Positions 1 to 64,000 of a stretch of DNA of 64,000 nt are shown one piece after another. Where the stretch lies: NCBI RefSeq assembly GCF_003426815.1, contig NZ_QKYK01000003.1:62001-126000 (forward strand), written 5' to 3'. The first letter of the stretch is position 1. The number at the start of each line of letters is the position of its first letter. The notes below the pieces were generated by a model that saw only the letters and a program-made list of their open reading frames with translations, ran no database searches and had not been told where the DNA came from. This stretch comes from Desertimonas flava. GTDB lineage: Bacteria > Actinomycetota > Acidimicrobiia > Acidimicrobiales > Ilumatobacteraceae. Made by a program: the position numbers and the translations under genes.

Positions 1-3459
<3,459 letters not shown>

Positions 3460-4032
3460 CCGGCGAGCCGCACGTCACCCAGCCTGACCTCACGGTTGGT
3501 GCCTGGGCGGTGAGCGGAAAGGGCGTGCGAGGCGGAGGGCCGTCCGCTGGTCGCTGTCCCAACCGGAGGGTAAATACCGGACGCTTCGGTGGGGTATATA
3601 CCCTCCCGTCCGCACGTGGCGGTGAGCGGAAAGGGCGTGCGAGGCGGAGGGCCGTCCGCTGGTCGCTGTCCCAACCGGAGGGTAAATACCGGACGCTTCG
3701 GTGGGGTATTTACCCTCCCGTCCGCACGTGGCGGTGACCGGCCACCCGGCCCGCCCGACCGGAGGGTAAATATCGGACGCTTCGGTGGGGTATTTGCCCT
3801 CCGGTTCGTCCCTGAGGTGCCCCCCGCGGCGAGGGAGTGCCCAGGAGTACGCGCGGAGAGTGACCATCCACCGGTCGTGCGTATGGCCCGTGTTCTTGTG
3901 ACAGGAGACGACCATGTACCCGACTGGGGAGGTCACCGTCATGATCCACATCACCCACCGCCTCACCGACAAATACATGCCCTGTCCGCGAACCCTCCTG
4001 GCACCAACCGTCAGCTCTCGACCGCCGCCGCG
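3460..4032. other. Convergent intergenic region with tandem hairpin repeats
   Basis: This 573-bp region separates the ends of hrpA (plus) and the LytTR regulator (minus). Its first 350 bp are three tandem hairpin-bearing units, listed separately. The rest holds no convincing gene. A 56-codon ORF at 3914-4084 has an AGGAG 8 nt before its ATG but runs into the antisense regulator gene, so it is doubtful. Confidence 0.7.
3506..3804. repeat. Three tandem 112-bp units, each with a hairpin
   Basis: Units begin at 3506, 3618 and 3730 with an exact 112-bp period. The first two are almost identical; the third keeps the hairpin but has a shorter, diverged left part. Each unit carries arms GGAGGGTAAATACC and GGTATTTACCCTCC around a 14-nt loop containing CTTCGG (hairpins 3565-3606, 3677-3718, 3761-3802). 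Copy 1 has TATATA in the right arm and copy 3 has compensating-looking drift. Their position between convergent genes fits a terminator or REP-like role. Confidence 0.85.
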
Positions 4033-4806
4033 CTACCGCCCCGGGCCGCGCACGCCCAGGATGCTCCGCAGCTCCCGCGCCTGACGGCGGGCCACCTCGA
4101 CCCGGCTGTGCCGGTGGTCGCCCATCACGAGGTTGAGACCGCCCTTGAAGTCGGAGACGAGCTCCCGGACGTGGTCGAGATTCACCAGGTACGACCGATG
4201 CACCCGGAAGAAGCCTCCGTGCAGGCGACGCTCGAGCTCGTTGAGCGAGAAGCTCACCAGCACCCGCTCGTCGGCCAGCTGCAGATACGAGTAGCCGCGA
4301 GACGCACTCGCGTAGACGATGGCGGACTCGTCGACGAGCACGGTGCGTTCGCCGCGCTGCACCGGGATCCGCGCCACCGTCGTCGAACCGGACCCGGCGA
4401 TCGGCGGGCCGGCATCGTGAGCGATGTCGTGACCGCTGCCGAGTGCGCGGGAGATCGCGCGAGCCAGGCGGGCGGAGTCGAACGGCTTGAGGAGGTAGTC
4501 GACGGCGGCCAGATCGAACGCCTCGACGGCGTGGTCGGGATAGGCCGTCGTGAAGATGACCTTGGGCGGATGGGCCAGGGTCTGCAGCTCGGCTGCTATG
4601 TCGAGCCCGCTGCCGCCGGGCATGCGCACGTCGAGGAGGACGACGTCGTAGGTCAACGACCGGATGAGCTGGAGGGCCTCGGCCGCATTGGCCGCCTCAC
4701 CGACGACTTGCACGTCGTCGATCTCCCCGAGCAGATGGCGCAGCTCGCCGCGTGCCGGCGCCTCGTCGTCGACGATCAGGCAGCGGTGCCGCGGCTCGTC
4801 GACCAT
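4033..4806 (-). CDS. LytTR-family response regulator
   Basis: This is a DNA-binding response regulator of 257 residues. An N-terminal receiver domain has the acidic pair at residues 13-14, the phospho-acceptor Asp59 in LLDVRMPG, and a conserved Lys in LLKPFD. A LytTR DNA-binding domain fills the C-terminal ~100 residues, with the typical FFRVHRSYLVNLDHV segment. The ATG at 4806 lies 10 nt after the kinase stop; the frame is open further upstream, but only this start gives a normal receiver N-terminus. It is the last gene of a DUF485-symporter-kinase-regulator operon, so it probably controls that transporter or related carbon-uptake genes. Confidence 0.93.
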   Translation of the reverse strand: MVDEPRHRCLIVDDEAPARGELRHLLGEIDDVQVVGEAANAAEALQLIRSLTYDVVLLDVRMPGGSGLDIAAELQTLAHPPKVIFTTAYPDHAVEAFDLAAVDYLLKPFDSARLARAISRALGSGHDIAHDAGPPIAGSGSTTVARIPVQRGERTVLVDESAIVYASASRGYSYLQLADERVLVSFSLNELERRLHGGFFRVHRSYLVNLDHVRELVSDFKGGLNLVMGDHRHSRVEVARRQARELRSILGVRGPGR

Positions 4807-4816
4807 CGCGTGCCGC

Positions 4817-6097
4817 TCAACCGAAGGGGATCTGGAGCTCGACAACGGTTCCGCCTCCCTGTTGCGAGTGCATGTCGAGACGGTAGCGCTCCCCGAAGAG
4901 GGCCCCGAGCCGCCCCGAGATGTTGCGCAGACCGACCCCCTCGCTGCCGGTGAACTCGCGTCCCGTGATGTCGTCCAAGGCGCCTGCAGCAAGACCGACC
5001 CCATCGTCGGCGACCTTGATCGAGATCGTTCGCGTGAGCGGGTCGACGCGTGCCCGCAGGGTGACGGTGCCCCCTTCCACCTTGTCGGCGATGCCGTGTT
5101 TCACGGCGTTCTCCACGAGGGGCTGGATCACGAGTACCGGAACCTGGACCGTGAGCACCTGCGGGTCGACGTCGTAGTGGACTCGTAGGCGGTCTCCGAA
5201 GCGAGCCTGCTCGAGCGCCAGATAGGTACGCACGAAGAAGTACTCTTGCCCGAACTCGGCGAACTGTCCGTCCTGGCGTACGGCGTAGCGGAAGAAGTCG
5301 GAGAGTCGCAGCAACAGCTCACGAGCCTCCTCGGCGTCGGTCCGCGCCTTCGACGCGATCGTGTTCAGCGTGTTGAACAGGAAGTGCGGATTGATCTGGG
5401 CCCGCAGCGCATCGAGCTTGGCGTCGACCGCGAGGTTGCGCTCGCGGTCGAGCTCGGCGAGCTCGAGGTGCAACGACAAGATGCCGGCCATCCCTTCCAC
5501 CACCTCGCGCGAGGGCGGCTTGGGGACGAGGCGGTACACGGCGAGGGTGCCGACGGCCCGTTCACCGATGAGGAGTGGAGCCACCACCCCGGCTTGCAGT
5601 GGGCAGTCGTCGTGGCTGCAGCCGACCCGGCTGCGCGTCCCAGCGACGACCGTCTTGCCAGCCGTCAGCACGCGGGCCGAGTTGGTCGTCGGCGATGGTG
5701 CCCCGGGCCGGTGATGATCCGAGCCCGCCCCGACGAACGCCAGCAGCTCGTGACGGTCGCTGATCGCCACGGCGTCGACGTCGAGCAACGGGCGCAGCAG
5801 CTCGGCCGTCCGGCGCGCCGCCTCGGATGTCAGCCCGGATCGAAGCGGACTGGACCGACCCATCAAGGCGATCGTGCGGCCGGAGCGCGAGGGCCCGAGC
5901 CGCCGGGAGGTCGCCGTGCTCCGCGGCCCGCGCAACACCGACGCGTACCCGAGCGTCAACAGCAACGTCGGTCCCAGGCCGGCGAGGATCGTCGTCCCGA
6001 CGCCGAGCGGCGGGTCGGCGAGCAGTTGCGTCACGACGTAGACGACGCCCCACGTCACGGCCACCGCAAACGACAGGAGCGTCGTGCCGCGCCTCAT
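4817..6097 (-). CDS. LytS/YehU-type sensor histidine kinase
   Basis: This 426-residue membrane kinase is the cognate partner of the LytTR regulator downstream. Two hydrophobic helices occupy residues ~7-27 and ~34-55. A GAF-like region follows (~100-215), then the His_kinase signature INPHFLFN with phospho-acceptor His238 and an ATPase domain with its N-box at Asn330. The start overlaps the symporter stop by 4 nt (ATGA), indicating translational coupling. A sensor encoded with its transporter suggests sensing of the transported acid, as BtsSR senses pyruvate in E. coli; that parallel is inference. Confidence 0.92.
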   Translation of the reverse strand: MRRGTTLLSFAVAVTWGVVYVVTQLLADPPLGVGTTILAGLGPTLLLTLGYASVLRGPRSTATSRRLGPSRSGRTIALMGRSSPLRSGLTSEAARRTAELLRPLLDVDAVAISDRHELLAFVGAGSDHHRPGAPSPTTNSARVLTAGKTVVAGTRSRVGCSHDDCPLQAGVVAPLLIGERAVGTLAVYRLVPKPPSREVVEGMAGILSLHLELAELDRERNLAVDAKLDALRAQINPHFLFNTLNTIASKARTDAEEARELLLRLSDFFRYAVRQDGQFAEFGQEYFFVRTYLALEQARFGDRLRVHYDVDPQVLTVQVPVLVIQPLVENAVKHGIADKVEGGTVTLRARVDPLTRTISIKVADDGVGLAAGALDDITGREFTGSEGVGLRNISGRLGALFGERYRLDMHSQQGGGTVVELQIPFG

Positions 6098-7791
6098 CGT
6101 CGTCGCCTCGTCCGACCGGTCACTCCGGTCATCGTCAGGCGGGCGAGGCGGACCGCGGCCCGGTCAGCGGCCGTGCCGTGGAGTCGCAGCCACATCTGGT
6201 CGAGGCCGTCCGGGGGTGACGTGCGGAGCGAGCCGAGCACCGTGACCGCCGCGGCACACGGGGCGGCGACCAGCGTCGGCGTCAGCAAGGCCCGGCCGAT
6301 CCCGTCGCCGCCGACCGAGATCCCGGCTGCGAAGCACACGATGGCGACCGCGGCGCCGGTCACCATGCCGGCCACGGCGCCACGTGCGGTCGTCCGGCGC
6401 CACCACACCGACAGGATCAGCACGGGGGTGATGGCCGAACCGGCGAGGGCGAACGCCCACGTCACCATCGAGGCGATCACCGAGGGCATGCCCTCGGCGA
6501 AGCGGCCCGGCCTCATCAGGAGGGCCAGCACGCCCGAACCGGCACCGACCACGACGACCGCCGCGCGCCCGGCCCGGACCGCCTGTCGCTGCGTCGCCTG
6601 CGGGTTGACGTAGCGCTCGTACACGTCATGGCCCCACGACGCGGCGGACGCGAGCAGGAGACCGGCGACCGTCGACATCGTCGCCAGCAGCGCACCGATG
6701 GCGACGAAGCCCAGTCCGAACCGATCGCCGTGGATCCGGCCCAGCGCGAGCAGGGCGTTCTCCGGCACGCGCAACAGACCCTCGACGGTCAAGGGCTCGA
6801 GCCACCGGTGCTCGGCAACGGCCGAGGAGATCGTCGACCGCGCTGCGGTGCCGAGCATCACGGCGAGCGAATAGAACACACCCGCCAGGCCGAGCACGAT
6901 GATCGTCGTGGCCCGCGCCGCTCGACCCGTCGCACTCGTGAAGTAGCGGTTCATCACGTGGGGCAGTCCCGCGGTTCCCATCACCAACGTGGCGATGAGG
7001 GCGAACTGGCCGAAGCGGCCGAACGCCGCGCCGGGCTCGCCGAAGTACGCCGGCTGGTCCGGCTCCAGGCGGTTGGCGAGGACCTCGATCTGCCACCGGT
7101 CACCGACCTGAACGGCCTCCGTCAGCGGCTGGCGACTGAGCTCGTCGACCGCCGAGGCGTAGTCGAACCCGGCGCCGACGACGGCGAACGTCAGCCAGGT
7201 GAGGGCACTCAGCATCACCAGGAACTGGAATGCCTGCGACCAGGTGGTGCCCCGCATCCCGCCGAGGGCCACCAGCCCGACGATCGCCACCGTCGAGGCG
7301 ACGACCCCCGTGACGTACGGCGACAACCCGGCGAAGCCCCGCCCGACGAGGAGCTCCCACGTGATGCCACTGCCGACGGCCTGCGGCACCAGATACGAGA
7401 GGATCACGAGCTGGACCACCGTCACCGACACCAGCCGCACGCCGTCCGAGTCGAGCCGGCGGCCGAGGAAGTCGGGGATGGAGAACTCACCGAACCTCCG
7501 CAGCGGGGTGGCGACGAAGAGCAGCACCGGGATGAATCCGGCGGCGAACCCCGTCGCGTACCAGACGCCGTCAGCGCCCGACACGTACACCGCTGCGGCG
7601 ACGCCGAGGAACGAGGCCGCCGAGAAGTAGTCGCCGCAGATCGCGCACGCGTTGGTGACGATGCCGACGCGCCGACCGGCGAGGTAGAAGTCGAGCGTCG
7701 TCCCTCCCCGGGGGCGAACGGCGACGAGCAGCCCGACCCCGCACACCAACAGCACGACGAGCGTGATGGCGAGGACGCCGCGGCTGATCAT
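6094..7791 (-). CDS. Sodium/solute symporter, acetate/monocarboxylate (ActP/MctC) type
   Basis: This 565-residue polytopic protein of the SSS family (TC 2.A.21) imports a small carboxylate with Na+ or H+. The N-terminus has the family signature DFYLAGRRVG followed by GDYFSAASFLG, and about 13 hydrophobic helices follow. Acetate-type members are normally preceded by a small DUF485 protein, as here, 72 nt upstream. The substrate cannot be fixed from sequence; acetate, pyruvate or propionate are the likely choices. It is co-transcribed with a two-component system. Confidence 0.9.
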   Translation of the reverse strand: MISRGVLAITLVVLLVCGVGLLVAVRPRGGTTLDFYLAGRRVGIVTNACAICGDYFSAASFLGVAAAVYVSGADGVWYATGFAAGFIPVLLFVATPLRRFGEFSIPDFLGRRLDSDGVRLVSVTVVQLVILSYLVPQAVGSGITWELLVGRGFAGLSPYVTGVVASTVAIVGLVALGGMRGTTWSQAFQFLVMLSALTWLTFAVVGAGFDYASAVDELSRQPLTEAVQVGDRWQIEVLANRLEPDQPAYFGEPGAAFGRFGQFALIATLVMGTAGLPHVMNRYFTSATGRAARATTIIVLGLAGVFYSLAVMLGTAARSTISSAVAEHRWLEPLTVEGLLRVPENALLALGRIHGDRFGLGFVAIGALLATMSTVAGLLLASAASWGHDVYERYVNPQATQRQAVRAGRAAVVVVGAGSGVLALLMRPGRFAEGMPSVIASMVTWAFALAGSAITPVLILSVWWRRTTARGAVAGMVTGAAVAIVCFAAGISVGGDGIGRALLTPTLVAAPCAAAVTVLGSLRTSPPDGLDQMWLRLHGTAADRAAVRLARLTMTGVTGRTRRRR

Positions 7792-7863
7792 GGTCGCCGG
7801 GGCTTGCCGCTCGCGCTCACTCGGGACCGCGTCCCCGCGCCGTCCGGTCTCGCCGCCGGATCA

Positions 7864-8238
7864 TCACGTCGAGCCGTCGGCGTCGCCGTCGGACGTGGGT
7901 CCGCCCAGCATGCGGGCTTCGACCGCACTCGACAGGGTCGCCGCCAGCACGGCGACGATGAAGAAGAAGACGTACAGGCCACCCGCCGCCATCACGAAGC
8001 TCGGGCTCATCCCGCCGAGGACACGCCCGATCGACCACCACTCGAGAACGATGGTCAGCACCGGGACGGCGACCACCACGATCAAGAACAGCACGAAGTA
8101 CCCGACCGCCACGCGGCGCAACGTCCGGGAGATCGCGTCGACCTCGGCCGGGGTGTCGGCCCGCTCGAGCAGATCGGCGCGCTCGGCGGACGCGGCGAAG
8201 TCGGCCGCATCCCCAGAAACTCGGGCCCCCGTACCCAC
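7864..8238 (-). CDS. DUF485 small membrane protein
   Basis: This 124-residue protein has two strong hydrophobic segments (~46-68 and ~84-104), the DUF485/YjcH pattern found beside ActP/MctC symporters. It starts at GTG 8238, exactly 6 nt after a TAGTTT -10 box, so the operon mRNA is probably leaderless. First gene of the symporter/two-component operon; presumed accessory subunit of the transporter. Confidence 0.87.
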   Translation of the reverse strand: MGTGARVSGDAADFAASAERADLLERADTPAEVDAISRTLRRVAVGYFVLFLIVVVAVPVLTIVLEWWSIGRVLGGMSPSFVMAAGGLYVFFFIVAVLAATLSSAVEARMLGGPTSDGDADGST

Positions 8239-8541
8239 GGCGCCAAACTAGTTCCGCCGTCGACGCCCGTCGGCCGACGATGTGATGAACGGTCGGATGC
8301 GGGCGACGAGCGGTCGGTATCCGCCGGCCACCGGTCGACGAGCGGCACCCGTCGTCGCGGCGGCGCGGATGACCACCGCTGTGGACCCTCCGGAGACCGC
8401 TCGGAACGCCACCCCGACCGACGACTCCATTGGTCATTGCGGCAGCTGAGGAGCGATCGGTAGTCCTGGGTCCGAGGCGAGCACCGGGGCCACCAGGCCG
8501 CCCGGTGGATCGCCCGCACACGACTGGACCGGGGGGACATC
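8239..8541. other. Divergent promoter region between symporter operon and Liv importer
   Basis: This 303-bp gene-free stretch holds the minus-strand -10 box TAGTTT (8245-8250) for the DUF485 operon. On the plus strand, a G-rich Shine-Dalgarno-like run sits just before the ATG at 8542. A 60-codon minus-strand ORF inside it (8248-8430) has no supporting signal and was not called. Confidence 0.6.
8245..8250 (-). promoter_or_regulatory. -10 box TAGTTT, leaderless start of DUF485 operon
   Basis: TAGTTT is followed by GGCGCC and then the GTG start at 8238. The TANNNT-N6-RTG spacing recurs at many genes in this window. Confidence 0.6.
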
Positions 8542-9960
8542 ATGTCGGACGAATCGGGACACGACCGCCAGCACGGATCGCGACCGGACCGAACAGCGAG
8601 CCGAGGCGGACGGCGCGGCATCAGCCGTGGCACGTTCATCAAGTCCGGCATCGGCGCCGCTGGCGGTCTGATGCTCGGCAGCCGTCTGGGTGGAGTGGCG
8701 GGGGCGCAGACCAGGCCGGTGCCATACAACCCTGACCCGGTGACGGGACCCGAGGCGGTCTACGGGTTCAACGTCCCGCTGACCGGCTCGTACGCCGACG
8801 AGGGTGCAGACGAGCTGAAGGCCTACGAGCTCGCCGTCCAGCACCTCAACGAGGGCGGCGGGATGCTCGAGACGCTCGAACCGTCCGCCCTCACCGGCCA
8901 GGGTGTGCTCGGCAAGAAGATCACGTACGTCCAGGGCGACACCCAGACCGACGCCGACGCGGCACGGGCCTCGGCGCGCCGGATGATCGAGCGTGACGGG
9001 GCGATCATGTTCAGCGGCGGGTCCAGCTCGGCGGTGGCCATCGCACAGCAGTACCTGGCGCAGGAGATGGGCGTGATCTTCATGAACTGCCTGACGCACT
9101 CCAACGACACGACGGGCAAGGACCGCCAGCGCTATGGCTTCCGGCACTTCTTCAACGCCTACATGTCCGGCGTCGCACTCGGGCCGATCCTCGCCGAGGA
9201 GTACGGCGACGACCGCCGGGCGTTCCATTTGACCGCCGACTACACGTGGGGACACACGCAGTTGGAGTCGATGCAGGCGTCGACCGAGGCCCAGGGCTGG
9301 TCGACGGTGCAGAACATCATGACGCCCCTCGGCACGACCGACTACAGCCAGTACCTCACCCCCGTGATCAACAGCGATGCCGACGTGCTGGTTCTCAACC
9401 ACTATGGCCAGGACATGGTCAACTCGCTGACGCAGGCGGTGGAGTTCGGGATGCGCGACCGCGAGGTCGACGGGCGGCCGTTCGAGGTGGTCGTCCCGCT
9501 GTACAGCCGGCTCATGGCCCAGGGTGCCGGCGACGCCATCGAGGGGATCTTCGGCACCACCAACTGGAGCTACAAGCTGGAGAACCCCGGGACCGAGGCG
9601 TTCGTCACGGCGTTCGAGGAGGCGTACGACCAGCCGCCGTCACAGGCGGCGCACACGGCCTACGTGCAGACGATCCTCTATTCCGACGCCGCCGAGCGGG
9701 CCGGCACGTTCTACGCGCCGGAAGTGATCAAGGCCCTCGAGGACCACACGGTCGACGGCATCGGGCACAACGGTTCGACGCTCTACCGGGGCTGCGACCA
9801 TCAGGCCTTCCACGAGATCCTGGTCGTGCGCGGCAAGGCGCCGAGCGAGCGGGACTCGGAGTTCGATCTGCTCGAGACGGTCAAGGAGATCCCCGCGGCC
9901 GACGTCGAGTACGAGTGCGACTACTTCGAAGGCGACCTCGGTCCCTACGAGCCGGCCTGA
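8542..9960 (+). CDS. Liv-type ABC transporter substrate-binding protein (Tat-exported)
   Basis: This 472-residue periplasmic-binding-protein type I (Leu/Ile/Val-BP) family protein captures the substrate outside the membrane. The N-terminus has a twin-arginine-like signal: GRRGISRGTFIKSG, then a small hydrophobic stretch ending near VAGAQ. The mature part begins with the typical GFNVPLTGSYADEG segment. It is followed within 34 bp by two permeases and two ATPases, giving a complete importer. The branched-chain amino acid, amide or urea families all share this fold, so the substrate is not assigned. Confidence 0.92.
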   Translation: MSDESGHDRQHGSRPDRTASRGGRRGISRGTFIKSGIGAAGGLMLGSRLGGVAGAQTRPVPYNPDPVTGPEAVYGFNVPLTGSYADEGADELKAYELAVQHLNEGGGMLETLEPSALTGQGVLGKKITYVQGDTQTDADAARASARRMIERDGAIMFSGGSSSAVAIAQQYLAQEMGVIFMNCLTHSNDTTGKDRQRYGFRHFFNAYMSGVALGPILAEEYGDDRRAFHLTADYTWGHTQLESMQASTEAQGWSTVQNIMTPLGTTDYSQYLTPVINSDADVLVLNHYGQDMVNSLTQAVEFGMRDREVDGRPFEVVVPLYSRLMAQGAGDAIEGIFGTTNWSYKLENPGTEAFVTAFEEAYDQPPSQAAHTAYVQTILYSDAAERAGTFYAPEVIKALEDHTVDGIGHNGSTLYRGCDHQAFHEILVVRGKAPSERDSEFDLLETVKEIPAADVEYECDYFEGDLGPYEPA

Positions 9961-9994
9961 GCACGGCTCCGCCCGACCGACGCCCGACCCGACG

Positions 9995-10870
9995 ATGCCC
10001 GATCTCTCCGAGTTCGCCCTCCAGCTCCTCACCGGGCTGCAGATCGGCGCGGTGTTCGTGCTCGTCGCCCTCGGGCTGACGCTCATCTTCGGGACGCTCG
10101 GGATCGCCAACTTCGCCCACGGTGCGCTGTACCTGATCGCCGCCTACGCGGGCCTCGAGGTCGCCGAGCACCTCGGGTGGGGGTGGGTCTTCGTCACCGT
10201 TCCGCTCGGCCTGTTCGTGGTCGGCGTCGTCCTCGAGCGAGGGCTGATCCGCTTCTTCTACGCCCGGCCCGTCGCCGATCAGATCCTCGTCACCTTCGGC
10301 CTTGCCCTCGTGGTGCAGGAGCTCGCCCGGGTGATCTTCGGTGGCACCACCAAGACGTTCCCGGCGCCGCGCTGGGCGATCGTCCCGATCGACATCGGCA
10401 TCGGCTACTACCCGCCGTGGCGGCTGCTGACGATCGGTGTCACGATCGTGACGGTCATCGCCATCTACGTGCTGTTGCGCTTCACCCGCTTCGGCCTGGT
10501 CGTGCGGGCGGGGATGCGCGACGCCGAGATGGTCCGCCTGCTCGGCATCGACATCACCAGCCGCTTCACCCTGGTCTTCGGGTTCGGCGCCCTCCTCGCA
10601 GCGATCGGTGGCCTGATGGGCGGCGTGTCGTACTCGGTGAACCCGGAGTCGGGCATGGCGATGCTCGTGCCGTCGTTCCTCGTCGTCGTCATCGGCGGCA
10701 TGGGCAGCCTTCCCGGCGCGGTGATCGCCGGCCTCCTGATGGGCGTCGCGCAGGCACTGTCGGTGCTGTGGTGGCCCTCGGTGTCGCAGGTGATGGTGTA
10801 CTTCGTCGCCGTCGCCGTCCTGTCATGGCGACCGCGTGGGCTGTTCGGGCTCCGGGGAGCGCACGAATGA
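9995..10870 (+). CDS. livH: Liv-type ABC transporter permease LivH
   Basis: This 291-residue inner-membrane permease has about eight hydrophobic helices. The family pattern GLTLIFGTLGIANFAHGALY is near the N-terminus and a GGMGSLPGAVIAG loop near the C-terminus. It forms the translocation channel with the LivM-like protein. Its TGA overlaps the ATG of the next permease (ATGA). Confidence 0.94.
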   Translation: MPDLSEFALQLLTGLQIGAVFVLVALGLTLIFGTLGIANFAHGALYLIAAYAGLEVAEHLGWGWVFVTVPLGLFVVGVVLERGLIRFFYARPVADQILVTFGLALVVQELARVIFGGTTKTFPAPRWAIVPIDIGIGYYPPWRLLTIGVTIVTVIAIYVLLRFTRFGLVVRAGMRDAEMVRLLGIDITSRFTLVFGFGALLAAIGGLMGGVSYSVNPESGMAMLVPSFLVVVIGGMGSLPGAVIAGLLMGVAQALSVLWWPSVSQVMVYFVAVAVLSWRPRGLFGLRGAHE

Positions 10871-11877
10871 CGGCACGCCGCGTCACGGACGGCCGGCGCG
10901 AGGCGATCTTCGTCGCCGTCGCTGGGCTCGTGCTGTTCCTCTCGCCGTGGGTGATGTCGGGCATCGGGGGCTACCGGGCCCTGGCAACCCGCATGGTCAT
11001 CTGGGCGATCTTCGCCCTCGGCTTCGACATCCTGCTCGGGCTCACCGGCCTGCTCTCGTTCGGGCACGCGGCGATGTGGGGCATCGGCGCGTACCTCGCT
11101 GGCTACTCGCTCCTCCACTTCACCGACAGTGCCGTCGTGGCCATCTTGGTCGGCGTACCCGTCGTCGCCCTCGTGTCGATGCTGCTGGGACTGATCACGC
11201 TGCGCCGCCACGGGATCTACTTCGCCATCCTCACGCTCGCCTTCGCCGAGATGTTCTACTTCCTCGCCCTCACACCGCTGCAGAGGTGGACCGGTGGGGA
11301 CAACGGGCTGACCGGGATCCCGCAGCCGAACTTCTTCGGCTGGGTGCCGCGGGGCTACGGCCTCCACGCCATCATCTCCGGCATCGCCCTGGCCGCCCTC
11401 TACGGCGCCCGTCGTATCAGCCGCTCGCCCCACGGGCTGATGCTGCGCTCGATCAAGGCCAACGAGACCAGGCTCGCGTTCACCGGCGTCGACGTCTTCC
11501 GATACAAGCTGCTGGCATTCGTGGTCAGCGGCGCGTACGCCGGGCTGGCCGGCGCGCTGTACGCGATCTACGAGACGTACGTGCCGACCGACAGCCTGCA
11601 CTGGACGACATCGGGCGAGGTCGTGATCATGTCGGCGATCGGTGGCGTCGGCACGCTGATCGGGCCGATGCTCGGCGCCGGCATCGTGCTCTACCTCGAG
11701 AACGTCCTGTCGGCCGAGACCGAGCACTGGAACCTGATCCTCGGCCTGATGTTCATGGCGTTCGTCATCTTCCTGCGTGGCGGCGTGGTCGGGGCGATCC
11801 AGCGCCTCACACGCGTCCGCCGTTCCCGCGCCGACCGCGAGACCCGCGTGGACCACCGCGTGGCCGTGGAGGACTGA
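10867..11877 (+). CDS. livM: Liv-type ABC transporter permease LivM
   Basis: This is the second permease subunit, 336 residues and strongly hydrophobic. It has the LivM hallmark GLTGLLSFGHAAMWGIGAYL and a late GGVGTLIGPMLGAG loop. The frame is open much further upstream, but the ATG at 10867 overlaps the livH stop by 4 nt and gives the normal N-terminus. The basic, hydrophilic tail of ~25 residues is a little long. Confidence 0.94.
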   Translation: MTARRVTDGRREAIFVAVAGLVLFLSPWVMSGIGGYRALATRMVIWAIFALGFDILLGLTGLLSFGHAAMWGIGAYLAGYSLLHFTDSAVVAILVGVPVVALVSMLLGLITLRRHGIYFAILTLAFAEMFYFLALTPLQRWTGGDNGLTGIPQPNFFGWVPRGYGLHAIISGIALAALYGARRISRSPHGLMLRSIKANETRLAFTGVDVFRYKLLAFVVSGAYAGLAGALYAIYETYVPTDSLHWTTSGEVVIMSAIGGVGTLIGPMLGAGIVLYLENVLSAETEHWNLILGLMFMAFVIFLRGGVVGAIQRLTRVRRSRADRETRVDHRVAVED

Positions 11878-12628
11878 TGGAGCTGCTCGAGGTCCGCGGC
11901 CTCTGTAAGCGGTTCGGTGGGTTGCAGGCGACGTACGAGGTCGACCTGACCGTGCGCGAGGGGACCGCCCACAGCATCATCGGCCCCAACGGGGCCGGCA
12001 AGAGCACACTGCTCAACCTGCTGATCGGCCTGATCCGCCCCGACAGCGGCACGGTGATGCTCGCCGGCACGTCACTGCTCGGCCGGCGCCCTCACGAGAT
12101 CAACCAGCTCGGTGTCGCCCGGGTGTTCCAGACACCATCGGTGTTCCCCGACATGTCGCTGCTCGACAATGTCACGATCGCCGCCCTCGCCGCACGAGAC
12201 GGCGACTTCCGCTTCAACCTGTTCCAACATCCCTCCCGCCGGCGCGACGCTGTCGCCGCCGCCGAGGACGCCCTGCTCGAGGTGGGGCTCGATGCCGTGG
12301 CCGATGTGTCGGCCGACGATCTGTCGCACGGGGACAAGCGGCGCCTCGAGTTGGCGATCTGCCTGGCGCACCGGCCGCGGCTGTTGCTGCTCGACGAACC
12401 GACCCAGGGCATGTCGCAGCTGGAAACGCAGAGCACGGTCGAGCTGCTGCGCCGCCTTGTCGCCAAGGGGATGACGAAGGTGATCATCGAGCACGACATG
12501 AAGGTGGTCTTCGGCCTGTCCGACGAGATCACGGTGCTGCACCAGGGTTGCGTCATCGCGACCGGCGAACCCGATGCCGTCCGCCACGACGAGGCGGTCC
12601 TCGAGGCCTATCTCGGTGGGGTCGAATT

Positions 12629-12632
<4 letters not shown>
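11877..12632 (+). CDS. livG: Liv-type ABC transporter ATP-binding protein LivG
   Basis: This 251-residue ABC ATPase energises the importer. Walker A is GPNGAGKS near residue 40. The signature is altered to LSHGDKRRLE (canonical LSGGQ) and Walker B is LLLLDEPTQGMS. The variant signature LSHGDKR is normal for LivG/UrtD proteins. The start ATG shares a base with the livM stop (TGATG). Confidence 0.94.
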
Positions 12633-13378
<746 letters not shown>

Positions 13379-13403
13379 TGCTCCGTCGCGCGCTGGATCG
13401 GGC

Positions 13404-13799
13404 TCAGGACGAGGCGTCGTCCGACCAGTCGACCTTGCCGACGTCGCGGTACAGGCGCTCGATCTCGTAGAAGCGGCGCACCTCGTCGAGGAAGACGTGG
13501 ACCACGACGTCGCCGTAGTCCATCAGTACCCACTGCTGCTCGTTGAGCCCCTCGACGCGGATCGGCGAGCGCCCGGTCGCGGAGCGGACGGACTCCTCGA
13601 CCGCGTCGACGATCGTGCGGACGAGGCGACGGTTGGGGGCGTCGACGACGACGAAGTACTCCGTGATCGCGAGGACGTCGCCGACGTCGAGCACGACGAT
13701 GTTGCGTCCCTGCTTCTCGTCGGCGCTCCGGGCGGCGACGATCGCGGCCTCGAGAGCTCCGGCGTCGGTGGTCGTGGTGGTGTCGTCGTCGTCGCTCAC
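13404..13799 (-). CDS. rsfS: Ribosomal silencing factor RsfS (Iojap family)
   Basis: RsfS binds uL14 on the 50S subunit and blocks subunit joining when nutrients are short (family knowledge). The 131-residue protein shows the Iojap/RsfS pattern: NIVVLDVGDVLAITEYFVV, then GLNEQQWVLMDYGDVVVHVF and RRFYEIERLY. The N-terminus is an Asp/Thr-rich extension. Its GTG start overlaps the LCP gene stop by 4 nt; together with nadD upstream this is the common actinobacterial nadD-LCP-rsfS cluster. Confidence 0.95.
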   Translation of the reverse strand: MSDDDDTTTTTDAGALEAAIVAARSADEKQGRNIVVLDVGDVLAITEYFVVVDAPNRRLVRTIVDAVEESVRSATGRSPIRVEGLNEQQWVLMDYGDVVVHVFLDEVRRFYEIERLYRDVGKVDWSDDASS

Positions 13800-15067
13800 A
13801 ACGTCTCCTCTGTTGCAGGGGCCGTGGGGGCGGTCGACGTCGCCGAGGCTGCGCCGGATGGCCGGGTCGTGGATTCCACGATGGGCAGATAGGCCGTTCC
13901 GAGCGTGATGATCAGGTTGACGCCGGCCACGCGCCGTTCGGCCACGCGCACGTCGACGTCACCGAACACGTCGGCGAGCCGCTCGGCCGATGTGACCATG
14001 CTCTCGTCGGCGACCTCGATGACGGTCTGCTCGCCGGCTTCGTCGGCGGTGGTGTCGACCGACAGGACGTTGGCGTCGACGCCGAGCAGCGCCCCGGTGG
14101 CGGCGTAGGCGACGTCGTACCGGGTCAGCCCGTCGAGCTGGTCGTCGGCGAAGGGGCTGCGCACCAGCGCCGTGTACCCGGTGTTCGGCGCGGCCACCCG
14201 GCTGGGCGCGATGTGACCGAAGATCGTCACGACCTCGGCCCGGTCGAGCGCGACGGCGTCGACGCCCGACGGATTGACGGCGAGGTCGCTCAGGGCGCGT
14301 GAGCCGACTGCCGACACGCCGACGGGTCCCGACAGGAGTTCGGAGAACGCCGTCACCGTCGGTGTCGGCGTCCCGTCGGGCAGCGCCCACGGTTCGGGCA
14401 GCCCCGGCCCGACTGCGGCGGCGATCGCCCGCCAGACCGCGAGGTCGGCACGAGCGGTCGACGTGCCGGGCACGACGTCGCTGCTCGCGCCGAGCACGGC
14501 GGCTGCCGTCGGCGGGTCGAGCGTCTGCGCGCCGGCGGCGGCGAGCTCGGAGCCATCGCGGCCGACGACGCCTTCGGGCAGGTCGACGGCGAGCGGACCG
14601 AGCGATCCGAGCACCGCGCCCAGCTCCTCGACCGTGACCACGAGCGGGGCGTCGATCGCCAACCCGAGCAACGCGGACACGTCGTCGGCGAGGGCGTCGG
14701 TGCCGTAGGTCGTGGCGAGCTGGGCGAGCGGGATCCGCTCGTCGCCGAACCCGCCTGACACGTCGGCGCTCACCGGGAGCACCACGACGCTGCCGCCGCG
14801 CGCGGCGCCGGACTCGTCGGGCGGCCGTACGGCGAAGACGGCCACCGAACCGAGATTGCCCAAGCCGTCGACTACGGCGACCATGCCGGTCGGCGTGTCG
14901 GGGAAGCGGTCGACCGGGGCGCTGTTGCCTTGCGCCTCACCGTCTTTCGTGTTGTAGATCGCCACACCGCCCACCACGCCGAGCACCAGCGCGAGGGCCA
15001 GCCCAGCGATGGCGAGTCCGAGGGCCCGGGTGGTCGACACCCGGCGCTTGTGGCGTGACACCGTCAT
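13796..15067 (-). CDS. LytR-CpsA-Psr (LCP)-like membrane protein with LytR_C domain
   Basis: This 423-residue envelope protein has a basic cytoplasmic N-terminus, one transmembrane helix at ~15-38, and an extracytoplasmic part with a divergent LCP-like region (~60-290). A C-terminal LytR_C-like domain (~305-400) ends in a Thr/Ala-rich tail. LCP enzymes attach secondary polymers to peptidoglycan; the catalytic Arg/Asp set is not obvious here, so activity is uncertain. The ATG at 15067 overlaps the nadD stop (ATGA). Confidence 0.75.
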   Translation of the reverse strand: MTVSRHKRRVSTTRALGLAIAGLALALVLGVVGGVAIYNTKDGEAQGNSAPVDRFPDTPTGMVAVVDGLGNLGSVAVFAVRPPDESGAARGGSVVVLPVSADVSGGFGDERIPLAQLATTYGTDALADDVSALLGLAIDAPLVVTVEELGAVLGSLGPLAVDLPEGVVGRDGSELAAAGAQTLDPPTAAAVLGASSDVVPGTSTARADLAVWRAIAAAVGPGLPEPWALPDGTPTPTVTAFSELLSGPVGVSAVGSRALSDLAVNPSGVDAVALDRAEVVTIFGHIAPSRVAAPNTGYTALVRSPFADDQLDGLTRYDVAYAATGALLGVDANVLSVDTTADEAGEQTVIEVADESMVTSAERLADVFGDVDVRVAERRVAGVNLIITLGTAYLPIVESTTRPSGAASATSTAPTAPATEETL

Positions 15068-15714
15068 CGGCGGAGTTCCGGCGCGCCGTTGGCGGTCACG
15101 ACCGCGGGGTCGTCGGCGTAGTAGCGATTGGCTCGGATGAGATCGAGCACGGGGTCGGTGACCAGGTAGTCCAGCGGACGTCCGTCGGTGAACCGCGCCC
15201 GCAGATCGGTACTCGACACCTCGAGGCGCGGCGACTCGACATGGATCCAGTCGACGCCCTCGGGCAGTTCCACCGGCACGCCCGGCCGGTCGACCACGAC
15301 CATCGTCGAGGCCGCCACGACCTCCTCGTAGCGCTCCCACGTCATCAGCCCGGCCGCGGCGTCGTCGCCCACGATGGTGAAGAACGTGGCGTCGGGCTCT
15401 GTGGCTCGCAGCGCGGCGAGCGTGTCGGCCGTGTAGCTGTGTCCGCCGTGGTCGATCTCGAGTCGGCCCGCCTCCAACCCCGGGACGTCGGCGACGGCGG
15501 CCTCCACCATCGCCAACCGGTGCAGCGCGGGGGTGATCGGGCGCTCCCCCTCCTTCTGCCACGGCACGTTGTTGACCATCAAGATCACGACATCGAGGCG
15601 CAGGGCGTGACGGACGTTCACCGCGGTCACGAGGTGACCGACGTGCGGTGGATCGAAGGTCCCGCCGAACAGCCCGACGCGGCGACCATCGGGCGAAGAC
15701 CCTGGGAGCGGCAC
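15064..15714 (-). CDS. nadD: Nicotinate-nucleotide adenylyltransferase
   Basis: NadD converts nicotinate mononucleotide and ATP to deamido-NAD. The nucleotidyltransferase signature GLFGGTFDPPHVGHL lies just after the start, and SSTDLRARF near the end is the second motif. An upstream ATG (15786) would add 24 unusual residues. The GTG at 15714 is preferred because it gives the normal family length (216 residues) and lies 8 nt after a TAGACT -10 box. First gene of the nadD-LCP-rsfS operon. Confidence 0.93.
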   Translation of the reverse strand: MPLPGSSPDGRRVGLFGGTFDPPHVGHLVTAVNVRHALRLDVVILMVNNVPWQKEGERPITPALHRLAMVEAAVADVPGLEAGRLEIDHGGHSYTADTLAALRATEPDATFFTIVGDDAAAGLMTWERYEEVVAASTMVVVDRPGVPVELPEGVDWIHVESPRLEVSSTDLRARFTDGRPLDYLVTDPVLDLIRANRYYADDPAVVTANGAPELRR

Positions 15715-16016
15715 AAGCGCGCAGTCTACGGGCTGGTCCCCTGCGGACCAGGACAACGGCGGCAGGGAGGGATTCCGGGTGGACATCGTCCGGCCATCGC
15801 GAGTTCAGCCCAGCTTGACACGTCTGCTACTCTGAAATCTCCCCGAAACGCGCCCGCGACAAGCTCCTGACCAGGATCTTCGCGGGGCTCATCCCCCAAC
15901 TTGACCCCCTCAGACCCCTCGCTCCCACCTCACGTTGTGCGCCCGTCCGGGCATGTGTCGACTGCCACAGGCAGGGTGGGAATGACCGAAGTATACGAAC
16001 GGTTGACCAAAACATC
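15715..16016. other. Divergent promoter region nadD / sigma factor
   Basis: This 302-bp stretch has no gene. It holds the TAGACT box for nadD (15723-15728, minus strand). On the plus strand there is an isolated TTGACA at 15815-15820 without a well-spaced -10, and a TATACG about 19 nt before the sigma-factor ATG. Confidence 0.5.
15723..15728 (-). promoter_or_regulatory. -10 box TAGACT of the nadD operon
   Basis: TAGACT on the minus strand is 8 nt before the preferred nadD GTG (15714), giving an almost leaderless mRNA and arguing against the longer ATG start. Confidence 0.5.
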
Positions 16017-16844
16017 ATGAACGACTCCATCGGTTTGTACCTCAACGACATCGGCAAGGTTCCCCTGCTGACCGCCGAAGACGAGCGCGAGCTGTCGCGC
16101 GTCATCGAAGCGGGTCGCGAGGCGGCCGAGAAGCTCGCCAACGGCAGCCGCAGCGCTGCCCTCAAGGCCGCTGTCGCGGCGGCCGCCGACGCCAAGGACC
16201 GGTTCATCCGTTCCAACCTGCGACTCGTGGTGAGCATCGCCCGCCGCTACCCCCTGCCTCAGGGCATGGACCTCCTCGACCTCATCCAGGAGGGCAACCT
16301 CGGCCTCGAGCACGCGGTCGACAAGTTCGACTGGCGCCGTGGGTTCAAGTTCTCCACGTACGCCACCTTCTGGATCCGCCAGGCCATCGGTCGTGCCCTC
16401 GACCAGAAGGCCAGCCTCATCCGCATCCCCGGCGACCGTTCGGCCAGCCTGCGTGCCGCCCTGCGGCAGGCGTCGGGCGACGGTGAGACGCTCGACCAGC
16501 AGAACGCCGAGCTGCACCGCCTCACCACGCCGGTCTCGCTCGACAAGACCGTCGGCGACGACGGTGACGCCACCCTCGGTGACCTCATGGCCAACGGCGA
16601 AGGCACGCCCGAGGATCACGTGATGTCGATGGTCGACAACGACCTGCTCGACGAGCTGCTCGGCACGCTCGACGGACGGGCCCGCTACGCCGTCGAGGCC
16701 CGCTTCGGCCTCATCGACGGTGAGCGCAAGAGCTTCCGCGAGGTCGGCGAGAGCCTCGGCGTCACCGCCGAAGCCGCCCGCCGACTGGTCAGCCGGGCCG
16801 TCGCCGGTCTGCGCGACGACGCCGAGCGCATCCTCGCCGTCTGA
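16017..16844 (+). CDS. RNA polymerase sigma-70 family factor (group 1/2-like)
   Basis: This 275-residue sigma factor lacks a long region 1.1. Region 1.2 is at ~5-40 (SIGLYLNDIGKVPLLTAEDE) and region 2 at ~65-135 (FIRSNLRLVVSIARRYPL, FKFSTYATFWIRQAIGRAL). Region 3 follows, and region 4 at ~205-270 has the helix-turn-helix FREVGESLGVTAEAARRLVSR. It is shorter than a principal SigA/HrdB, so it is more likely a SigB/HrdB-paralogue type. A perfect hairpin terminator follows 30 nt after the stop. Confidence 0.92.
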   Translation: MNDSIGLYLNDIGKVPLLTAEDERELSRVIEAGREAAEKLANGSRSAALKAAVAAAADAKDRFIRSNLRLVVSIARRYPLPQGMDLLDLIQEGNLGLEHAVDKFDWRRGFKFSTYATFWIRQAIGRALDQKASLIRIPGDRSASLRAALRQASGDGETLDQQNAELHRLTTPVSLDKTVGDDGDATLGDLMANGEGTPEDHVMSMVDNDLLDELLGTLDGRARYAVEARFGLIDGERKSFREVGESLGVTAEAARRLVSRAVAGLRDDAERILAV

Positions 16845-16874
16845 CGACGCCGAGCGCCGAACCACTCTGAACGG

Positions 16875-16910
16875 AGGGTGTCGGCGGACCGAGAGGTCCG
16901 CCGACACCCT
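16875..16910 (+). terminator. Strong hairpin after the sigma factor gene
   Basis: A perfect 16-bp stem (AGGGTGTCGGCGGACC with its complement) closes on a GAGA tetraloop. Only a short T-poor tail follows, as is common in GC-rich genomes. Confidence 0.88.
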
Positions 16911-17018
16911 TCGTCGCGTCTGGGAACGGATGGCGGTGACGTCGCTCACGACCGGACCTGTCGGCCCGACGTCACGCTCGAGGCGAATCCCAAGGGGCGG
17001 GCGGGCGCTCCTGCTCCG

Positions 17019-17024
17019 TAGACT
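17019..17024 (+). promoter_or_regulatory. -10 box TAGACT, leaderless start of DAHP synthase
   Basis: TAGACT is followed by CTCGGG and then GTG at 17031. No Shine-Dalgarno sequence is present, so the GTG should be at the very 5' end of the mRNA. Confidence 0.65.
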
Positions 17025-17030
17025 CTCGGG

Positions 17031-18386
17031 GTGATGAACACGGTTTGGACGCCTTCGTCGTGGAAGGAGCATCCGGCGGCTCAGCAGCCGGACTGGCCCG
17101 ATCACGACCGACTCGACAGCGCACTCAAGACGCTGTCGGCGTATCCACCGTTGGTGTTCGCCGGCGAGGCCCGCTCGCTCCAGGCCCAGCTCGGTCAGGT
17201 GGCCGCCGGCAACGCCTTCCTCCTCCAGGCTGGGGACTGCGCCGAGAGCTTCGAGGAGTTCTCCGCCGACAGCATCCGTGAGAAGCTGCGCGTCATCCTC
17301 CAGATGGCCGTCGTCATGACGTACTCGATGGGCGTCCCGGTCGTGAAGGTCGGCCGTATCGCCGGCCAGTTCGCCAAGCCGCGGTCCAGCCCCACCGAGC
17401 GGGTCGGCGATCTCGAACTGCCGTCGTTCCGTGGCCACATCGTCAACGACCAGGGCCCGTTCGCCGAGGCGCGCGTCCCCGATCCCAACCGGCTGGTGCA
17501 GGCCTACCACCAGTCGTCGTCCACGCTGAACCTGCTGCGCGCGTTCACCAAGGGTGGTTTCGCCGATCTCTCGCGGGTCCACGCGTGGAACCAGGAGTTC
17601 GTCGCCGGCAGTCCCGAGGGGCGCCGCTACGACCAGTTGGCGTCGGAGATCGACCGGGCGATGCGCTTCATGCGAGCCTGCAGCGTCGACACCGAGTCCA
17701 ACCCCAACCTGCGCGAGGTCGACGTCTACACCAGCCACGAGGCGCTCATCCTCGGCTACGAGGAGGCGCTCACCCGTCAGGACACGCTGACCAACCAGTG
17801 GTACGACTGCTCGGCCCACATGCTCTGGATCGGCGACCGCACGCACCAGATCGACGGCGCCCACGTCGAGTTCCTGCGCGGCGTCGGCAACCCGATCGGC
17901 TGCAAGATCGGTCCGACCACCCCCGTCGCCGAAGTACTCGAGCTGTGCGAGCGACTCAACCCGTCGCGTGTGCCCGGCCGTCTCACGCTCGTCAGCCGCA
18001 TGGGTGCCGACGCCGTCACCGACAAGCTGCGCCCGATCCTGCGGGCGGTCACCGACGCCGGCCATCCGGTGGTCTGGGCGTGCGATCCGATGCACGGCAA
18101 CACGTACACGGCACCCAACGGCCGCAAGACCCGGCACTTCGACGTCATCCTGCAGGAGATCGCCGGCTTCGTCGCGGCCCACCGAGCCGAGAACACGTGG
18201 CCCGGTGGCATCCATGTCGAGCTCACCGGAGCCAACGTCACCGAGTGCCTCGGTGGTGCCGATGCGCTGTCGGACACCGATCTCGACTCGCGCTACGAGA
18301 CGATCTGCGACCCCCGGCTGAACGGCCGCCAGAGCCTCGACCTGGCGTTCCGCCTCGCCGAGCTCGTCACCGCGGCCACCGCCTGA
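17031..18386 (+). CDS. aroG: 3-deoxy-7-phosphoheptulonate (DAHP) synthase, class II
   Basis: This enzyme catalyses the first step of the shikimate pathway: phosphoenolpyruvate plus erythrose 4-phosphate to DAHP. The 451-residue size and segments QAGDCAESFEEF, VKVGRIAGQFAKPRS, GCKIGPTTP, WACDPMHGNTY and GIHVELTGANVTEC are diagnostic of the plant/actinobacterial class II fold. It starts at GTG 17031 in a leaderless context; ATG 17034 is the alternative. The metal and substrate motifs appear intact. Confidence 0.96.
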   Translation: MMNTVWTPSSWKEHPAAQQPDWPDHDRLDSALKTLSAYPPLVFAGEARSLQAQLGQVAAGNAFLLQAGDCAESFEEFSADSIREKLRVILQMAVVMTYSMGVPVVKVGRIAGQFAKPRSSPTERVGDLELPSFRGHIVNDQGPFAEARVPDPNRLVQAYHQSSSTLNLLRAFTKGGFADLSRVHAWNQEFVAGSPEGRRYDQLASEIDRAMRFMRACSVDTESNPNLREVDVYTSHEALILGYEEALTRQDTLTNQWYDCSAHMLWIGDRTHQIDGAHVEFLRGVGNPIGCKIGPTTPVAEVLELCERLNPSRVPGRLTLVSRMGADAVTDKLRPILRAVTDAGHPVVWACDPMHGNTYTAPNGRKTRHFDVILQEIAGFVAAHRAENTWPGGIHVELTGANVTECLGGADALSDTDLDSRYETICDPRLNGRQSLDLAFRLAELVTAATA

Positions 18387-18430
18387 CCTGGCGGGCGCGA
18401 TCGCCGGCCGGCGGCGATAGCAATTGGGGC

Positions 18431-19240
18431 GTGCTCGAAGCTGTTGCGTCCTGGGACGTGCCCAATGCCGCCGCGGCCGTCGTCGATGCTGATGGCACGG
18501 TGATCGACCGCTGGGGCGACACGGCCCGGCCGTTCCGTCTCGCCTCGATCACCAAGATGCTCACGGGCTGGGCCGCGATGGTGGCCGTCGAGGAGGGCAC
18601 GGTCACGCTCGACGACCCCGTCGGGCAGCCGGGATGCACCCTGCGGCACGTGCTCGCCCACGCCGGCGGCTACCCGTTCGACGGCCCCGATCCGATCGCC
18701 GCACCGGAGCGCACCCGCATCTACTCGAACTCGGGGATCGAGGTCGCCGCCGAGCACATCGCGGTCGCGTCGTCGATGCCGTTCTCCGACTACCTGACCG
18801 CAGCCGTCATCGAGCCGCTCGGCATGGCGTCGGCCACGATGAACGGATCGCCCGCCCATGGCGCACGGGCGTCGGTCGACGACCTCGTGGCCTTCGTGGC
18901 CGAACTGCAGCGGCCGCAGCTGATCTCGACCGAGAGCGCCGTCGAGGCAGTCTCGATCCAGTACCCCTCCCTGAGCGGTATCGTTCCGGGGGTGGGGAGA
19001 TTCGCTCCATGCCCATGGGGACTCGGCATCGAGATCCGTGGCGACAAGTCACCGCACTGGACCGGAACCGACAACTCGCCGGCCACGTTCGGCCACTTCG
19101 GCGGCGCCGGCACCATGCTGTGGGTCGACCCGCGCGCCGGCCGCTCGCTCATCGCCTTGACCGATCGGCGCTTCGACGACTGGCCCGAAGCGGTCGCGTC
19201 GTGGCGCAGTCTCAGTGACACGGTGCTCTCCGCCGCATGA
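18431..19240 (+). CDS. Beta-lactamase-family serine hydrolase
   Basis: This 269-residue protein belongs to the class C beta-lactamase/esterase superfamily. It has the SxxK nucleophile motif SITK (~residue 44) and the YSN triad motif, with a GHFGGAGTMLWVDP segment near the end. No signal peptide is visible, so it is probably cytoplasmic, with an esterase or amidase activity rather than antibiotic resistance. The GTG at 18431 follows a TAGCAAT element. Its stop overlaps the next ATG by 4 nt. Confidence 0.85.
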   Translation: MLEAVASWDVPNAAAAVVDADGTVIDRWGDTARPFRLASITKMLTGWAAMVAVEEGTVTLDDPVGQPGCTLRHVLAHAGGYPFDGPDPIAAPERTRIYSNSGIEVAAEHIAVASSMPFSDYLTAAVIEPLGMASATMNGSPAHGARASVDDLVAFVAELQRPQLISTESAVEAVSIQYPSLSGIVPGVGRFAPCPWGLGIEIRGDKSPHWTGTDNSPATFGHFGGAGTMLWVDPRAGRSLIALTDRRFDDWPEAVASWRSLSDTVLSAA

Positions 19241-19719
19241 TGTTCGAGCACGGCGACCGGGTGCGTTGCACCACCACCGGTGACGACGGCCTTCCGCTGG
19301 TCCGCTACGGCTTCGTGCGGTCGATGCTGTCGGAGACGGGACCGGTCGTCGTGATGTTCGACGGCGAGATCAGCACCGAGATCGTCGAGGTGTCCACGGT
19401 CGTGTCGGTCTCGATCACGTCGATCGAGCTCCACCTCGACGGCTCCGACCTGCTCGACGATCCCGATCTCCGACGCGGATTGATGCCGCTGTGGCAAGCC
19501 GAGGCCGAGTCGGCCGGTCTCGACGTCGATTCGGTGATCGACCACGGCGCCCGGCCGGAGTCCGAGCACTGCTGGTCGCTGGCGAGCTTGACGAGCGGCG
19601 GGCAGCGGTACATCCTGCGCGCCCTGCGCGTGCCGGACAATCCCGACGTCGTGCGCGTCCGCGCCGACGTCTTCGGCGCCGCCCCGTCAGACCCCCGGTC
19701 GCAGGACGTGCCGCGGTAG
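19237..19719 (+). CDS. Protein of unknown function
   Basis: This 160-residue soluble protein has no recognised motif. The first 60 residues look like a small beta-barrel (GDRVRCTTTGDDGLPLVRYG, then alternating hydrophobic strands) and the rest is mixed alpha/beta. It is translationally coupled to the serine hydrolase upstream (ATGA overlap), which is the only functional hint. Confidence 0.7.
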   Translation: MMFEHGDRVRCTTTGDDGLPLVRYGFVRSMLSETGPVVVMFDGEISTEIVEVSTVVSVSITSIELHLDGSDLLDDPDLRRGLMPLWQAEAESAGLDVDSVIDHGARPESEHCWSLASLTSGGQRYILRALRVPDNPDVVRVRADVFGAAPSDPRSQDVPR

Positions 19720-19960
19720 CGCCCCGTCGGGGGGTGCTCGAGGGGGACTACTGCCCCCGCTCGGTGCGGCGTTCAGCGGGGCGGACGTCGCCCGCTCGGA
19801 CGTTCGGCAGTAGCGCCCCGTTGGGGGGTGCTCGAGGGGGGATTCCCCCCTCGATGCGGCGATTAGCGGAGCTTGCTCCGCCGCCGCCTCTTTCAATTCT
19901 TCGTGCGAGCGAAGCGAGCTCGAATCACCTCGCCGCAGGCGAGCGAGGGAGCGCAGCGAC
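19716..19960. repeat. GC-rich repeats and hairpins between convergent genes
   Basis: A 31-bp direct repeat occurs at 19716-19746 and 19810-19840 with one mismatch. A GGGGGG-ATT-CCCCCC hairpin (19834-19852) and a GCGGAGC-TT-GCTCCGC hairpin (19866-19881) followed by a T-rich run look like terminators. A patch of GAGCGAAGCGAGC and GAGCGCAGCGA motifs follows. The last motif also occurs in the 146-bp insert between korA and korB. Confidence 0.7.
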
Positions 19961-19981
19961 CGACGCTCGCCGAGGACGAAA

Positions 19982-21184
19982 CTACGACAATCGTTCAACG
20001 ATCATGGCCATGCCTTGGCCGCCGCCGACGCACATCGTCTCCAGGCCGAACTGCGTGTCGGTCGCCTGGAGGCCGTGGATGAGCGTCGTCATGATGCGGG
20101 CACCGGTCATGCCGAAGGGGTGCCCGAGGGCGATCGCCCCGCCGTGCACGTTCAGCTTGTCGGCCGGGATGCCGAGATGCTTGGCCGAGGGGATGACCTG
20201 CGCGGCGAACGCCTCGTTGATCTCGACGAGGTCGATGTCGTCCATCGTCTTGCCGGCCCGGGCCAGGGCCTGGCGGCTGGCCTCGATCGGGCCGAGACCC
20301 ATGATCTCGGGGTTGAGGCCGGACACGCCCGACGACACGACCCGGGCGAGCGGGGTGATGCCCAGTTCGGCGGCCTTGGTGTCGCTCATCACGAGGACCG
20401 CCGCGGCGCCGTCGTTGAGCGGGCAGGCGTTGCCGGCCGTCACCTGGCCGTCGGGGCGGAACGCCGGCTTCAGCGCGGCGAGGCCCTCGAGCGTGACGCC
20501 GGCGCGCGGCCCGTCGTCGGTGGACACGACGGTGCCGTCGGGCAGCGTGACGGGCGTGATCTCCTCGGCGAAGAAGCCGTTCTCGATGTTGGCGACCGCC
20601 CGGTCCTGGGACAGCTTCGCCCACTCGTCCATCTCCTGGCGGGAGACGTTCTCGGCCTGCACCACGTTCTCGGCGGTCTGGCCCATGGCGATGTAGATGT
20701 CGGGCAGACCCTGGGCCGGCGTCCAGGTGGGAGCGCCGCCCTGCGAGCGCTCGAGCGTGCGGGCGCCGGCGTCCTTGAAGATGTCGTTGGGGGCCGAGTC
20801 GGAGAATCCGGCGGCGTAGCGACTCACGGTCTCCACGCCGGCGGCGATGAACACATCGCCCTCCCCCGCCTTGATGGCGTGGGCCGCCATGCGGATCGTC
20901 TGGAGGCTGGACGAGCAGTAGCGATTGACGGTCACGCCCGGCACGTCGTCGAGGCCGGCGAGGATCGCCGTGACGCGGGCGATGTTGAAGCCGGCCTCAC
21001 CGGCGGGCTGCCCGCATCCCATCATCAGGTCCTCGACGAGCGAAGGATCGAGCTGAGGCACCTTGGCGAGGAGCGCCGTGACGATCTGGGCCGAGAGGTC
21101 GTCGGGCCGGATGGACACGAGCGAGCCCTTGTTCGCGCGGCCGATCGGGCTGCGGGCGGTGGCGACGATCACGGCTTCAGGCAT
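19982..21184 (-). CDS. Acetyl-CoA C-acyltransferase (thiolase)
   Basis: This 400-residue thiolase either cleaves 3-ketoacyl-CoA or condenses acetyl-CoA. The acylated Cys90 lies in VNRYCSSSLQT. The catalytic His is in GGAIALGHPFGMTGAR and the second Cys in ETMCVGGGQGMAM. NEAFAAQ is also intact. No other beta-oxidation gene adjoins it, so the direction (FadA or AtoB/PhaA) is open. A TAGGAT -10 box and a 12-bp palindrome lie just upstream. Confidence 0.94.
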   Translation of the reverse strand: MPEAVIVATARSPIGRANKGSLVSIRPDDLSAQIVTALLAKVPQLDPSLVEDLMMGCGQPAGEAGFNIARVTAILAGLDDVPGVTVNRYCSSSLQTIRMAAHAIKAGEGDVFIAAGVETVSRYAAGFSDSAPNDIFKDAGARTLERSQGGAPTWTPAQGLPDIYIAMGQTAENVVQAENVSRQEMDEWAKLSQDRAVANIENGFFAEEITPVTLPDGTVVSTDDGPRAGVTLEGLAALKPAFRPDGQVTAGNACPLNDGAAAVLVMSDTKAAELGITPLARVVSSGVSGLNPEIMGLGPIEASRQALARAGKTMDDIDLVEINEAFAAQVIPSAKHLGIPADKLNVHGGAIALGHPFGMTGARIMTTLIHGLQATDTQFGLETMCVGGGQGMAMIVERLS

Positions 21185-21219
21185 GGCTGTCTCTTTCGGC
21201 TGATGAACGGACGAACCGA

Positions 21220-21235
21220 ATCCTACCCGTGGGTA
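21220..21235 (-). promoter_or_regulatory. Thiolase promoter -10 with overlapping palindrome
   Basis: The minus-strand TAGGAT (21220-21225) abuts the 12-bp perfect palindrome TACCCGTGGGTA (21224-21235). It could be a repressor site for the thiolase; no regulator is adjacent. Confidence 0.4.
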
Positions 21236-21274
21236 ACAAGGCGTCGGCGAGCCGGCCGCTGTCGGAATGGCACG

Positions 21275-22378
21275 ATGGCGGCGATGAGCGACGACGGCAC
21301 GTCCACCTGTCCGGCTCCGAGCGCCGATCTCGCCGAGATCCGCCGCTTCCTCATCGAGGCGGGCGTCGCCCCCGAGCGCGTGGAGGGCCTCGACACGGGG
21401 CCGTCGCTACGCGACGCGCTGCTGGAATACCGCCTGCTGGGCAACGAGCCGCGACGCACGCTGGCCGAGACGGCGGAGCGATTCGGACTCACCACCGACG
21501 AGTTGCGAGACATCTGGGTGGGCATCGGCATGCCCGCGCCGGCCGACGACGAGCTGGTGTTCTCCGCCACCGACGACGACGTGCTGCGCTCGTTCGTGGC
21601 GGCCCGCAGGTTGTTCGGCACCGAGAACCTCGTCCGCTTCACCCGGGTCTTCGGCAACGCCGTCACGAGGATCACGGAAGCCGCCTTCAGCCTGTTCACG
21701 ATGTCGATCGAGGACCCGCTGGTGGAGAAGGGCGCATCGGACCTCGACATCACGCTCGCCGCGGACGACGCCGTGCGCACGATGGACGTGCTCCCCGACC
21801 TGTTCGTCGGTCTGTTGAAGCGCAATGCCCTCCACGCGATCCGCCGTCTCAACGCCGCCCACGGCAACCTGCCGACGCACGACCAGCTGCTGATCACCGT
21901 CGGGTTCGCCGATCTCGTCGGGTCGACACTGTGGACCACCCGGCAGGGCCCGGCCGAGCTGGCCCAGGCGATCGGCCGCTTCGAGGAGATCGCCCAGGCC
22001 TCGCTGTGCGGGCCCGGTCGTCTCGTCAAGATGATCGGCGACGAGGCGATGTTCGTCACCGTGAGCGCCACCGACGGCTGCCGGACGGCGTTGGCGATCG
22101 TCGACGCCGTGGCCGCTGAGGAGACGCTGCCCGATGTCCGGGTCGGGCTGGCGACGGGCCTCACCGTGGCCCTCGACGGCGACTACTACGGCGTCGAGGT
22201 CAACCGGGCCGCCCGCCTGGTGACGTCGGCCGGGCCCTCGCAGGTCGTCGTGTCGGCAGCAGTGGTCGACGCCGTCGCCGACGACCAGCTGGCGTTCACC
22301 CCGCTGGGTCCGGCGACGTTCGAGGGGCTGGGCACCGAGCACCGCTTCGCCGTCAGTCGCCGAGCTCGCCCTGCGTGA
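21275..22378 (+). CDS. Class III adenylate/guanylate cyclase with regulatory N-terminal domain
   Basis: This protein would make cAMP or cGMP. The 367-residue layout resembles mycobacterial Rv1264: an N-terminal helical regulatory domain (~15-195), then the cyclase homology domain (~205-360). Metal-binding aspartates are seen in FADLVGST and in MIGDEAMF; GVEVNRAARLV carries the transition-state Asn/Arg region. Start alternatives are ATG 21275 and ATG 21284. No transmembrane segment. It ends inside the 3' end of the opposite-strand thymidine kinase gene (26-nt overlap). Confidence 0.88.
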   Translation: MAAMSDDGTSTCPAPSADLAEIRRFLIEAGVAPERVEGLDTGPSLRDALLEYRLLGNEPRRTLAETAERFGLTTDELRDIWVGIGMPAPADDELVFSATDDDVLRSFVAARRLFGTENLVRFTRVFGNAVTRITEAAFSLFTMSIEDPLVEKGASDLDITLAADDAVRTMDVLPDLFVGLLKRNALHAIRRLNAAHGNLPTHDQLLITVGFADLVGSTLWTTRQGPAELAQAIGRFEEIAQASLCGPGRLVKMIGDEAMFVTVSATDGCRTALAIVDAVAAEETLPDVRVGLATGLTVALDGDYYGVEVNRAARLVTSAGPSQVVVSAAVVDAVADDQLAFTPLGPATFEGLGTEHRFAVSRRARPA

Positions 22379-22955
22379 AGTGCCGGCGGCAGAGCAGCTC
22401 GTATCGCACCGCGTCACCGAACAGCGGCGGCGTGCTGGAGTCGGCCGTGTCGCCCACCATCACCGTCTCACCCTCGTAGACCACGGCACCGTTCACCACA
22501 CGGGCGTTGTGGGTGGCCCGTGAACCACACCAGCAGCGCGCCTCCACCTGCAGCGGGACCCGTTCGTCGGCCAGTTCGAGCAACCGGCGCGTCCCGTCGA
22601 ACAGCTGACCGCGGAAGTCGGTGATGAGGCCGAAGGCGTACACCTCCACCTCGAGCTCGTCGACGACCCGGGCCAGCTGGTCGCACTGGGTCGGTGTGTA
22701 GAACTGCGCCTCGTCGCAGACGAGGTAGTGAATCGGCCAGTGCTCGACGGCGAGGGCGTGGATGTCGACGTCGGGCGTGACGTCGAGCGCCGGGGCGGCG
22801 ACGCCGAGCCGGCTGGTGACCTGGTGCCCCTCACGGTCGAGGCACGTGAGCAGCAGGCCGTACAGGTCACGCGAGGCGAGATTGTGATGGATCTGCAGCG
22901 CGACGGTGCTCTTCCCGGAACCCATCGTGCCGAACGAGAATCGCAACGTCGCCAT
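22353..22955 (-). CDS. tdk: Thymidine kinase
   Basis: Salvage kinase that phosphorylates thymidine to dTMP. The 200-residue type II TK pattern is complete: P-loop GTMGSGKST (9-17), the catalytic DEAQF segment, a lasso region with a Cys pair (CWCG) and a terminal CRRH for the structural zinc. The gene overlaps the cyclase gene tail-to-tail. Confidence 0.95.
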   Translation of the reverse strand: MATLRFSFGTMGSGKSTVALQIHHNLASRDLYGLLLTCLDREGHQVTSRLGVAAPALDVTPDVDIHALAVEHWPIHYLVCDEAQFYTPTQCDQLARVVDELEVEVYAFGLITDFRGQLFDGTRRLLELADERVPLQVEARCWCGSRATHNARVVNGAVVYEGETVMVGDTADSSTPPLFGDAVRYELLCRRHFTQGELGD

Positions 22956-23096
22956 GGCCCGATGACGCTACCCGTGCCCTGTCACACTCCTTCGGGCGAC
23001 GGCCGTTGCGGTCGTCTCATTCGAGTATGGAACGGCCCGATGCGGGGGCGTCCACACTCGGGCGACGTTCAGTACTCGGATGGGTGGACGGTGCCG

Positions 23097-24611
23097 TCAG
23101 AGCATCGACTGGAGGCGTTCGATCGTGTCGGCTTCGGCCGGCCGTTTGTCGGGCCGGTAGCGCTTGACGCGGGCGAAGCGCAGGGCGACGCCGCCGGGAT
23201 AGCGGGTGGAGCGCTGCACCCCGTCGATGGCGATCTCCACCACCAACTCGGGCCGCACGTGGACGACGTGGCCGTCGGTGCCGCCGATCGCCATCTTCGT
23301 GAACGTGTCGGTCTGCCAGGCGAGCAGCTCGTCGGTCATGCCCTTGAAGGTCTTTCCCACCATCACGAACGACCCCGACGACGGGTCGCGCGCCCCGAGG
23401 TGGAGGTTCGACAGCCAGCCCCGCCGGCGGCCGTGACCCCATTCGACCGCCAAGACGACGAGGTCGAACGTGTACACCGGCTTGACCTTGCGCCACGATC
23501 CGCCCCGCCGCCCTGCCGCGTACGTCGACTCGATCGCCTTGACCATCACACCCTCCTGCCCACGACGAACGGCGTCGTCCATGAACGCCGCCGCCTCGTC
23601 CGCGTCGGCGGTGACGATCGAGGGCAGCCGGAACTGCTCGGGCACCGTGGTCACCAGCACGGCCCGCCTGGTCGACAGGGGCTCGTCCACCAACGGGGTG
23701 CCCTGAGCGTGCATAACGTCGAAGAAGTAGGCGCCGAGCGTGCCGCCGCGCCCGCTCACGGCGTCGGCGCCGAAGTCGCTCATCGTGTCCTGGAACCGGC
23801 GGGGTGAGCCGTCCTCGGCGAGTCCGGCCACCTCCCCGTCGAGCACGAGGTCGCCGCCCGGCAGCCCGGCGACGAGGTCGACCACGGCGGGGAGCCGATC
23901 GGTGATGTCGTTGAGGTTCCGGGTGAACAGGCGGATGGCGCCGTCACGTCGGTGGGCCTGCACGCGGGCACCGTCGAGCTTCCATTCCACCGAGGCCAAC
24001 CCGGTGTTGGCGAGGGCGTCGACGACGTCGGCGGCCGGCGAGGCCAGCATCGGCTCGACCGCACGGCCGGGCTGCAGCGTGACCGCCTCGAGCGCGGTCG
24101 CTCCCCCGGCGAACGCCGCCCTGGCGGTCGCGCCGAGGTCGCCCGACAGCATGTTGGCCCGCCGGACGGCAGCCGCCGGCACGCCCGATCCCTTGGCGAC
24201 GGCGTCGAGCATCACCCCTTCCAGCGCACCTTGGCGCAGCTCGCCACTGAACAAGCCCCACAGCAGTCGCTGCTCGGCGGCCGTCGCCCGATCGAACACG
24301 TCGCGGAGCAGCTGCTGGCGAGTTGCGACCGAGCCGGCACCGGCGGTACCGGCGAGGGTGTCCAGCCATCGATCGATCTCGAGGATCTCGAGCGTGGCCT
24401 CGTCAGCCGGGACGGCGCCGAGCTTGGACAACGTCGACCAGCCGACGCCGATCCGCCCCTGCCGAGGCTGGCCGGTGAGGATCCCGACCGCCACCGGGAC
24501 CTCGTCGGGCGACAGCCGCCGCAGGACGTCGGCGATCGCGGTGGTCTTGGCCGAGCGCGCCGAGGCTGCGGCCACCGCCTCGGAGGCTGCAGCGAGTTCG
24601 GCGAACAGCAT
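23097..24611 (-). CDS. ligB: ATP-dependent DNA ligase, LigB type
   Basis: This 504-residue ligase matches mycobacterial LigB in length. The adenylated Lys211 lies in motif I (EWKLDGARVQ), motif III is YFFDVM, motif IV EGVMVKA and motif V WRKVKPVY. An OB-fold C-terminus ends in LRFARVKRYRPDK. The N-terminal ~190 residues form the non-catalytic DNA-binding domain. The ATG at 24611 was chosen over an upstream in-frame ATG because it gives the family N-terminus and follows the secreted-protein gene by 11 nt. Confidence 0.95.
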   Translation of the reverse strand: MLFAELAAASEAVAAASARSAKTTAIADVLRRLSPDEVPVAVGILTGQPRQGRIGVGWSTLSKLGAVPADEATLEILEIDRWLDTLAGTAGAGSVATRQQLLRDVFDRATAAEQRLLWGLFSGELRQGALEGVMLDAVAKGSGVPAAAVRRANMLSGDLGATARAAFAGGATALEAVTLQPGRAVEPMLASPAADVVDALANTGLASVEWKLDGARVQAHRRDGAIRLFTRNLNDITDRLPAVVDLVAGLPGGDLVLDGEVAGLAEDGSPRRFQDTMSDFGADAVSGRGGTLGAYFFDVMHAQGTPLVDEPLSTRRAVLVTTVPEQFRLPSIVTADADEAAAFMDDAVRRGQEGVMVKAIESTYAAGRRGGSWRKVKPVYTFDLVVLAVEWGHGRRRGWLSNLHLGARDPSSGSFVMVGKTFKGMTDELLAWQTDTFTKMAIGGTDGHVVHVRPELVVEIAIDGVQRSTRYPGGVALRFARVKRYRPDKRPAEADTIERLQSML

Positions 24612-24622
24612 CAGTCCATCGG

Positions 24623-25654
24623 TCAGAAGACCTGACAGCTGTCGAGGAGGGCGGCCATCGAGGCCATGTTGTCGACGTTCACGCTGTTCAAGCCGCCGAC
24701 GACGCACGACGCCTGCTCGGGGCTCAGCGTGATGCCCTGGTCGGCGAAGAGCTGCTGGACCACGGCGATCGACGGATCATCGAGCGGCACCCCTGTCGGG
24801 ACGGGCGCAGACGTCACCCCCGGCGCCGCCGTCGGTCCGGGCACGGTGGGAACCACCGGCAACGATGGCGACGCGGCGGCCGTCGAGGGAGCCACCGGGG
24901 GCGCGGTGACCGCCGGCGCCGTGGTCGCCGGCGGGCCCGACAGGTCGTCGGTGTCGATGAGGGCCAGCATGATGCCCGAGACGATGCCCGAGATGGGTGC
25001 CTCGCAAGCCGTCAGCGCGGCCAGCGCCTCGTCGTCGGTGGCGGCCGGACCGAGCCCGGCGTCGGCCAGGCACTCGAGGCCGTCCGACGGGACGAGGAAC
25101 AGCAACCCGACGAAGAAGGCATCGTCCGGCGGGATCTGATCGACGGCGGAGCCGCTCGGGGCCGGGGCCCCGTCGAGCGCCTGCTGCCCCCGGGCCCAGA
25201 TGGCGGCGGCGCCGTCGACGAACGTCGCGACCGGGATCCCGCAGGACTGGAGGGCGGTGGCGGCCGCCGTGTCGTCGACGATGATCGGGCCGCCGACGGC
25301 CGACGCGAGGCACTGGAACGAGGCCTCGTCGAGCCCCATGGTGGCGAGGACGGCGGCGCGCACCTGGGGTGTGAGCACGCCGGCGTCGTCGGCCGCGCTG
25401 GGGTCCTCCTCATGCCCGGTGGGTTCCTGGCTGCCGGCTGTGTCCGCCGTCGCGACGACGGTCGTCGGGGCGGCCATCAGGGTCGTCACCGTGACGGTGG
25501 CGACGGGCGCCGTGAGCGGGGGCGCGGTGGGCCGCGGCTGCGTGGGCGGCGGTACCGACGCGGCACCGTCGCCGGACCCGGCTGCCGCGACCGCTCCGAA
25601 CGCCAGAGCGGCAGCAGCGGCAACGGCGGACACGGCGAAGCGGGTGCGAAGCAT
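24623..25654 (-). CDS. Secreted protein of unknown function, Pro/Thr/Ala-rich
   Basis: This 343-residue exported protein has a clear Sec signal peptide (basic MLRTR, then a hydrophobic run ending near AVAAAG). A Pro/Thr-rich linker (~35-75) follows. Three spaced segments each end in Cys pairs, such as SFQCLASAVGG, LECLADAGLGP and ASCVVGGLN. These look like repeats of a ~70-residue all-helical module with paired cysteines. The ATG follows TACGTT by exactly 6 nt. It is co-directional with ligB but gives no functional clue. Confidence 0.75.
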   Translation of the reverse strand: MLRTRFAVSAVAAAAALAFGAVAAAGSGDGAASVPPPTQPRPTAPPLTAPVATVTVTTLMAAPTTVVATADTAGSQEPTGHEEDPSAADDAGVLTPQVRAAVLATMGLDEASFQCLASAVGGPIIVDDTAAATALQSCGIPVATFVDGAAAIWARGQQALDGAPAPSGSAVDQIPPDDAFFVGLLFLVPSDGLECLADAGLGPAATDDEALAALTACEAPISGIVSGIMLALIDTDDLSGPPATTAPAVTAPPVAPSTAAASPSLPVVPTVPGPTAAPGVTSAPVPTGVPLDDPSIAVVQQLFADQGITLSPEQASCVVGGLNSVNVDNMASMAALLDSCQVF

Positions 25655-25660
25655 CGGCTC

Positions 25661-25666
25661 AACGTA
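25661..25666 (-). promoter_or_regulatory. -10 box TACGTT, leaderless start
   Basis: TACGTT, GAGCCG, then ATG at 25654: the TANNNT-N6 pattern, driving the secreted-protein/ligB operon. Confidence 0.6.
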
Positions 25667-25826
25667 GCGGCCGAACGAGCCCGGAACCGGGCGGTGGGCC
25701 GACTCGCGAGCGCCCGCCGGGGCGCCCCGGCCGGCGATCCCACCATCCGAACCCGAGATTCCGCCAATGGTGCCGCTACTGTTGACGGGTGGAGGGGGGC
25801 GGCAACGACGCCGGCCCGAAAAACAT

Positions 25827-27737
25827 ATGACTGAGACTGCTGGGCGTGGGGACGCACAGGTGCTCGACCGGGTCGTGGTGCGATTCGCCGGCGATTCGGG
25901 AGACGGGATGCAGCTGACAGGAGACCGATTCACATCGGTGTCGGCGTCCTTCGGCAATGATCTGTCCACGCTGCCGGACTATCCGGCCGAGATTCGAGCA
26001 CCGGCCGGAACCGTCAACGGCGTGTCCAGTTTCCAGGTGCACATCTCCGATCACGAGATCACCACCCCCGGTGACGAGCCCAACGTGCTGGTGGCGATGA
26101 ACCCTGCCGCCCTGCGCGCCGACATCGGGCGGCTCGAGACGGGCGGAACGCTGATCGTCAACGAGGACGCCTTCGATCACCGCAACCTCGTCAAGGCCGG
26201 CTACGTCCGACCGGGAACCGGCGAGGGCGACGACGCCGAGTCGTACAACCCGCTCACCGACGGGAGTCTCGACACGTACCGGGTGATCAGGGTGCCGATG
26301 ACGAGCCTCACGAAGGAGGCCACAGCGCCCTTGGGCGTCAAGCCTCGCGATGCCGAACGCTCGAAGAACTTCTTCGCCCTCGGGCTGGTGTCGTGGATGT
26401 ACACGCGGCCGATCGAGACCACGCTCGACTGGATCGACGAGCGCTTCGGCAAGAACGAGATGGTCGCGGGGGCCAACCGGGCGGCGTTCCTCGCCGGCTT
26501 CAACTTCGGCGAGACCACCGAAGCCGTCGGCCACCGGTTCGAGGTCCGCCCGGCCGCCCTCCCGTCGGGCGAGTACACGAGCATCACCGGCAACACGGCA
26601 CTCGCCTGGGGCATCATCGCCGCGGGACAGCTGGCGAAGCTACCCATCACACTGGGCTCCTACCCCATCACCCCGGCGTCCGACATCCTCCACGAGCTGT
26701 CGAAGCACAAGCACTTCGGCATTCGCACCGTGCAGGCCGAGGACGAGATCGCCGCGGTCGGCATCGCCCTCGGCTCGGCGTTCGCCGGCCACCTGGGCGT
26801 CACCACCACTAGCGGCCCTGGTGTGGCGCTGAAGAGCGAGACCATCTCGCTCGCCGTGTCGCTCGAGCTGCCGCTGCTGATCGTCGACATCCAGCGCGGT
26901 GGCCCGTCCACCGGTCTGCCCACCAAGACGGAGGCGGCCGACCTCAACCTCGCGCTGTACGGGCGGCACAGCGAGGCACCGCTTCCCGTCGTCGCCGCGT
27001 CGAGCCCGGTCGACTGCTTCGACGCCGCCATCGAGGCGGTACGCATCGCCGTGAAGTACCGCACGCCGGTGATCCTGCTGTCGGACGGTTTCATCGCCAA
27101 CGGCTCGGAACCCTGGCAGCTGCCCGACATCGCCTCGCTGCCCGACATCTCGGTGCCCTTCGCCACGGAGATGAACCACGTCGACTCCAACGGCCACGAC
27201 GAGTTCTGGCCGTACCTCCGGGACCCCGTCACGTTGGCCCGACCGTGGGCGATCCCCGGCACCCCGGGCCTGATGCACCGGGTCGGTGGCCTCGAGAAGG
27301 GCGACGGCCACGGCAACATCGACTACACGCCGGCCAACCATCAGCGCATGGTCGACCTGCGGGCGGCCAAGGTCGCCGGCATCGCGTCGGACTTCGATGC
27401 CACCGTCGTGCAGGGCGACGCCGACGATGCCGACCTCCTCATCGCGGGATGGGGGTCGACGTGGGCGGCCATCGATGCCGCCGTGCAACGTCGTCGCCGG
27501 GCCGGTCGCAAGCTGGCATGGGTCCATCTCCGGCACCTCAACCCGCTGCCCCGGGATCTCGGCGACCTGTTGCGCCGCTACCCGCGGGTGCTCGTGCCCG
27601 AGCTGAACAAGGGGCAACTGGTCCGGGTCCTGCGGGCGGAGTACCTGGTCGACGCCCAGTCGTTCTCCAAGGTCCAAGGGCTGCCCTTCTCGACCCGCGA
27701 GATCGAAGACGCCATCGAAAAGGAGCTGGCTTCATGA
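25827..27737 (+). CDS. korA: 2-oxoglutarate:ferredoxin oxidoreductase subunit alpha (fused gamma-alpha)
   Basis: With KorB it decarboxylates a 2-oxoacid (usually 2-oxoglutarate) to acyl-CoA and reduces ferredoxin. The 636-residue protein starts with the gamma domain (RFAGDSGDGMQLTGDRF, ~13-190). The pyrimidine-binding domain follows (GSYPITPASDILHELS, GVTTTSGPGVALKSE) and then the transketolase-C-like part. The ATG at 25827 was chosen because the gamma domain begins 12 residues later; no Shine-Dalgarno sequence is visible. The 3' end carries half of a duplicated junction shared with korB. Confidence 0.94.
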   Translation: MTETAGRGDAQVLDRVVVRFAGDSGDGMQLTGDRFTSVSASFGNDLSTLPDYPAEIRAPAGTVNGVSSFQVHISDHEITTPGDEPNVLVAMNPAALRADIGRLETGGTLIVNEDAFDHRNLVKAGYVRPGTGEGDDAESYNPLTDGSLDTYRVIRVPMTSLTKEATAPLGVKPRDAERSKNFFALGLVSWMYTRPIETTLDWIDERFGKNEMVAGANRAAFLAGFNFGETTEAVGHRFEVRPAALPSGEYTSITGNTALAWGIIAAGQLAKLPITLGSYPITPASDILHELSKHKHFGIRTVQAEDEIAAVGIALGSAFAGHLGVTTTSGPGVALKSETISLAVSLELPLLIVDIQRGGPSTGLPTKTEAADLNLALYGRHSEAPLPVVAASSPVDCFDAAIEAVRIAVKYRTPVILLSDGFIANGSEPWQLPDIASLPDISVPFATEMNHVDSNGHDEFWPYLRDPVTLARPWAIPGTPGLMHRVGGLEKGDGHGNIDYTPANHQRMVDLRAAKVAGIASDFDATVVQGDADDADLLIAGWGSTWAAIDAAVQRRRRAGRKLAWVHLRHLNPLPRDLGDLLRRYPRVLVPELNKGQLVRVLRAEYLVDAQSFSKVQGLPFSTREIEDAIEKELAS

Positions 27738-27888
27738 CAGCGAGCGCAGCGAGCGTCCCGACGTTCGAGCGGGTAGGGCGGCGGAGCGCCAGCCGCCGAG
27801 GCTTCAGCCGAGCCGGCTTGTCGGCCGTCCGGCGCGACGGCCTGCGTGGCCGGGGAACGCACAGAGAGGAGCTGGCTCAATGACTGCG
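27721..27888 (+). repeat. 146-bp insertion/duplication at the korA-korB junction
   Basis: The segment AGGAGCTGGC followed by a start codon occurs twice, at 27721 (korA end, ATG 27734 overlapping its stop) and at 27867 (before korB ATG 27880). The offset is 146 bp. The inserted DNA is hairpin-rich, contains GAGCGCAGCGA motifs, and keeps a 49-codon ORF (27734-27883) that overlaps both neighbours by ATGA. This looks like an element inserted into an ancestral korA/korB 4-nt overlap. Confidence 0.75.
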
Positions 27889-28899
27889 GTCGATGTCCCG
27901 TTGACGACGAAGAAGGACTGGTCGAGCGACGAGGAGGTGCGGTGGTGCCCCGGGTGCGGCGACTACGGCATCCTCCAGGCCGTCCAGCAGCTGATGCCCG
28001 AACTGGGCTCCACACCGGCCAACACGGTGTTCATCAGCGGCATCGGCTGTTCCAGCCGGTTCCCGTACTACATGAACACGTACGGCGTGCACAGCATCCA
28101 CGGGCGGGCGCCGGCCATCGCCACGGGGGTCGCCGTGGCCCGGCCCGACCTCGACGTGTGGGTCATCACGGGAGATGGTGACGGGCTGTCGATCGGCGGC
28201 AATCACCTCATCCACGCCCTGCGGCGCAACGTCAATCTGACGATCCTGCTGTTCAACAACCGCATCTACGGGTTGACCAAGGGCCAGTACTCCCCGACAT
28301 CCGAGCTCGGCAAGGTCACCAAGTCGACACCACTCGGTTCCGTCGACCCGCCGTTCAATCCGCTCACCGTCGCCCTCGGCGCCGAGGCGAGCTTCGTGGC
28401 CCGCACGCACGACCTCGACCGCAAGCACATGATGGAGACGTTCCGCGCCGCCCACGACCACCGCGGCGCCTCGTTCGTCGAGATCTACCAGAACTGCAAC
28501 GTCTTCAACGACGGCCAGTTCAACGAGATCACCCGCAAGCAGCAGCGTGACGAGATGATGATCGACCTCGTCCACGGCGAGCCGATCCGTTTCGGCGCCG
28601 ACAACCAGCGGGGCGTCACGATGGGCTCGGACGGCCAACTGCGCATCGTCGAGGTCGCCGACGTCGGCGAGGACGCGATCCTCCGCCACGACGCCTATCG
28701 CGACGACCCGAGCCTAGCCTTTGCCCTGGCCCGCCTCAGCACCGACGACCACTCCCCCACGCCGTTCGGCATCTTCCGATCCGTCGAGCGTCAGGAGTAC
28801 TCGTCGGCCATCAGCAACCAGCTGGCGCAGGCGTCCGAGCGCAAGGGCCCCGGAGACCTGGCCGCGCTGCTGCGCAGCAACGGCACCTGGACCGTCTGA
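27880..28899 (+). CDS. korB: 2-oxoglutarate:ferredoxin oxidoreductase subunit beta
   Basis: This is the thiamine-diphosphate subunit, 339 residues. RWCPGCGDYGIL and GIGCSSRFPYY supply the cysteines and TPP contacts. ITGDGDGLSIGGNHLIHALR is the GDG-N TPP/Mg motif, with IYGLTKGQYSPTS behind it. An AGGAG lies 8 nt before the ATG. The partner korA is just upstream, separated by the unusual 146-bp repeat instead of the usual close coupling. Confidence 0.95.
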   Translation: MTAVDVPLTTKKDWSSDEEVRWCPGCGDYGILQAVQQLMPELGSTPANTVFISGIGCSSRFPYYMNTYGVHSIHGRAPAIATGVAVARPDLDVWVITGDGDGLSIGGNHLIHALRRNVNLTILLFNNRIYGLTKGQYSPTSELGKVTKSTPLGSVDPPFNPLTVALGAEASFVARTHDLDRKHMMETFRAAHDHRGASFVEIYQNCNVFNDGQFNEITRKQQRDEMMIDLVHGEPIRFGADNQRGVTMGSDGQLRIVEVADVGEDAILRHDAYRDDPSLAFALARLSTDDHSPTPFGIFRSVERQEYSSAISNQLAQASERKGPGDLAALLRSNGTWTV

Positions 28900-29026
28900 C
28901 GGCGACGCTGACTGCGTTCCCGAGCCGTTCGCGTCGCGCCGAGCGGCGGACCAGCTGCCGGAGCGATCGTGCCCACTCAGGCGGCCGGCGAAGCGTTGAA
29001 GCGCTCCTCAGACCGCGCCCACGAAC

Positions 29027-29032
29027 TACGGT
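29027..29032 (+). promoter_or_regulatory. -10 box TACGGT, leaderless start of SARP regulator
   Basis: TACGGT, GACCCC, then GTG at 29039. Confidence 0.6.
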
Positions 29033-29038
29033 GACCCC

Positions 29039-32000
29039 GTGCAACTGGCGGTACTGGGGCCGGTCGCGCTCGTCTCCGAAGGCTCCCTGGTGGCGCTGGG
29101 AGGGCCGAAGCAACGACTCGTACTCGGCCTCCTCGCCGCGTCCCGAGGACGGGTCGTCCCGGTCGACGAACTGATCGACGGGCTGTGGCCCGACGGTCCG
29201 CAGGCGCAGCCGCGCAAGACCGTGCAGGTGTACGTCACCCGACTCCGGCGCGCCCTCGGCGACCATGCTGATGCCATCTCCAGCGAGGCGGCCGGATACC
29301 GGCTCGACCCGACGGCGATCGACGTCGACGCCGACGACTTCGAACGGGCGGTGACCGCGGCGCTCGTCGACGAGAACGACGAGCGCGCTGCGGCGGTGCT
29401 CCGCGAGGCCCTCGGCGCCTGGCGGGGTGATGCCTTCGTCGACCTCCGGGACTGTGCGGCGATCGTCCCGGCCGCGGTCCAACTCGACGAGCGGCGGCTC
29501 ACCGCGCTGCACGAGCTGTTCACGCGCGAACTGCGCCTGCGGCCGAGTTCCGTGCTGGCCGAGCTCGAACACGCGGTTGGCGCCCACCCGCTCGACGAGA
29601 CGTTCGCCGGGCAGCTGATGACGGCCCAGTACCTCGCCGGCCGCCAAGCCGATGCCCTCGGCACCTACCAGCAGGTCCGCCGCCGCTTGGCCGACGAGCT
29701 CGGCGTCGAGCCCGGTCCGGCCCTGCGAGAGCTCCAGGGCCGGATCCTCCGCCACGACCTGCCCACGACTCGCGCCCAGTCGCCCGTCGAACCGGCGAGG
29801 CAGCGACGCCGCATCACGATCGTCGAGGTCGGGTTCGGCTTCGGAAACTCCGACGGGGAGATGCCGGATGCCGAGGAGGAGTTCGCCCTCCTCGCCCCAC
29901 TGCGACAGATCGCCCGCTCCCGCATCGCCGGGCACGGCGGGGTGGTCGTCAGCGAGACCGGGGACAGCCTCACGGCCTCGTTCGGGTATCCGTCGCGAGG
30001 CGATGCCCCCGTGCAGGCGGTCGCCGCCGCCCTCACCATCCGCGATCTGGCCGATGGCGTGGACAAACGCCTCGAGACCCGTATCGGCGTCGACACCGGG
30101 ATCGCCGTCATCGAGGCCGACCCGTCGGGCGGGACGGGCGGCACCCTCACCGGCATCACCGGTCCCCCGCTGCGCACGGCCCGGGCGCTTCGCGACACTG
30201 CTGCCGCCGGAACCGTTCGGCTGGGCACCGTCATCAGCGAGCTCGTCGCCCGCGAGTTCGAGCTCAGCGCACACGCCGACGGCGGTTCGATCGCCGGACC
30301 CCGCCGTCCGCGCGGCACCCGTCCTCGTCCCACCGGCCAGCTGCTCGGCCACAACCACGCGATCAGCGCCGTGCTCGACGTCGTCGAGGCGAGCTCGGCC
30401 GGGGTCCGAACGGTGGCGGTCGCCGGCCCTCCCGGGCTCGGCAAGACGGCCGTCGTCGCCGAGGTGCTGTCGCATCTCGACGCCGGGTGGGCGGTCACGC
30501 GCCTGCAGGGCGACCGGATCCACGAACCGGGAGCGTTCCAGCCGTTCCGCACGGCGTTTCCGTCGCTCTTCGACGACGGTGCCGAGCCGACCAGACGGCA
30601 GCTGATCGGCGCGATGGTGGACGCGTGGGACGAGCGGCGTCGAGCGCTCGTCGTGGACGACTTCGATGCCATCGATCCCGCCTCGTTCGAGCTCCTCGAC
30701 TCGCTCGCCGATCACGTCGCCGATGTGGCCGTCGTGCTCACCACTCGCGACCACCGACCGCTCGAGCTCTGCGGAGAGGCCGTCCCGGTCACCACACTCC
30801 GACCGTTCGATCGGGCGACCGCCCGGGAACTCGCACGGCGCGTCGCCGGGACCCGGCCGATCGGACTGGCCACGCTGAACGACATCGCCGGTCGCTCCGG
30901 GGGCAACCCATGGCACGTCATCGAGCTCACCGAGGCCGCACTCGGCGCCGGCCTCTCCGAAGCGACCGTGCCGACATCGCTGTACGACTCGCTGACGTGG
31001 CGCCTCGACCGCCTCGGACCGAGCCGCTCACTCGCCCAGCGCTGCTCCGTGCTCGGCGGTTCGTTCACCCGCGCCGACGCACGGCTCGTCGCCGACGCCT
31101 CGACCAGCGACGCCGCGCTCCAGGAACAGCTCGACGCGATGGTCGCCGGCGGAATCCTCCGCGACGCGGGCGAGGATCGCTTCGCCTTCACGCACACCCT
31201 CGTGGCCGAGATCGCCTACGAGTCGCTCCTCACCACCGAGCGCCTCGCCCTCCATGCGCTGATCGCCGACGAACTGGCGTCGCGGGGGCGAGCATCGGAA
31301 CCGGCGGTCCTCGCCTACCACCTCGAGGCGTCGGGACGATATCGCGAGGCCGCCGAGGCATGGCGACGGGCCAGTTCCGTGGCGATTCACCGCTCCCGCA
31401 ACGTCGACGCCCAGCACCACGCTCGTCGATCGCTCCGCATCATCGACGAGCACCTGAGCCGCGGCGAGAGCGAGGGCGAGCTGACAGCGCTGCGCCGCCG
31501 CGCCCTGCTCAACCTGGCGTTCGGCCTCCAGGCCACCCAGCACGGCTCGGTGGGCCTCGCCGAGGTGATCGAGCAGGCTCGCAACGACGGCGGCCTGCCG
31601 GTCGGCGCAGCGGTAACGCTCGACATGATCGACGTGAGCAACCGCCAGGCTCTGGGTGACTTCGCTGGTGCGGCAGAGATCGCCCGCCGGACCGTGGACG
31701 TGTTCAGTGCCTCCGGCGACGAGATGTCGGCGGCGTTCGCCCATCAGTTCCTCGGCGCCACGCTGGTCTGGACCGGCGACCTGGCCGGCGGCGGCGACCA
31801 GTTGCACATCGCCGCCGACTATTGGAACTCCGACGGGGCCGACGACGCCGGCCGGCTGGGCGCCCGCCCGCTCGGCGCGCTCTGGGCACTGCTCGCCCTG
31901 GTCGGGTTTTTCCGGGCTGAACCCGACGATGTCGTGGGACGGGACATCGCCCGGGCCGCCGCCGTCATTCCCGACGACGACGGCGATGGTCGGTGCCTCG

Positions 32001-32494
32001 TCGCGGCCACGACGGCCGTGATCGATCAGCTCGGAGGCCGGGCTGCAGCCGTTCGTCAGGGGATCGATCCGGTCTGGGAGCTGGCGATGGACCTGGGCAG
32101 CGAGTTCTGGCTGCGGTGGGCGCAGGCCTTGCTCGGTTGGGCGATGGCCGACGACGACGGGACGGCCGGCCGGGCGATGATCGCCGAGGTCGTCGACACC
32201 CAACCGATCCCCCAGACCCTGCCCTACTTCTCCTACCTGCTCGGCAGTCGCCTCGGTGAGGCCGGCCTGCTCGACGAGGCGTTGCCGCGCCTTGCCCACG
32301 GCATCGACGTCGCCGAAAGGAGCGGCGAGCGACTGTGGCTCCCGTTGCTCCACCTCGAACAGGCCCGTTGTCTGCGGTCGTCGGGCGACCGGGCCGCGGC
32401 ACGCCGCGCCTGCGACCTCGCGCTGACGACGGCGGCGCCGATGGGAGCGGCGCTGATTGCCCACCGCGCCGCAGCCTGGGGACTCGTCGGGTGA
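29039..32494 (+). CDS. AfsR/SARP-type regulator with cyclase-like, ATPase and TPR domains
   Basis: This 1151-residue multidomain transcriptional activator carries a winged-helix Trans_reg_C domain (~1-95) and a BTAD domain (~100-245). A region at ~255-410 looks like a degenerate class III cyclase domain (SETGDSLTASFGYPSRGDAP, DTGIAVIEADPSGG). An AAA/STAND ATPase follows with Walker A GPPGLGKT (463-470) and Walker B ALVVDDFDAID. A helical TPR-like C-terminus makes up the last ~450 residues. The cyclase-like part lacks clear metal aspartates, so it is probably a sensor. Its stop overlaps the oxygenase start (GTGA), tying the two functionally. Confidence 0.85.
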   Translation: MQLAVLGPVALVSEGSLVALGGPKQRLVLGLLAASRGRVVPVDELIDGLWPDGPQAQPRKTVQVYVTRLRRALGDHADAISSEAAGYRLDPTAIDVDADDFERAVTAALVDENDERAAAVLREALGAWRGDAFVDLRDCAAIVPAAVQLDERRLTALHELFTRELRLRPSSVLAELEHAVGAHPLDETFAGQLMTAQYLAGRQADALGTYQQVRRRLADELGVEPGPALRELQGRILRHDLPTTRAQSPVEPARQRRRITIVEVGFGFGNSDGEMPDAEEEFALLAPLRQIARSRIAGHGGVVVSETGDSLTASFGYPSRGDAPVQAVAAALTIRDLADGVDKRLETRIGVDTGIAVIEADPSGGTGGTLTGITGPPLRTARALRDTAAAGTVRLGTVISELVAREFELSAHADGGSIAGPRRPRGTRPRPTGQLLGHNHAISAVLDVVEASSAGVRTVAVAGPPGLGKTAVVAEVLSHLDAGWAVTRLQGDRIHEPGAFQPFRTAFPSLFDDGAEPTRRQLIGAMVDAWDERRRALVVDDFDAIDPASFELLDSLADHVADVAVVLTTRDHRPLELCGEAVPVTTLRPFDRATARELARRVAGTRPIGLATLNDIAGRSGGNPWHVIELTEAALGAGLSEATVPTSLYDSLTWRLDRLGPSRSLAQRCSVLGGSFTRADARLVADASTSDAALQEQLDAMVAGGILRDAGEDRFAFTHTLVAEIAYESLLTTERLALHALIADELASRGRASEPAVLAYHLEASGRYREAAEAWRRASSVAIHRSRNVDAQHHARRSLRIIDEHLSRGESEGELTALRRRALLNLAFGLQATQHGSVGLAEVIEQARNDGGLPVGAAVTLDMIDVSNRQALGDFAGAAEIARRTVDVFSASGDEMSAAFAHQFLGATLVWTGDLAGGGDQLHIAADYWNSDGADDAGRLGARPLGALWALLALVGFFRAEPDDVVGRDIARAAAVIPDDDGDGRCLVAATTAVIDQLGGRAAAVRQGIDPVWELAMDLGSEFWLRWAQALLGWAMADDDGTAGRAMIAEVVDTQPIPQTLPYFSYLLGSRLGEAGLLDEALPRLAHGIDVAERSGERLWLPLLHLEQARCLRSSGDRAAARRACDLALTTAAPMGAALIAHRAAAWGLVG

Positions 32495-33657
32495 CACCGA
32501 GCTGGGACGACGCCGCGCTGGACGCGTGGCGACAGCAGGGGGACGCGCCGGCCGACGCGGCCGTCGCCGCCTACTTCGCGTCGACCCGCCAACCGGCCGC
32601 CTCCCCGGGTGGCCTGTTCGGTCTGCTCGTCACCCACCTCCGCGTGCCACCGGAGGACCAGATCCCCGAGATCGCCGACTTCTTGACCACCCAGTCGCGC
32701 TTGCCCGCCTGGGCCGATCCGGCACGTGTCGCCCGGGGCCAGCAGTTCTTCTCCGATTGGCTGCTGCACCAGTTCACGGCGCTCTATCTCGCCTCGCTAC
32801 CGAATGCCTACGCGGCCGCCAAGGGCGCGCACGTGATCTGGCTCACCGGCCGCCTGCGCGACGATCCGCAGCGGCGGCTCAACGAGACGGCACAGTTCCT
32901 GATGGACATCACGGCGCCGGGAGCGTTCACCTCGGGAGCGGCCACCGGCCGGATCCTCCACGTGCGGCTCATGCACGCGGCGATCCGCTGGCTCACCGAC
33001 CACGACCATCGGGTGCACCATCCGCCCGACGCATCGCCCTTCGACATGCCCGACGGATTGGTGTGGTCACCAGCATGGGGTCGACCGGTCAACCAGGAAG
33101 ACCTGGCCGGCACGATGCTGACGTTCACGACGGTGGTGCTCGACGCCTTCCGGCGCAGCGGCGTGGAGTTCGACCCGGCTGCCGCCGACGACTTCTTCCA
33201 CCTCTGGAGGGTCGTCGCCCACCAGATCGGGGTCGTCGAGGACCTGATCCCGGCCGACCGGCACGTGGCGGTCGAGTTGCAGCGACGGATCTTCGGGCGT
33301 CAGCACGCCGCCTCAGCGGTGGGGTCGGCCCTCACGGAGACGCTGCTCGAGCTGCTGCACGAGCGCCTTCCCGGCCCCGTCGCCCGCCTCGGACCGCCGA
33401 TGTTGCGGCGCTACGTCGGCGATGACGTCGCCGATCTGCTCGACGTCCCCCGGTCACGCGGGGTGGCATGGATCCTGCCCGTGCTGGTCGCGTTGACGCG
33501 GATCAGTTCGTGGGGACGCCGCTACGACCCGGTGCCGCGGTGGCTGAGCAGTTGGATCGGGCGCCAGCTCCTCGACGGATTGCTGGACGCCGACCGCCAC
33601 GGCGACCGGGTGCCGTTCAACATCCCCGATCAGCTTCAGGCGCGCCTGCGCCGGTGA
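32491..33657 (+). CDS. DUF2236 / mpaB-type oxygenase family protein
   Basis: This 388-residue, mostly helical protein resembles the DUF2236 family, which includes fungal MpaB and the rubber oxygenase Lcp (haem-dependent). Helices rich in conserved His/Arg include FFSDWLLHQFTALYLASLP, TGRILHVRLMHAAIRWL, DLAGTMLTFTTVVLDAFRR and HLWRVVAHQIGVVEDLIP. No signal peptide is visible. The GTG at 32491 is coupled to the SARP regulator stop. The 3' end overlaps the convergent unknown gene by 41 nt. Substrate unknown. Confidence 0.75.
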   Translation: MTPSWDDAALDAWRQQGDAPADAAVAAYFASTRQPAASPGGLFGLLVTHLRVPPEDQIPEIADFLTTQSRLPAWADPARVARGQQFFSDWLLHQFTALYLASLPNAYAAAKGAHVIWLTGRLRDDPQRRLNETAQFLMDITAPGAFTSGAATGRILHVRLMHAAIRWLTDHDHRVHHPPDASPFDMPDGLVWSPAWGRPVNQEDLAGTMLTFTTVVLDAFRRSGVEFDPAAADDFFHLWRVVAHQIGVVEDLIPADRHVAVELQRRIFGRQHAASAVGSALTETLLELLHERLPGPVARLGPPMLRRYVGDDVADLLDVPRSRGVAWILPVLVALTRISSWGRRYDPVPRWLSSWIGRQLLDGLLDADRHGDRVPFNIPDQLQARLRR

Positions 33658-34885
33658 GGCGGCGATGAAGCGGCGGCAGCAGCGGCGGAGGCGGCATCCT
33701 CCCGTCTCGCAGATCGGCGAGCTGTGCGTCGGAGAATGGCGCTTCACCGAGCGACTCGTCCTGTTGGCGGCTGCGGAAGAGGTTGACGATGTAGCTCATG
33801 CGCTGGTGGAGGTCGGCCCAGTCGCGGGCGCCGTCGTGACGACCGGTCCCTTGCGTTCGGTCCCACCCGGCGAACACGGACGCGGCGTCCGGGTCCACCA
33901 CGGGTGGGCCGGCGAGCTCGCCGAGGTCGGCGGGATAGAGACGCCCACCCGGACCGGGCGGGACGTCCTCGGCGAGGCGCAGCTCGGCGCCGGGTACCCG
34001 CAGCGTCATCATCATCACCGTCATCGCGACGTCCCAGGCGTGGACGATCACGGAGCGGACGCTGTCGAAACCGATGCGGCTCGTCAGCTGCAGCCGGGCC
34101 GGGCCGCGCGATCGGCGTCGCAGGTCCTCGGCGAGGGCGTCGAGGGCGGCCTCGACGGCGGCGAGCCCCGACACGAGCGCGGCGGCGATGTCGTCCTGGA
34201 GACGGCGCTGCTCGTGCGAGACGGCGACGACGTTGGCGGCCAGCATCGCCCGGGCTCGCTCGCCGGGGTCGTCGGCCGCCACGGCTCGGGCGTACCAGCC
34301 GAACGCCGTCGCCAGGTCGTCGGCGATCGGTGCGCCGGTGGCCGACTCGAGCGCGGCGCCGACGGTGCTCGCATCGACGGCGTGCCGATCCCGCTCGACG
34401 AGTTCGGTGAAGGCGACGAACGGCGGGCCCAGCTCGGCGAACACCACCAGGTTCCCGTGACCGACATGGGCGCTGGCGTCGTCGAGCGCGTCGGCAAGGG
34501 CGGCGAGCACGTCGCCGGTCTCGATCTCCGGAGCGCCGAGTGCGCGCACCACCCTGCGCTCGGCGTTCGCCCGCTCCAGCCCGTCGCGGTGTCGCTTGCT
34601 GGCGTCGAGGATGTCGACCAGCACCGCGGGCAGATCCTGCCGTCGGATCGTCCGGCCGGCCGTGGCCGAGGCCCACGTCGCGAACCCGCACCAGGTGTGA
34701 TCGCGATCGAACCCAGCGGCGCGGCGGACGCGGGTGTTGAGCTGCGAGTACACGTAGGTGATCCAGACGTTGCGCAGCACCGCGTCTTCGATCGCGGCGA
34801 TCCGGCGCACGGCGTCGGCGTCGATCACGACGCCGGAGCCATCGCCCGGTTCTCCAGGGTTCCGGTGTGTCGGCTCAGTCCCCAC
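33617..34885 (-). CDS. Protein of unknown function, helical
   Basis: This 422-residue, Ala-rich, mostly helical soluble protein matches no family recognised here. A hydrophobic patch VAMTVMMMTLRVPGAEL lies at ~275. Starts are GTG 34885 or GTG 34828; the longer one leaves only 11 bp to the divergent gene, so the shorter start is quite possible. Converges on and overlaps the mpaB-type gene, suggesting a conserved pair. Confidence 0.65.
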   Translation of the reverse strand: MGTEPTHRNPGEPGDGSGVVIDADAVRRIAAIEDAVLRNVWITYVYSQLNTRVRRAAGFDRDHTWCGFATWASATAGRTIRRQDLPAVLVDILDASKRHRDGLERANAERRVVRALGAPEIETGDVLAALADALDDASAHVGHGNLVVFAELGPPFVAFTELVERDRHAVDASTVGAALESATGAPIADDLATAFGWYARAVAADDPGERARAMLAANVVAVSHEQRRLQDDIAAALVSGLAAVEAALDALAEDLRRRSRGPARLQLTSRIGFDSVRSVIVHAWDVAMTVMMMTLRVPGAELRLAEDVPPGPGGRLYPADLGELAGPPVVDPDAASVFAGWDRTQGTGRHDGARDWADLHQRMSYIVNLFRSRQQDESLGEAPFSDAQLADLRDGRMPPPPLLPPLHRRLTGAGAPEADRGC

Positions 34886-34896
34886 GGAGAGACATC

Positions 34897-35538
34897 ATGA
34901 CCGCTCCGCGCACCCGGGTCGCAGCCGCCGTCGTCGGCGGTGCCTGGCTGGCCATCGCCCTGTTCGTCGGGGTGACGATCCGCTACCAGGTGCCGAACCC
35001 GGCCGAGCTGCTCGCCGATGTGGCCGACCGCCCTGTCCCCTGGATGGCGAGCAACGTGCTCCTGATCCTCCTTCCGCTGGCGCTGGCCATGGCCGGTCCA
35101 CAGCTCGTCGACCTCGCGGGTCGGGGATCGGCGGGCGGCGAACTCGTGTCCGCCCTGCTGGCTCTCGGTGGCGGCGCCTTGGCGTTCAGCGGCATCGCCC
35201 ACGGCGTCTTCGGGGCCCACCTCGCGGCCCGCTTCCGGGACGGCGATCCGCTGGACGATCTCGTGCATCTCGCCGAAGTGGTGCACGCCCTCGGCGACAC
35301 CGGCTGGTTCGTCGGCGTCGGCAGCCTGATGGCGATCACGGCCCTGGTCACCTGGGGTGGCCGCACCCGACTCGCCCGTTGGGTCGTCTGGGCCGGGACG
35401 GGATCGGTCGTGGCCAATGCCCTGCAGTTCGCCTGGTTCGCCGACCACGCCTTCGGAGTCTTCGCCGGTCCCGGCACCGCCCTCCAGGCACTGTGGTTCG
35501 TCGCTCTCGCCCGGACCGAGATCATCGCCCGCCGATAG
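34897..35538 (+). CDS. Predicted integral membrane protein
   Basis: This 213-residue protein has about six hydrophobic helices and short loops (first helix ~8-28). The N-terminus is short and basic, consistent with an inside orientation. GGAGAG lies 6 nt before the ATG. No family motif was recognised. It is divergent from the unknown helical protein and followed by a strong terminator hairpin. Confidence 0.72.
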   Translation: MTAPRTRVAAAVVGGAWLAIALFVGVTIRYQVPNPAELLADVADRPVPWMASNVLLILLPLALAMAGPQLVDLAGRGSAGGELVSALLALGGGALAFSGIAHGVFGAHLAARFRDGDPLDDLVHLAEVVHALGDTGWFVGVGSLMAITALVTWGGRTRLARWVVWAGTGSVVANALQFAWFADHAFGVFAGPGTALQALWFVALARTEIIARR

Positions 35539-35562
35539 CCGGGGCGCCCGCAGGCGCCCCGG
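35539..35562 (+). terminator. Hairpin terminator after membrane protein gene
   Basis: Arms CCGGGGCGCC and GGCGCCCCGG with loop CGCA begin directly after the stop codon. Confidence 0.8.
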
Positions 35563-35564
35563 CC

Positions 35565-35594
35565 AGCCCACCCCAGCCCACCCCAGCCCACCCC
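35565..35594. repeat. Three tandem copies of AGCCCACCCC
   Basis: A 10-bp unit is repeated three times exactly in the convergent gap after the terminator. No coding potential is apparent. Confidence 0.8.
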
Positions 35595-35775
35595 GTGCAC
35601 CACACCACCGGTCCCGTGGTCCGCCGTACCTTGACCGATGTTCCGCCGTGTGGTCGCACCTTCCGGGAGTTCCAAGGAGCCCCGGAGCGGTGTGATCGCA
35701 TCGTGCCGGACGCTGGCTGCAAACCGGCTGCAAGCACGCCTCGCCGCTGCAGTCACGAGGGCCCGACCCGGGGGG

Positions 35776-36744
35776 TCAGCGGGTGTGCTCGCTGAGCATG
35801 CGCCGGGCGAGGACGCAGATCTCGTCCCGCACCGAGTCGGGTTCGAGCACCTCGAAGCGGAACGGCAGGCCGACGAGGAACCGCGCCGTCCAGTCGGGAT
35901 CGCCGCCGATGCGCACGATGCACTCGGGGTCGGACGGCTCACCCGGTTCGAAGACCCCGATCGACGGGCCGATCCGCATCGCCACCTCGGCTCGCGGGGC
36001 GTACACCCGGACCACCGCCTGGATGTCGAACACGCGCAAGGCCACGCCCTCGGACACCTGCGCGGCGGCGTCGGGTGTCTCCCGCGGTGTGTTGCGGTGC
36101 CCCGTGGTCGCCAGGGCCGAGGTGCGATCCACCCGGTACGTCCGCCAGTCGTCGCGGTCGAGGTCGAAGCCGACGAGATACCACCGGCGCCCGAGCGACA
36201 CCAGGCGGTGGGGCTCGACGCGGCGCTCGGTCACGCGGTCGGCACCGTCGCGGTAGGTGAACGTCACGCGCTCGCGGCGGCGGCACGCCATGGCGAACGT
36301 CATCAGGCTGGGGAGCTCGATGGCTGCCCCGTCGCCGCTCGGCGCCGGACGGTTCTCGAACCCCACGGTGACCTCGCCGAGGGCGTCGACCCGGTCGCGC
36401 AGGGGCTCGGGCAGCACCTGCCGCAGTTTCGTCAATGCCGACAGGGCGGCCTCCCCGAGCGTGGGATCGGCATCCCGGGACAGGTCGCGCAACGCCACGG
36501 CGACGGCGGTCGCCTCGTCGTCGTCCAGCAACAGGGGCGGAAGGCGTCCACCAGCCCCCAGCTCATAGCCCCCGTACCGGCCCGTGGTGCTGACGATCGG
36601 ATAGCCGAGATCGCGCAACCGGGCGATGTCCCGCCGCAGCGTGCGGTCGGTGATCTCCAGCCGGCCGGCGAGTTCGTCGGCGTTCCAACTGGGCCGCGTG
36701 GTGAACATCGCCAGGAGGCGAAGGAGGCGGGCGGGCGTGTCCAC
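35776..36744 (-). CDS. WYL-domain transcriptional regulator (DeoR-type HTH)
   Basis: This 322-residue regulator has an N-terminal winged HTH (ITDRTLRRDIARLRDLGYPI, with GRYGGYELG behind it). A WYL domain (~135-215, RRWYLVGFDLDRDDWRTYRVD) and a WCX C-terminus follow. Family members often bind nucleic acid or small ligands and regulate neighbouring genes. The frame continues upstream to 36810, but the GTG at 36744 gives the standard N-terminus. A 15-bp inverted repeat lies between this gene and the divergent small ORF. Confidence 0.88.
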   Translation of the reverse strand: MDTPARLLRLLAMFTTRPSWNADELAGRLEITDRTLRRDIARLRDLGYPIVSTTGRYGGYELGAGGRLPPLLLDDDEATAVAVALRDLSRDADPTLGEAALSALTKLRQVLPEPLRDRVDALGEVTVGFENRPAPSGDGAAIELPSLMTFAMACRRRERVTFTYRDGADRVTERRVEPHRLVSLGRRWYLVGFDLDRDDWRTYRVDRTSALATTGHRNTPRETPDAAAQVSEGVALRVFDIQAVVRVYAPRAEVAMRIGPSIGVFEPGEPSDPECIVRIGGDPDWTARFLVGLPFRFEVLEPDSVRDEICVLARRMLSEHTR

Positions 36745-36769
36745 GAATCTCAAGATTGCCAGAGTTTGC

Positions 36770-36784
36770 GGACACGATCTGTCC
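36770..36784. promoter_or_regulatory. Candidate WYL operator
   Basis: The inverted repeat GGACA-CGATC-TGTCC lies 26 bp upstream of the WYL gene start and overlaps the -35 region of the divergent small ORF, whose -10 is TACCGT at 36796-36801. Confidence 0.45.
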
Positions 36785-36808
36785 ACATACTTCTTTACCG
36801 TCGACGAC

Positions 36809-36970
36809 ATGAACGGACCGATCTTCCACTACTCCGACGACTACATCTCGCTCATGGCCAGAGAGCGCCAGGCTCGGATGCTGCAGGACGCCGTGCAGCG
36901 CCGGGCCATCCGCGCGGCTCGCAGCGACGCCACCCGGACACGGTCACGGTTCCTGCGTTGGCACCGTTGA
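36809..36970 (+). CDS. Small basic protein (53 aa) divergent from WYL regulator
   Basis: A 53-residue Arg-rich ORF whose N-terminus is MNGPIFHYSDDYISLMARER. The ATG lies 7 nt after a TACCGT -10 box with no Shine-Dalgarno sequence, consistent with near-leaderless translation. No family was recognised. The shared intergenic operator suggests it is the WYL regulator's target. Confidence 0.55.
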   Translation: MNGPIFHYSDDYISLMARERQARMLQDAVQRRAIRAARSDATRTRSRFLRWHR

Positions 36971-36977
36971 TGGTAGT

Positions 36978-37004
36978 CCGGCCGCCACCTCCCGGTGGCC
37001 GGGC
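36978..37004. terminator. GC-rich hairpin between convergent genes
   Basis: Imperfect stem CCGGCCGCCACC / GGTGGCCGG with loop TCCC lies between the small ORF and the flavin reductase gene. Confidence 0.55.
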
Positions 37005-37006
37005 GC

Positions 37007-37519
37007 TCAGTGGCGCTTGACGCCGCCGTACTTCATGCGCGTGTCGCTCATCGCCGCCGCCCTCGCGTCGTCGTCGCCAATCCTGAGGGCGACAACCTCC
37101 CCGGCGTAGAGGGTGTGCGTGCCGAAGTCGATCGCCTGGCGCACGACGCAGTCGGCCCAGGCGATCGCCTCGGTAAACACGGGGGCGCCCGACGGGGCGG
37201 CCTCGACCTCGCGCCCGTTGAGCGTGATCGTGTCCCCGTCCCGCTCCAGGACCGCCGGCTTGGAGAACTTCACGAACGGCCGCGTGTCGTCCGCCGACCA
37301 GAGGTTCACGGTGAACGAGCCGCCGCCACTGATCAGCTCGTGGGTGATCGACGTGTTGTCCACGCCGACCCCGATCAGCACCGGTTCCATCGACAGCTGC
37401 ATGATCCAGCTGGTGGTCATTGCGTTCCAGCGCTCGCCGTCGCGCGATCCGACCAGGGCGAGGGCGTTGGGGATCTTCCACGTGAACTTGTTGACGAGCA
37501 CGTCGTCGAGTTCGGCCAT
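37007..37519 (-). CDS. Flavin reductase-like domain protein
   Basis: This 170-residue split-barrel FMN-binding protein may supply reduced flavin to a monooxygenase or act as a flavin-dependent enzyme itself. The pattern WNAMTTSWIMQLSMEPVLIG and ISGGGSFTVNLWSADD fits the family. The ATG follows TAGAGT by exactly 6 nt (leaderless). It lies downstream of, and co-directional with, the P450 gene but has its own promoter. Confidence 0.85.
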   Translation of the reverse strand: MAELDDVLVNKFTWKIPNALALVGSRDGERWNAMTTSWIMQLSMEPVLIGVGVDNTSITHELISGGGSFTVNLWSADDTRPFVKFSKPAVLERDGDTITLNGREVEAAPSGAPVFTEAIAWADCVVRQAIDFGTHTLYAGEVVALRIGDDDARAAAMSDTRMKYGGVKRH

Positions 37520-37525
37520 CGCGTG

Positions 37526-37531
37526 ACTCTA
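37526..37531 (-). promoter_or_regulatory. -10 box TAGAGT, leaderless start of flavin reductase
   Basis: TAGAGT, CACGCG, then ATG at 37519 on the minus strand. Confidence 0.6.
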
Positions 37532-37600
37532 GAGAAGTGTCGGCACGGGCGGGTCGATGCCGCGTGCGTACCGCTGGCCGCCAGGGTCTCGGTTTGCCGG

Positions 37601-38845
37601 TCAGTGTCCCGGTTCGAAGGCGATCGGTAGGTGCTGCGGTCCGAAGATGCCGGCCTGGCTCGGCTTCCACGACACCTCGCCGTCGATGCGTACACCCGGC
37701 AGCCGAGCGGCGAGCATCGGCAGGGCCTCCTGCAGCTCGGCCTTGGCCAGCGCCGCGCCGAGGCAGTAGTGGATCCCGGCGCCGAAGGTGAGATGGGTCT
37801 GCGCGGCGGGCGGCCTGGTGATGTCGAACGTGTTGGGGTCGTCGCCGAAGACGCCGGGGTCACGGTTGGCGGTCGAGACCGACAGGGCGAGGAACGTCCC
37901 CTTCGGGAACAACACGTCGCGGTACACGATGTCCTCACTGGCGATGCGTCCCGTGCCCCGCACGGCGCCGAAGTACCGCATCACCTCGTCGACGGCCTGC
38001 GGCGCCAACTCGGGCTGCTCGGCAAGCAGGCGCCACTGATCCGGGTGGGCGGCGAACAGGGCGACGGCGCAGCCGAGCTGGTTGCGCGTGGTGTCGGTGC
38101 CGCCGAGGATGACCGCCTGGACGAGGCGCAGCAGTTCCTCGGTGGTCAGCCGGTCGCCCTCCTCCTCGGCGCCGATCAAGTCGGTGAGCAGGTCGTCGGC
38201 GGGCTGGTCTCGCCGGATGTCGATGAGCCGTCGCGTGTACCGATCGAGCTCGTCGGACGCCTTGTTGATCGCCGGCAGATCCTCGTGGAGGTTGAAGTTG
38301 AAGATCTTCATGATGTCGTCGGCCCAGCGGCTGAACAGCTGCCAGTCCTCCTTGGGCGCACCGAGCAGCTCGCAGATGATCGGGATCGGATAGGGGTCGC
38401 AGATGTCGACCGCGAAGTCGCAGCGCCCATCGGCGGCGACCTGGTCGATCAGCCCACCGACCACCTCGCGCATGAAGGGCCGCAGGCGGTCGGCGGCACG
38501 CGGTGTGAAGGCCCGCCCGACGAGCCGGCGCAGACGGGTGTGCTCGTCGCCCTCTGCCGAGAGGATCGACGTGCCCTGCCGGGCCAGTTGGTCGGGGTCG
38601 GTGACGCCCGACAGCTGCAGTAGCTGACCGGCCGCGCTGTGCCAGCGCTTGTCCCGGAGTTGTGCGACGACGTCGTCGTAGCGCGTGACCATGTAGCCGA
38701 GGTCGGTCCGGGCCAGCCAGTGTTCTTCCGACGCGGCGAGGCGGTTGGCGAGCAGCGTGTCGGCGCCGTCGTTGACGTCGATCTCGAACTTGGGCAGGTC
38801 GAGGTCGTGCACCGACGTCGGTCCGCTGGTCGTGGTTGCGCTCAT
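37601..38845 (-). CDS. Cytochrome P450
   Basis: This 414-residue soluble bacterial P450 has the I-helix oxygen motif GGTDTT, the K-helix ExxR (EVMR) and the haem loop FGAGIHYCLG with ligand Cys361. It needs a ferredoxin and reductase encoded elsewhere. It is divergent from a TetR gene. Its ATG overlaps the stop of an 18-codon leader ORF (ATGA), so its translation is probably coupled to that ORF. Substrate unknown; steroid, fatty acid or xenobiotic are all possible. Confidence 0.95.
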   Translation of the reverse strand: MSATTTSGPTSVHDLDLPKFEIDVNDGADTLLANRLAASEEHWLARTDLGYMVTRYDDVVAQLRDKRWHSAAGQLLQLSGVTDPDQLARQGTSILSAEGDEHTRLRRLVGRAFTPRAADRLRPFMREVVGGLIDQVAADGRCDFAVDICDPYPIPIICELLGAPKEDWQLFSRWADDIMKIFNFNLHEDLPAINKASDELDRYTRRLIDIRRDQPADDLLTDLIGAEEEGDRLTTEELLRLVQAVILGGTDTTRNQLGCAVALFAAHPDQWRLLAEQPELAPQAVDEVMRYFGAVRGTGRIASEDIVYRDVLFPKGTFLALSVSTANRDPGVFGDDPNTFDITRPPAAQTHLTFGAGIHYCLGAALAKAELQEALPMLAARLPGVRIDGEVSWKPSQAGIFGPQHLPIAFEPGH

Positions 38846-38895
38846 CGCCCGGACATCCCCCTTGCGTTCCGTGCGACCGCCGGTGCGGTCATCAC
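38842..38895 (-). CDS. 17-residue leader ORF coupled to the P450 gene
   Basis: GTG at 38895 lies 6 nt after the minus-strand TATAGT box. It encodes 17 residues (begins VMTAPAVARN) and its TGA overlaps the P450 ATG by 4 nt. It would let a leaderless mRNA hand ribosomes to the P450 start, which lacks a good Shine-Dalgarno sequence. Too short to judge by homology. Confidence 0.5.
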   Translation of the reverse strand: MMTAPAVARNARGMSGR

Positions 38896-38924
38896 GTGAT
38901 GACTATAGTCATCACGTGATGACC
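38887..38924. promoter_or_regulatory. 38-bp perfect palindrome: shared TetR operator and bidirectional promoter
   Basis: Two copies of the 16-bp palindrome GTCATCACGTGATGAC flank a central TATA, with matching GG/CC ends, making the whole 38 bp self-complementary. TATAGT occurs on both strands at the centre, each 6 nt before a GTG: TetR on plus at 38916, leader ORF on minus at 38895. A TetR dimer on each half would cover both promoters. Confidence 0.85.
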
Positions 38925-39617
38925 AACGCGAGCCCGGCCGACAGCAGCGAGGCCCTCGGCTCCGTGCTGGCGCAGCTGGGCGGCGGGCGGGCCGCGCCGA
39001 GCGCCCGCTCCACCGCCGACCGGCTGCTCGACGCCGGCCTCACGTTGTTCGCCGAGCAGGGCTTCCGCGCCACCACCGTGGGCCAGATCGAGCAGCTCGC
39101 CGGCTTCGCCCCCCGCGGCGGCACGCTCTACAAGCACTTCGAGTCGAAACGAGCCCTGCTCGAGGCCGCCCTCCAGCGCCACGTCGAGTCGATCGCCCGC
39201 TTCGACGACGTCCTGCGCCTCCTGCCGCTCACCGACCTGCGCTCCGAATTGCTGCTCTTGGCCCGCTGGATGCTCGCCGAGCTCGACCGGGAGAAGGCGA
39301 TCTCGCTCGTGATCGAGAAGAACGGCGCCGACGTGCCCGACCTCGTCGAGGCGATGCGTGTCGGGGTGATGGAGCGCGGGTACGAGTTCGCCATCCGCTA
39401 CCTCGAGCAGCGCTTCCCCGACCTCCCCGGGTACGCCGACTCCGACCGTGACCGCGAGGCCACCGCCGTGCTGATGATCGGCTCCCTCGTCAACGTGCGC
39501 CGGGCCGCCTGGACGTACGGCAAGCCGCCCCTCGGCATCGACGACGACCGGGCGATCAACGCCTGGGTGAACGTCGTGACCACCCTGCTCGAGCACAGCG
39601 GGGCCGCCGCGACCTGA
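38916..39617 (+). CDS. TetR-family transcriptional regulator
   Basis: This 233-residue repressor has an N-terminal TetR HTH (GLTLFAEQGFRATTVGQIEQ, then GGTLYKHFESKRALLEAAL) and a variable helical ligand domain. The GTG at 38916 is preferred over ATG 38919 because it sits exactly 6 nt after TATAGT. Its first codons lie inside the operator palindrome. It probably represses itself and the divergent P450. Confidence 0.92.
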   Translation: MMTNASPADSSEALGSVLAQLGGGRAAPSARSTADRLLDAGLTLFAEQGFRATTVGQIEQLAGFAPRGGTLYKHFESKRALLEAALQRHVESIARFDDVLRLLPLTDLRSELLLLARWMLAELDREKAISLVIEKNGADVPDLVEAMRVGVMERGYEFAIRYLEQRFPDLPGYADSDRDREATAVLMIGSLVNVRRAAWTYGKPPLGIDDDRAINAWVNVVTTLLEHSGAAAT

Positions 39618-39649
39618 TCATCTGGGCGCGGATCGTGCCATTTCGCCTT

Positions 39650-39692
39650 CTGGGCGCGATCCGTGTCGCTCAGCGTCACGAATCGCGCCCAG
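39650..39692 (+). terminator. Long hairpin between TetR and deacetylase genes
   Basis: A 16-nt arm starting CTGGGCGCGAT pairs with its complement (one mismatch) across an 11-nt loop. A third copy of the arm sequence lies at 39621, so the element may be a decayed repeat. Confidence 0.65.
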
Positions 39693-39743
39693 ATCATCGA
39701 TCGTCGAGCGAACGGGCGGATGATCCGATTGCCTGGGACGGCG

Positions 39744-40553
39744 ATGGCGACGATCGTGTTCTTTCACGCCCACCCCGACGACGAGGTGATGGGCACCGGA
39801 GGTTCGGCGGCCCGGGCGAGCGACGAGGGCCACCGCGTCGTGCTGGTCGTGGCGACCAACGGCGATCACGGCGAGGTACCGCCGGACCTGGCCGACGGGG
39901 AGACCCTCATCGACCGGCGCCGGGCCGAGACCGCCCGATCGGCGGCGATCCTCGGGATCCACCGGATCGCCTGGCTCGGCTACCAGGACTCCGGCATGAC
40001 CGGTTGGGACCAGAACGGCCACCCCGCCAGCTTCTGGCAGGCCCCCGTCGACGACGCCGCGAACCGTCTCGCCGCGGTGCTGCGCGAAGAGAACGCCGAC
40101 ATCCTCGTGACCTACGACTGGCACGGCGCCTACGGGCACCCCGACCACGTGCAGGTGCACCGGGTCGGCCATCGCGCCGCCGAGCTCGCCGGCACCCCGA
40201 AGGTGTACGAATCGACGTGGAACCGCGACGCTATGAAGGAGATGGCCGCCGACTTCACGTCCAGCGATCCCTCGATCGGCGAGGAGTTCGACCCCGACGG
40301 CCCGTCCGACGACGGCAACCCGTTCGGTGAGCCGGCCTCGGCGATCCACCTCGCGGTCGACGTCACGCCGTACCTCACCCACAAGCGCCAGGCGATCGCG
40401 TGCCACGCCAGCCAGACCACCGACGCCGGGATGTTCGCGGCGATGCCCGAGGACCTCTTCAACCGGGGCTTCGCCACCGAATGGTTCATCGAGCCAGGCG
40501 TGAGCGGTCCACCGGTGCCCGGCTGGCTGCTCGACGAGGCGCCTCCGAGATAG
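39744..40553 (+). CDS. PIG-L/LmbE-type zinc deacetylase
   Basis: This 269-residue metal-dependent N-deacetylase belongs to the MshB/Mca/BshB fold. The zinc motif HPDDE is at residues 10-14, and GHPDHVQVH supplies the third ligand. Mycothiol-related roles (MshB or Mca) are typical in actinobacteria, but the specific member cannot be named here. The ATG at 39744 gives the canonical N-terminus; ATG 39720 is possible. A palindromic terminator overlaps the stop. Confidence 0.87.
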   Translation: MATIVFFHAHPDDEVMGTGGSAARASDEGHRVVLVVATNGDHGEVPPDLADGETLIDRRRAETARSAAILGIHRIAWLGYQDSGMTGWDQNGHPASFWQAPVDDAANRLAAVLREENADILVTYDWHGAYGHPDHVQVHRVGHRAAELAGTPKVYESTWNRDAMKEMAADFTSSDPSIGEEFDPDGPSDDGNPFGEPASAIHLAVDVTPYLTHKRQAIACHASQTTDAGMFAAMPEDLFNRGFATEWFIEPGVSGPPVPGWLLDEAPPR

Positions 40554-40573
40554 TGCCAGGCACTATCTCGGAG
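40543..40573. terminator. Bidirectional hairpin between deacetylase and nrdJ
   Basis: Perfect 14-bp arms CTCCGAGATAGTGC / GCACTATCTCGGAG with a CAG loop. It overlaps the deacetylase stop and precedes the nrdJ stop on the other strand. Confidence 0.8.
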
Positions 40574-40590
40574 CACTCCGTCGGAGGCGG

Positions 40591-43500
40591 CTACGAGCAG
40601 CCGCTGGTGCTGCCGCAGCTGGGGCAGGCGTGGCAGGAGCCGGCGCGGACCATCGTCACGCCGCACTGCATGCACATCGGCGCGTCGCTCGCCGCCCGGT
40701 CGCGGATGACGCCGGCCGCCGGCGTGTTGTCCTGCGGCGTCGGCGTGGTGATGCCGAGCTCCATCTGGTCGGCCAGCTCGCCGGCCGGCGGCAGCGACTT
40801 CGGGTCGGGCATCATCTCGGTGCCCGTCGACGTCTCGACCAGGGTTTCCTCCATGCCGGGCAGCGTCGGCTGCAGCCGCTCGCTGACCGAGAAGATGCCC
40901 AGCTCGGCCCGCTCGTCGTAGGTCATGTACTCGACGGCGAGGCGGCGGAAGAGGTAGTCCATCACCGAGCTGGCGAAGCGGATCTCGGGGTCGTCGGTCA
41001 TGCCGGCCGGCTCGAAGCGCATGTTGACGAACGCCTCGACGAACGCCCGCAACGGCACGCCGTACTGGAGGCCGTAGGAGATCGACTTGGCGAAGGCGTC
41101 CATGATGCCCGACATCGTCGAGCCCTGCTTCGACACCGTGAGGAAGACCTCGCCGGGACGGCCGTCGTCGTACTCGCCGATGGTGACGAAGCCTTTGCAG
41201 TCGGCGACGCGGAACTCGAACGTTCGCCCGCGCCGGCTCTTGGGCAGCTTCTGGCGCACCGGACGGTGCACGACCCTCTCGACGATGCGCTCGACGATGG
41301 CCTGCGGCGTGTGGGTCTCGAGCGCCAGCTCGTTCACCTCGGCGACCGGCACGGCACCATCGGACTTCTTCGTCGTCGACAGCGGCTGGCCGACCTTGCA
41401 GTTGTCGCGGTACACCGCAACGGCCTTGACGCCCAGCTCCCACGCCAGCATGTGCACGCCGGCGATGTCGTCGACCGATGCGTCCTCGGGAAGGTTGATC
41501 GTGTTGTGATTGAGGATCCCGTTGGCGACGAACGTCTGATTTGACGGAACCGACACGTCGTAAACTTCGGCCACGCCGTCGTCCTCGATCTCGGTGACCG
41601 GCGAGAACCTGATGTTCTCGTCAAGCACCTGATTCACCCAGTGAGGTAGTCGAGCGCCGTAGAGCCGAGCCAACTCGACACTGCGGCGAGTAGGCCACGT
41701 CGTCCGGTGATCTCGCAAGTGGCCGAAGTGCGAACGGGTCCGGCCCCGAACGCCCGGACCGCGTCGTGAGGAAGGAATCAGCGCGAGGAGCTCATGAGGC
41801 GGTATCGGAACGATGTCTGCTGCGTTGATTCCGATCGGCAGGTCGAGCAGGAGTTGGGCTCGAGCCGCCTTCTCCGGCTCCATGAATGGGACGAGCTCGC
41901 AGAGCCGGCGAGCTGACCCGCCTGTTACATAGACCTCTCCGTACGACTTGTCGTACGTCTTGTTGTACTTGCTGATGCGACTGCTGACGATGCCGAGGTT
42001 GGTGAGCACCGCTTGGAGATCGTCGAGCAGGCCCGGCGAATCGAGGCAGATGGCCCACCTCGGCTGCCCGCGAACCGTCGCGTACGCATCCAGCGACAAC
42101 CCATCGAGAAATGCGAGCACGTGTTCTCGTCGCGAGGTCAGCACTGCGTCGGGGATCCGCTTCTGGGAGGCTCTGCGACCGCAGCCGAGATGGTCGAGGA
42201 ACTCCACGATGGTCTTGGAGCTCACGATGACATCCGGGCACCGCACACCGTCGTCGACAATCTTCGCGTCGACACCGAACGCCTCGCTCCACGCCGAGAC
42301 GATCGCTTCCCTCACGGCCGCGACTGAGTTGGTGATCCGAACGGTCCAGGTGCTCTGGACGGTGCAGCCCTCCGACGCGTAGGCACCGAGCAGGAATGCC
42401 AACTGCTCGGTCATCTCGGTTGGAATCGCCACACGATGTTGAGATCCGTGCATGGGTGAGGGATCGAAATCGCTGAACGCTGCCGGAATGGTCGACCAAA
42501 GCTCGGCCCCGTAGCGCACTGCGACGAGGTCTCCGGGCGCTAGTTCGTCGAGCCGGCGCCAGACGAAGCCCGTCCCGTCTCCGACGAGGACTCGATGGTT
42601 CGGAGTTCCGGTGATCTGGTGACCATTTCGGAGCACGAGGCGGCGAACAGGGCGGCGACCGCCGTAGTAGAAGGCGTTCGTCTTGCGGGGACCGTCGAGC
42701 GAGTCCACCGCGATGATCTCGTCACGGGTGGTGTCAGGCCCCTCACCCTGATGCAGCGACGCGATCCGAATCAACCCCTCGGACGTAGGCAGCAACGAGT
42801 CCCCTGTGACGCACTTCGAGAGTGCACCCGAGAAGAACGGCTGGATGGCGCCCATCATGCGGACGTGGCCCTCGTAGTGGATCACGTTGTCGCCCATCGA
42901 GCAGGCGAAGACCGGCAGGTGCTCGGACCGCAGGTGCGGGGCGCCGACGATCGACTTCTCACGGTCGATGTAGTCGACGATGTCGTCGACCTGCGAGTCG
43001 GTGTAGCCGAGCGTGCGCAGCGCCCGCGGGATCGTCTGGTTGACGATCGACATCGTGCCGCCGCCGACGAGCTTCTTCGTCTTCACCAGCGAGAGGTCGG
43101 GCTCGATGCCCGTGGTGTCGCAGTCGAGCATGAAGCTGATCGTGCCGGTGGGTGCGGCGACGGTGGCCTGGCTGTTGCGGACGCCGTAGTCCTCGGCGAT
43201 GGTGACGGCATCGTCCCATGCGGCGAGGCTGGCCCGGGCGACGTAGCCGGGAACGACCTCGGCCCCTTCGACGTTGCGGCTGGCGTCGCGGTGCATGCGC
43301 AGCACGTCGAGCATCGGTTCGGCGTTGTCGTGATAGCCCGAGAAGGGCCCCATGCGCGCGGCGGTCCGCGCCGAGGTGGCGTAGGCGTGACCGGTCATCA
43401 GCGACGTGAGCACGCCTGCCCACGCCCGTCCCTCCACCGAGTCGTACGGCAATCCGAGCGCCATCAGCAGGGCGCCGAGGTTGGCATGGCCGAGACCGAG

Positions 43501-44787
43501 CTGGCGGAATGCCCGTGTGTTGTCGGCGATCGATTCGGTCGGATAATCGGAACGGCCGACGAGGATCTCCTGCGCAGTGAACACAACTTCGACCGTGTGC
43601 TTGAAGGCATCGACGTCAAATCGATCGTCATCGAGATACTTCAAAAGATTGATAGAAGCCAGATTGCACGCGCTGTTATTTACACTAAGATACTCTGAAC
43701 AAGGGTTACTTGCCTCGATCGGCGCGGTGTTGGACAGCGTGTGCCAGCGGTTGATCGTCGTGTCGAACTGCAGGCCGGGGTCGGCGCACTCCCACGCCGC
43801 GGCGGCGATGTCGTGCCAGAGGTCGCGGGCCCGAATGGTCTCGATCACCTCGCCGGTCGTGACGGCGCGCAGCGGCCACTCGGCGTCGTCGCGCACCGCC
43901 TGCATGAACTCGTCGGTGACCCGGACGGAGTTGTTGGCGTTCTGGTACTGCACCGAGAACGAGTCCTTGCCGTCGAGATCCATGTCGAAGCCGGCGTCGC
44001 GCAGGGCGCGGATCTTGCGCTCTTCGATGGCCTTGCACCAGACGAACTCGGAGATGTCCGGATGATCCGCGTTGAGGATGACCATCTTCGCCGCCCGGCG
44101 GGTGGTACCGCCGGACTTGATGGTGCCGGCCGATGCGTCGGCGCCGCGCATGAAGCTGACGGGACCGGAGGCCGTGCCACCGCCACGGAGCCGCTCCTTG
44201 CTCGAGCGGAGGTGCGACAGGTTGGTGCCGGCACCGGAGCCACCCTTGAAGATGAGCCCCTCCTCGCGGTACCAGTTGAGGATCGACTCCATCGTGTCGT
44301 CGACCGACAGGATGAAGCAGGCGCTCGACTGCGCCTTCGCCCCGGGCACCCCGATGTTGAACCACACCGGGCTGTTGAACGCGGCCCGCTGCGTGACGAG
44401 GATGTACTTCAACTCGTCGACGAACGTGGCGGCCTCGCGGTCGTCGGCGAAGTATCCGCCCTCGACGCCCCATCGAGCGATCGTGTCGGCGACGCGGTCG
44501 ACCACCTGACGGAGCGATGACTCGCGCTCGGGCGTACCGAGCGCCCCGCGGAAGTACTTCTGGGCCACGACGTTGGTTGCGTTCTGCGACCAGTCGGCGG
44601 GAAACTCGACGTCGGTCTGCTCGAAGGCGATCGACCCGTCGGCGAAGTTGGTGATGCGGGCATCCCGGCGCTCCCAGACGACTTCGTCGTACGGGTGCAC
44701 ACCCGGCGAGGTGAACAGGCGCCGCAGCCCGATGCGGGGAGCGTCGCCGTCGGGGCCGGCGTTCACGGGATCAGGTGCCAGCGACAT
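40591..44787 (-). CDS. nrdJ: Adenosylcobalamin-dependent ribonucleotide reductase (class II), with intein
   Basis: NrdJ reduces ribonucleotides to deoxyribonucleotides using coenzyme B12. The 1398-residue precursor contains a 437-residue intein (659-1095), leaving 961 residues, normal for actinobacterial NrdJ. Extein landmarks are FNSPVWFNIG, KGGSGAGTNLSHLRSSKE, the active-site region NPCSEYLSVNNSACNLASIN, ATVAAPTGTISFM and a C-terminal Cys-rich tail (CMQCG, CHACPSCGSTSGCS). AGGAG lies 8 nt before the ATG. Its likely repressor nrdR is encoded ~3 kb away in the same window. A short AT-rich patch lies over the active-site codons. Confidence 0.96.
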   Translation of the reverse strand: MSLAPDPVNAGPDGDAPRIGLRRLFTSPGVHPYDEVVWERRDARITNFADGSIAFEQTDVEFPADWSQNATNVVAQKYFRGALGTPERESSLRQVVDRVADTIARWGVEGGYFADDREAATFVDELKYILVTQRAAFNSPVWFNIGVPGAKAQSSACFILSVDDTMESILNWYREEGLIFKGGSGAGTNLSHLRSSKERLRGGGTASGPVSFMRGADASAGTIKSGGTTRRAAKMVILNADHPDISEFVWCKAIEERKIRALRDAGFDMDLDGKDSFSVQYQNANNSVRVTDEFMQAVRDDAEWPLRAVTTGEVIETIRARDLWHDIAAAAWECADPGLQFDTTINRWHTLSNTAPIEASNPCSEYLSVNNSACNLASINLLKYLDDDRFDVDAFKHTVEVVFTAQEILVGRSDYPTESIADNTRAFRQLGLGHANLGALLMALGLPYDSVEGRAWAGVLTSLMTGHAYATSARTAARMGPFSGYHDNAEPMLDVLRMHRDASRNVEGAEVVPGYVARASLAAWDDAVTIAEDYGVRNSQATVAAPTGTISFMLDCDTTGIEPDLSLVKTKKLVGGGTMSIVNQTIPRALRTLGYTDSQVDDIVDYIDREKSIVGAPHLRSEHLPVFACSMGDNVIHYEGHVRMMGAIQPFFSGALSKCVTGDSLLPTSEGLIRIASLHQGEGPDTTRDEIIAVDSLDGPRKTNAFYYGGRRPVRRLVLRNGHQITGTPNHRVLVGDGTGFVWRRLDELAPGDLVAVRYGAELWSTIPAAFSDFDPSPMHGSQHRVAIPTEMTEQLAFLLGAYASEGCTVQSTWTVRITNSVAAVREAIVSAWSEAFGVDAKIVDDGVRCPDVIVSSKTIVEFLDHLGCGRRASQKRIPDAVLTSRREHVLAFLDGLSLDAYATVRGQPRWAICLDSPGLLDDLQAVLTNLGIVSSRISKYNKTYDKSYGEVYVTGGSARRLCELVPFMEPEKAARAQLLLDLPIGINAADIVPIPPHELLALIPSSRRGPGVRGRTRSHFGHLRDHRTTWPTRRSVELARLYGARLPHWVNQVLDENIRFSPVTEIEDDGVAEVYDVSVPSNQTFVANGILNHNTINLPEDASVDDIAGVHMLAWELGVKAVAVYRDNCKVGQPLSTTKKSDGAVPVAEVNELALETHTPQAIVERIVERVVHRPVRQKLPKSRRGRTFEFRVADCKGFVTIGEYDDGRPGEVFLTVSKQGSTMSGIMDAFAKSISYGLQYGVPLRAFVEAFVNMRFEPAGMTDDPEIRFASSVMDYLFRRLAVEYMTYDERAELGIFSVSERLQPTLPGMEETLVETSTGTEMMPDPKSLPPAGELADQMELGITTPTPQDNTPAAGVIRDRAASDAPMCMQCGVTMVRAGSCHACPSCGSTSGCS
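41503..42813 (-). other. Intein with LAGLIDADG endonuclease in NrdJ
   Basis: The intein spans residues 659-1095 of the precursor. It starts with Cys1 (CVTGDSLLPTSEG), has the block B TxxH-type GTPNHRVLV, and ends FVANGILNHN with the terminal His-Asn; the +1 extein residue is Thr. The flanking extein joins as GALSK/TINLP, a highly conserved site. LLGAYASEG and FLDGLSLDAYATV resemble the two LAGLIDADG helices. All splicing residues appear present, so it should be active. Confidence 0.93.
43581..43717 (-). other. AT-rich recoded patch in the nrdJ extein
   Basis: Within GC-rich nrdJ, this stretch over the active-site segment (SNPCSEYL to TVEVVF) uses AT-ending codons. I count 36 G/C in the 90 bases 43621-43710 (40%). 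The protein remains conserved and in frame, so this is a DNA-level anomaly, not a broken gene. Confidence 0.7.
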
Positions 44788-45283
44788 GCCGGGCTCCTTT
44801 CACTTTGGCGTTCGTGTCTCTGCATCTCGAGGTGTTGACGTTGGTGTTGACGTTGACGGATGACGTTGCCCACCCGTCGTACGAGAAGTGCAGGAACGAC
44901 ACCAGTGTAGTTCCGCGCGTCGCAGACGTGATCGAAGGGGCGCCGGACTCCGACGAGCGGGCGGCACGCAGGTTCAGGAATCCCATGCCCTGCGGGCCTG
45001 GAACACCCACGTCTCCCGCCCCATCGAGGCATTCGACCAGCAATCCGCGTGCCGCACCGCTGTCGGCTCCGGTGGTTACGGTAGGCGACGCCCGCTGTGG
45101 GTAGGTAGTGGCAAAACCCTGTGAATTCAGTGTGGGTTTCCCTGTGGTCTTCGTGGGCGCCAGATGTGGGCAACCGCACCGTCCGATCCTGTTCGGGAAG
45201 TCGTCACACTCCGGACATCGTCCCCTGCCGCTTCGCCGTCGATCGTGCCGGCCGCCCACCCGCCCCACTGCCATCATGAGCAG
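44788..45283. other. Divergent nrdJ / RibD-like regulatory region
   Basis: This 496-bp gene-free stretch contains the nrdJ promoter palindrome (44893-44914), GTTGACG-type short repeats in the nrdJ leader (about 44832-44866), and several TGTGGG motifs near 45090-45180 on the plus strand. Neither a recognisable B12 riboswitch nor a good NrdR box was found. Confidence 0.5.
44893..44914 (-). promoter_or_regulatory. nrdJ promoter: -10 TACACT inside a 22-bp imperfect palindrome
   Basis: GGAAC and ACAC on the left mirror GTGT and GTTCC on the right (9 of 11 pairs). The minus-strand TACACT (44904-44909) lies within it. The leader to nrdJ would be ~110 nt. Confidence 0.45.
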
Positions 45284-46033
45284 GTGCGACAGATCTTTCC
45301 TTCCGCTTCCGGTACCGGCGAGGGCCTCGATGTCGACCTCGACGCGCTGTACGGCGCCGCCCGTCCGAGGCGTCCCGGGCGTCCGTGGGTGGCCGTCTGC
45401 ATGATCACCGGCATCGACGGGTCGACTGTGGTCGACGGCGCGTCGGGCGGACTCGGCAACGACGGCGATCGGGCGGTGTTCAGCGCCCTGCGACGAGCGG
45501 CCGACGTGATCATCGTCGGCGCCGGCACGGCGACCGCCGAGGGGTACGGACCGCCGGGGCGAGCCGAACAGCGCATCGGTGTCGTCACGGCGTCGGGGCG
45601 CGTGGACACCTCCACCGAGTTGTTCCGCTCGGGCGCGGGGTTCTTGATCACGACCGAGGACGAGTCGGGATCGCACGAGGGCGTCGACGTCGTCCGTGCC
45701 GGCACGGGGTCGGTCGATCTCGACCTGGCCCTCGCCCGGCTCGAGCCGGTCGTGGGACCGGTGCGATTCGTCCAGGCCGAGGGCGGGCCCCGTCTCAACG
45801 GATCGCTCGCCGCGGCCGACGTGATCGACGAGATCAACTGGTCGATCGCCCCGTTGCTCACCGGAGGCGACGGCTCCCGCCTCACGGTCGGAGCGCCCGA
45901 GCAGATGCGACGATTCCGCCCGGTGCACGTCCTCACCGACGAGGCCGGCTACCTGTTCACCCAGTGGCGTCGCCACGACGCGACCGGGGAGGCCGACGGA
46001 CGCTCGGTGGCCGTCAGCCCGGCCGCGCCCTGA
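45284..46033 (+). CDS. RibD C-terminal-domain / DHFR-like pyrimidine reductase
   Basis: This 249-residue single-domain reductase of the RibD-C/DHFR fold resembles mycobacterial Rv2671. It has the segments VAVCMITGIDGSTV, ALRRAADVIIVGAGTATAEGYG and QAEGGPRLNGSLAAADVIDE. It could reduce the riboflavin pathway pyrimidine or act as an alternative dihydrofolate reductase. The GTG at 45284 was chosen from the domain start; a weak CATCAT lies 6 nt upstream. It overlaps the convergent glycosyltransferase gene by 20 nt. Confidence 0.82.
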   Translation: MRQIFPSASGTGEGLDVDLDALYGAARPRRPGRPWVAVCMITGIDGSTVVDGASGGLGNDGDRAVFSALRRAADVIIVGAGTATAEGYGPPGRAEQRIGVVTASGRVDTSTELFRSGAGFLITTEDESGSHEGVDVVRAGTGSVDLDLALARLEPVVGPVRFVQAEGGPRLNGSLAAADVIDEINWSIAPLLTGGDGSRLTVGAPEQMRRFRPVHVLTDEAGYLFTQWRRHDATGEADGRSVAVSPAAP

Positions 46034-47656
46034 CCACGCCGAACGCCGCACCGACCACAACGGTCCGCCCGCCGTCGGAGTAGCGGGCGACCTCGCCGTA
46101 GGGCTCCGGCAGGCCGTCGGCGTACGGACCGACGAAGACGTGAGCCGTCACATCGGCTGCGTCCGGTCCAGCGCCCAGGCGACGGTGGGTGCCGTACTGG
46201 GTGCTGCTGTACTCGCCGGCGACGCGCACCTCGATCCCGGCACGGACGAGGGCCGCCGCCAAGGCGTCGTGGTACGGGTCCGGGAGTTGGCGCCCGAGCG
46301 TGTTCAGGTAGACCACACCGGCGCCGTCGAACTGCGACGCGACATCGACGAGCTCGCCGACGGAGGCGACGCTGCCCGCCAACACCTGCTGCGAGCTGAG
46401 CAGCTGGTTCGACGTCGGGACGGTCGCGACGAGGGCGACGGCGGCCACGAGGGCGACCGCGGCCACGGCGTCACGACGCGCCGGCACCGCACCGAGGCGC
46501 AAGGCGGCGACGAGCAGGTAGGCGGTGAGAAACGCCCCGATCACCCACAGCCACCGGACCCGGTGCGGCGAGAACCCGAACGCGTCGACCGGAAGCCCGG
46601 CGGCCGAGACGACAGCCGCGGCGAGCAGGACGACTGACAGCACACCACCGGCGATCACGGTCCAGTCGTCACGGCGCCGGGCCACGGCGACGGTGCCGCC
46701 GATGGCACCGACCACGACGGCGAGGCCGGCCACCGCCCACGGAAGCGCCACCCAGTCGCCGGCGAAGCCACCCGAGAGCGGGGAGCTCGTACGCATTCCA
46801 CCACGGGTCCAGGCGGGCGGCTTGACGATCACGGAGGCCACCGCCCGCAGCGAGTCCCCGAGGCCCAGCGCGGGGCCCGGTCCGTCGTCCGTTCCCCCAC
46901 GCACGGCATGGCGCCACAGGCTCGACACGTTCCCCGAGCCGAACCACTGGTCGAGCAACGGCTGGGTCCAGACGACCACGGCGATCACGGCGGCGACGAC
47001 GACGGACCGTCGATCGAGGACGTGACCACGACGCGCCCGGACGATCCGCAGGATCACCGCCGTCGCCGCGGCGACGGGAACGAGCAGGAGGTGGCTCCCA
47101 TGGGTCTGCACGGCGAACGACAGCGCGACGACCCCGACCGGGGCCGCCGCATCGTGGCCGGCGGCGAACGCCCAGGCGGCGACGATCCCACACAGGAACG
47201 GCAGCATCGCGGCGATGGGCTGCCACGGGTCGAAGAGCCCCTCGCTTCCCAGCGACCAGACCAGCAGGGCGACGATGCTGGCGACCACGGCGGCGCCGAG
47301 CCCGCCGAGCATGCGCCGCGCCGCCCATGCCGTGGCGCCGACGGCGGCGGCGCTGATCACCGCCGAGCCGAGGAACAGACCCGCACCGCCCGGCAGCAGC
47401 CGAACGGGGATCGCCAGCAGGTCGAGCTGGAGCGGTCCCGGATGGGCGACGATCCCACCGGTCTGCGAGGCCGATGACACGAGACCGACGAGCGGGATGT
47501 CATCGCTGAGCACGTCGAGGGCACGGTCTCAGTGACCGCGTTGTCCTCGAGCGGTACGACGCCACGGACGACGGCCCGCGCCGCGCAGAACAGGACCGTG
47601 GTGATCGTGGCGGCCGGGATCAGCCGCCACCACCCGTCGTCAGCCTCGGTCACCAC
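46014..47656 (-). pseudogene. Membrane glycosyltransferase-like protein with a frameshift near 47527
   Basis: A polytopic (~11 helices) GT-C-like protein. The N-terminal part (GTG 47656, ...VVRGVVPLEDNAVTE) is in one frame and the remainder (RALDVLSDDIPLVG..., to 46014) in another. A one-base deletion around 47526-47527 separates them. Joined, the product has ~546 residues with the usual acidic first loop. It starts inside the 3' end of nrdR (17-nt overlap). It may be a real recent mutation or an assembly error. Confidence 0.72.
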
Positions 47657-48104
47657 CGAGCTTGCTCAACAGCTCGATCTCCCGGTGAAAGTCGGCGGCA
47701 GCGTCGAAGTTCTTGTACACGCTGGCAAAGCGCAGGTAGGCCACCTCGTCCACGTCGCAGAGCTGTTCGAGGACGCAGAGGCCGATCTGGGCGCTCGTCG
47801 TCTCCGAGCCCTTGAGGCGCACGGCGTCCTCGACGGCCTCGGCGATCTGCTCGATCTGCTCGGCGGAGATGTGCCGCCCCTTGGTGGCCGCGACCAGCCC
47901 GTTGACCACCTTGGTCCGGTCGAAGGGCTCGACGCTCCCACTGGACTTCACGACGGTGAGCGGCGCTTCGTCGACGCGCTCGAACGTCGTGAACCGATGG
48001 TCGCACGAGGGACAACGGCGGCGGCGCCGCACAGCCGCGCCTTCCGACGCGAGCCGAGAGTCGACGACCTTCGTGTCGTCCGCCTGGCACACAGGGCAAT
48101 ACAC
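47640..48104 (-). CDS. nrdR: Transcriptional repressor NrdR
   Basis: NrdR senses ATP/dATP and represses ribonucleotide reductase genes. The 154-residue protein has an N-terminal zinc ribbon (YCPVC...RCPSC), RFTTFER and then an ATP-cone. GTG 48104 gives the canonical start and lies 8 nt after TACGCT on the minus strand; an upstream start at 48143 adds only non-family sequence. Its likely target nrdJ is in this window. The position beside lexA matches mycobacteria and corynebacteria. Confidence 0.96.
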   Translation of the reverse strand: MYCPVCQADDTKVVDSRLASEGAAVRRRRRCPSCDHRFTTFERVDEAPLTVVKSSGSVEPFDRTKVVNGLVAATKGRHISAEQIEQIAEAVEDAVRLKGSETTSAQIGLCVLEQLCDVDEVAYLRFASVYKNFDAAADFHREIELLSKLGGDRG

Positions 48105-48181
48105 CGCCGTCGAGCGTACTCCCCTCCCCTGTCGACCAACCACGACCGGCCACGACCGGCCACGACCGGGTCGGGGGACGA

Positions 48182-48535
48182 TCAGGCGGCCCGGCGGGAG
48201 TGGACGATCGACGCCGAGTCGGGCGTGAGGCAGGACACCCCCGACTCGGCGTCAGATCTCGCAGCGCGGGCCGCGTCGGCGCGGTGGCCGCGCCAGAGGG
48301 CGGCGGCGCAGCGCACCCAGACCACGACGATCGCCCCGGCGACCACCCGCTCGAACACGGCTCGGCCGGTCGTCCCTCCCGCCGCGGTGTCGAGCAGCGA
48401 CGTCAGCGCCGCAGCGATGACGATGACCGCCACCGCGGCCGTGAGCCGCCGCCGGCGATAGGTCGCCGCCGACCGGCGTCGCAGCGGCCCATGATGCGCG
48501 TGCAGCCGGGTGGGAACCAGTGGGGTTGCGTGCAT
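48182..48535 (-). CDS. Small membrane protein between nrdR and lexA (candidate SOS division inhibitor)
   Basis: This 117-residue protein has a basic N-terminus, a hydrophobic helix at ~33-52 and a second weaker one at ~66-84, then a polar tail. GAGAGGAG lies 5 nt before the ATG at 48535, fixing the start. It is divergent from lexA across four LexA-box-like sites. In mycobacteria and corynebacteria the gene in this exact place (chiZ/Rv2719c, divS) is an SOS-induced division regulator. No LysM domain is seen, so the assignment rests on position and regulation. Confidence 0.65.
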   Translation of the reverse strand: MHATPLVPTRLHAHHGPLRRRSAATYRRRRLTAAVAVIVIAAALTSLLDTAAGGTTGRAVFERVVAGAIVVVWVRCAAALWRGHRADAARAARSDAESGVSCLTPDSASIVHSRRAA

Positions 48536-48624
48536 CTCGCTGCTCCTCTCATGCGGGGTGATCATGCGGTGACCGGGCGGGGTGATCGTGCGTGCATCTG
48601 GCGGCGTCGACCCCGGAAATGGAT

Positions 48625-48651
48625 CGAACAGTCGTGCCGAACGAACGTACG
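48625..48651. promoter_or_regulatory. Two adjacent LexA-box-like sites
   Basis: CGAACAGTCGTGCC (48625-48638) shares its first 11 bases with the recA box. It runs into CGAACGAACGTACG (48638-48651). They are ~90-115 bp upstream of the small membrane protein gene. Confidence 0.6.
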
Positions 48652-48676
48652 TGAAACGGACGTTCGGCAGTCAAGC

Positions 48677-48690
48677 AGAACCGGCGTTCG
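48677..48690. promoter_or_regulatory. LexA-box-like site
   Basis: AGAACCGGCGTTCG keeps the GAAC-N4-GTTC core of the actinobacterial SOS box. Confidence 0.65.
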
Positions 48691-48732
48691 ACGTCAACCC
48701 CCGAAGGGAACACGCGTTGTCGGAACAGATGT

Positions 48733-48761
48733 TTGACACCGAGCACGAACGCTCGTACGAT
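48733..48761 (+). promoter_or_regulatory. lexA promoter with overlapping LexA box, leaderless
   Basis: TTGACA (48733-48738), a 17-nt spacer, TACGAT (48756-48761), 6 nt, then ATG 48768. The box CGAACGCTCGTACG (48746-48759) covers the spacer and -10, giving autorepression. Confidence 0.85.
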
Positions 48762-48767
48762 GGGGCC

Positions 48768-49400
48768 ATGTCGACCCACAAGCTCACGCCGCGTCAGCGG
48801 CAGATCCTCGACTTCATCGAGCAGCAGATCCGTGACCGCGGCTACCCGCCCTCGGTCCGGGAGATCGGGGAGGCCGTGGGGTTGACATCGCCGTCCACGG
48901 TGCACAGCCACCTGCTCACGCTCGAGCGTGCCGGCTACCTTCGCCGTGACCCCACCCGCCCGCGGGCCATCGAGGTCCGCTGGGACCCGAACTCCGGTGC
49001 CGTCATGGAGCGTCGTCCGGTTCGCCACGTGCCCCTCGTCGGCGACGTGGCGGCGGGCACCGACGTCCTCGCCGAGCAGAACGTCGAAGACCTCTTCCCG
49101 CTTCCGGTCGACTTCACGGGTGAGGGTGAGCTGTTCATGCTCCGCGTTCGAGGCGAGTCGATGATCGACGCCGGCATCCTCGACGGCGACTTCGTGGTCG
49201 CCGAGCAACAGAACACAGCGCGCAACGGCGACATCGTCGTGGCCGGCATCCCCGGCGGCGAGGCGACCATCAAGCACTTCAGCCAGCTCGGCAACACGGT
49301 GACGCTCACCCCGTCGAACCCGTCGATGGAGCCGATGCTGTTCAGCTGCGACGACGTGGCCATCTACGGCCGGGTCGTCACCGTCCTGCGGCGTCTCTAG
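48768..49400 (+). CDS. lexA: LexA repressor
   Basis: Master repressor of the SOS response that self-cleaves on RecA filaments. The 210-residue protein has an N-terminal winged HTH (1-70) and an S24 peptidase-like domain. The likely cleavage bond is Ala96-Gly97 in GDVAAGTDV, with catalytic Ser131 (RGESMIDAG) and Lys169 (GEATIKHF). The frame opens 62 codons earlier, but ATG 48768 fits both the family N-terminus and the leaderless promoter. Confidence 0.97.
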   Translation: MSTHKLTPRQRQILDFIEQQIRDRGYPPSVREIGEAVGLTSPSTVHSHLLTLERAGYLRRDPTRPRAIEVRWDPNSGAVMERRPVRHVPLVGDVAAGTDVLAEQNVEDLFPLPVDFTGEGELFMLRVRGESMIDAGILDGDFVVAEQQNTARNGDIVVAGIPGGEATIKHFSQLGNTVTLTPSNPSMEPMLFSCDDVAIYGRVVTVLRRL

Positions 49401-49408
49401 AGGTCTGT

Positions 49409-49431
49409 CGTCGCGGCGGTCAGCCGCGACG
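49409..49431. terminator. Hairpin between lexA and the aminotransferase gene
   Basis: Nine-bp arms CGTCGCGGC / GCCGCGACG with loop GGTCA overlap the aminotransferase stop; they could serve both strands. Confidence 0.5.
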
Positions 49432-50559
49432 GCTGAGGCGTCTGGCGAGCAGACCGATCCGCTCGTCGGGCTGCACCACGGCGACGCGGACCGACGAGAT
49501 GCTGTCGGGCCCGTAGAACTCGCCGGGGCTCACCACGGCGCCGCCCTCTGCGGCGAGGCGTTCGGCGAAGGCCCACGCACCGCCGACCGCAGCGGTGTCG
49601 AACCAGAGGTAGAAGCCACCGGCCGGCAGGCCGATGTCGATGCCGGCCCACGTGCCGAGCACGTCGGCGAGTCGTTCCAGTCGGCCGCGATACCGCTGCC
49701 GCTGGGCCTCCACGTGGTCGTCGTCGTCGAGGGCGACGACCGCCGCGGCCTGCGTCGGCCCGGGCACCATCATCCCGACGTGTTTGCGCACCTCGCGGAG
49801 GTAGCCGACGAGCTCGGGATCGCCGGCGTAGAACCCGACGCGCGCGCCGGCGAGGTTCGAGCGCTTCGACAACGAGTGCACGGCCACCACACCGGCGACG
49901 CCGTGCTCGAGGATGGTCCGGCCGGGGCCGTCCCAGGTGAACTCGACGTAGCACTCGTCGGAGAACACCGGCACACCGTGACGTCGACCCCAGGCGGCGA
50001 CGTGACCGAGATCGTCGCACGCACCCGTCGGGTTGCCCGGCGAGTTGACCCACAGGGCGAGCGCCCGGTCGATGTCCGACTGGTCGATGGCGGCCAGGTC
50101 GAGGCGCCCGTCGGCCGTCAGCGGCACGGGCACCGGCCGGCACCCGGCGAGGATCGCCCCCATCTCGTAGGTCGGGTAGGCGACAGCCGGGTAGAGCACG
50201 ACGTCCCGCCACGGCGTGCGGAGCTTGAGCCACTGCGGCAGCGTGCCGACGAACTCCTTGGTGCCGACGCACACCGCGGTGTGGATCGCCGGGTCGAGGT
50301 CGACGGCGAACCGTCGAGAGATCCACGACACGATCGACTCGCGGAGCGCAGCCGTGCCGATGCTCGGCGGATAGCCGCGCTCGCTGCCGGACGTCGACAG
50401 CGCGGCGACGACGGCCGGTGGTGCCGGGTCGATCGGCGTGCCGATCGACAGGTCGACGGCACCGCCCTCGAGGGCTGCGGCGATCTTGAGCAGCTCGTCG
50501 AGCCGGTCGTACGGGTACGGAGGCGGGACGAAGCCCTGTCGCTCGTCGGACACGGTCAC
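49420..50559 (-). CDS. dapC: Succinyldiaminopimelate aminotransferase-like (DapC) PLP enzyme
   Basis: This 379-residue class I/II aminotransferase is probably the DapC step of lysine/meso-diaminopimelate synthesis. Motifs are WVNSPGNPTGA, FSDECYVEFTW and the PLP lysine in HSLSKRSNLAGARVGFY. GTG 50559 overlaps the hflX stop by 4 nt (GTGA). Its operon companion dapF is a lysine-pathway enzyme, supporting the role; other aminotransferase activities are not excluded. Confidence 0.88.
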   Translation of the reverse strand: MTVSDERQGFVPPPYPYDRLDELLKIAAALEGGAVDLSIGTPIDPAPPAVVAALSTSGSERGYPPSIGTAALRESIVSWISRRFAVDLDPAIHTAVCVGTKEFVGTLPQWLKLRTPWRDVVLYPAVAYPTYEMGAILAGCRPVPVPLTADGRLDLAAIDQSDIDRALALWVNSPGNPTGACDDLGHVAAWGRRHGVPVFSDECYVEFTWDGPGRTILEHGVAGVVAVHSLSKRSNLAGARVGFYAGDPELVGYLREVRKHVGMMVPGPTQAAAVVALDDDDHVEAQRQRYRGRLERLADVLGTWAGIDIGLPAGGFYLWFDTAAVGGAWAFAERLAAEGGAVVSPGEFYGPDSISSVRVAVVQPDERIGLLARRLSRRG

Positions 50560-51878
50560 TCGTCGCCACTCCCCTGGGCTCGGGCCACGTCGAAGTCCTT
50601 CAGTCGCCCGGCCGAGGGTCCCGACAACCGCGCCCGCACGCGCAGGCCGGCCGCCTCGTCGGTGGTCGACACCACCTCTCCTTCGCGATGGATCGCGGCG
50701 AGCACGTCGCCGCGGTCGTAGGGCACGAGCAGCTCCACTACGGCGGTCAGCGACCGCAATCGGTCCGGGAGCACCCGTAACAGGTCGTCGAGTCCGTCGC
50801 CGGTGACGGCGCTGACCGCCACGGAGCCGGGGTGGTCGGCGACGAGCTGTTTGGCCTCGAGTGGGGCCAGGTCGGCCTTGTTGAAGACGAGCAGCTCGGG
50901 CACCCGATCGGCGTTGATCTCGGTGAGCACCTCGCGCACGGCGTCGATCTGGCCCTGGGGATCGGCGACGCTGGCGTCGACCACATGGATGAGGTAGTCG
51001 GCGTCGGTGGCCACCTCGAGCGTGCTCTTGAAGGCCTCGACGAGGCCGTGCGGCAGCCGGCGGACGAAGCCCACCGTGTCGGTGAGCAGGACCGGCTCGC
51101 CGCCAGGGAGCGACAGACGGCGGGTGGTCGGGTCGAGGGTGGCGAACAGCCGGTTCTCGGAGAGCACACCGGCGTCGGTGAGGGCGTTGAGCAGGCTCGA
51201 CTTGCCGGCGTTGGTGTAGCCGACAATGGTGACCGTGGCCAACCCGCTGCGGTCGCGCTGCTTGCGCTGCAGGTCGCGGGTGCGGGCCAGTTCCTTCAAC
51301 TCGCTCTCGAGCTTGGCGATGCGCCGCATGATCCGCCGTCGGTCCACCTCGAGCTTGGTCTCGCCGCCACCGAAGCGGCTGGCCAGACCGCCGCGCTGCT
51401 GCGACATGCGGGCGGTCGCACCGCGCCGCAGGCGCGGGAGGCGGTAACGGAGGAGGGCCAGTTCGACTTGGGCCTTGCCTTCGAGCGTGTAGGCGTTCTG
51501 GCCGAAGATGTCGAGGATGACGGCGGTGCGATCGATCGCCGTGCGTCCGAGCAGCTTCTCCAGGTTGTACTGCTGCGCCGGTGCCAGCTCGTTGTCGAAC
51601 ACCACGGTGTCGGCGTCGACGGCGAGGCACAGCTCCTTGAGCTCGTCCACCTTGCCCTTGCCGATGAACCAGGTGTGATCGGGGAAGTCTCGGCGCTGGA
51701 CGATGCGACCGACCTCGTCCGCTCCGGCCGTGTCGATCAGTGCCGCCAGCTCGTCGAGGCTGGCATCGGTGTCGGCATCGTCGCTCCCGGGGAACGTCAC
51801 GCCGACCAGCACGATGCGTTCCCGGATCGACCGGTCGATGAGGCTGGAGCCGAGCGCTTCGCCGTAGGGGTTGCTCAT
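50556..51878 (-). CDS. hflX: GTPase HflX
   Basis: Ribosome-associated GTPase that splits stalled or stress-idled 70S ribosomes (family knowledge). The 440-residue protein has the HflX-specific N-terminal domain (TWFIGKGKVDELKELC, VFDNELAPAQQYNLE) and a coiled helical linker. The G domain has G1 GYTNAGKSS, DTVGF and NKAD. It overlaps dapF upstream (ATGA) and the aminotransferase downstream. Confidence 0.96.
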   Translation of the reverse strand: MSNPYGEALGSSLIDRSIRERIVLVGVTFPGSDDADTDASLDELAALIDTAGADEVGRIVQRRDFPDHTWFIGKGKVDELKELCLAVDADTVVFDNELAPAQQYNLEKLLGRTAIDRTAVILDIFGQNAYTLEGKAQVELALLRYRLPRLRRGATARMSQQRGGLASRFGGGETKLEVDRRRIMRRIAKLESELKELARTRDLQRKQRDRSGLATVTIVGYTNAGKSSLLNALTDAGVLSENRLFATLDPTTRRLSLPGGEPVLLTDTVGFVRRLPHGLVEAFKSTLEVATDADYLIHVVDASVADPQGQIDAVREVLTEINADRVPELLVFNKADLAPLEAKQLVADHPGSVAVSAVTGDGLDDLLRVLPDRLRSLTAVVELLVPYDRGDVLAAIHREGEVVSTTDEAAGLRVRARLSGPSAGRLKDFDVARAQGSGDE

Positions 51879-52720
51879 GGGTTGGGTGGTACCGCTTCCG
51901 GAACAGGGATCTCGACGGTGCCGACGTAGGTCGTCGTCCCCTGCAACGTCACGCTGGGGCCGTCGATGCCCACCGTTGCAGTTCCACCGTCCATGTGCAC
52001 CATCAATTTCCCGTCGACTGGAGTGGCCAGACCCCAGAGATCGGCGGCGACGGCAGCCGCACAGGCACCCGTGCCGCAGGCCTCGGTGATGCCGGCGCCG
52101 CGCTCGTGCACTCGCATCGTGACGGCATGGGGTTCGGGGCCGGACTCGATGATCTCGAGGTTGACATGGGGGACCTTGGTGCCGAGGGCCACGAGATCGA
52201 CGGCGCCGACGTCCTCGACCGGCACGACGCTGTGCGGATTGCCGAGGCTGAGGTGGGCCACGGGCCGATCAGGCGATGCTCCAAGCAGGTACCAGCCGTC
52301 GGGCTCGGGCAGGTTGGTGACGACGCCCATGTCGACCGTGGCGAGCAGCTCGTCGGGATGATCGGTCACCTCGAGCGTGACCGTTCTCGCCCCCGCATCC
52401 GTCTCGATCACCTGGTCGGCCAGCGAGCCGGTCCGGCGGGCGATCGCGTGGGCGAAGCAGCGGATGCCGTTGCCGCTCATCTCGGCCCGGCTGCCGTCGG
52501 CGTTGTAGAGCACCATCGTGGTGCGGCCGCCGACACGGCGCCCGATGAGGAGACCGTCGGCGCCGATGCCACGGCGCCGGGCGCACGCTCGGCGGGCCAG
52601 GTCGGCCAGCTCCTCGGACCGGATCGTCGCCCAGCCGTCGTCGACGTCGTCGAAGCCGTCGAGGGCGACCAGGAAGTCGTTGCCCAGCCCCTGGTGCTTG
52701 ACGAGGCGCAGCACGCTCAT
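51875..52720 (-). CDS. dapF: Diaminopimelate epimerase
   Basis: DapF converts LL- to meso-diaminopimelate for lysine and peptidoglycan. The 281-residue protein keeps both catalytic cysteines, Cys88 (MSGNGIRCFAH) and Cys215 (TEACGTGACA), plus HQGLGNDFLV at the N-terminus. ATG 52720 overlaps the miaA stop. Confidence 0.97.
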   Translation of the reverse strand: MSVLRLVKHQGLGNDFLVALDGFDDVDDGWATIRSEELADLARRACARRRGIGADGLLIGRRVGGRTTMVLYNADGSRAEMSGNGIRCFAHAIARRTGSLADQVIETDAGARTVTLEVTDHPDELLATVDMGVVTNLPEPDGWYLLGASPDRPVAHLSLGNPHSVVPVEDVGAVDLVALGTKVPHVNLEIIESGPEPHAVTMRVHERGAGITEACGTGACAAAVAADLWGLATPVDGKLMVHMDGGTATVGIDGPSVTLQGTTTYVGTVEIPVPEAVPPNP

Positions 52721-53661
52721 GACGACAGCTCGGCGATCACGGACGAGCGGACGGGTTCGAGAGGGTCAGTGGCGCTGGCATCGATGTCGATCCAGCGTAT
52801 GCGAGGGTCGCGGCGGAACCACCGCTCCTGGCGGACCGCGAACTGCCGGGTCCGGCGGATCACGGCCTCGACCGCCTCCTCGAGGGACACGTCGCCGACC
52901 AGGTGCTCGACGAGCTCCTTGTAGCCGAGCGCCTGCGCAGCGGTCCGCGACATGCCGGCGTCATGGACGCGGCGCACCTCGTCGAGCAAGCCGGCCCGCA
53001 TCATGGCGTGCACACGGCGCTCGACGCGCTCGGCCAGTGCCTCGCGTGGCCAGCGGATCCCGATCTGCACGACGGGCGTCGCCGGGAAGGCGGCGACGCC
53101 GGGCCCGTAGGAACTGAACGGGCGCCCCGACCCGACGGTGACTTCGAGGGCGCGCACGATGCGACGCCGGTTCGACGGATCGATCCGTGCGACGGCGGCG
53201 GGATCGAGACGCTCCAGCCGGTCGAAGAGCACGGACGTGTCGGGTTCGGCGTCGAGCTCGGCCTTGACGTCGGGGTACGAGCCGGGGAGCTCGAGGCGGT
53301 CGAGCACCGCCGTCAGGTAGAGGCCGGTGCCGGCGACCACGATGGCACGTGCCCCGCGCGACGCGATCCCGTCGAGGGCCCCGTCATACGCGGCACGGAA
53401 CTCGGTGACGGTCATGTCATCGGTGGGCTCGACGAGATCGATCCCGTGGTGGCGCACGGCGCGCTGATCGGACTCGGTGGGCTTGGCCGTGCCGATGTCC
53501 ATCCCGCGGTACACCTGCATGGCGTCGACAGCGACGATCTCGGTGCCGGCGACAGCGCCGGCAGCAGCCATGGCGACGTCGGACTTCCCCGACGCCGTCG
53601 GGCCCAGGACGACGACCGCGGGCAGGGCGGGCGGCGGCGTCGCCGGCCTCGCGCCGCTCAC
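52717..53661 (-). CDS. miaA: tRNA dimethylallyltransferase
   Basis: MiaA transfers a dimethylallyl group to A37 of UNN-reading tRNAs. The P-loop GPTASGKS (20-27), DAMQVYRGMDIGTAKPT and AGTGLYLTAVLD are typical; length is 314 residues. Its product is the substrate of MiaB, encoded immediately upstream with a 4-nt overlap. Confidence 0.97.
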   Translation of the reverse strand: MSGARPATPPPALPAVVVLGPTASGKSDVAMAAAGAVAGTEIVAVDAMQVYRGMDIGTAKPTESDQRAVRHHGIDLVEPTDDMTVTEFRAAYDGALDGIASRGARAIVVAGTGLYLTAVLDRLELPGSYPDVKAELDAEPDTSVLFDRLERLDPAAVARIDPSNRRRIVRALEVTVGSGRPFSSYGPGVAAFPATPVVQIGIRWPREALAERVERRVHAMMRAGLLDEVRRVHDAGMSRTAAQALGYKELVEHLVGDVSLEEAVEAVIRRTRQFAVRQERWFRRDPRIRWIDIDASATDPLEPVRSSVIAELSS

Positions 53662-55142
53662 AGGGCGGCGACAGGGATGCGAACGCGATGCCGGGCGTCG
53701 GCGGTCTGCTCGACGAAACGCCCCACGAGATGGTGTGGGGCACCCCGTGTGATCTCGACGGTGGCATAGGCGCCGGCCCGCAGGCCGCCGGCCGGGGCGT
53801 CGAAGTGGACGAGGCGGAACTGACGGGTGCGCCCGGCGAGCACACCAGGGTTCTTCTTGCTCGGCCCCTCCACGAGGACCTCTTCGACCCGTCCGACACG
53901 CGCCTCGTTGGCGGCGAGTGCGCTTCGCTCGATGACGACACGCAGCCGGTGGAACCGCTCTCCGGCCACTGCGGGGTCGACGAAGCGATCGGTCATCGTG
54001 GCCGCCTCGGTACCCGGACGCGGGGAGAAGATGAACGTGAACGCGTCGTCGAAGCGGGCCTCGGCGGCGACCTGCATCGTCGCCTCGAAGTCGGCGTCGG
54101 TCTCGCCCGGGAAGCCGACGATGATGTCGGTGGACACGGCGAGGTCGGGAACGGTACGACGGGCCTCGGCCAGGCGCTGCAGGTAGCGCTCGGCGGTGTA
54201 GCCCCGGTGCATCGCGGCGAGGATGGCGTCGGAGCCCGACTGCAACGGGTAGTGGAGCTGCTCGCAGACCGCCGGGCTGGCGGCCATCGCCTCGAACGTC
54301 TCAGGACGCATGTCCTTCGGGTGCGGCGATGTGAACCGGACGCGGCGAATCCCGTCGACGGCGCCGACCGCGGTGAGCAGGTCGGCGAACAGCGGCCGTA
54401 CCCGGGCCGTGTCGTCGCCGGCCTGGCGGGCGGCCAGCTGCAGGTCACGGCCGTAGCTGTTGACGTTCTGGCCAAGGAGCGTCACCTCGGTGACGCCGTC
54501 GGCGGCGAGCTGGGCGACCTCGTCGACGATGTCGGCGAACGGGCGGCTGATCTCCTCGCCGCGAACCGACGGCACGATGCAGAACGCGCAGCTGTTGTCG
54601 CACCCGATCTGGATCGTCACCCAGGCGTTGTACGACGTCTCGCGCTTGGCCGGCAGGGCGGAGGGGAACAATGTGTGGTCGTCGACGACGGCGGCCTCGA
54701 GGATCTCGGTGATCGGGCCGTGCTCGCGGGCGTGGCGCACGAGGTCGGCCGTGCGATGCACGTTGTGGGTGCCGAGCACCACGTCGACGTAGCCGGCCTT
54801 GGCCTGTACGAGGTCACGGTCCTTCTGGGCGAGGCAGCCGGACACGACGATCTGGCGGCCGTCGCGCTGGCCCTTCCACGTCTTGAGGTGCCCGAGGTTG
54901 CCGTACAGCTTGTTGTCGGCGTTCTCCCGGATGCAACACGTGTTGAGCACGACCACGTCGGCGTCGTCCTCCGACGCCGCCGGGAGCATCCCGTCGGCCT
55001 CGAGGAGACCGGCGATGCGCTCGGAGTCGTGCTCGTTCATCTGACAGCCGTACGTGCGCACGACGAACCGGCGCGGCGCGTCATCGCCCGGGGCGAGCGG
55101 TGCGCGGTCGGCGGCGGTCGGCGAGCTGGACGGCGAGGTCAC
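53658..55142 (-). CDS. miaB: tRNA-2-methylthio-N6-dimethylallyladenosine synthase
   Basis: Radical-SAM enzyme that methylthiolates i6A37. The N-terminal MTTase domain has its three cysteines (TYGCQMN, NTCCIREN, SGCLAQKD). The radical SAM domain has CDNSCAFCIVP, and a TRAM domain closes the 494-residue protein. GTG 55142 is preferred to an upstream ATG at 55190 because a TAGCCT -10 (55151-55156) lies 8 nt before it. First gene of a five-gene operon with 4-nt overlaps throughout. Confidence 0.95.
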   Translation of the reverse strand: MTSPSSSPTAADRAPLAPGDDAPRRFVVRTYGCQMNEHDSERIAGLLEADGMLPAASEDDADVVVLNTCCIRENADNKLYGNLGHLKTWKGQRDGRQIVVSGCLAQKDRDLVQAKAGYVDVVLGTHNVHRTADLVRHAREHGPITEILEAAVVDDHTLFPSALPAKRETSYNAWVTIQIGCDNSCAFCIVPSVRGEEISRPFADIVDEVAQLAADGVTEVTLLGQNVNSYGRDLQLAARQAGDDTARVRPLFADLLTAVGAVDGIRRVRFTSPHPKDMRPETFEAMAASPAVCEQLHYPLQSGSDAILAAMHRGYTAERYLQRLAEARRTVPDLAVSTDIIVGFPGETDADFEATMQVAAEARFDDAFTFIFSPRPGTEAATMTDRFVDPAVAGERFHRLRVVIERSALAANEARVGRVEEVLVEGPSKKNPGVLAGRTRQFRLVHFDAPAGGLRAGAYATVEITRGAPHHLVGRFVEQTADARHRVRIPVAAL

Positions 55143-55150
55143 GGACTCAC

Positions 55151-55156
55151 AGGCTA
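55151..55156 (-). promoter_or_regulatory. -10 box TAGCCT of the miaB operon
   Basis: TAGCCT on the minus strand, 8 nt before GTG 55142; an mRNA with almost no leader is expected. Confidence 0.45.
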
Positions 55157-55197
55157 CGGCGGTGGCCCCGCGCCAGCGCGCCGCGGGCACCCGGGCG

Positions 55198-55968
55198 TCA
55201 GAGCCGGGACCGCACGGCCCAGAGGTCGGGGAACAGCGGCGAGAACAGCGTCGAGCGCAGATACGCCGCGCCGGAGCTGCCGCCCGTGCCGGCCTTGTCG
55301 CCGATGGTGCGCTCCACCATCTTCACGTGCCGGTAGCGCCACTCCTGCACCCCTTCGTCGAGGTCGACGAGGCGTTCGCACACCGCCGCGGCCTCGCCGT
55401 CGTCGCGGTAGACCTCGAGCAGGCATTCCTGCAGCTGCGGATCGGGGGCGAGCGGGGCGCGGACGTCGCGCAGCATGGCGTGATCCGGGACGTCGTAGCC
55501 GCACATCTGCAGGTACGTGACGAACGAGTCGTAGAGGTTGCGACGCTGCTGCGCGGCGGCGATGCGCTCCCCGGCGAGCCCGGGCTGGTGGTGCTCGGTG
55601 CGCGAGCCGAGCACTGCCTCGAACTCGCGGAACTGCGCCGACTGGAAGCCGCTCGAGGCGTCGAGGCGGCCGCGGAAGCCGGCGAACTGGCGCGGCGTCA
55701 TCGTCTCGAGGACATCGACTTGCGCAACGGCCACCTTGAGGATCGTGAGCACCCGTTTGAGGGTGTGCAGGGCCTGCGCCGACCGGCCGGCTTCGAGGAC
55801 CGTCTGGGCCCGCTCGAGCTCGTGGAGCATCTGCTTGAACCACAGCTCGTACACCTGGTGGATGACGATGAACAGCAGCTCGTCGTGTTCGTCGGAGCGT
55901 GGTCGCTGGGCCGAGAGGACCTCGTCGAGGGCGAGATACGACGAGTAGGTGAGCGCGGCGTCCGACAT
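55198..55968 (-). CDS. kynA: Tryptophan 2,3-dioxygenase
   Basis: Haem enzyme that opens the indole ring of L-tryptophan to N-formylkynurenine. The 256-residue all-helical protein shows YSSYLALDEVLSAQ, FIVIHQVYELWFKQMLHEL, GFQSAQFREFE and the haem-ligand region YRHVKMVERTIGDKAGTGG. ATG 55968 is 6 nt after TACCAT (leaderless); an upstream in-frame start at 56073 is rejected. No other kynurenine-pathway gene is adjacent. Confidence 0.96.
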   Translation of the reverse strand: MSDAALTYSSYLALDEVLSAQRPRSDEHDELLFIVIHQVYELWFKQMLHELERAQTVLEAGRSAQALHTLKRVLTILKVAVAQVDVLETMTPRQFAGFRGRLDASSGFQSAQFREFEAVLGSRTEHHQPGLAGERIAAAQQRRNLYDSFVTYLQMCGYDVPDHAMLRDVRAPLAPDPQLQECLLEVYRDDGEAAAVCERLVDLDEGVQEWRYRHVKMVERTIGDKAGTGGSSGAAYLRSTLFSPLFPDLWAVRSRL

Positions 55969-55974
55969 GCGGTG

Positions 55975-55980
55975 ATGGTA
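55975..55980 (-). promoter_or_regulatory. -10 box TACCAT, leaderless start of tryptophan dioxygenase
   Basis: TACCAT, CACCGC, then ATG at 55968 on the minus strand. Confidence 0.6.
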
Positions 55981-56035
55981 GGCACCGCGTGACGAGCGCC
56001 ATGCCCCGGCATTTCCCGCGCTGCGAGACACTCGG

Positions 56036-56041
56036 TAGCGT
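56036..56041 (+). promoter_or_regulatory. -10 box TAGCGT, leaderless start
   Basis: TAGCGT, CGGGGC, then GTG at 56048. Confidence 0.6.
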
Positions 56042-56047
56042 CGGGGC

Positions 56048-56491
56048 GTGCTCGCAATCTGGGACTTCTCCACCGGCTATCAGCTGCTCGGTTTCCTCCA
56101 CATCCTCGCCGCCATCGTCGCGTTCGGCCCGATTCTCGTCTACCCGTCGCTGCGTGGCACCGAGCGGATCGCCAAGCTCCACCTGCGGATGACGCTCCCG
56201 GCGCTCACGCTGGTCTGGGTGCTCGGCATGGGCATGGTGGGCATGGGCAAGCTGCCCGGTTCCGGCGACGTGAAGGCCTGGGAGATGTCGGACACCTGGA
56301 TCGTCCTCGCCCTCTTGTGCTGGGTGATCGCCATGGCGGCCAGCTGGTTCCTCATCCGCCCGGCGCTCACCGACCAGAGCGAGGCAGCCACGAAGAAGTT
56401 CGGCGCCGGCATCGGCATCACCCACGTGATCCTCGTCGTGACGCTCTTCTTGATGATCTTCAAGCCCGGCGCCAGCTTCGGCGGTCTCTGA
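56048..56491 (+). CDS. DUF2269-like integral membrane protein
   Basis: This 147-residue protein has four hydrophobic helices (~12-32, ~50-70, ~84-104, ~124-142) and an N-terminal LHILAAIVAFGPILVYPSL that resembles DUF2269 proteins. Function unknown. Divergent from the dioxygenase, with both starts leaderless. A long perfect hairpin follows. Confidence 0.7.
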   Translation: MLAIWDFSTGYQLLGFLHILAAIVAFGPILVYPSLRGTERIAKLHLRMTLPALTLVWVLGMGMVGMGKLPGSGDVKAWEMSDTWIVLALLCWVIAMAASWFLIRPALTDQSEAATKKFGAGIGITHVILVVTLFLMIFKPGASFGGL

Positions 56492-56496
56492 TCCCG

Positions 56497-56544
56497 TTCT
56501 TGTACTGATTCCTCCTCACGGGTGAGGAGGAATCAGTACAAGAA
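56497..56544. terminator. 48-bp near-perfect palindrome between convergent genes
   Basis: Two perfect 23-nt arms (left begins TTCTTGTACTGATTCC) are separated only by GG. It ends the DUF2269-like gene on plus and recA on minus, with T/A-rich ends on both strands, so it is a strong bidirectional terminator. Confidence 0.88.
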
Positions 56545-56558
56545 GTCGACGGTGGTGC

Positions 56559-57668
56559 CTACCGGAGGTCGATCGGCTCGTCGTCGGCTTCGGTGAAGGT
56601 GTCGTCCATCTCCTCGGCGGTGGGCTCGAAGTCGGGCTCGTCCCCCGGCAGCAGGCCGGCGGCCTTCAACACCTTGTCGCTGATCTCGACCATGATCTCG
56701 GGCGTGTTGGCCAGGAACGTCTTGGCGTTCTCCCGACCCTGACCGAGCTGCTCGCCGTCGTAGGTGAACCAGGCACCCGACTTCTTGACGATGCCGAGGT
56801 CGACCGACATGTCGAGCAGCGACCCCTCACGGCTGATGCCCTTGCCGTACATGATGTCGAACTCGGCCTGGCGGAACGGCGGGCTGACCTTGTTCTTGAC
56901 GACCTTGACGCGGGTGCGGTTGCCCACCACCTCGGCGCCGTCCTTCAGGGACTCGATGCGGCGGATGTCGAGGCGCACCGACGAGTAGAACTTCAACGCC
57001 CGGCCACCGGGCGTTGTCTCAGGTGACCCAAACATCACACCGATCTTCTCGCGGAGCTGGTTGATGAAGATCATGATGGTCTTCGACTTGTTGAGATTGG
57101 CCGTGAGCTTGCGCAACGCCTGGCTCATCAGGCGGGCCTGCAGACCGACGTGGCTGTCGCCCATCTCGCCCTCGATCTCGGCCTTCGGCGTGAGGGCGGC
57201 CACGGAGTCGATGACGATGACGTCGAGGGCGCCGGAGCGCACGAGCATGTCGGCGATCTCGAGGGCCTGCTCACCGGTGTCGGGCTGGGAGATGAGCAGC
57301 TGGTCGACGTCGACGCCGATGGCCTTGGCGTACACCGGGTCCATCGCGTGCTCAGCGTCGATGTAGGCGCAGACGCCACCGTTGCGCTGGGCCTCGGACA
57401 CCACGTGCATGGCGAGCGTCGACTTGCCCGACGACTCCGGGCCGTAGATCTCGGTGATGCGCCCACGGGGCAGGCCGCCGATGCCGAGGGCGAGGTCGAG
57501 CGAGAGGGCGCCGGTGGGCACCGACTCGATGGCCATCGTTGTCTTCTCACCCATGCGCATGATGGCGCCCTTGCCGAACTGCTTCTCGACCTGGGCGAGG
57601 GCGATGTCGAGCGCCTTGGCGCGCTCGGCGCCCTGGTTCTTCCCGGACGGGTTGGGTGCTGGGCTCAT
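56559..57668 (-). CDS. recA: Recombinase RecA
   Basis: RecA drives homologous recombination and activates LexA self-cleavage. The 369-residue protein has Walker [10 protein letters not shown] (76-84), Walker [14 protein letters not shown]1/L2 loop segments and [19 protein letters not shown]; the acidic C-tail ([14 protein letters not shown]) is intact. It has no intein. It is transcribed from an SOS-boxed promoter with a ~140-nt leader. Confidence 0.98.
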
Positions 57669-57812
57669 GTCGTACGCTGCCTTTCGCCACGCTCTCGTGG
57701 CCGTCGTCTGTCCTGCGATGTCGGGTCGATGGTCACCCTAGAGAGGGGGTGTCACAGAGTTCCGGAGGGCGCAGGCGGCCGAGCCGCTGCGCGGGTTCGA
57801 ACGAATGCCACG

Positions 57813-57842
57813 AGTGTAGTTACGAACAGTCGTTCGCCGCAA
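57813..57842 (-). promoter_or_regulatory. recA promoter with LexA box in the spacer
   Basis: On the minus strand: TTGCGG (57837-57842), an 18-nt spacer containing CGAACGACTGTTCG (57823-57836), and TACACT (57813-57818). The box matches the actinobacterial consensus CGAAC-N4-GTTCG exactly. Confidence 0.88.
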
Positions 57843-57868
57843 GCATCCGCGGGGAATTCGTGCCGGCG

Positions 57869-58591
57869 TCAGTCCGTGATCGGATCAGCCGCGAGCCACG
57901 CCACGACGTCGGAGGCCCCACTCCGCCGGGCGGCGTCGTGCGGGGTCGTGCCGTCCCACGGCGCCACCCAGTCCACCGCTCCCCCGGCGGTCACCAGCTG
58001 CCGGGCGATGTCGGTCTGCCCACCGTGGCACGCGGCCCACAACACGCTGCCGAGATCGTCGGGCGTCGGCGCCGGATCGGCGGCGAGGAAGGCGTCGACC
58101 GGCCCAGCCAGACCCAGCGCCGCCGCCTGCCACGGGGTCACCGATGCCCCGCGCTCGACGAGCCGCCGCGCCGCTCGCCACTGGCCGAACGCCACGGCGT
58201 CCATCAACGCCGTCGATCCGTCGATCACCGAGCCCGGGGCCTCGATGTCGGCACCGGCATCGAGCAACGCATCGACGGCGGCGACGTCGTCGGTGCTCGC
58301 CGCCCAATGCAGTGGGCGCTCGGCATGGGGCCCGACGAACGCCGCATCGACATCCGCGCCGGCGTCGACCAGGACGCCGATCGTGTCGGCGACGCCCGGA
58401 AAGTTGCCCGGCCAGTCGGTGGCGATGTGGAGCAGCGTGCGTATCTGGCCACCCGGGCCCCGGGTACCGACTCCGGCGGTTGCCAGGTCGCCGTCGTCGT
58501 TCAGCAGCTCGCGGAGTCGCTCGACGTCGCCGCGACGGATCGCCTCGGTGGCCGCCACGGCGGTCGCATCGTCGGGATGGAGCACTCTCAC
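57869..58591 (-). CDS. Ankyrin-repeat protein
   Basis: This 240-residue soluble protein is built of ~5 ankyrin-like units, e.g. LHIATDWPGN...LVDAGADVDA, PLHWAASTDD...LLDAGADIEA, ALMDAVAFGQ...LVERGASVTP and HDAARRSGASDVVAWL. Presumed protein-binding scaffold. GTG 58591 lies 8 nt after TAGAGT; the longer frame to 58777 lacks repeat sequence. Confidence 0.88.
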   Translation of the reverse strand: MRVLHPDDATAVAATEAIRRGDVERLRELLNDDGDLATAGVGTRGPGGQIRTLLHIATDWPGNFPGVADTIGVLVDAGADVDAAFVGPHAERPLHWAASTDDVAAVDALLDAGADIEAPGSVIDGSTALMDAVAFGQWRAARRLVERGASVTPWQAAALGLAGPVDAFLAADPAPTPDDLGSVLWAACHGGQTDIARQLVTAGGAVDWVAPWDGTTPHDAARRSGASDVVAWLAADPITD

Positions 58592-58664
58592 TGTGGCGGA
58601 CTCTAGAGCGTGCACGCCGAGCGTCCTGTCGCCACGGCCGCGGCGGATTTGGCAGACTCGCCTG

Positions 58665-59495
58665 ATGCGCCGCGGACTCGCCGGGTTGTTGTTCGTCGTC
58701 GCGGCCGTACTGCTGGCGGTGGCGGCGGGTGGATGGTGGATGCAGCGCGTCGCGTTCGACACCGAGTTCAGCCGCAAGACGGTGACTGCGGTCTTCGATC
58801 ACGACCAGCTCCGCGACCAGGTCGCCGGCGCCATCGGCGCGGCGACCGCCGACCGACTGGGGCGGTCCCCGGAGCAGATGACCACCGAGATCGTCAGCTC
58901 GTTCCCCGGCCTCGTCGGCGACACCCAGACGCGCGGGGTGCTCGGCGATGTCATCGTCCAGGCCCACGCCGTCGCCATCGGCGAGCGGAGCGACCCGGTC
59001 ACCATCACCGGCCCGCAGATGGTACCGATCGTGCGCAACCAGGTCGTGGCCGACGTCCCCACGATCACGCTCCCCGTCGAGGAGGTGTCGTGGCTGTCGC
59101 TCGTGCGGACCGTCCTCACGTTCCTCGTGCCGATCTCGGCCATCTTGGGCCTCGTCGGCGTCATCCTCGGCATCTTCGCCCACCCGACACGTGCCGACGC
59201 CGCGTTCGGCCTCGGGGTGTTCTTCGTCGGCGCCGCCGTCGCCGCCTTCCTCCTCGGCTACGTGGTGCCGGCGTATGCGGTGCCGGCGCTCACCGACGAC
59301 GGCTGGGCCGATGTCGTCCCGACCGTCGCCGAGAGCCAGCGGGGGGCGATCGGCGCCATCGCCGTCGCCTCGGCCCTGGTCGGTTGCGCGCTCGTGTTCG
59401 GCTCCGCCGGCTTCCGCCGCCGCAAGAGCAAGGGGTGGTCGGCTCCGGTCCGCCAGACGCGCTACAGCACCGAACAGCGCCAGTGGTCCCGTTGA
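58665..59495 (+). CDS. Membrane protein of unknown function
   Basis: This 276-residue protein has an N-terminal helix (~5-25), a ~110-residue extracytoplasmic region, then three hydrophobic helices (~142-168, ~180-205, ~226-248) and a basic tail. No family motif was recognised. ATG 58665 follows CAGACT by 6 nt, a weak version of the leaderless pattern. Confidence 0.7.
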   Translation: MRRGLAGLLFVVAAVLLAVAAGGWWMQRVAFDTEFSRKTVTAVFDHDQLRDQVAGAIGAATADRLGRSPEQMTTEIVSSFPGLVGDTQTRGVLGDVIVQAHAVAIGERSDPVTITGPQMVPIVRNQVVADVPTITLPVEEVSWLSLVRTVLTFLVPISAILGLVGVILGIFAHPTRADAAFGLGVFFVGAAVAAFLLGYVVPAYAVPALTDDGWADVVPTVAESQRGAIGAIAVASALVGCALVFGSAGFRRRKSKGWSAPVRQTRYSTEQRQWSR

Positions 59496-59566
59496 TCGGC
59501 GGCCCCGTCGGCGATCTGTGAGCCGTCAGCGCGGGTTTCCGCGCCGACAGCTCAGAGATCTCGGCG

Positions 59567-60955
59567 TCAGGCGGTGAGCTCGTCGGCGAACTCGGCGAAC
59601 ACGTCGGCGTAGCGCATCGCCGCCGCCTCGTCGTGCATCACCGAGACCAGCCACTGCTCGTCGAGCCCCGGCGGCAGGAGGATGCCGCGGTTGATGCCGT
59701 GGATCCACTGGGCGAACGCCAGCTCGCCGGTGGTCGACAGCTTCCAGTCGCGGTAGTTGCGCACGCGGGTGCGACTCCACGTGACGCAGCCCTTGGCCCC
59801 GAACAGCACGGTGTGCGCCGGCAGGTCGTGGTCGGCGATGATCGACGCGCAGGCGTCGGTGAGACGGCGGTTGCGGGCGATCGCCTCATCGGTGGCCTCG
59901 GCACTGCACGCCTCCGACAACGTCGCGTGGGCGGCGGCCATCACGAGCGGGTTGCCGTTGTAGGTGCCCAGGTGGAGCACCTTGCCCTGCGTGATGAGGT
60001 CCATGTACTCCTGCTTGCCGCCGAAGGCGCCGAGCGGGAACCCGCCACCGATCGACTTGGCGAGCGTGACGAGGTCGGGGACGACGCCGTAGTGGCCGGT
60101 GGCGCCGCCGAACCCGGCGGTGATTCCGGTCTTCACCTCGTCGAAGATGAGCAGCGTGCCGTGGCGCGACGTGATGTCGCGCACCGCCTCGAGGTAGCCG
60201 TCGTCGGGCAGGCAGATGCCGATGTTCTCCATGACGGGCTCGACGATGAACGCCGCCACGTCGCCGCCGGCGAGGGCCCGCTCGAGGGCCTCAGGGTCGT
60301 TGTACGGGATGACGATCGTGTCGGCGAGCACGCCCGCGGTGATGCCCGCCGTGGCCGGCACCGGCGTCGGCGAGTCGGGGGGGCCGGCCTCGTCGAGCGA
60401 CGGCTTCATCGAGATGAGCAGCTCGTCGTGGTGGCCGTGGTAGCCGCCCTCGACCTTGACGATCTTGTCGCGGCCCGTGGCACCGCGGGCGACGCGGACG
60501 GCGTCCATCGTGGCCTCCGTCCCGGAGTTGGTGAACCGCCACATCGGCAGCCCGTAGCGCTCGGCGAGCAGCTCGGCGACGACGGCGTTGGACTCGGCCG
60601 GCGTGACGAACAGCGTGCCGTCGTCGAGCTGGGCCTCGACGGCCCGGCGGACGGCCGGGTGCATGTGGCCGGCGAACAGCGCGCCGAAGCCCATGTCGTA
60701 GTCGATGTACTCGTTGCCGTCGACGTCGACCATGCGCGGGCCTGACGCGTGGCGGACCACGATGGGATGTGGGTCGTACGCCTGGAAGCTCGACGGCACG
60801 CCGAGCGGCAGCACCTTGCGGGCTCGCTCGGTGGCCGCCTGCGAGCCCTTGGTGCGCTCGGCGTAGACGGCGAGCTCGCGCTCGCGGATTGCGGTGGCCC
60901 GTTCGACGAGCCGGGGATCGACGGCCACGGCCGACGAAGCGTCGGTGGTGGTCAT
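59567..60955 (-). CDS. Class III aminotransferase, glutamate-1-semialdehyde aminomutase-like
   Basis: This 462-residue PLP enzyme is closest in pattern to GSAM/HemL-type class III aminotransferases: FTNSGTEATMDAVRVARG, GGYHGHHDEL, IFDEVKTG and the PLP lysine in LAKSIGGGFPLGAFGG. It is ~30 residues longer than true HemL and no haem gene is near, so another amine or amino-acid substrate is quite possible. ATG 60955 follows a GGGAAG stretch. Confidence 0.82.
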   Translation of the reverse strand: MTTTDASSAVAVDPRLVERATAIRERELAVYAERTKGSQAATERARKVLPLGVPSSFQAYDPHPIVVRHASGPRMVDVDGNEYIDYDMGFGALFAGHMHPAVRRAVEAQLDDGTLFVTPAESNAVVAELLAERYGLPMWRFTNSGTEATMDAVRVARGATGRDKIVKVEGGYHGHHDELLISMKPSLDEAGPPDSPTPVPATAGITAGVLADTIVIPYNDPEALERALAGGDVAAFIVEPVMENIGICLPDDGYLEAVRDITSRHGTLLIFDEVKTGITAGFGGATGHYGVVPDLVTLAKSIGGGFPLGAFGGKQEYMDLITQGKVLHLGTYNGNPLVMAAAHATLSEACSAEATDEAIARNRRLTDACASIIADHDLPAHTVLFGAKGCVTWSRTRVRNYRDWKLSTTGELAFAQWIHGINRGILLPPGLDEQWLVSVMHDEAAAMRYADVFAEFADELTA

Positions 60956-61111
60956 GGATATCACTTCCCTGTAGGTGTTTGCCCGGCGCCGGCGCCGCCA
61001 CTCGACGACGTAGCCCGATTCCCGGGGTCGATTCAGGCTATCTCGCCGGCCCGAGCGCAGCCGCGAGCACGCGGTCCGAGCGACAGCCGCACGCGCCGTA
61101 CGCTCGTGTCG

Positions 61112-61600
61112 ATGGCTCCGCCGCTCCACCCCGATCTGGTCCCCCTGGCCCCGCTGCTCGGCACGTGGGCCGGCGAGGGCGAGGGCAGCTACCCGACGAT
61201 CGACACGTTCGGCTATCTCGAGACCGTGACGTTCGGTCACGTCGGCAAACCGTTCCTCGCCTACGGCCAGCGCACCAAGGCGGCCGACGACGGCCGACCG
61301 CTCCATGCCGAGCAGGGGTACCTGCGGATGCCCGCTCCCGGCGCCGTCGAGTTCGTGTTCGTCCATCCCACCGGCATCACCGAGATCGACGAGGGTTCCG
61401 CCGAGATCGCCGGCGACAGCACGATCACCCTCACGCTCACGTCGTCGACGATCGGCCGGACCACGACCGCCAAGCGCGTCGACGCCGTGGAGCGCACGTT
61501 CACCATCACCGGCGACATCCTCACGTACACGCTGCGCATGGCCGCCGTCGGCGAGCCGATGACGCACCATCTGGCGGCCACGCTGCACCGTCAACCCTGA
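61112..61600 (+). CDS. Nitrobindin-like haem-binding beta-barrel protein
   Basis: This 162-residue protein has the nitrobindin/THAP4-C signature GTWAGEGEGSYPTI near the N-terminus and a C-terminal HHLAATLHR that would carry the proximal haem His. All-beta pattern in between. Such ferric haem proteins handle NO or peroxynitrite. ATG 61112 lies 7 nt after TACGCT. Confidence 0.87.
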   Translation: MAPPLHPDLVPLAPLLGTWAGEGEGSYPTIDTFGYLETVTFGHVGKPFLAYGQRTKAADDGRPLHAEQGYLRMPAPGAVEFVFVHPTGITEIDEGSAEIAGDSTITLTLTSSTIGRTTTAKRVDAVERTFTITGDILTYTLRMAAVGEPMTHHLAATLHRQP

Positions 61601-61931
61601 TGCGACCACCGGCATGACGGGTCGCTGATTCGCATCGTCGAGTCGACGGCGGGCGTGTCGGCGTCAGCGCTGCGAGGCGAACCACGGACGGAGCGGTTGA
61701 CAGTTGTGAATTACGGGCTATGGTCGTCTGTTCACATTTCTGTAAGAACGACCAGTCTGAACGTCTCATGATTCCACGACAGCACCGCCGAACGAACGAG
61801 CGCACCAGGTCCTCCTGGCTCGGCTCGCGCCGGACGTCCTGGTGGGCCGTGCTCACGGGAGCGCCTCCCCTTCCTCGTTGATTCCGCTGCCGGACCAGGT
61901 CCGGGGGTGAGCATCGAGGGAGGTGAATTCA
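61601..61931. other. Promoter and long leader upstream of a small basic protein
   Basis: This stretch contains a good promoter (61697-61724) and a ~200-nt transcribed leader. The leader has a 37-codon ORF (ATG 61768 to 61881, with WW near its middle) and a CCGGAC-CAG-GTCCGG hairpin (61890-61904) just before a strong ribosome binding site. Confidence 0.5.
61697..61724 (+). promoter_or_regulatory. Sigma-70-type promoter TTGACA-16-TATGGT
   Basis: TTGACA (61697-61702) and TATGGT (61719-61724) sit in a locally AT-rich stretch. They are the best -35/-10 pair in this end of the window, and would produce a ~200-nt leader. Confidence 0.65.
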
Positions 61932-62060
61932 TTGGCGAAGTCCGCCCGGTCGAAGAAGACCGCAAAGACGCTGCTCGAGAAGCGCCGCGTCAAGCAGGAA
62001 AAGCGCGCTGCCGCCTCGGCAGCACGACGGCGGAAGGACGCTGTCCGTTCCGCGCTCTGA
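61932..62060 (+). CDS. Small, highly basic protein (42 aa)
   Basis: TTG start at 61932 with the strong Shine-Dalgarno GGGAGGTG 6 nt upstream. The product (begins MAKSARSKKTAKTLLEKRR) is ~45% Lys/Arg and helical in pattern, so it probably binds nucleic acid or ribosomes. It is followed by a GC hairpin (62075-62098) and a DksA-like gene. No family recognised. Confidence 0.65.
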   Translation: MAKSARSKKTAKTLLEKRRVKQEKRAAASAARRRKDAVRSAL

Positions 62061-62074
62061 CCCGACGCGCCCAC

Positions 62075-62098
62075 GGGGCCCGCCGTCCGGCGGGCCCC
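62075..62098 (+). terminator. GC-rich hairpin before the DksA-like gene
   Basis: Arms GGGGCCCGCCG / CGGCGGGCCCC around TC. There is no T-run, so it may attenuate transcription or hinder translation of the next gene rather than end transcription. Confidence 0.55.
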
Positions 62099-62119
62099 AC
62101 CATGACCACGAGGGACATC

Positions 62120-62449
62120 ATGAACCGCACACGACGGGGAGCGACGACGACTCCCCGACCGACACTCCTCAGCGAAGCCGACCGCGACGAGATCCGAGCC
62201 AAGCTACGCGCCGACGCCACGCTCTACGCGAAGCGCCTCGCCGAACTCGAGAGCGACGACATCAACCAACAGGACCACTCGACGGTGCGCTCACTCCGAG
62301 CGACGCTCACCGAGGTCCAAGAGGCGCTGATCCGGACCGATTCGGCGAGATACGGCTACTGCACGCAGTGTGGTCGGTGGATCGCCGTGGCCCGACTGTT
62401 GGCCCTGCCGCACACCCGGCACTGCATCGAGTGCGCCGCGACCAGCTGA
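62120..62449 (+). CDS. DksA/TraR-type zinc-finger protein
   Basis: This 109-residue protein has a helical coiled-coil-like N-terminal part (~18-72) and a C4 zinc finger: Cys81, Cys84, Cys102, Cys105 in YCTQCGRW and HCIEC. DksA-type proteins enter the RNA polymerase secondary channel. A GAGGG 5 nt before ATG 62120 favours it over ATG 62102. Confidence 0.87.
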   Translation: MNRTRRGATTTPRPTLLSEADRDEIRAKLRADATLYAKRLAELESDDINQQDHSTVRSLRATLTEVQEALIRTDSARYGYCTQCGRWIAVARLLALPHTRHCIECAATS

Positions 62450-62570
62450 ACCCCGACCCGTGGCTTGCCGCGGTCCGGTCCGCCCACGGTCGCCGCCGAC
62501 CCGCTGCGCTCAGGGGTGCTACCGTCGGCTGCGGAATCTGGTTGATGGGTGCCAGATCGGTGGGAGGGAA

Positions 62571-63332
62571 GTGGACTGTCAGCTGCCGGCGACCGGCCTC
62601 AACGGCCTCGCCACACTGGTCATCGCAATCGGACTGGTCGTCGCCGGCGCGGCGATCGCGCTCACCGCCCGGCGACATCTCGATCGCACGGCCGCGGTCG
62701 TGCTCGCCGCCCTCGCCGTCTCGATCGGAGTCATCCCGTTCGCTGACGCCGCCGCCTCGACGGGCTGCCCGCCCGGGGCCACGGTTCCACCGACGACAGC
62801 CGGTCCCGCCGGTGGCTCCAGCGTGCCGGCGCCGACGACGGCCGAACCACCGCGCAGCACCGGGCCGGCCACGACGTCCGCAGCGACGACCGTCCCTCCC
62901 ACCTCCGTGCCGACCACAACCATCGGCGCCACGACGTCGACCAGCACCACGTCCACCACCAGCTCCACGTCCACCAGCACCACGTCGACCAGCACCACGT
63001 CGACCAGCACCACGTCGACCAGCACGTCGACGACGATCGCACCCCGACCGCCGATCGCCCGGCCCGACGAGGTCACGGTCGCCCTGGGCGGCCAACAGGA
63101 TGTGTACTACTTCGCCAACGACGATCTGTTCGGTCTCGCGGTCGCGTTCGGCACGAGGTGGGAGATCGGCAGCTGCAGCGGGAGGGTGCTCGCCGAGCCC
63201 AACGTGGTCCAGGACGGGTTCGCGACGTTGCACGGGCAGGTGCTCGGCGACTGCGTCATGAACTACACGGTGGCCACGTCGGCGGGTTCGGCGTCGAGCA
63301 CCATCACGATCCACGTCGTTCCCCTGCCCTAG
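62571..63332 (+). CDS. Thr/Ser-rich envelope protein with N-terminal LPATG-type segment
   Basis: This 253-residue predicted exported or membrane protein opens with LPATG (residues 5-9), a hydrophobic helix and TARR. A second hydrophobic stretch ends at DAAAST. A ~95-residue Pro/Thr/Ser linker follows, part of it encoded by tandem repeats, and then a ~90-residue beta-rich domain with two Cys. GTG 62571 follows GGGAGGG closely; the exact start is uncertain. Function unknown. Confidence 0.68.
   Translation: MDCQLPATGLNGLATLVIAIGLVVAGAAIALTARRHLDRTAAVVLAALAVSIGVIPFADAAASTGCPPGATVPPTTAGPAGGSSVPAPTTAEPPRSTGPATTSAATTVPPTSVPTTTIGATTSTSTTSTTSSTSTSTTSTSTTSTSTTSTSTSTTIAPRPPIARPDEVTVALGGQQDVYYFANDDLFGLAVAFGTRWEIGSCSGRVLAEPNVVQDGFATLHGQVLGDCVMNYTVATSAGSASSTITIHVVPLP
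62939..63033 (+). repeat. Tandem Thr/Ser-coding repeat
   Basis: A 15-bp unit ACCAGCACCACGTCG recurs about four times, with diverged copies upstream. It encodes the TSTTS linker of the envelope protein. Confidence 0.85.
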
Positions 63333-63361
63333 CCGCCCTGCGTGGGTTCGTCGCGCAACTG

Positions 63362-63377
63362 CGTGACGCATGTCACA
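63362..63377. promoter_or_regulatory. CRP-like inverted repeat
   Basis: GTGA-CGCATG-TCAC matches the core of the CRP/Crp-Fnr consensus. It lies ~175 bp upstream of the GT2 gene, near a TATGTT -10-like element (63412-63417). Confidence 0.5.
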
Positions 63378-63550
63378 TATGCGCTGGTGGCAGTAATTTG
63401 CGAGCGCGCGCTATGTTCCTTCACGCCCTGCGGCGACTTCGAGCGGAACTGACAGCGGACGTCAGTGCGGAGTCACGGAGGACGACCCGGCGGGAAGGGA
63501 ACTCTCCGCCGATTCCGGGCGGCTTTCTGCCGTTCCGGTCAACCTGACGA

Positions 63551-64000
63551 ATGGCGGACACCATGGCGGACCTTCTGGAGTCGCGCGCGCCCCAACGGGC
63601 CTCGCGACCTCTTCACCTCGACGACGAACCGGACACGCAGCCGGACGCGCAGCGGCTCGACGAGCCGATCGACCAATCGGTCGACGAGACGGCACCGACT
63701 CCTCGGTTCGCGTTCGTCATCGCCACGCTCAATGGCGCCCGCACCGTCGGGCCGACGGTGACGACATGCGCCCGCCAGGCCGACACGTACGTCGTGTCGG
63801 ACGGCTCCACCGACGACACGGTCGGCGTCGCCTTGGCGGCGGGCGCCACGCAAGCTGTGCAGCTCGACGAGAACGTGGGTAAGCCAGCGGCCATTCACAC
63901 GGTGGTCGACCGACTCGACCTGCTCGAGCGCTACGACCTCATCTGCATCGTCGACGACGACACGATCGTCGACGACGACTTCGTCGCCGTGACGGCCGCG
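63551..64000 (+). CDS. Family 2 glycosyltransferase (3' truncated by window end)
   Basis: The first 150 residues of a GT2 enzyme are visible. A ~50-residue acidic N-terminal extension leads into FVIATLNGARTVGPTV, then SDGSTDDT (residues 84-89 for the nucleotide-binding Asp) and the metal-binding DDD at 135-137 in IVDDDTIVDDDF. The frame is open to the last base. ATG 63563 is an alternative start. Sugar and acceptor cannot be told from this part. Confidence 0.88.
   Translation, partial: MADTMADLLESRAPQRASRPLHLDDEPDTQPDAQRLDEPIDQSVDETAPTPRFAFVIATLNGARTVGPTVTTCARQADTYVVSDGSTDDTVGVALAAGATQAVQLDENVGKPAAIHTVVDRLDLLERYDLICIVDDDTIVDDDFVAVTAA

Follow-up and report, generated by a model that had tools for sequence, protein, structure and literature searches.

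A Perfect 38-bp Palindrome between Divergent tetR and Cytochrome P450 Genes as a Candidate Operator and Bidirectional Promoter

INTRODUCTION

Bidirectional promoters in which both directions share a symmetric -10 element are described as common, and in five Escherichia coli cases the divergent starts lie 10-23 bp apart, the commonest distances in that organism being given as 18, 10 and 23 (PMC12825309). According to the same source, the promoter of acrA and acrR is of this bidirectional kind and is shut in both directions by the TetR-family autorepressor AcrR (PMC12825309). A TANNNT motif about 12 bp upstream of the start codon is reported as the most probable mark of a leaderless bacterial gene, with Actinobacteria among the groups richest in such genes (PMC3160421), and in mycobacteria an RTG codon at +1 is reported to suffice for translation (PMC4633059).

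Here we describe a locus of Desertimonas flava, found in a 64-kb stretch of DNA that was analysed as a whole and is called the window below, in which a tetR gene and a cytochrome P450 gene diverge from a perfect palindrome that would hold the operator, the promoter and the first codons together. The components are known from other bacteria; their compact combination is unusual, and in a limited open-licence literature, judged by titles and abstracts, we recognized no description of a mirror-symmetric leaderless pair.

RESULTS

The palindrome and its symmetry

The features of the locus, in window coordinates, are as follows.

37601-38845, minus strand: cytochrome P450 gene, 414 aa (PF00067; best PDB matches are P450s)
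38842-38895, minus strand: predicted 17-codon leader ORF VMTAPAVARNARGMSGR, from the mirror GTG; an analogous ORF occurs at locus L023
38857-38863, minus strand: AAGGGGG, Shine-Dalgarno-like as read from the sequence, 11 nt before the P450 ATG
38871-38895, minus strand: predicted 5'-terminal RNA hairpin of the P450 transcript, pairing the GUG
38887-38924, no strand: 38-bp perfect palindrome, putative operator with overlapping bidirectional -10
38888-38903: 16-bp self-palindrome GTCATCACGTGATGAC, proposed TetR dimer site on the P450 side; similar sites lie upstream of TetR relatives
38902-38907, minus strand: TATAGT, proposed -10 for the P450 gene, sole TANNNT on this strand in 38846-39400
38904-38909, plus strand: TATAGT, proposed -10 for tetR, sole TANNNT on this strand in 38600-39000
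38908-38923: second copy of GTCATCACGTGATGAC, proposed TetR dimer site on the tetR side
38916-39617, plus strand: tetR, with proposed leaderless GTG at 38916, in-frame ATG 38919 next, and a TetR_N domain

The sequence between the two genes, GGTCATCACGTGATGACTATAGTCATCACGTGATGACC, is palindromic over all 38 bp, gapless and with 19-nt arms; the longest other perfect palindrome in the window, which is 70% GC, measures 18 bp. It consists of two identical 16-mers, each a palindrome in itself, set 20 bp apart from start to start with TATA between them. TATAGT reads at 38904-38909 on the plus strand and at 38907-38902 on the minus strand, TATA being common to both, and a GTG lies 6 nt past each of them, at 38916-38918 (plus) and 38895-38893 (minus). 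The initial annotation had described both the double palindrome around TATA and the mirrored TATAGT and GTG, and the sequence and coordinates bear it out. The dyad of the tetR-side 16-mer falls between 38915 and 38916, the predicted +1 and start codon position.

The mirror symmetry is automatic because each 16-mer is a palindrome, the two copies are identical and the TATA spacer is itself palindromic. Duplication of a self-palindrome therefore yields mirrored TATAGT and GTG elements, and the two GTGs do not amount to two independent coincidences.

In the 6.22-Mb genome the exact 16-mer occurs in these two copies only, and paired sites with up to 3 mismatches were found in 1/395 genomes of the class, namely this one. 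A further 19 matches in the genome, all with 3 mismatches, compare with 4 for a backwards control pattern; because this count is near the estimated chance level, we claim no regulon. A search for the combined -10/operator pattern elsewhere returned only the operator, two offset matches on it and one weak site with 3 mismatches. Beyond tetR, positions 40591-44787 (minus strand) encode a class II ribonucleotide reductase (PF08471, PF02867), interrupted in frame by an intein with splicing and LAGLIDADG domains.

The putative shared -10 and the leaderless spacing

The -10 hexamers of the two strands overlap symmetrically, in the manner of a shared symmetric -10, and the divergent starts predicted from them, 38895 and 38916, are 21 bp apart. 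A scan of 36900-39700 found no paired -35/-10 consensus sites, so that any promoter there has a weak -35. The tetR TATAGT begins 12 nt before the GTG, at the distance given for leaderless genes.

The distance from TANNNT to the start codon was counted in three sets, in which the TetR and P450 loci are related to one another and hence non-independent. The 28 TetR relatives of the same order that were counted (L006-L032 and L035, leaving out L033, L034 and L067-L074) include 9 in which the gap between TANNNT and an in-frame RTG is exactly 6 nt; over the rest of the 0-25 nt range, gaps of 3, 5 and 20 nt occur once each and a gap of 7 nt twice, every other value is empty, and 16/28 have no TANNNT at 5-7 nt. 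Twenty-nine P450 orthologue loci (L038-L066, drawn from the 97 genomes that matched; the start of L060 is truncated) give 10 at 6 nt, 3 at 7 and 1 each at 12, 15 and 20. For window ORFs of at least 100 codons on both strands there are 9 at 6 nt, tetR included, and 1 at 7, with at most 4 at any spacing other than 6 and a mean of about 1. Judged by these counts, 6 nt is the leaderless spacing: each of the three sets peaks sharply there, and it is the spacing of both GTGs in the palindrome. The proposal that a single -10 within the operator serves both genes is likewise supported, since neither start has another TANNNT near it.

A second candidate divergent leaderless pair lies in the window at 55940-56080, where each start is preceded at exactly 6 nt by its own TANNNT, the two -10s being separate; one ORF encodes tryptophan 2,3-dioxygenase (start 55968, minus strand), and its partner (start 56048, plus strand) has no Pfam match.

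Palindromic sites in other genomes

The pattern CAY-N6-ANTATANT-N6-RTG was found at 10 sites in 188 genomes and its backwards control at 7, while a control with N10 spacing gave 13 sites and its own backwards control 16; by count there is thus no genome-wide enrichment over the N10 control in this set. The pattern would miss L023, which has a different -10 and a 7-nt spacing. Arms with at least 5/6 complementary pairs were present in 3/9 non-self sites as against 0/13 (inner six) and 1/13 (outer six) in the controls, and this excess of nearly or fully palindromic sites (L076, L078 and L080) is suggestive and serves as a lead only.

At L076 the site separates a C5 DNA methylase gene from an HTH gene, and a 10-codon ORF runs from the mirror GTG right up to the methylase ATG. 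At L080 (about 1501-1526) the GTG of a Phd/YefM antitoxin gene, which is followed by a PIN-domain gene, lies 6 nt after TATAAT in a near-perfect palindrome, and the other side has a 2-codon ORF only. L078 is the third palindromic site and has no gene assigned. The L076 site itself (about 1501-1526) is a perfect 26-bp palindrome, CACTAAGAGACTATAGTCTCTTAGTG, which resembles the C-boxes of restriction-modification control proteins.

The P450 side

The P450 itself is not encoded from the mirror GTG. As had been claimed, this GTG opens an ORF of 17 residues (38895-38842), the TGA of which (38844-38842) overlaps the P450 ATG (38845) as ATGA, so that the P450 side has the layout of RTGA-coupled small ORFs, with an RTG at leaderless spacing and a TGA overlapping the next RTG. 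In the predicted transcript from 38895 the GUG is paired with CAC in a hairpin of -15.6 kcal/mol over 30 nt (z -3.6), a length that was picked after the 75-nt fold had been seen. This hairpin fades as the stretch is lengthened (z -1.5 at 40 nt and -1.8 at 54 nt), and over 75 nt the 5' ends of both the P450 and the tetR mRNAs fold in an ordinary way (z -0.03 and 0.08 for the two window 5' ends). Out of 300 sequences in which the first 9 nt were held fixed and the 66 nt after them shuffled, 1% paired the GUG equally strongly. The flavin reductase-like gene (PF01613) downstream of the P450 gene has its own TAGAGT 6 nt before its ATG at 37519 and therefore need not share the P450 transcript.

A P450 match lies near the tetR gene at 6/38 loci of TetR relatives, divergently at L018, L023 and L070 and on the same strand at L014, L017 and L019, and these P450s are 25-35% identical to that of the window. 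At L023 (family f17) the divergent TetR and P450, a pair not orthologous to that of the window and both confirmed by Pfam, are 25% and 35% identical to their window counterparts, and between them lies a 28-bp perfect palindrome, TGACATAAGTAAGATCTTACTTATGTCA, unrelated to the window palindrome. Both strands there read TAAGAT-N7-ATG; one ATG is the start of tetR, and from the other runs a 22-codon ORF, MSRSHATPPDVFDLATTTNRAR, with a TGA that overlaps the P450 GTG (as GTGA) and shares a single base with the ATG that follows. On the P450 strand of L023 no second TANNNT occurs in the stretch that begins 200 nt ahead of the palindrome and ends at the P450 start, and the predicted 5' end on this side is unstructured (-1.6 kcal/mol over 30 nt, z +1.55).

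L018 (family f27) is orthologous to L023 (TetR 76% and P450 65% identical); its tetR retains TAAGCT-N7-ATG, and its palindrome is degenerate, with the mirror -10 and the leader ATG missing. At L070 the TetR and P450 genes are separated by a region with two inverted 18-nt sites (19 nt apart), and both starts are preceded by Shine-Dalgarno-like sequences. A search of 13 genomes (G139 and 12 relatives) added two further TetR relatives, L099 and L100, both in G1127; at neither is there a mirror layout, nor a hit for the L023 P450. Since L023 has the full layout and L018 has lost it, these sequence comparisons indicate that the full mirror layout is recurrent, in the window and at L023, yet evolutionarily unstable on the P450 side.

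In its order the window P450 has hits at E up to 1e-60 in 97/298 genomes, its own included; by the matches listed, 41 other genomes of the order reach 52% identity or more with E no higher than 1e-113, and the next P450s of its own genome are at most 37% identical. The initial annotation would have counted absence of the arrangement from close relatives as a refutation, and from the orthologous P450s it is indeed absent: within 200 nt upstream of orthologues 55-63% identical, the window operator was found at 0/28 readable loci, and tblastn for the window TetR at E up to 1e-3 gave 0/29 loci. At L038 an unrelated 45-nt inverted repeat lies upstream of the orthologue. With neither operator nor TetR at the orthologous loci, the P450 gene seems to be the older element, in front of which both were added in the lineage of the window.

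How the P450 is translated is nearly even, on this sequence evidence, between coupling to the leader ORF and initiation led by the Shine-Dalgarno-like sequence. Were coupling obligatory, both mRNAs would be leaderless from a +1 codon, and P450 synthesis would need translation of the 17-codon leader followed by reinitiation at the ATGA; we give this reading not quite an even chance. It accords with the GTG at leaderless spacing on both strands, with L023, where the layout is repeated with open 5' ends and a GTGA overlap, with the short ORF before the methylase gene at L076, and with the reported over-representation of RTGA-coupled leaderless small ORFs in Mycobacterium tuberculosis (PMC4633059). 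The mirror start codon, however, comes automatically with operator symmetry, the window GUG lies in a predicted hairpin while AAGGGGG offers a conventional route, and neither the P450 orthologues nor L018 retain the layout.

It is unlikely that the -10 serves a leaderless tetR only, the mirror -10 being a by-product of symmetry and the P450 gene having a promoter that lacks TANNNT. Symmetry by itself does produce a mirror -10, at 13/29 P450 orthologue loci the start has a TANNNT of its own at 6-7 nt, and L018 has lost the mirror -10 while retaining the gene pair; against this, 38846-39400 holds no alternative TANNNT for the P450 gene, the same is true at L023, and symmetric -10s are described as widely used both ways (PMC12825309).

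TetR relatives and the tetR start

The tetR product has a TetR_N domain (PF00440, E=1.2e-12), and its best PDB match is Mce3R, over residues 31-88. Matches to it, its own included, occur in 2/221 genomes of the family, 25/298 of the order and 10/396 of the phylum, the nearest relatives by E-value being 36-44% identical; a scan of genome contigs gave two weak relatives (25% and 34%), and a plasmid search five records.

In the window the dyad GTCATCAC|GTGATGAC has the start codon directly to its right, and GTG ATG ACC, the codons with which tetR begins, form half of the operator palindrome. L006 (TATAGT-AATCGC-ATG ATT ACA, 16-bp palindrome GTAATCGC|ATGATTAC) and L009 (TAAAGT-AATCAC-GTG ATT ACT, 16-bp palindrome GTAATCAC|GTGATTAC) likewise have an in-frame RTG directly right of the dyad, in 16-bp palindromes of the type GTAATC..GATTAC. 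As read from these sequences, three TetRs of three families have the start codon and the predicted +1 at the operator dyad; L007 and L008, close relatives with similar palindromes, start away from it. A mirror TATAAT at L006 further points toward a divergent gene for an F420H2-dependent quinone reductase, the likely ATG of which is preceded by GGAG and is not leaderless.

The operator type tracks the recognition region in most TetR relatives. The form (P/A)R.G(A/T)(L/F)Y(K/R)HF is shared by the window TetR, L006-L009, L030, L067 and L068, and the form TPGAGGL(F/Y)HHF by L010-L013 and L015, all with CTCAGTG-type sites; L014 and L035 are exceptions, with the recognition-region Arg present and different palindromes. 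L010, L011, L012, L013 and L015 thus form a second TetR subgroup with CTCAGTG/CACTGAG-like sites upstream of tetR, and in this subgroup a -10-like TTTACT or TATACT lies near the tetR start codon, exactly 6 nt away in L012 and L013.

The predicted 5' end of the tetR mRNA is open over 30 nt (-1.2 kcal/mol, z +2.0), and the case for a tetR mRNA that is leaderless from GTG 38916 is well supported at the sequence level. The least probable alternative, a start at ATG 38919 or farther downstream on a leadered transcript with the palindrome as operator only, can draw on the ATG that immediately follows the GTG and on a TetR_N match that begins at residue 36 and so leaves the N terminus unconstrained by domain homology, but the plus strand in 38600-39000 has no other TANNNT, and L006 and L009 start at the codon in the 6-nt position with no ATG after it.

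Of the two symmetric leaderless mRNAs that the initial annotation envisaged, the tetR half is supported by the spacing rule and by the same layout in L006 and L009, as is its suggestion that the first tetR codons double as operator, which holds in both of these relatives; the P450 half is weaker, given the hairpin, the AAGGGGG and the absence of the arrangement from orthologues.

DISCUSSION

We consider it likely that the palindrome is a bidirectional promoter autorepressed by TetR, with tetR leaderless and the P450 translated by way of a coupled leader ORF, a Shine-Dalgarno sequence or both. In the 38 bp, a TetR-family autorepressor and the divergent P450 gene that it controls would have a joint operator and promoter, in which two TetR dimers on the identical 16-bp palindromes, 20 bp apart, would cover the symmetric -10 ACTATAGT. 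RNA polymerase would read this -10 either way, one direction at a time. Rightward transcription would start on the operator dyad, at the GTG that opens a leaderless tetR mRNA as its first codon; leftward transcription from the mirror start would give the P450 mRNA, in which the 50 nt before the ATG hold the 17-codon leader ORF and AAGGGGG, and translation would begin by reinitiation past the leader ORF, at the Shine-Dalgarno sequence, or by both routes. A ligand, probably a substrate of the P450, would free TetR and turn both genes on.

We favor this explanation because of the spacing peak at 6 nt, the unique TATAGT, the layout of L006 and L009, the recurrence at L023 and the acrA/acrR precedent. 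It is weakened because 16 of the 28 TetR relatives lack the spacing, the L007 and L008 starts lie off the dyad, none of the P450 orthologue loci compared has the layout, L018 has lost the mirror side, L070 has Shine-Dalgarno-like starts, L014 and L035 depart from the operator rule and no -35/-10 pair is found; nor is a start separation of 21 bp among the commonest E. coli distances.

A more general regulator design can be put forward tentatively, and we hold it to be possible but on balance doubtful. Operator, bidirectional -10, starts and first codons would be one palindrome, and duplicating or extending a self-palindromic operator on either side of a -10 would by itself yield a mirror promoter and mirror start codon, capturing a neighboring gene through a short coupled leader ORF. 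Such a design would have arisen at least twice for TetR-P450 pairs with unrelated operators (in the window and at L023) and possibly also for regulators of other types (methylase/HTH at L076, Phd antitoxin at L080), with dyad, +1 and start codon coinciding in the window, L006 and L009.

If the model is true, the control of two genes fits into 38 bp that serve as repressor sites, two-way promoter, starts and first codons, and an autorepressor has a simple route to the capture of a neighboring gene; the recurrence at L023 with an unrelated sequence suggests that this route was taken more than once. For synthetic purposes it would also offer a compact and symmetric switch, usable in bacteria able to translate leaderless mRNA. 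No new class of regulation is opened, because the components are already documented.

Among the closest known systems is the acrA/acrR promoter of E. coli, where a TetR-family autorepressor is also divergent from its target, a symmetric -10 is used both ways and the repressor shuts both directions (PMC12825309). The window locus differs in that its operator is a perfect double palindrome centered on the -10, with no recognizable -35, and in that its tetR is apparently leaderless, with the start codon on the operator dyad. The leaderless mRNAs and RTGA small ORFs of mycobacteria share with it a TANNNT about 12 bp upstream and a TGA that overlaps a downstream RTG (PMC4633059, PMC3160421); the window belongs to another lineage, its P450-side GUG lies in a predicted hairpin, and its +1 region doubles as an operator half-site. 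The control regions of restriction-modification C proteins resemble it in having palindromic sites within the regulator's own promoter and a leaderless regulator transcript, and C proteins are described as activating at low and repressing at high level (PMC4824078). In contrast, the window TetR presumably represses only, and its sites are centered on the -10.
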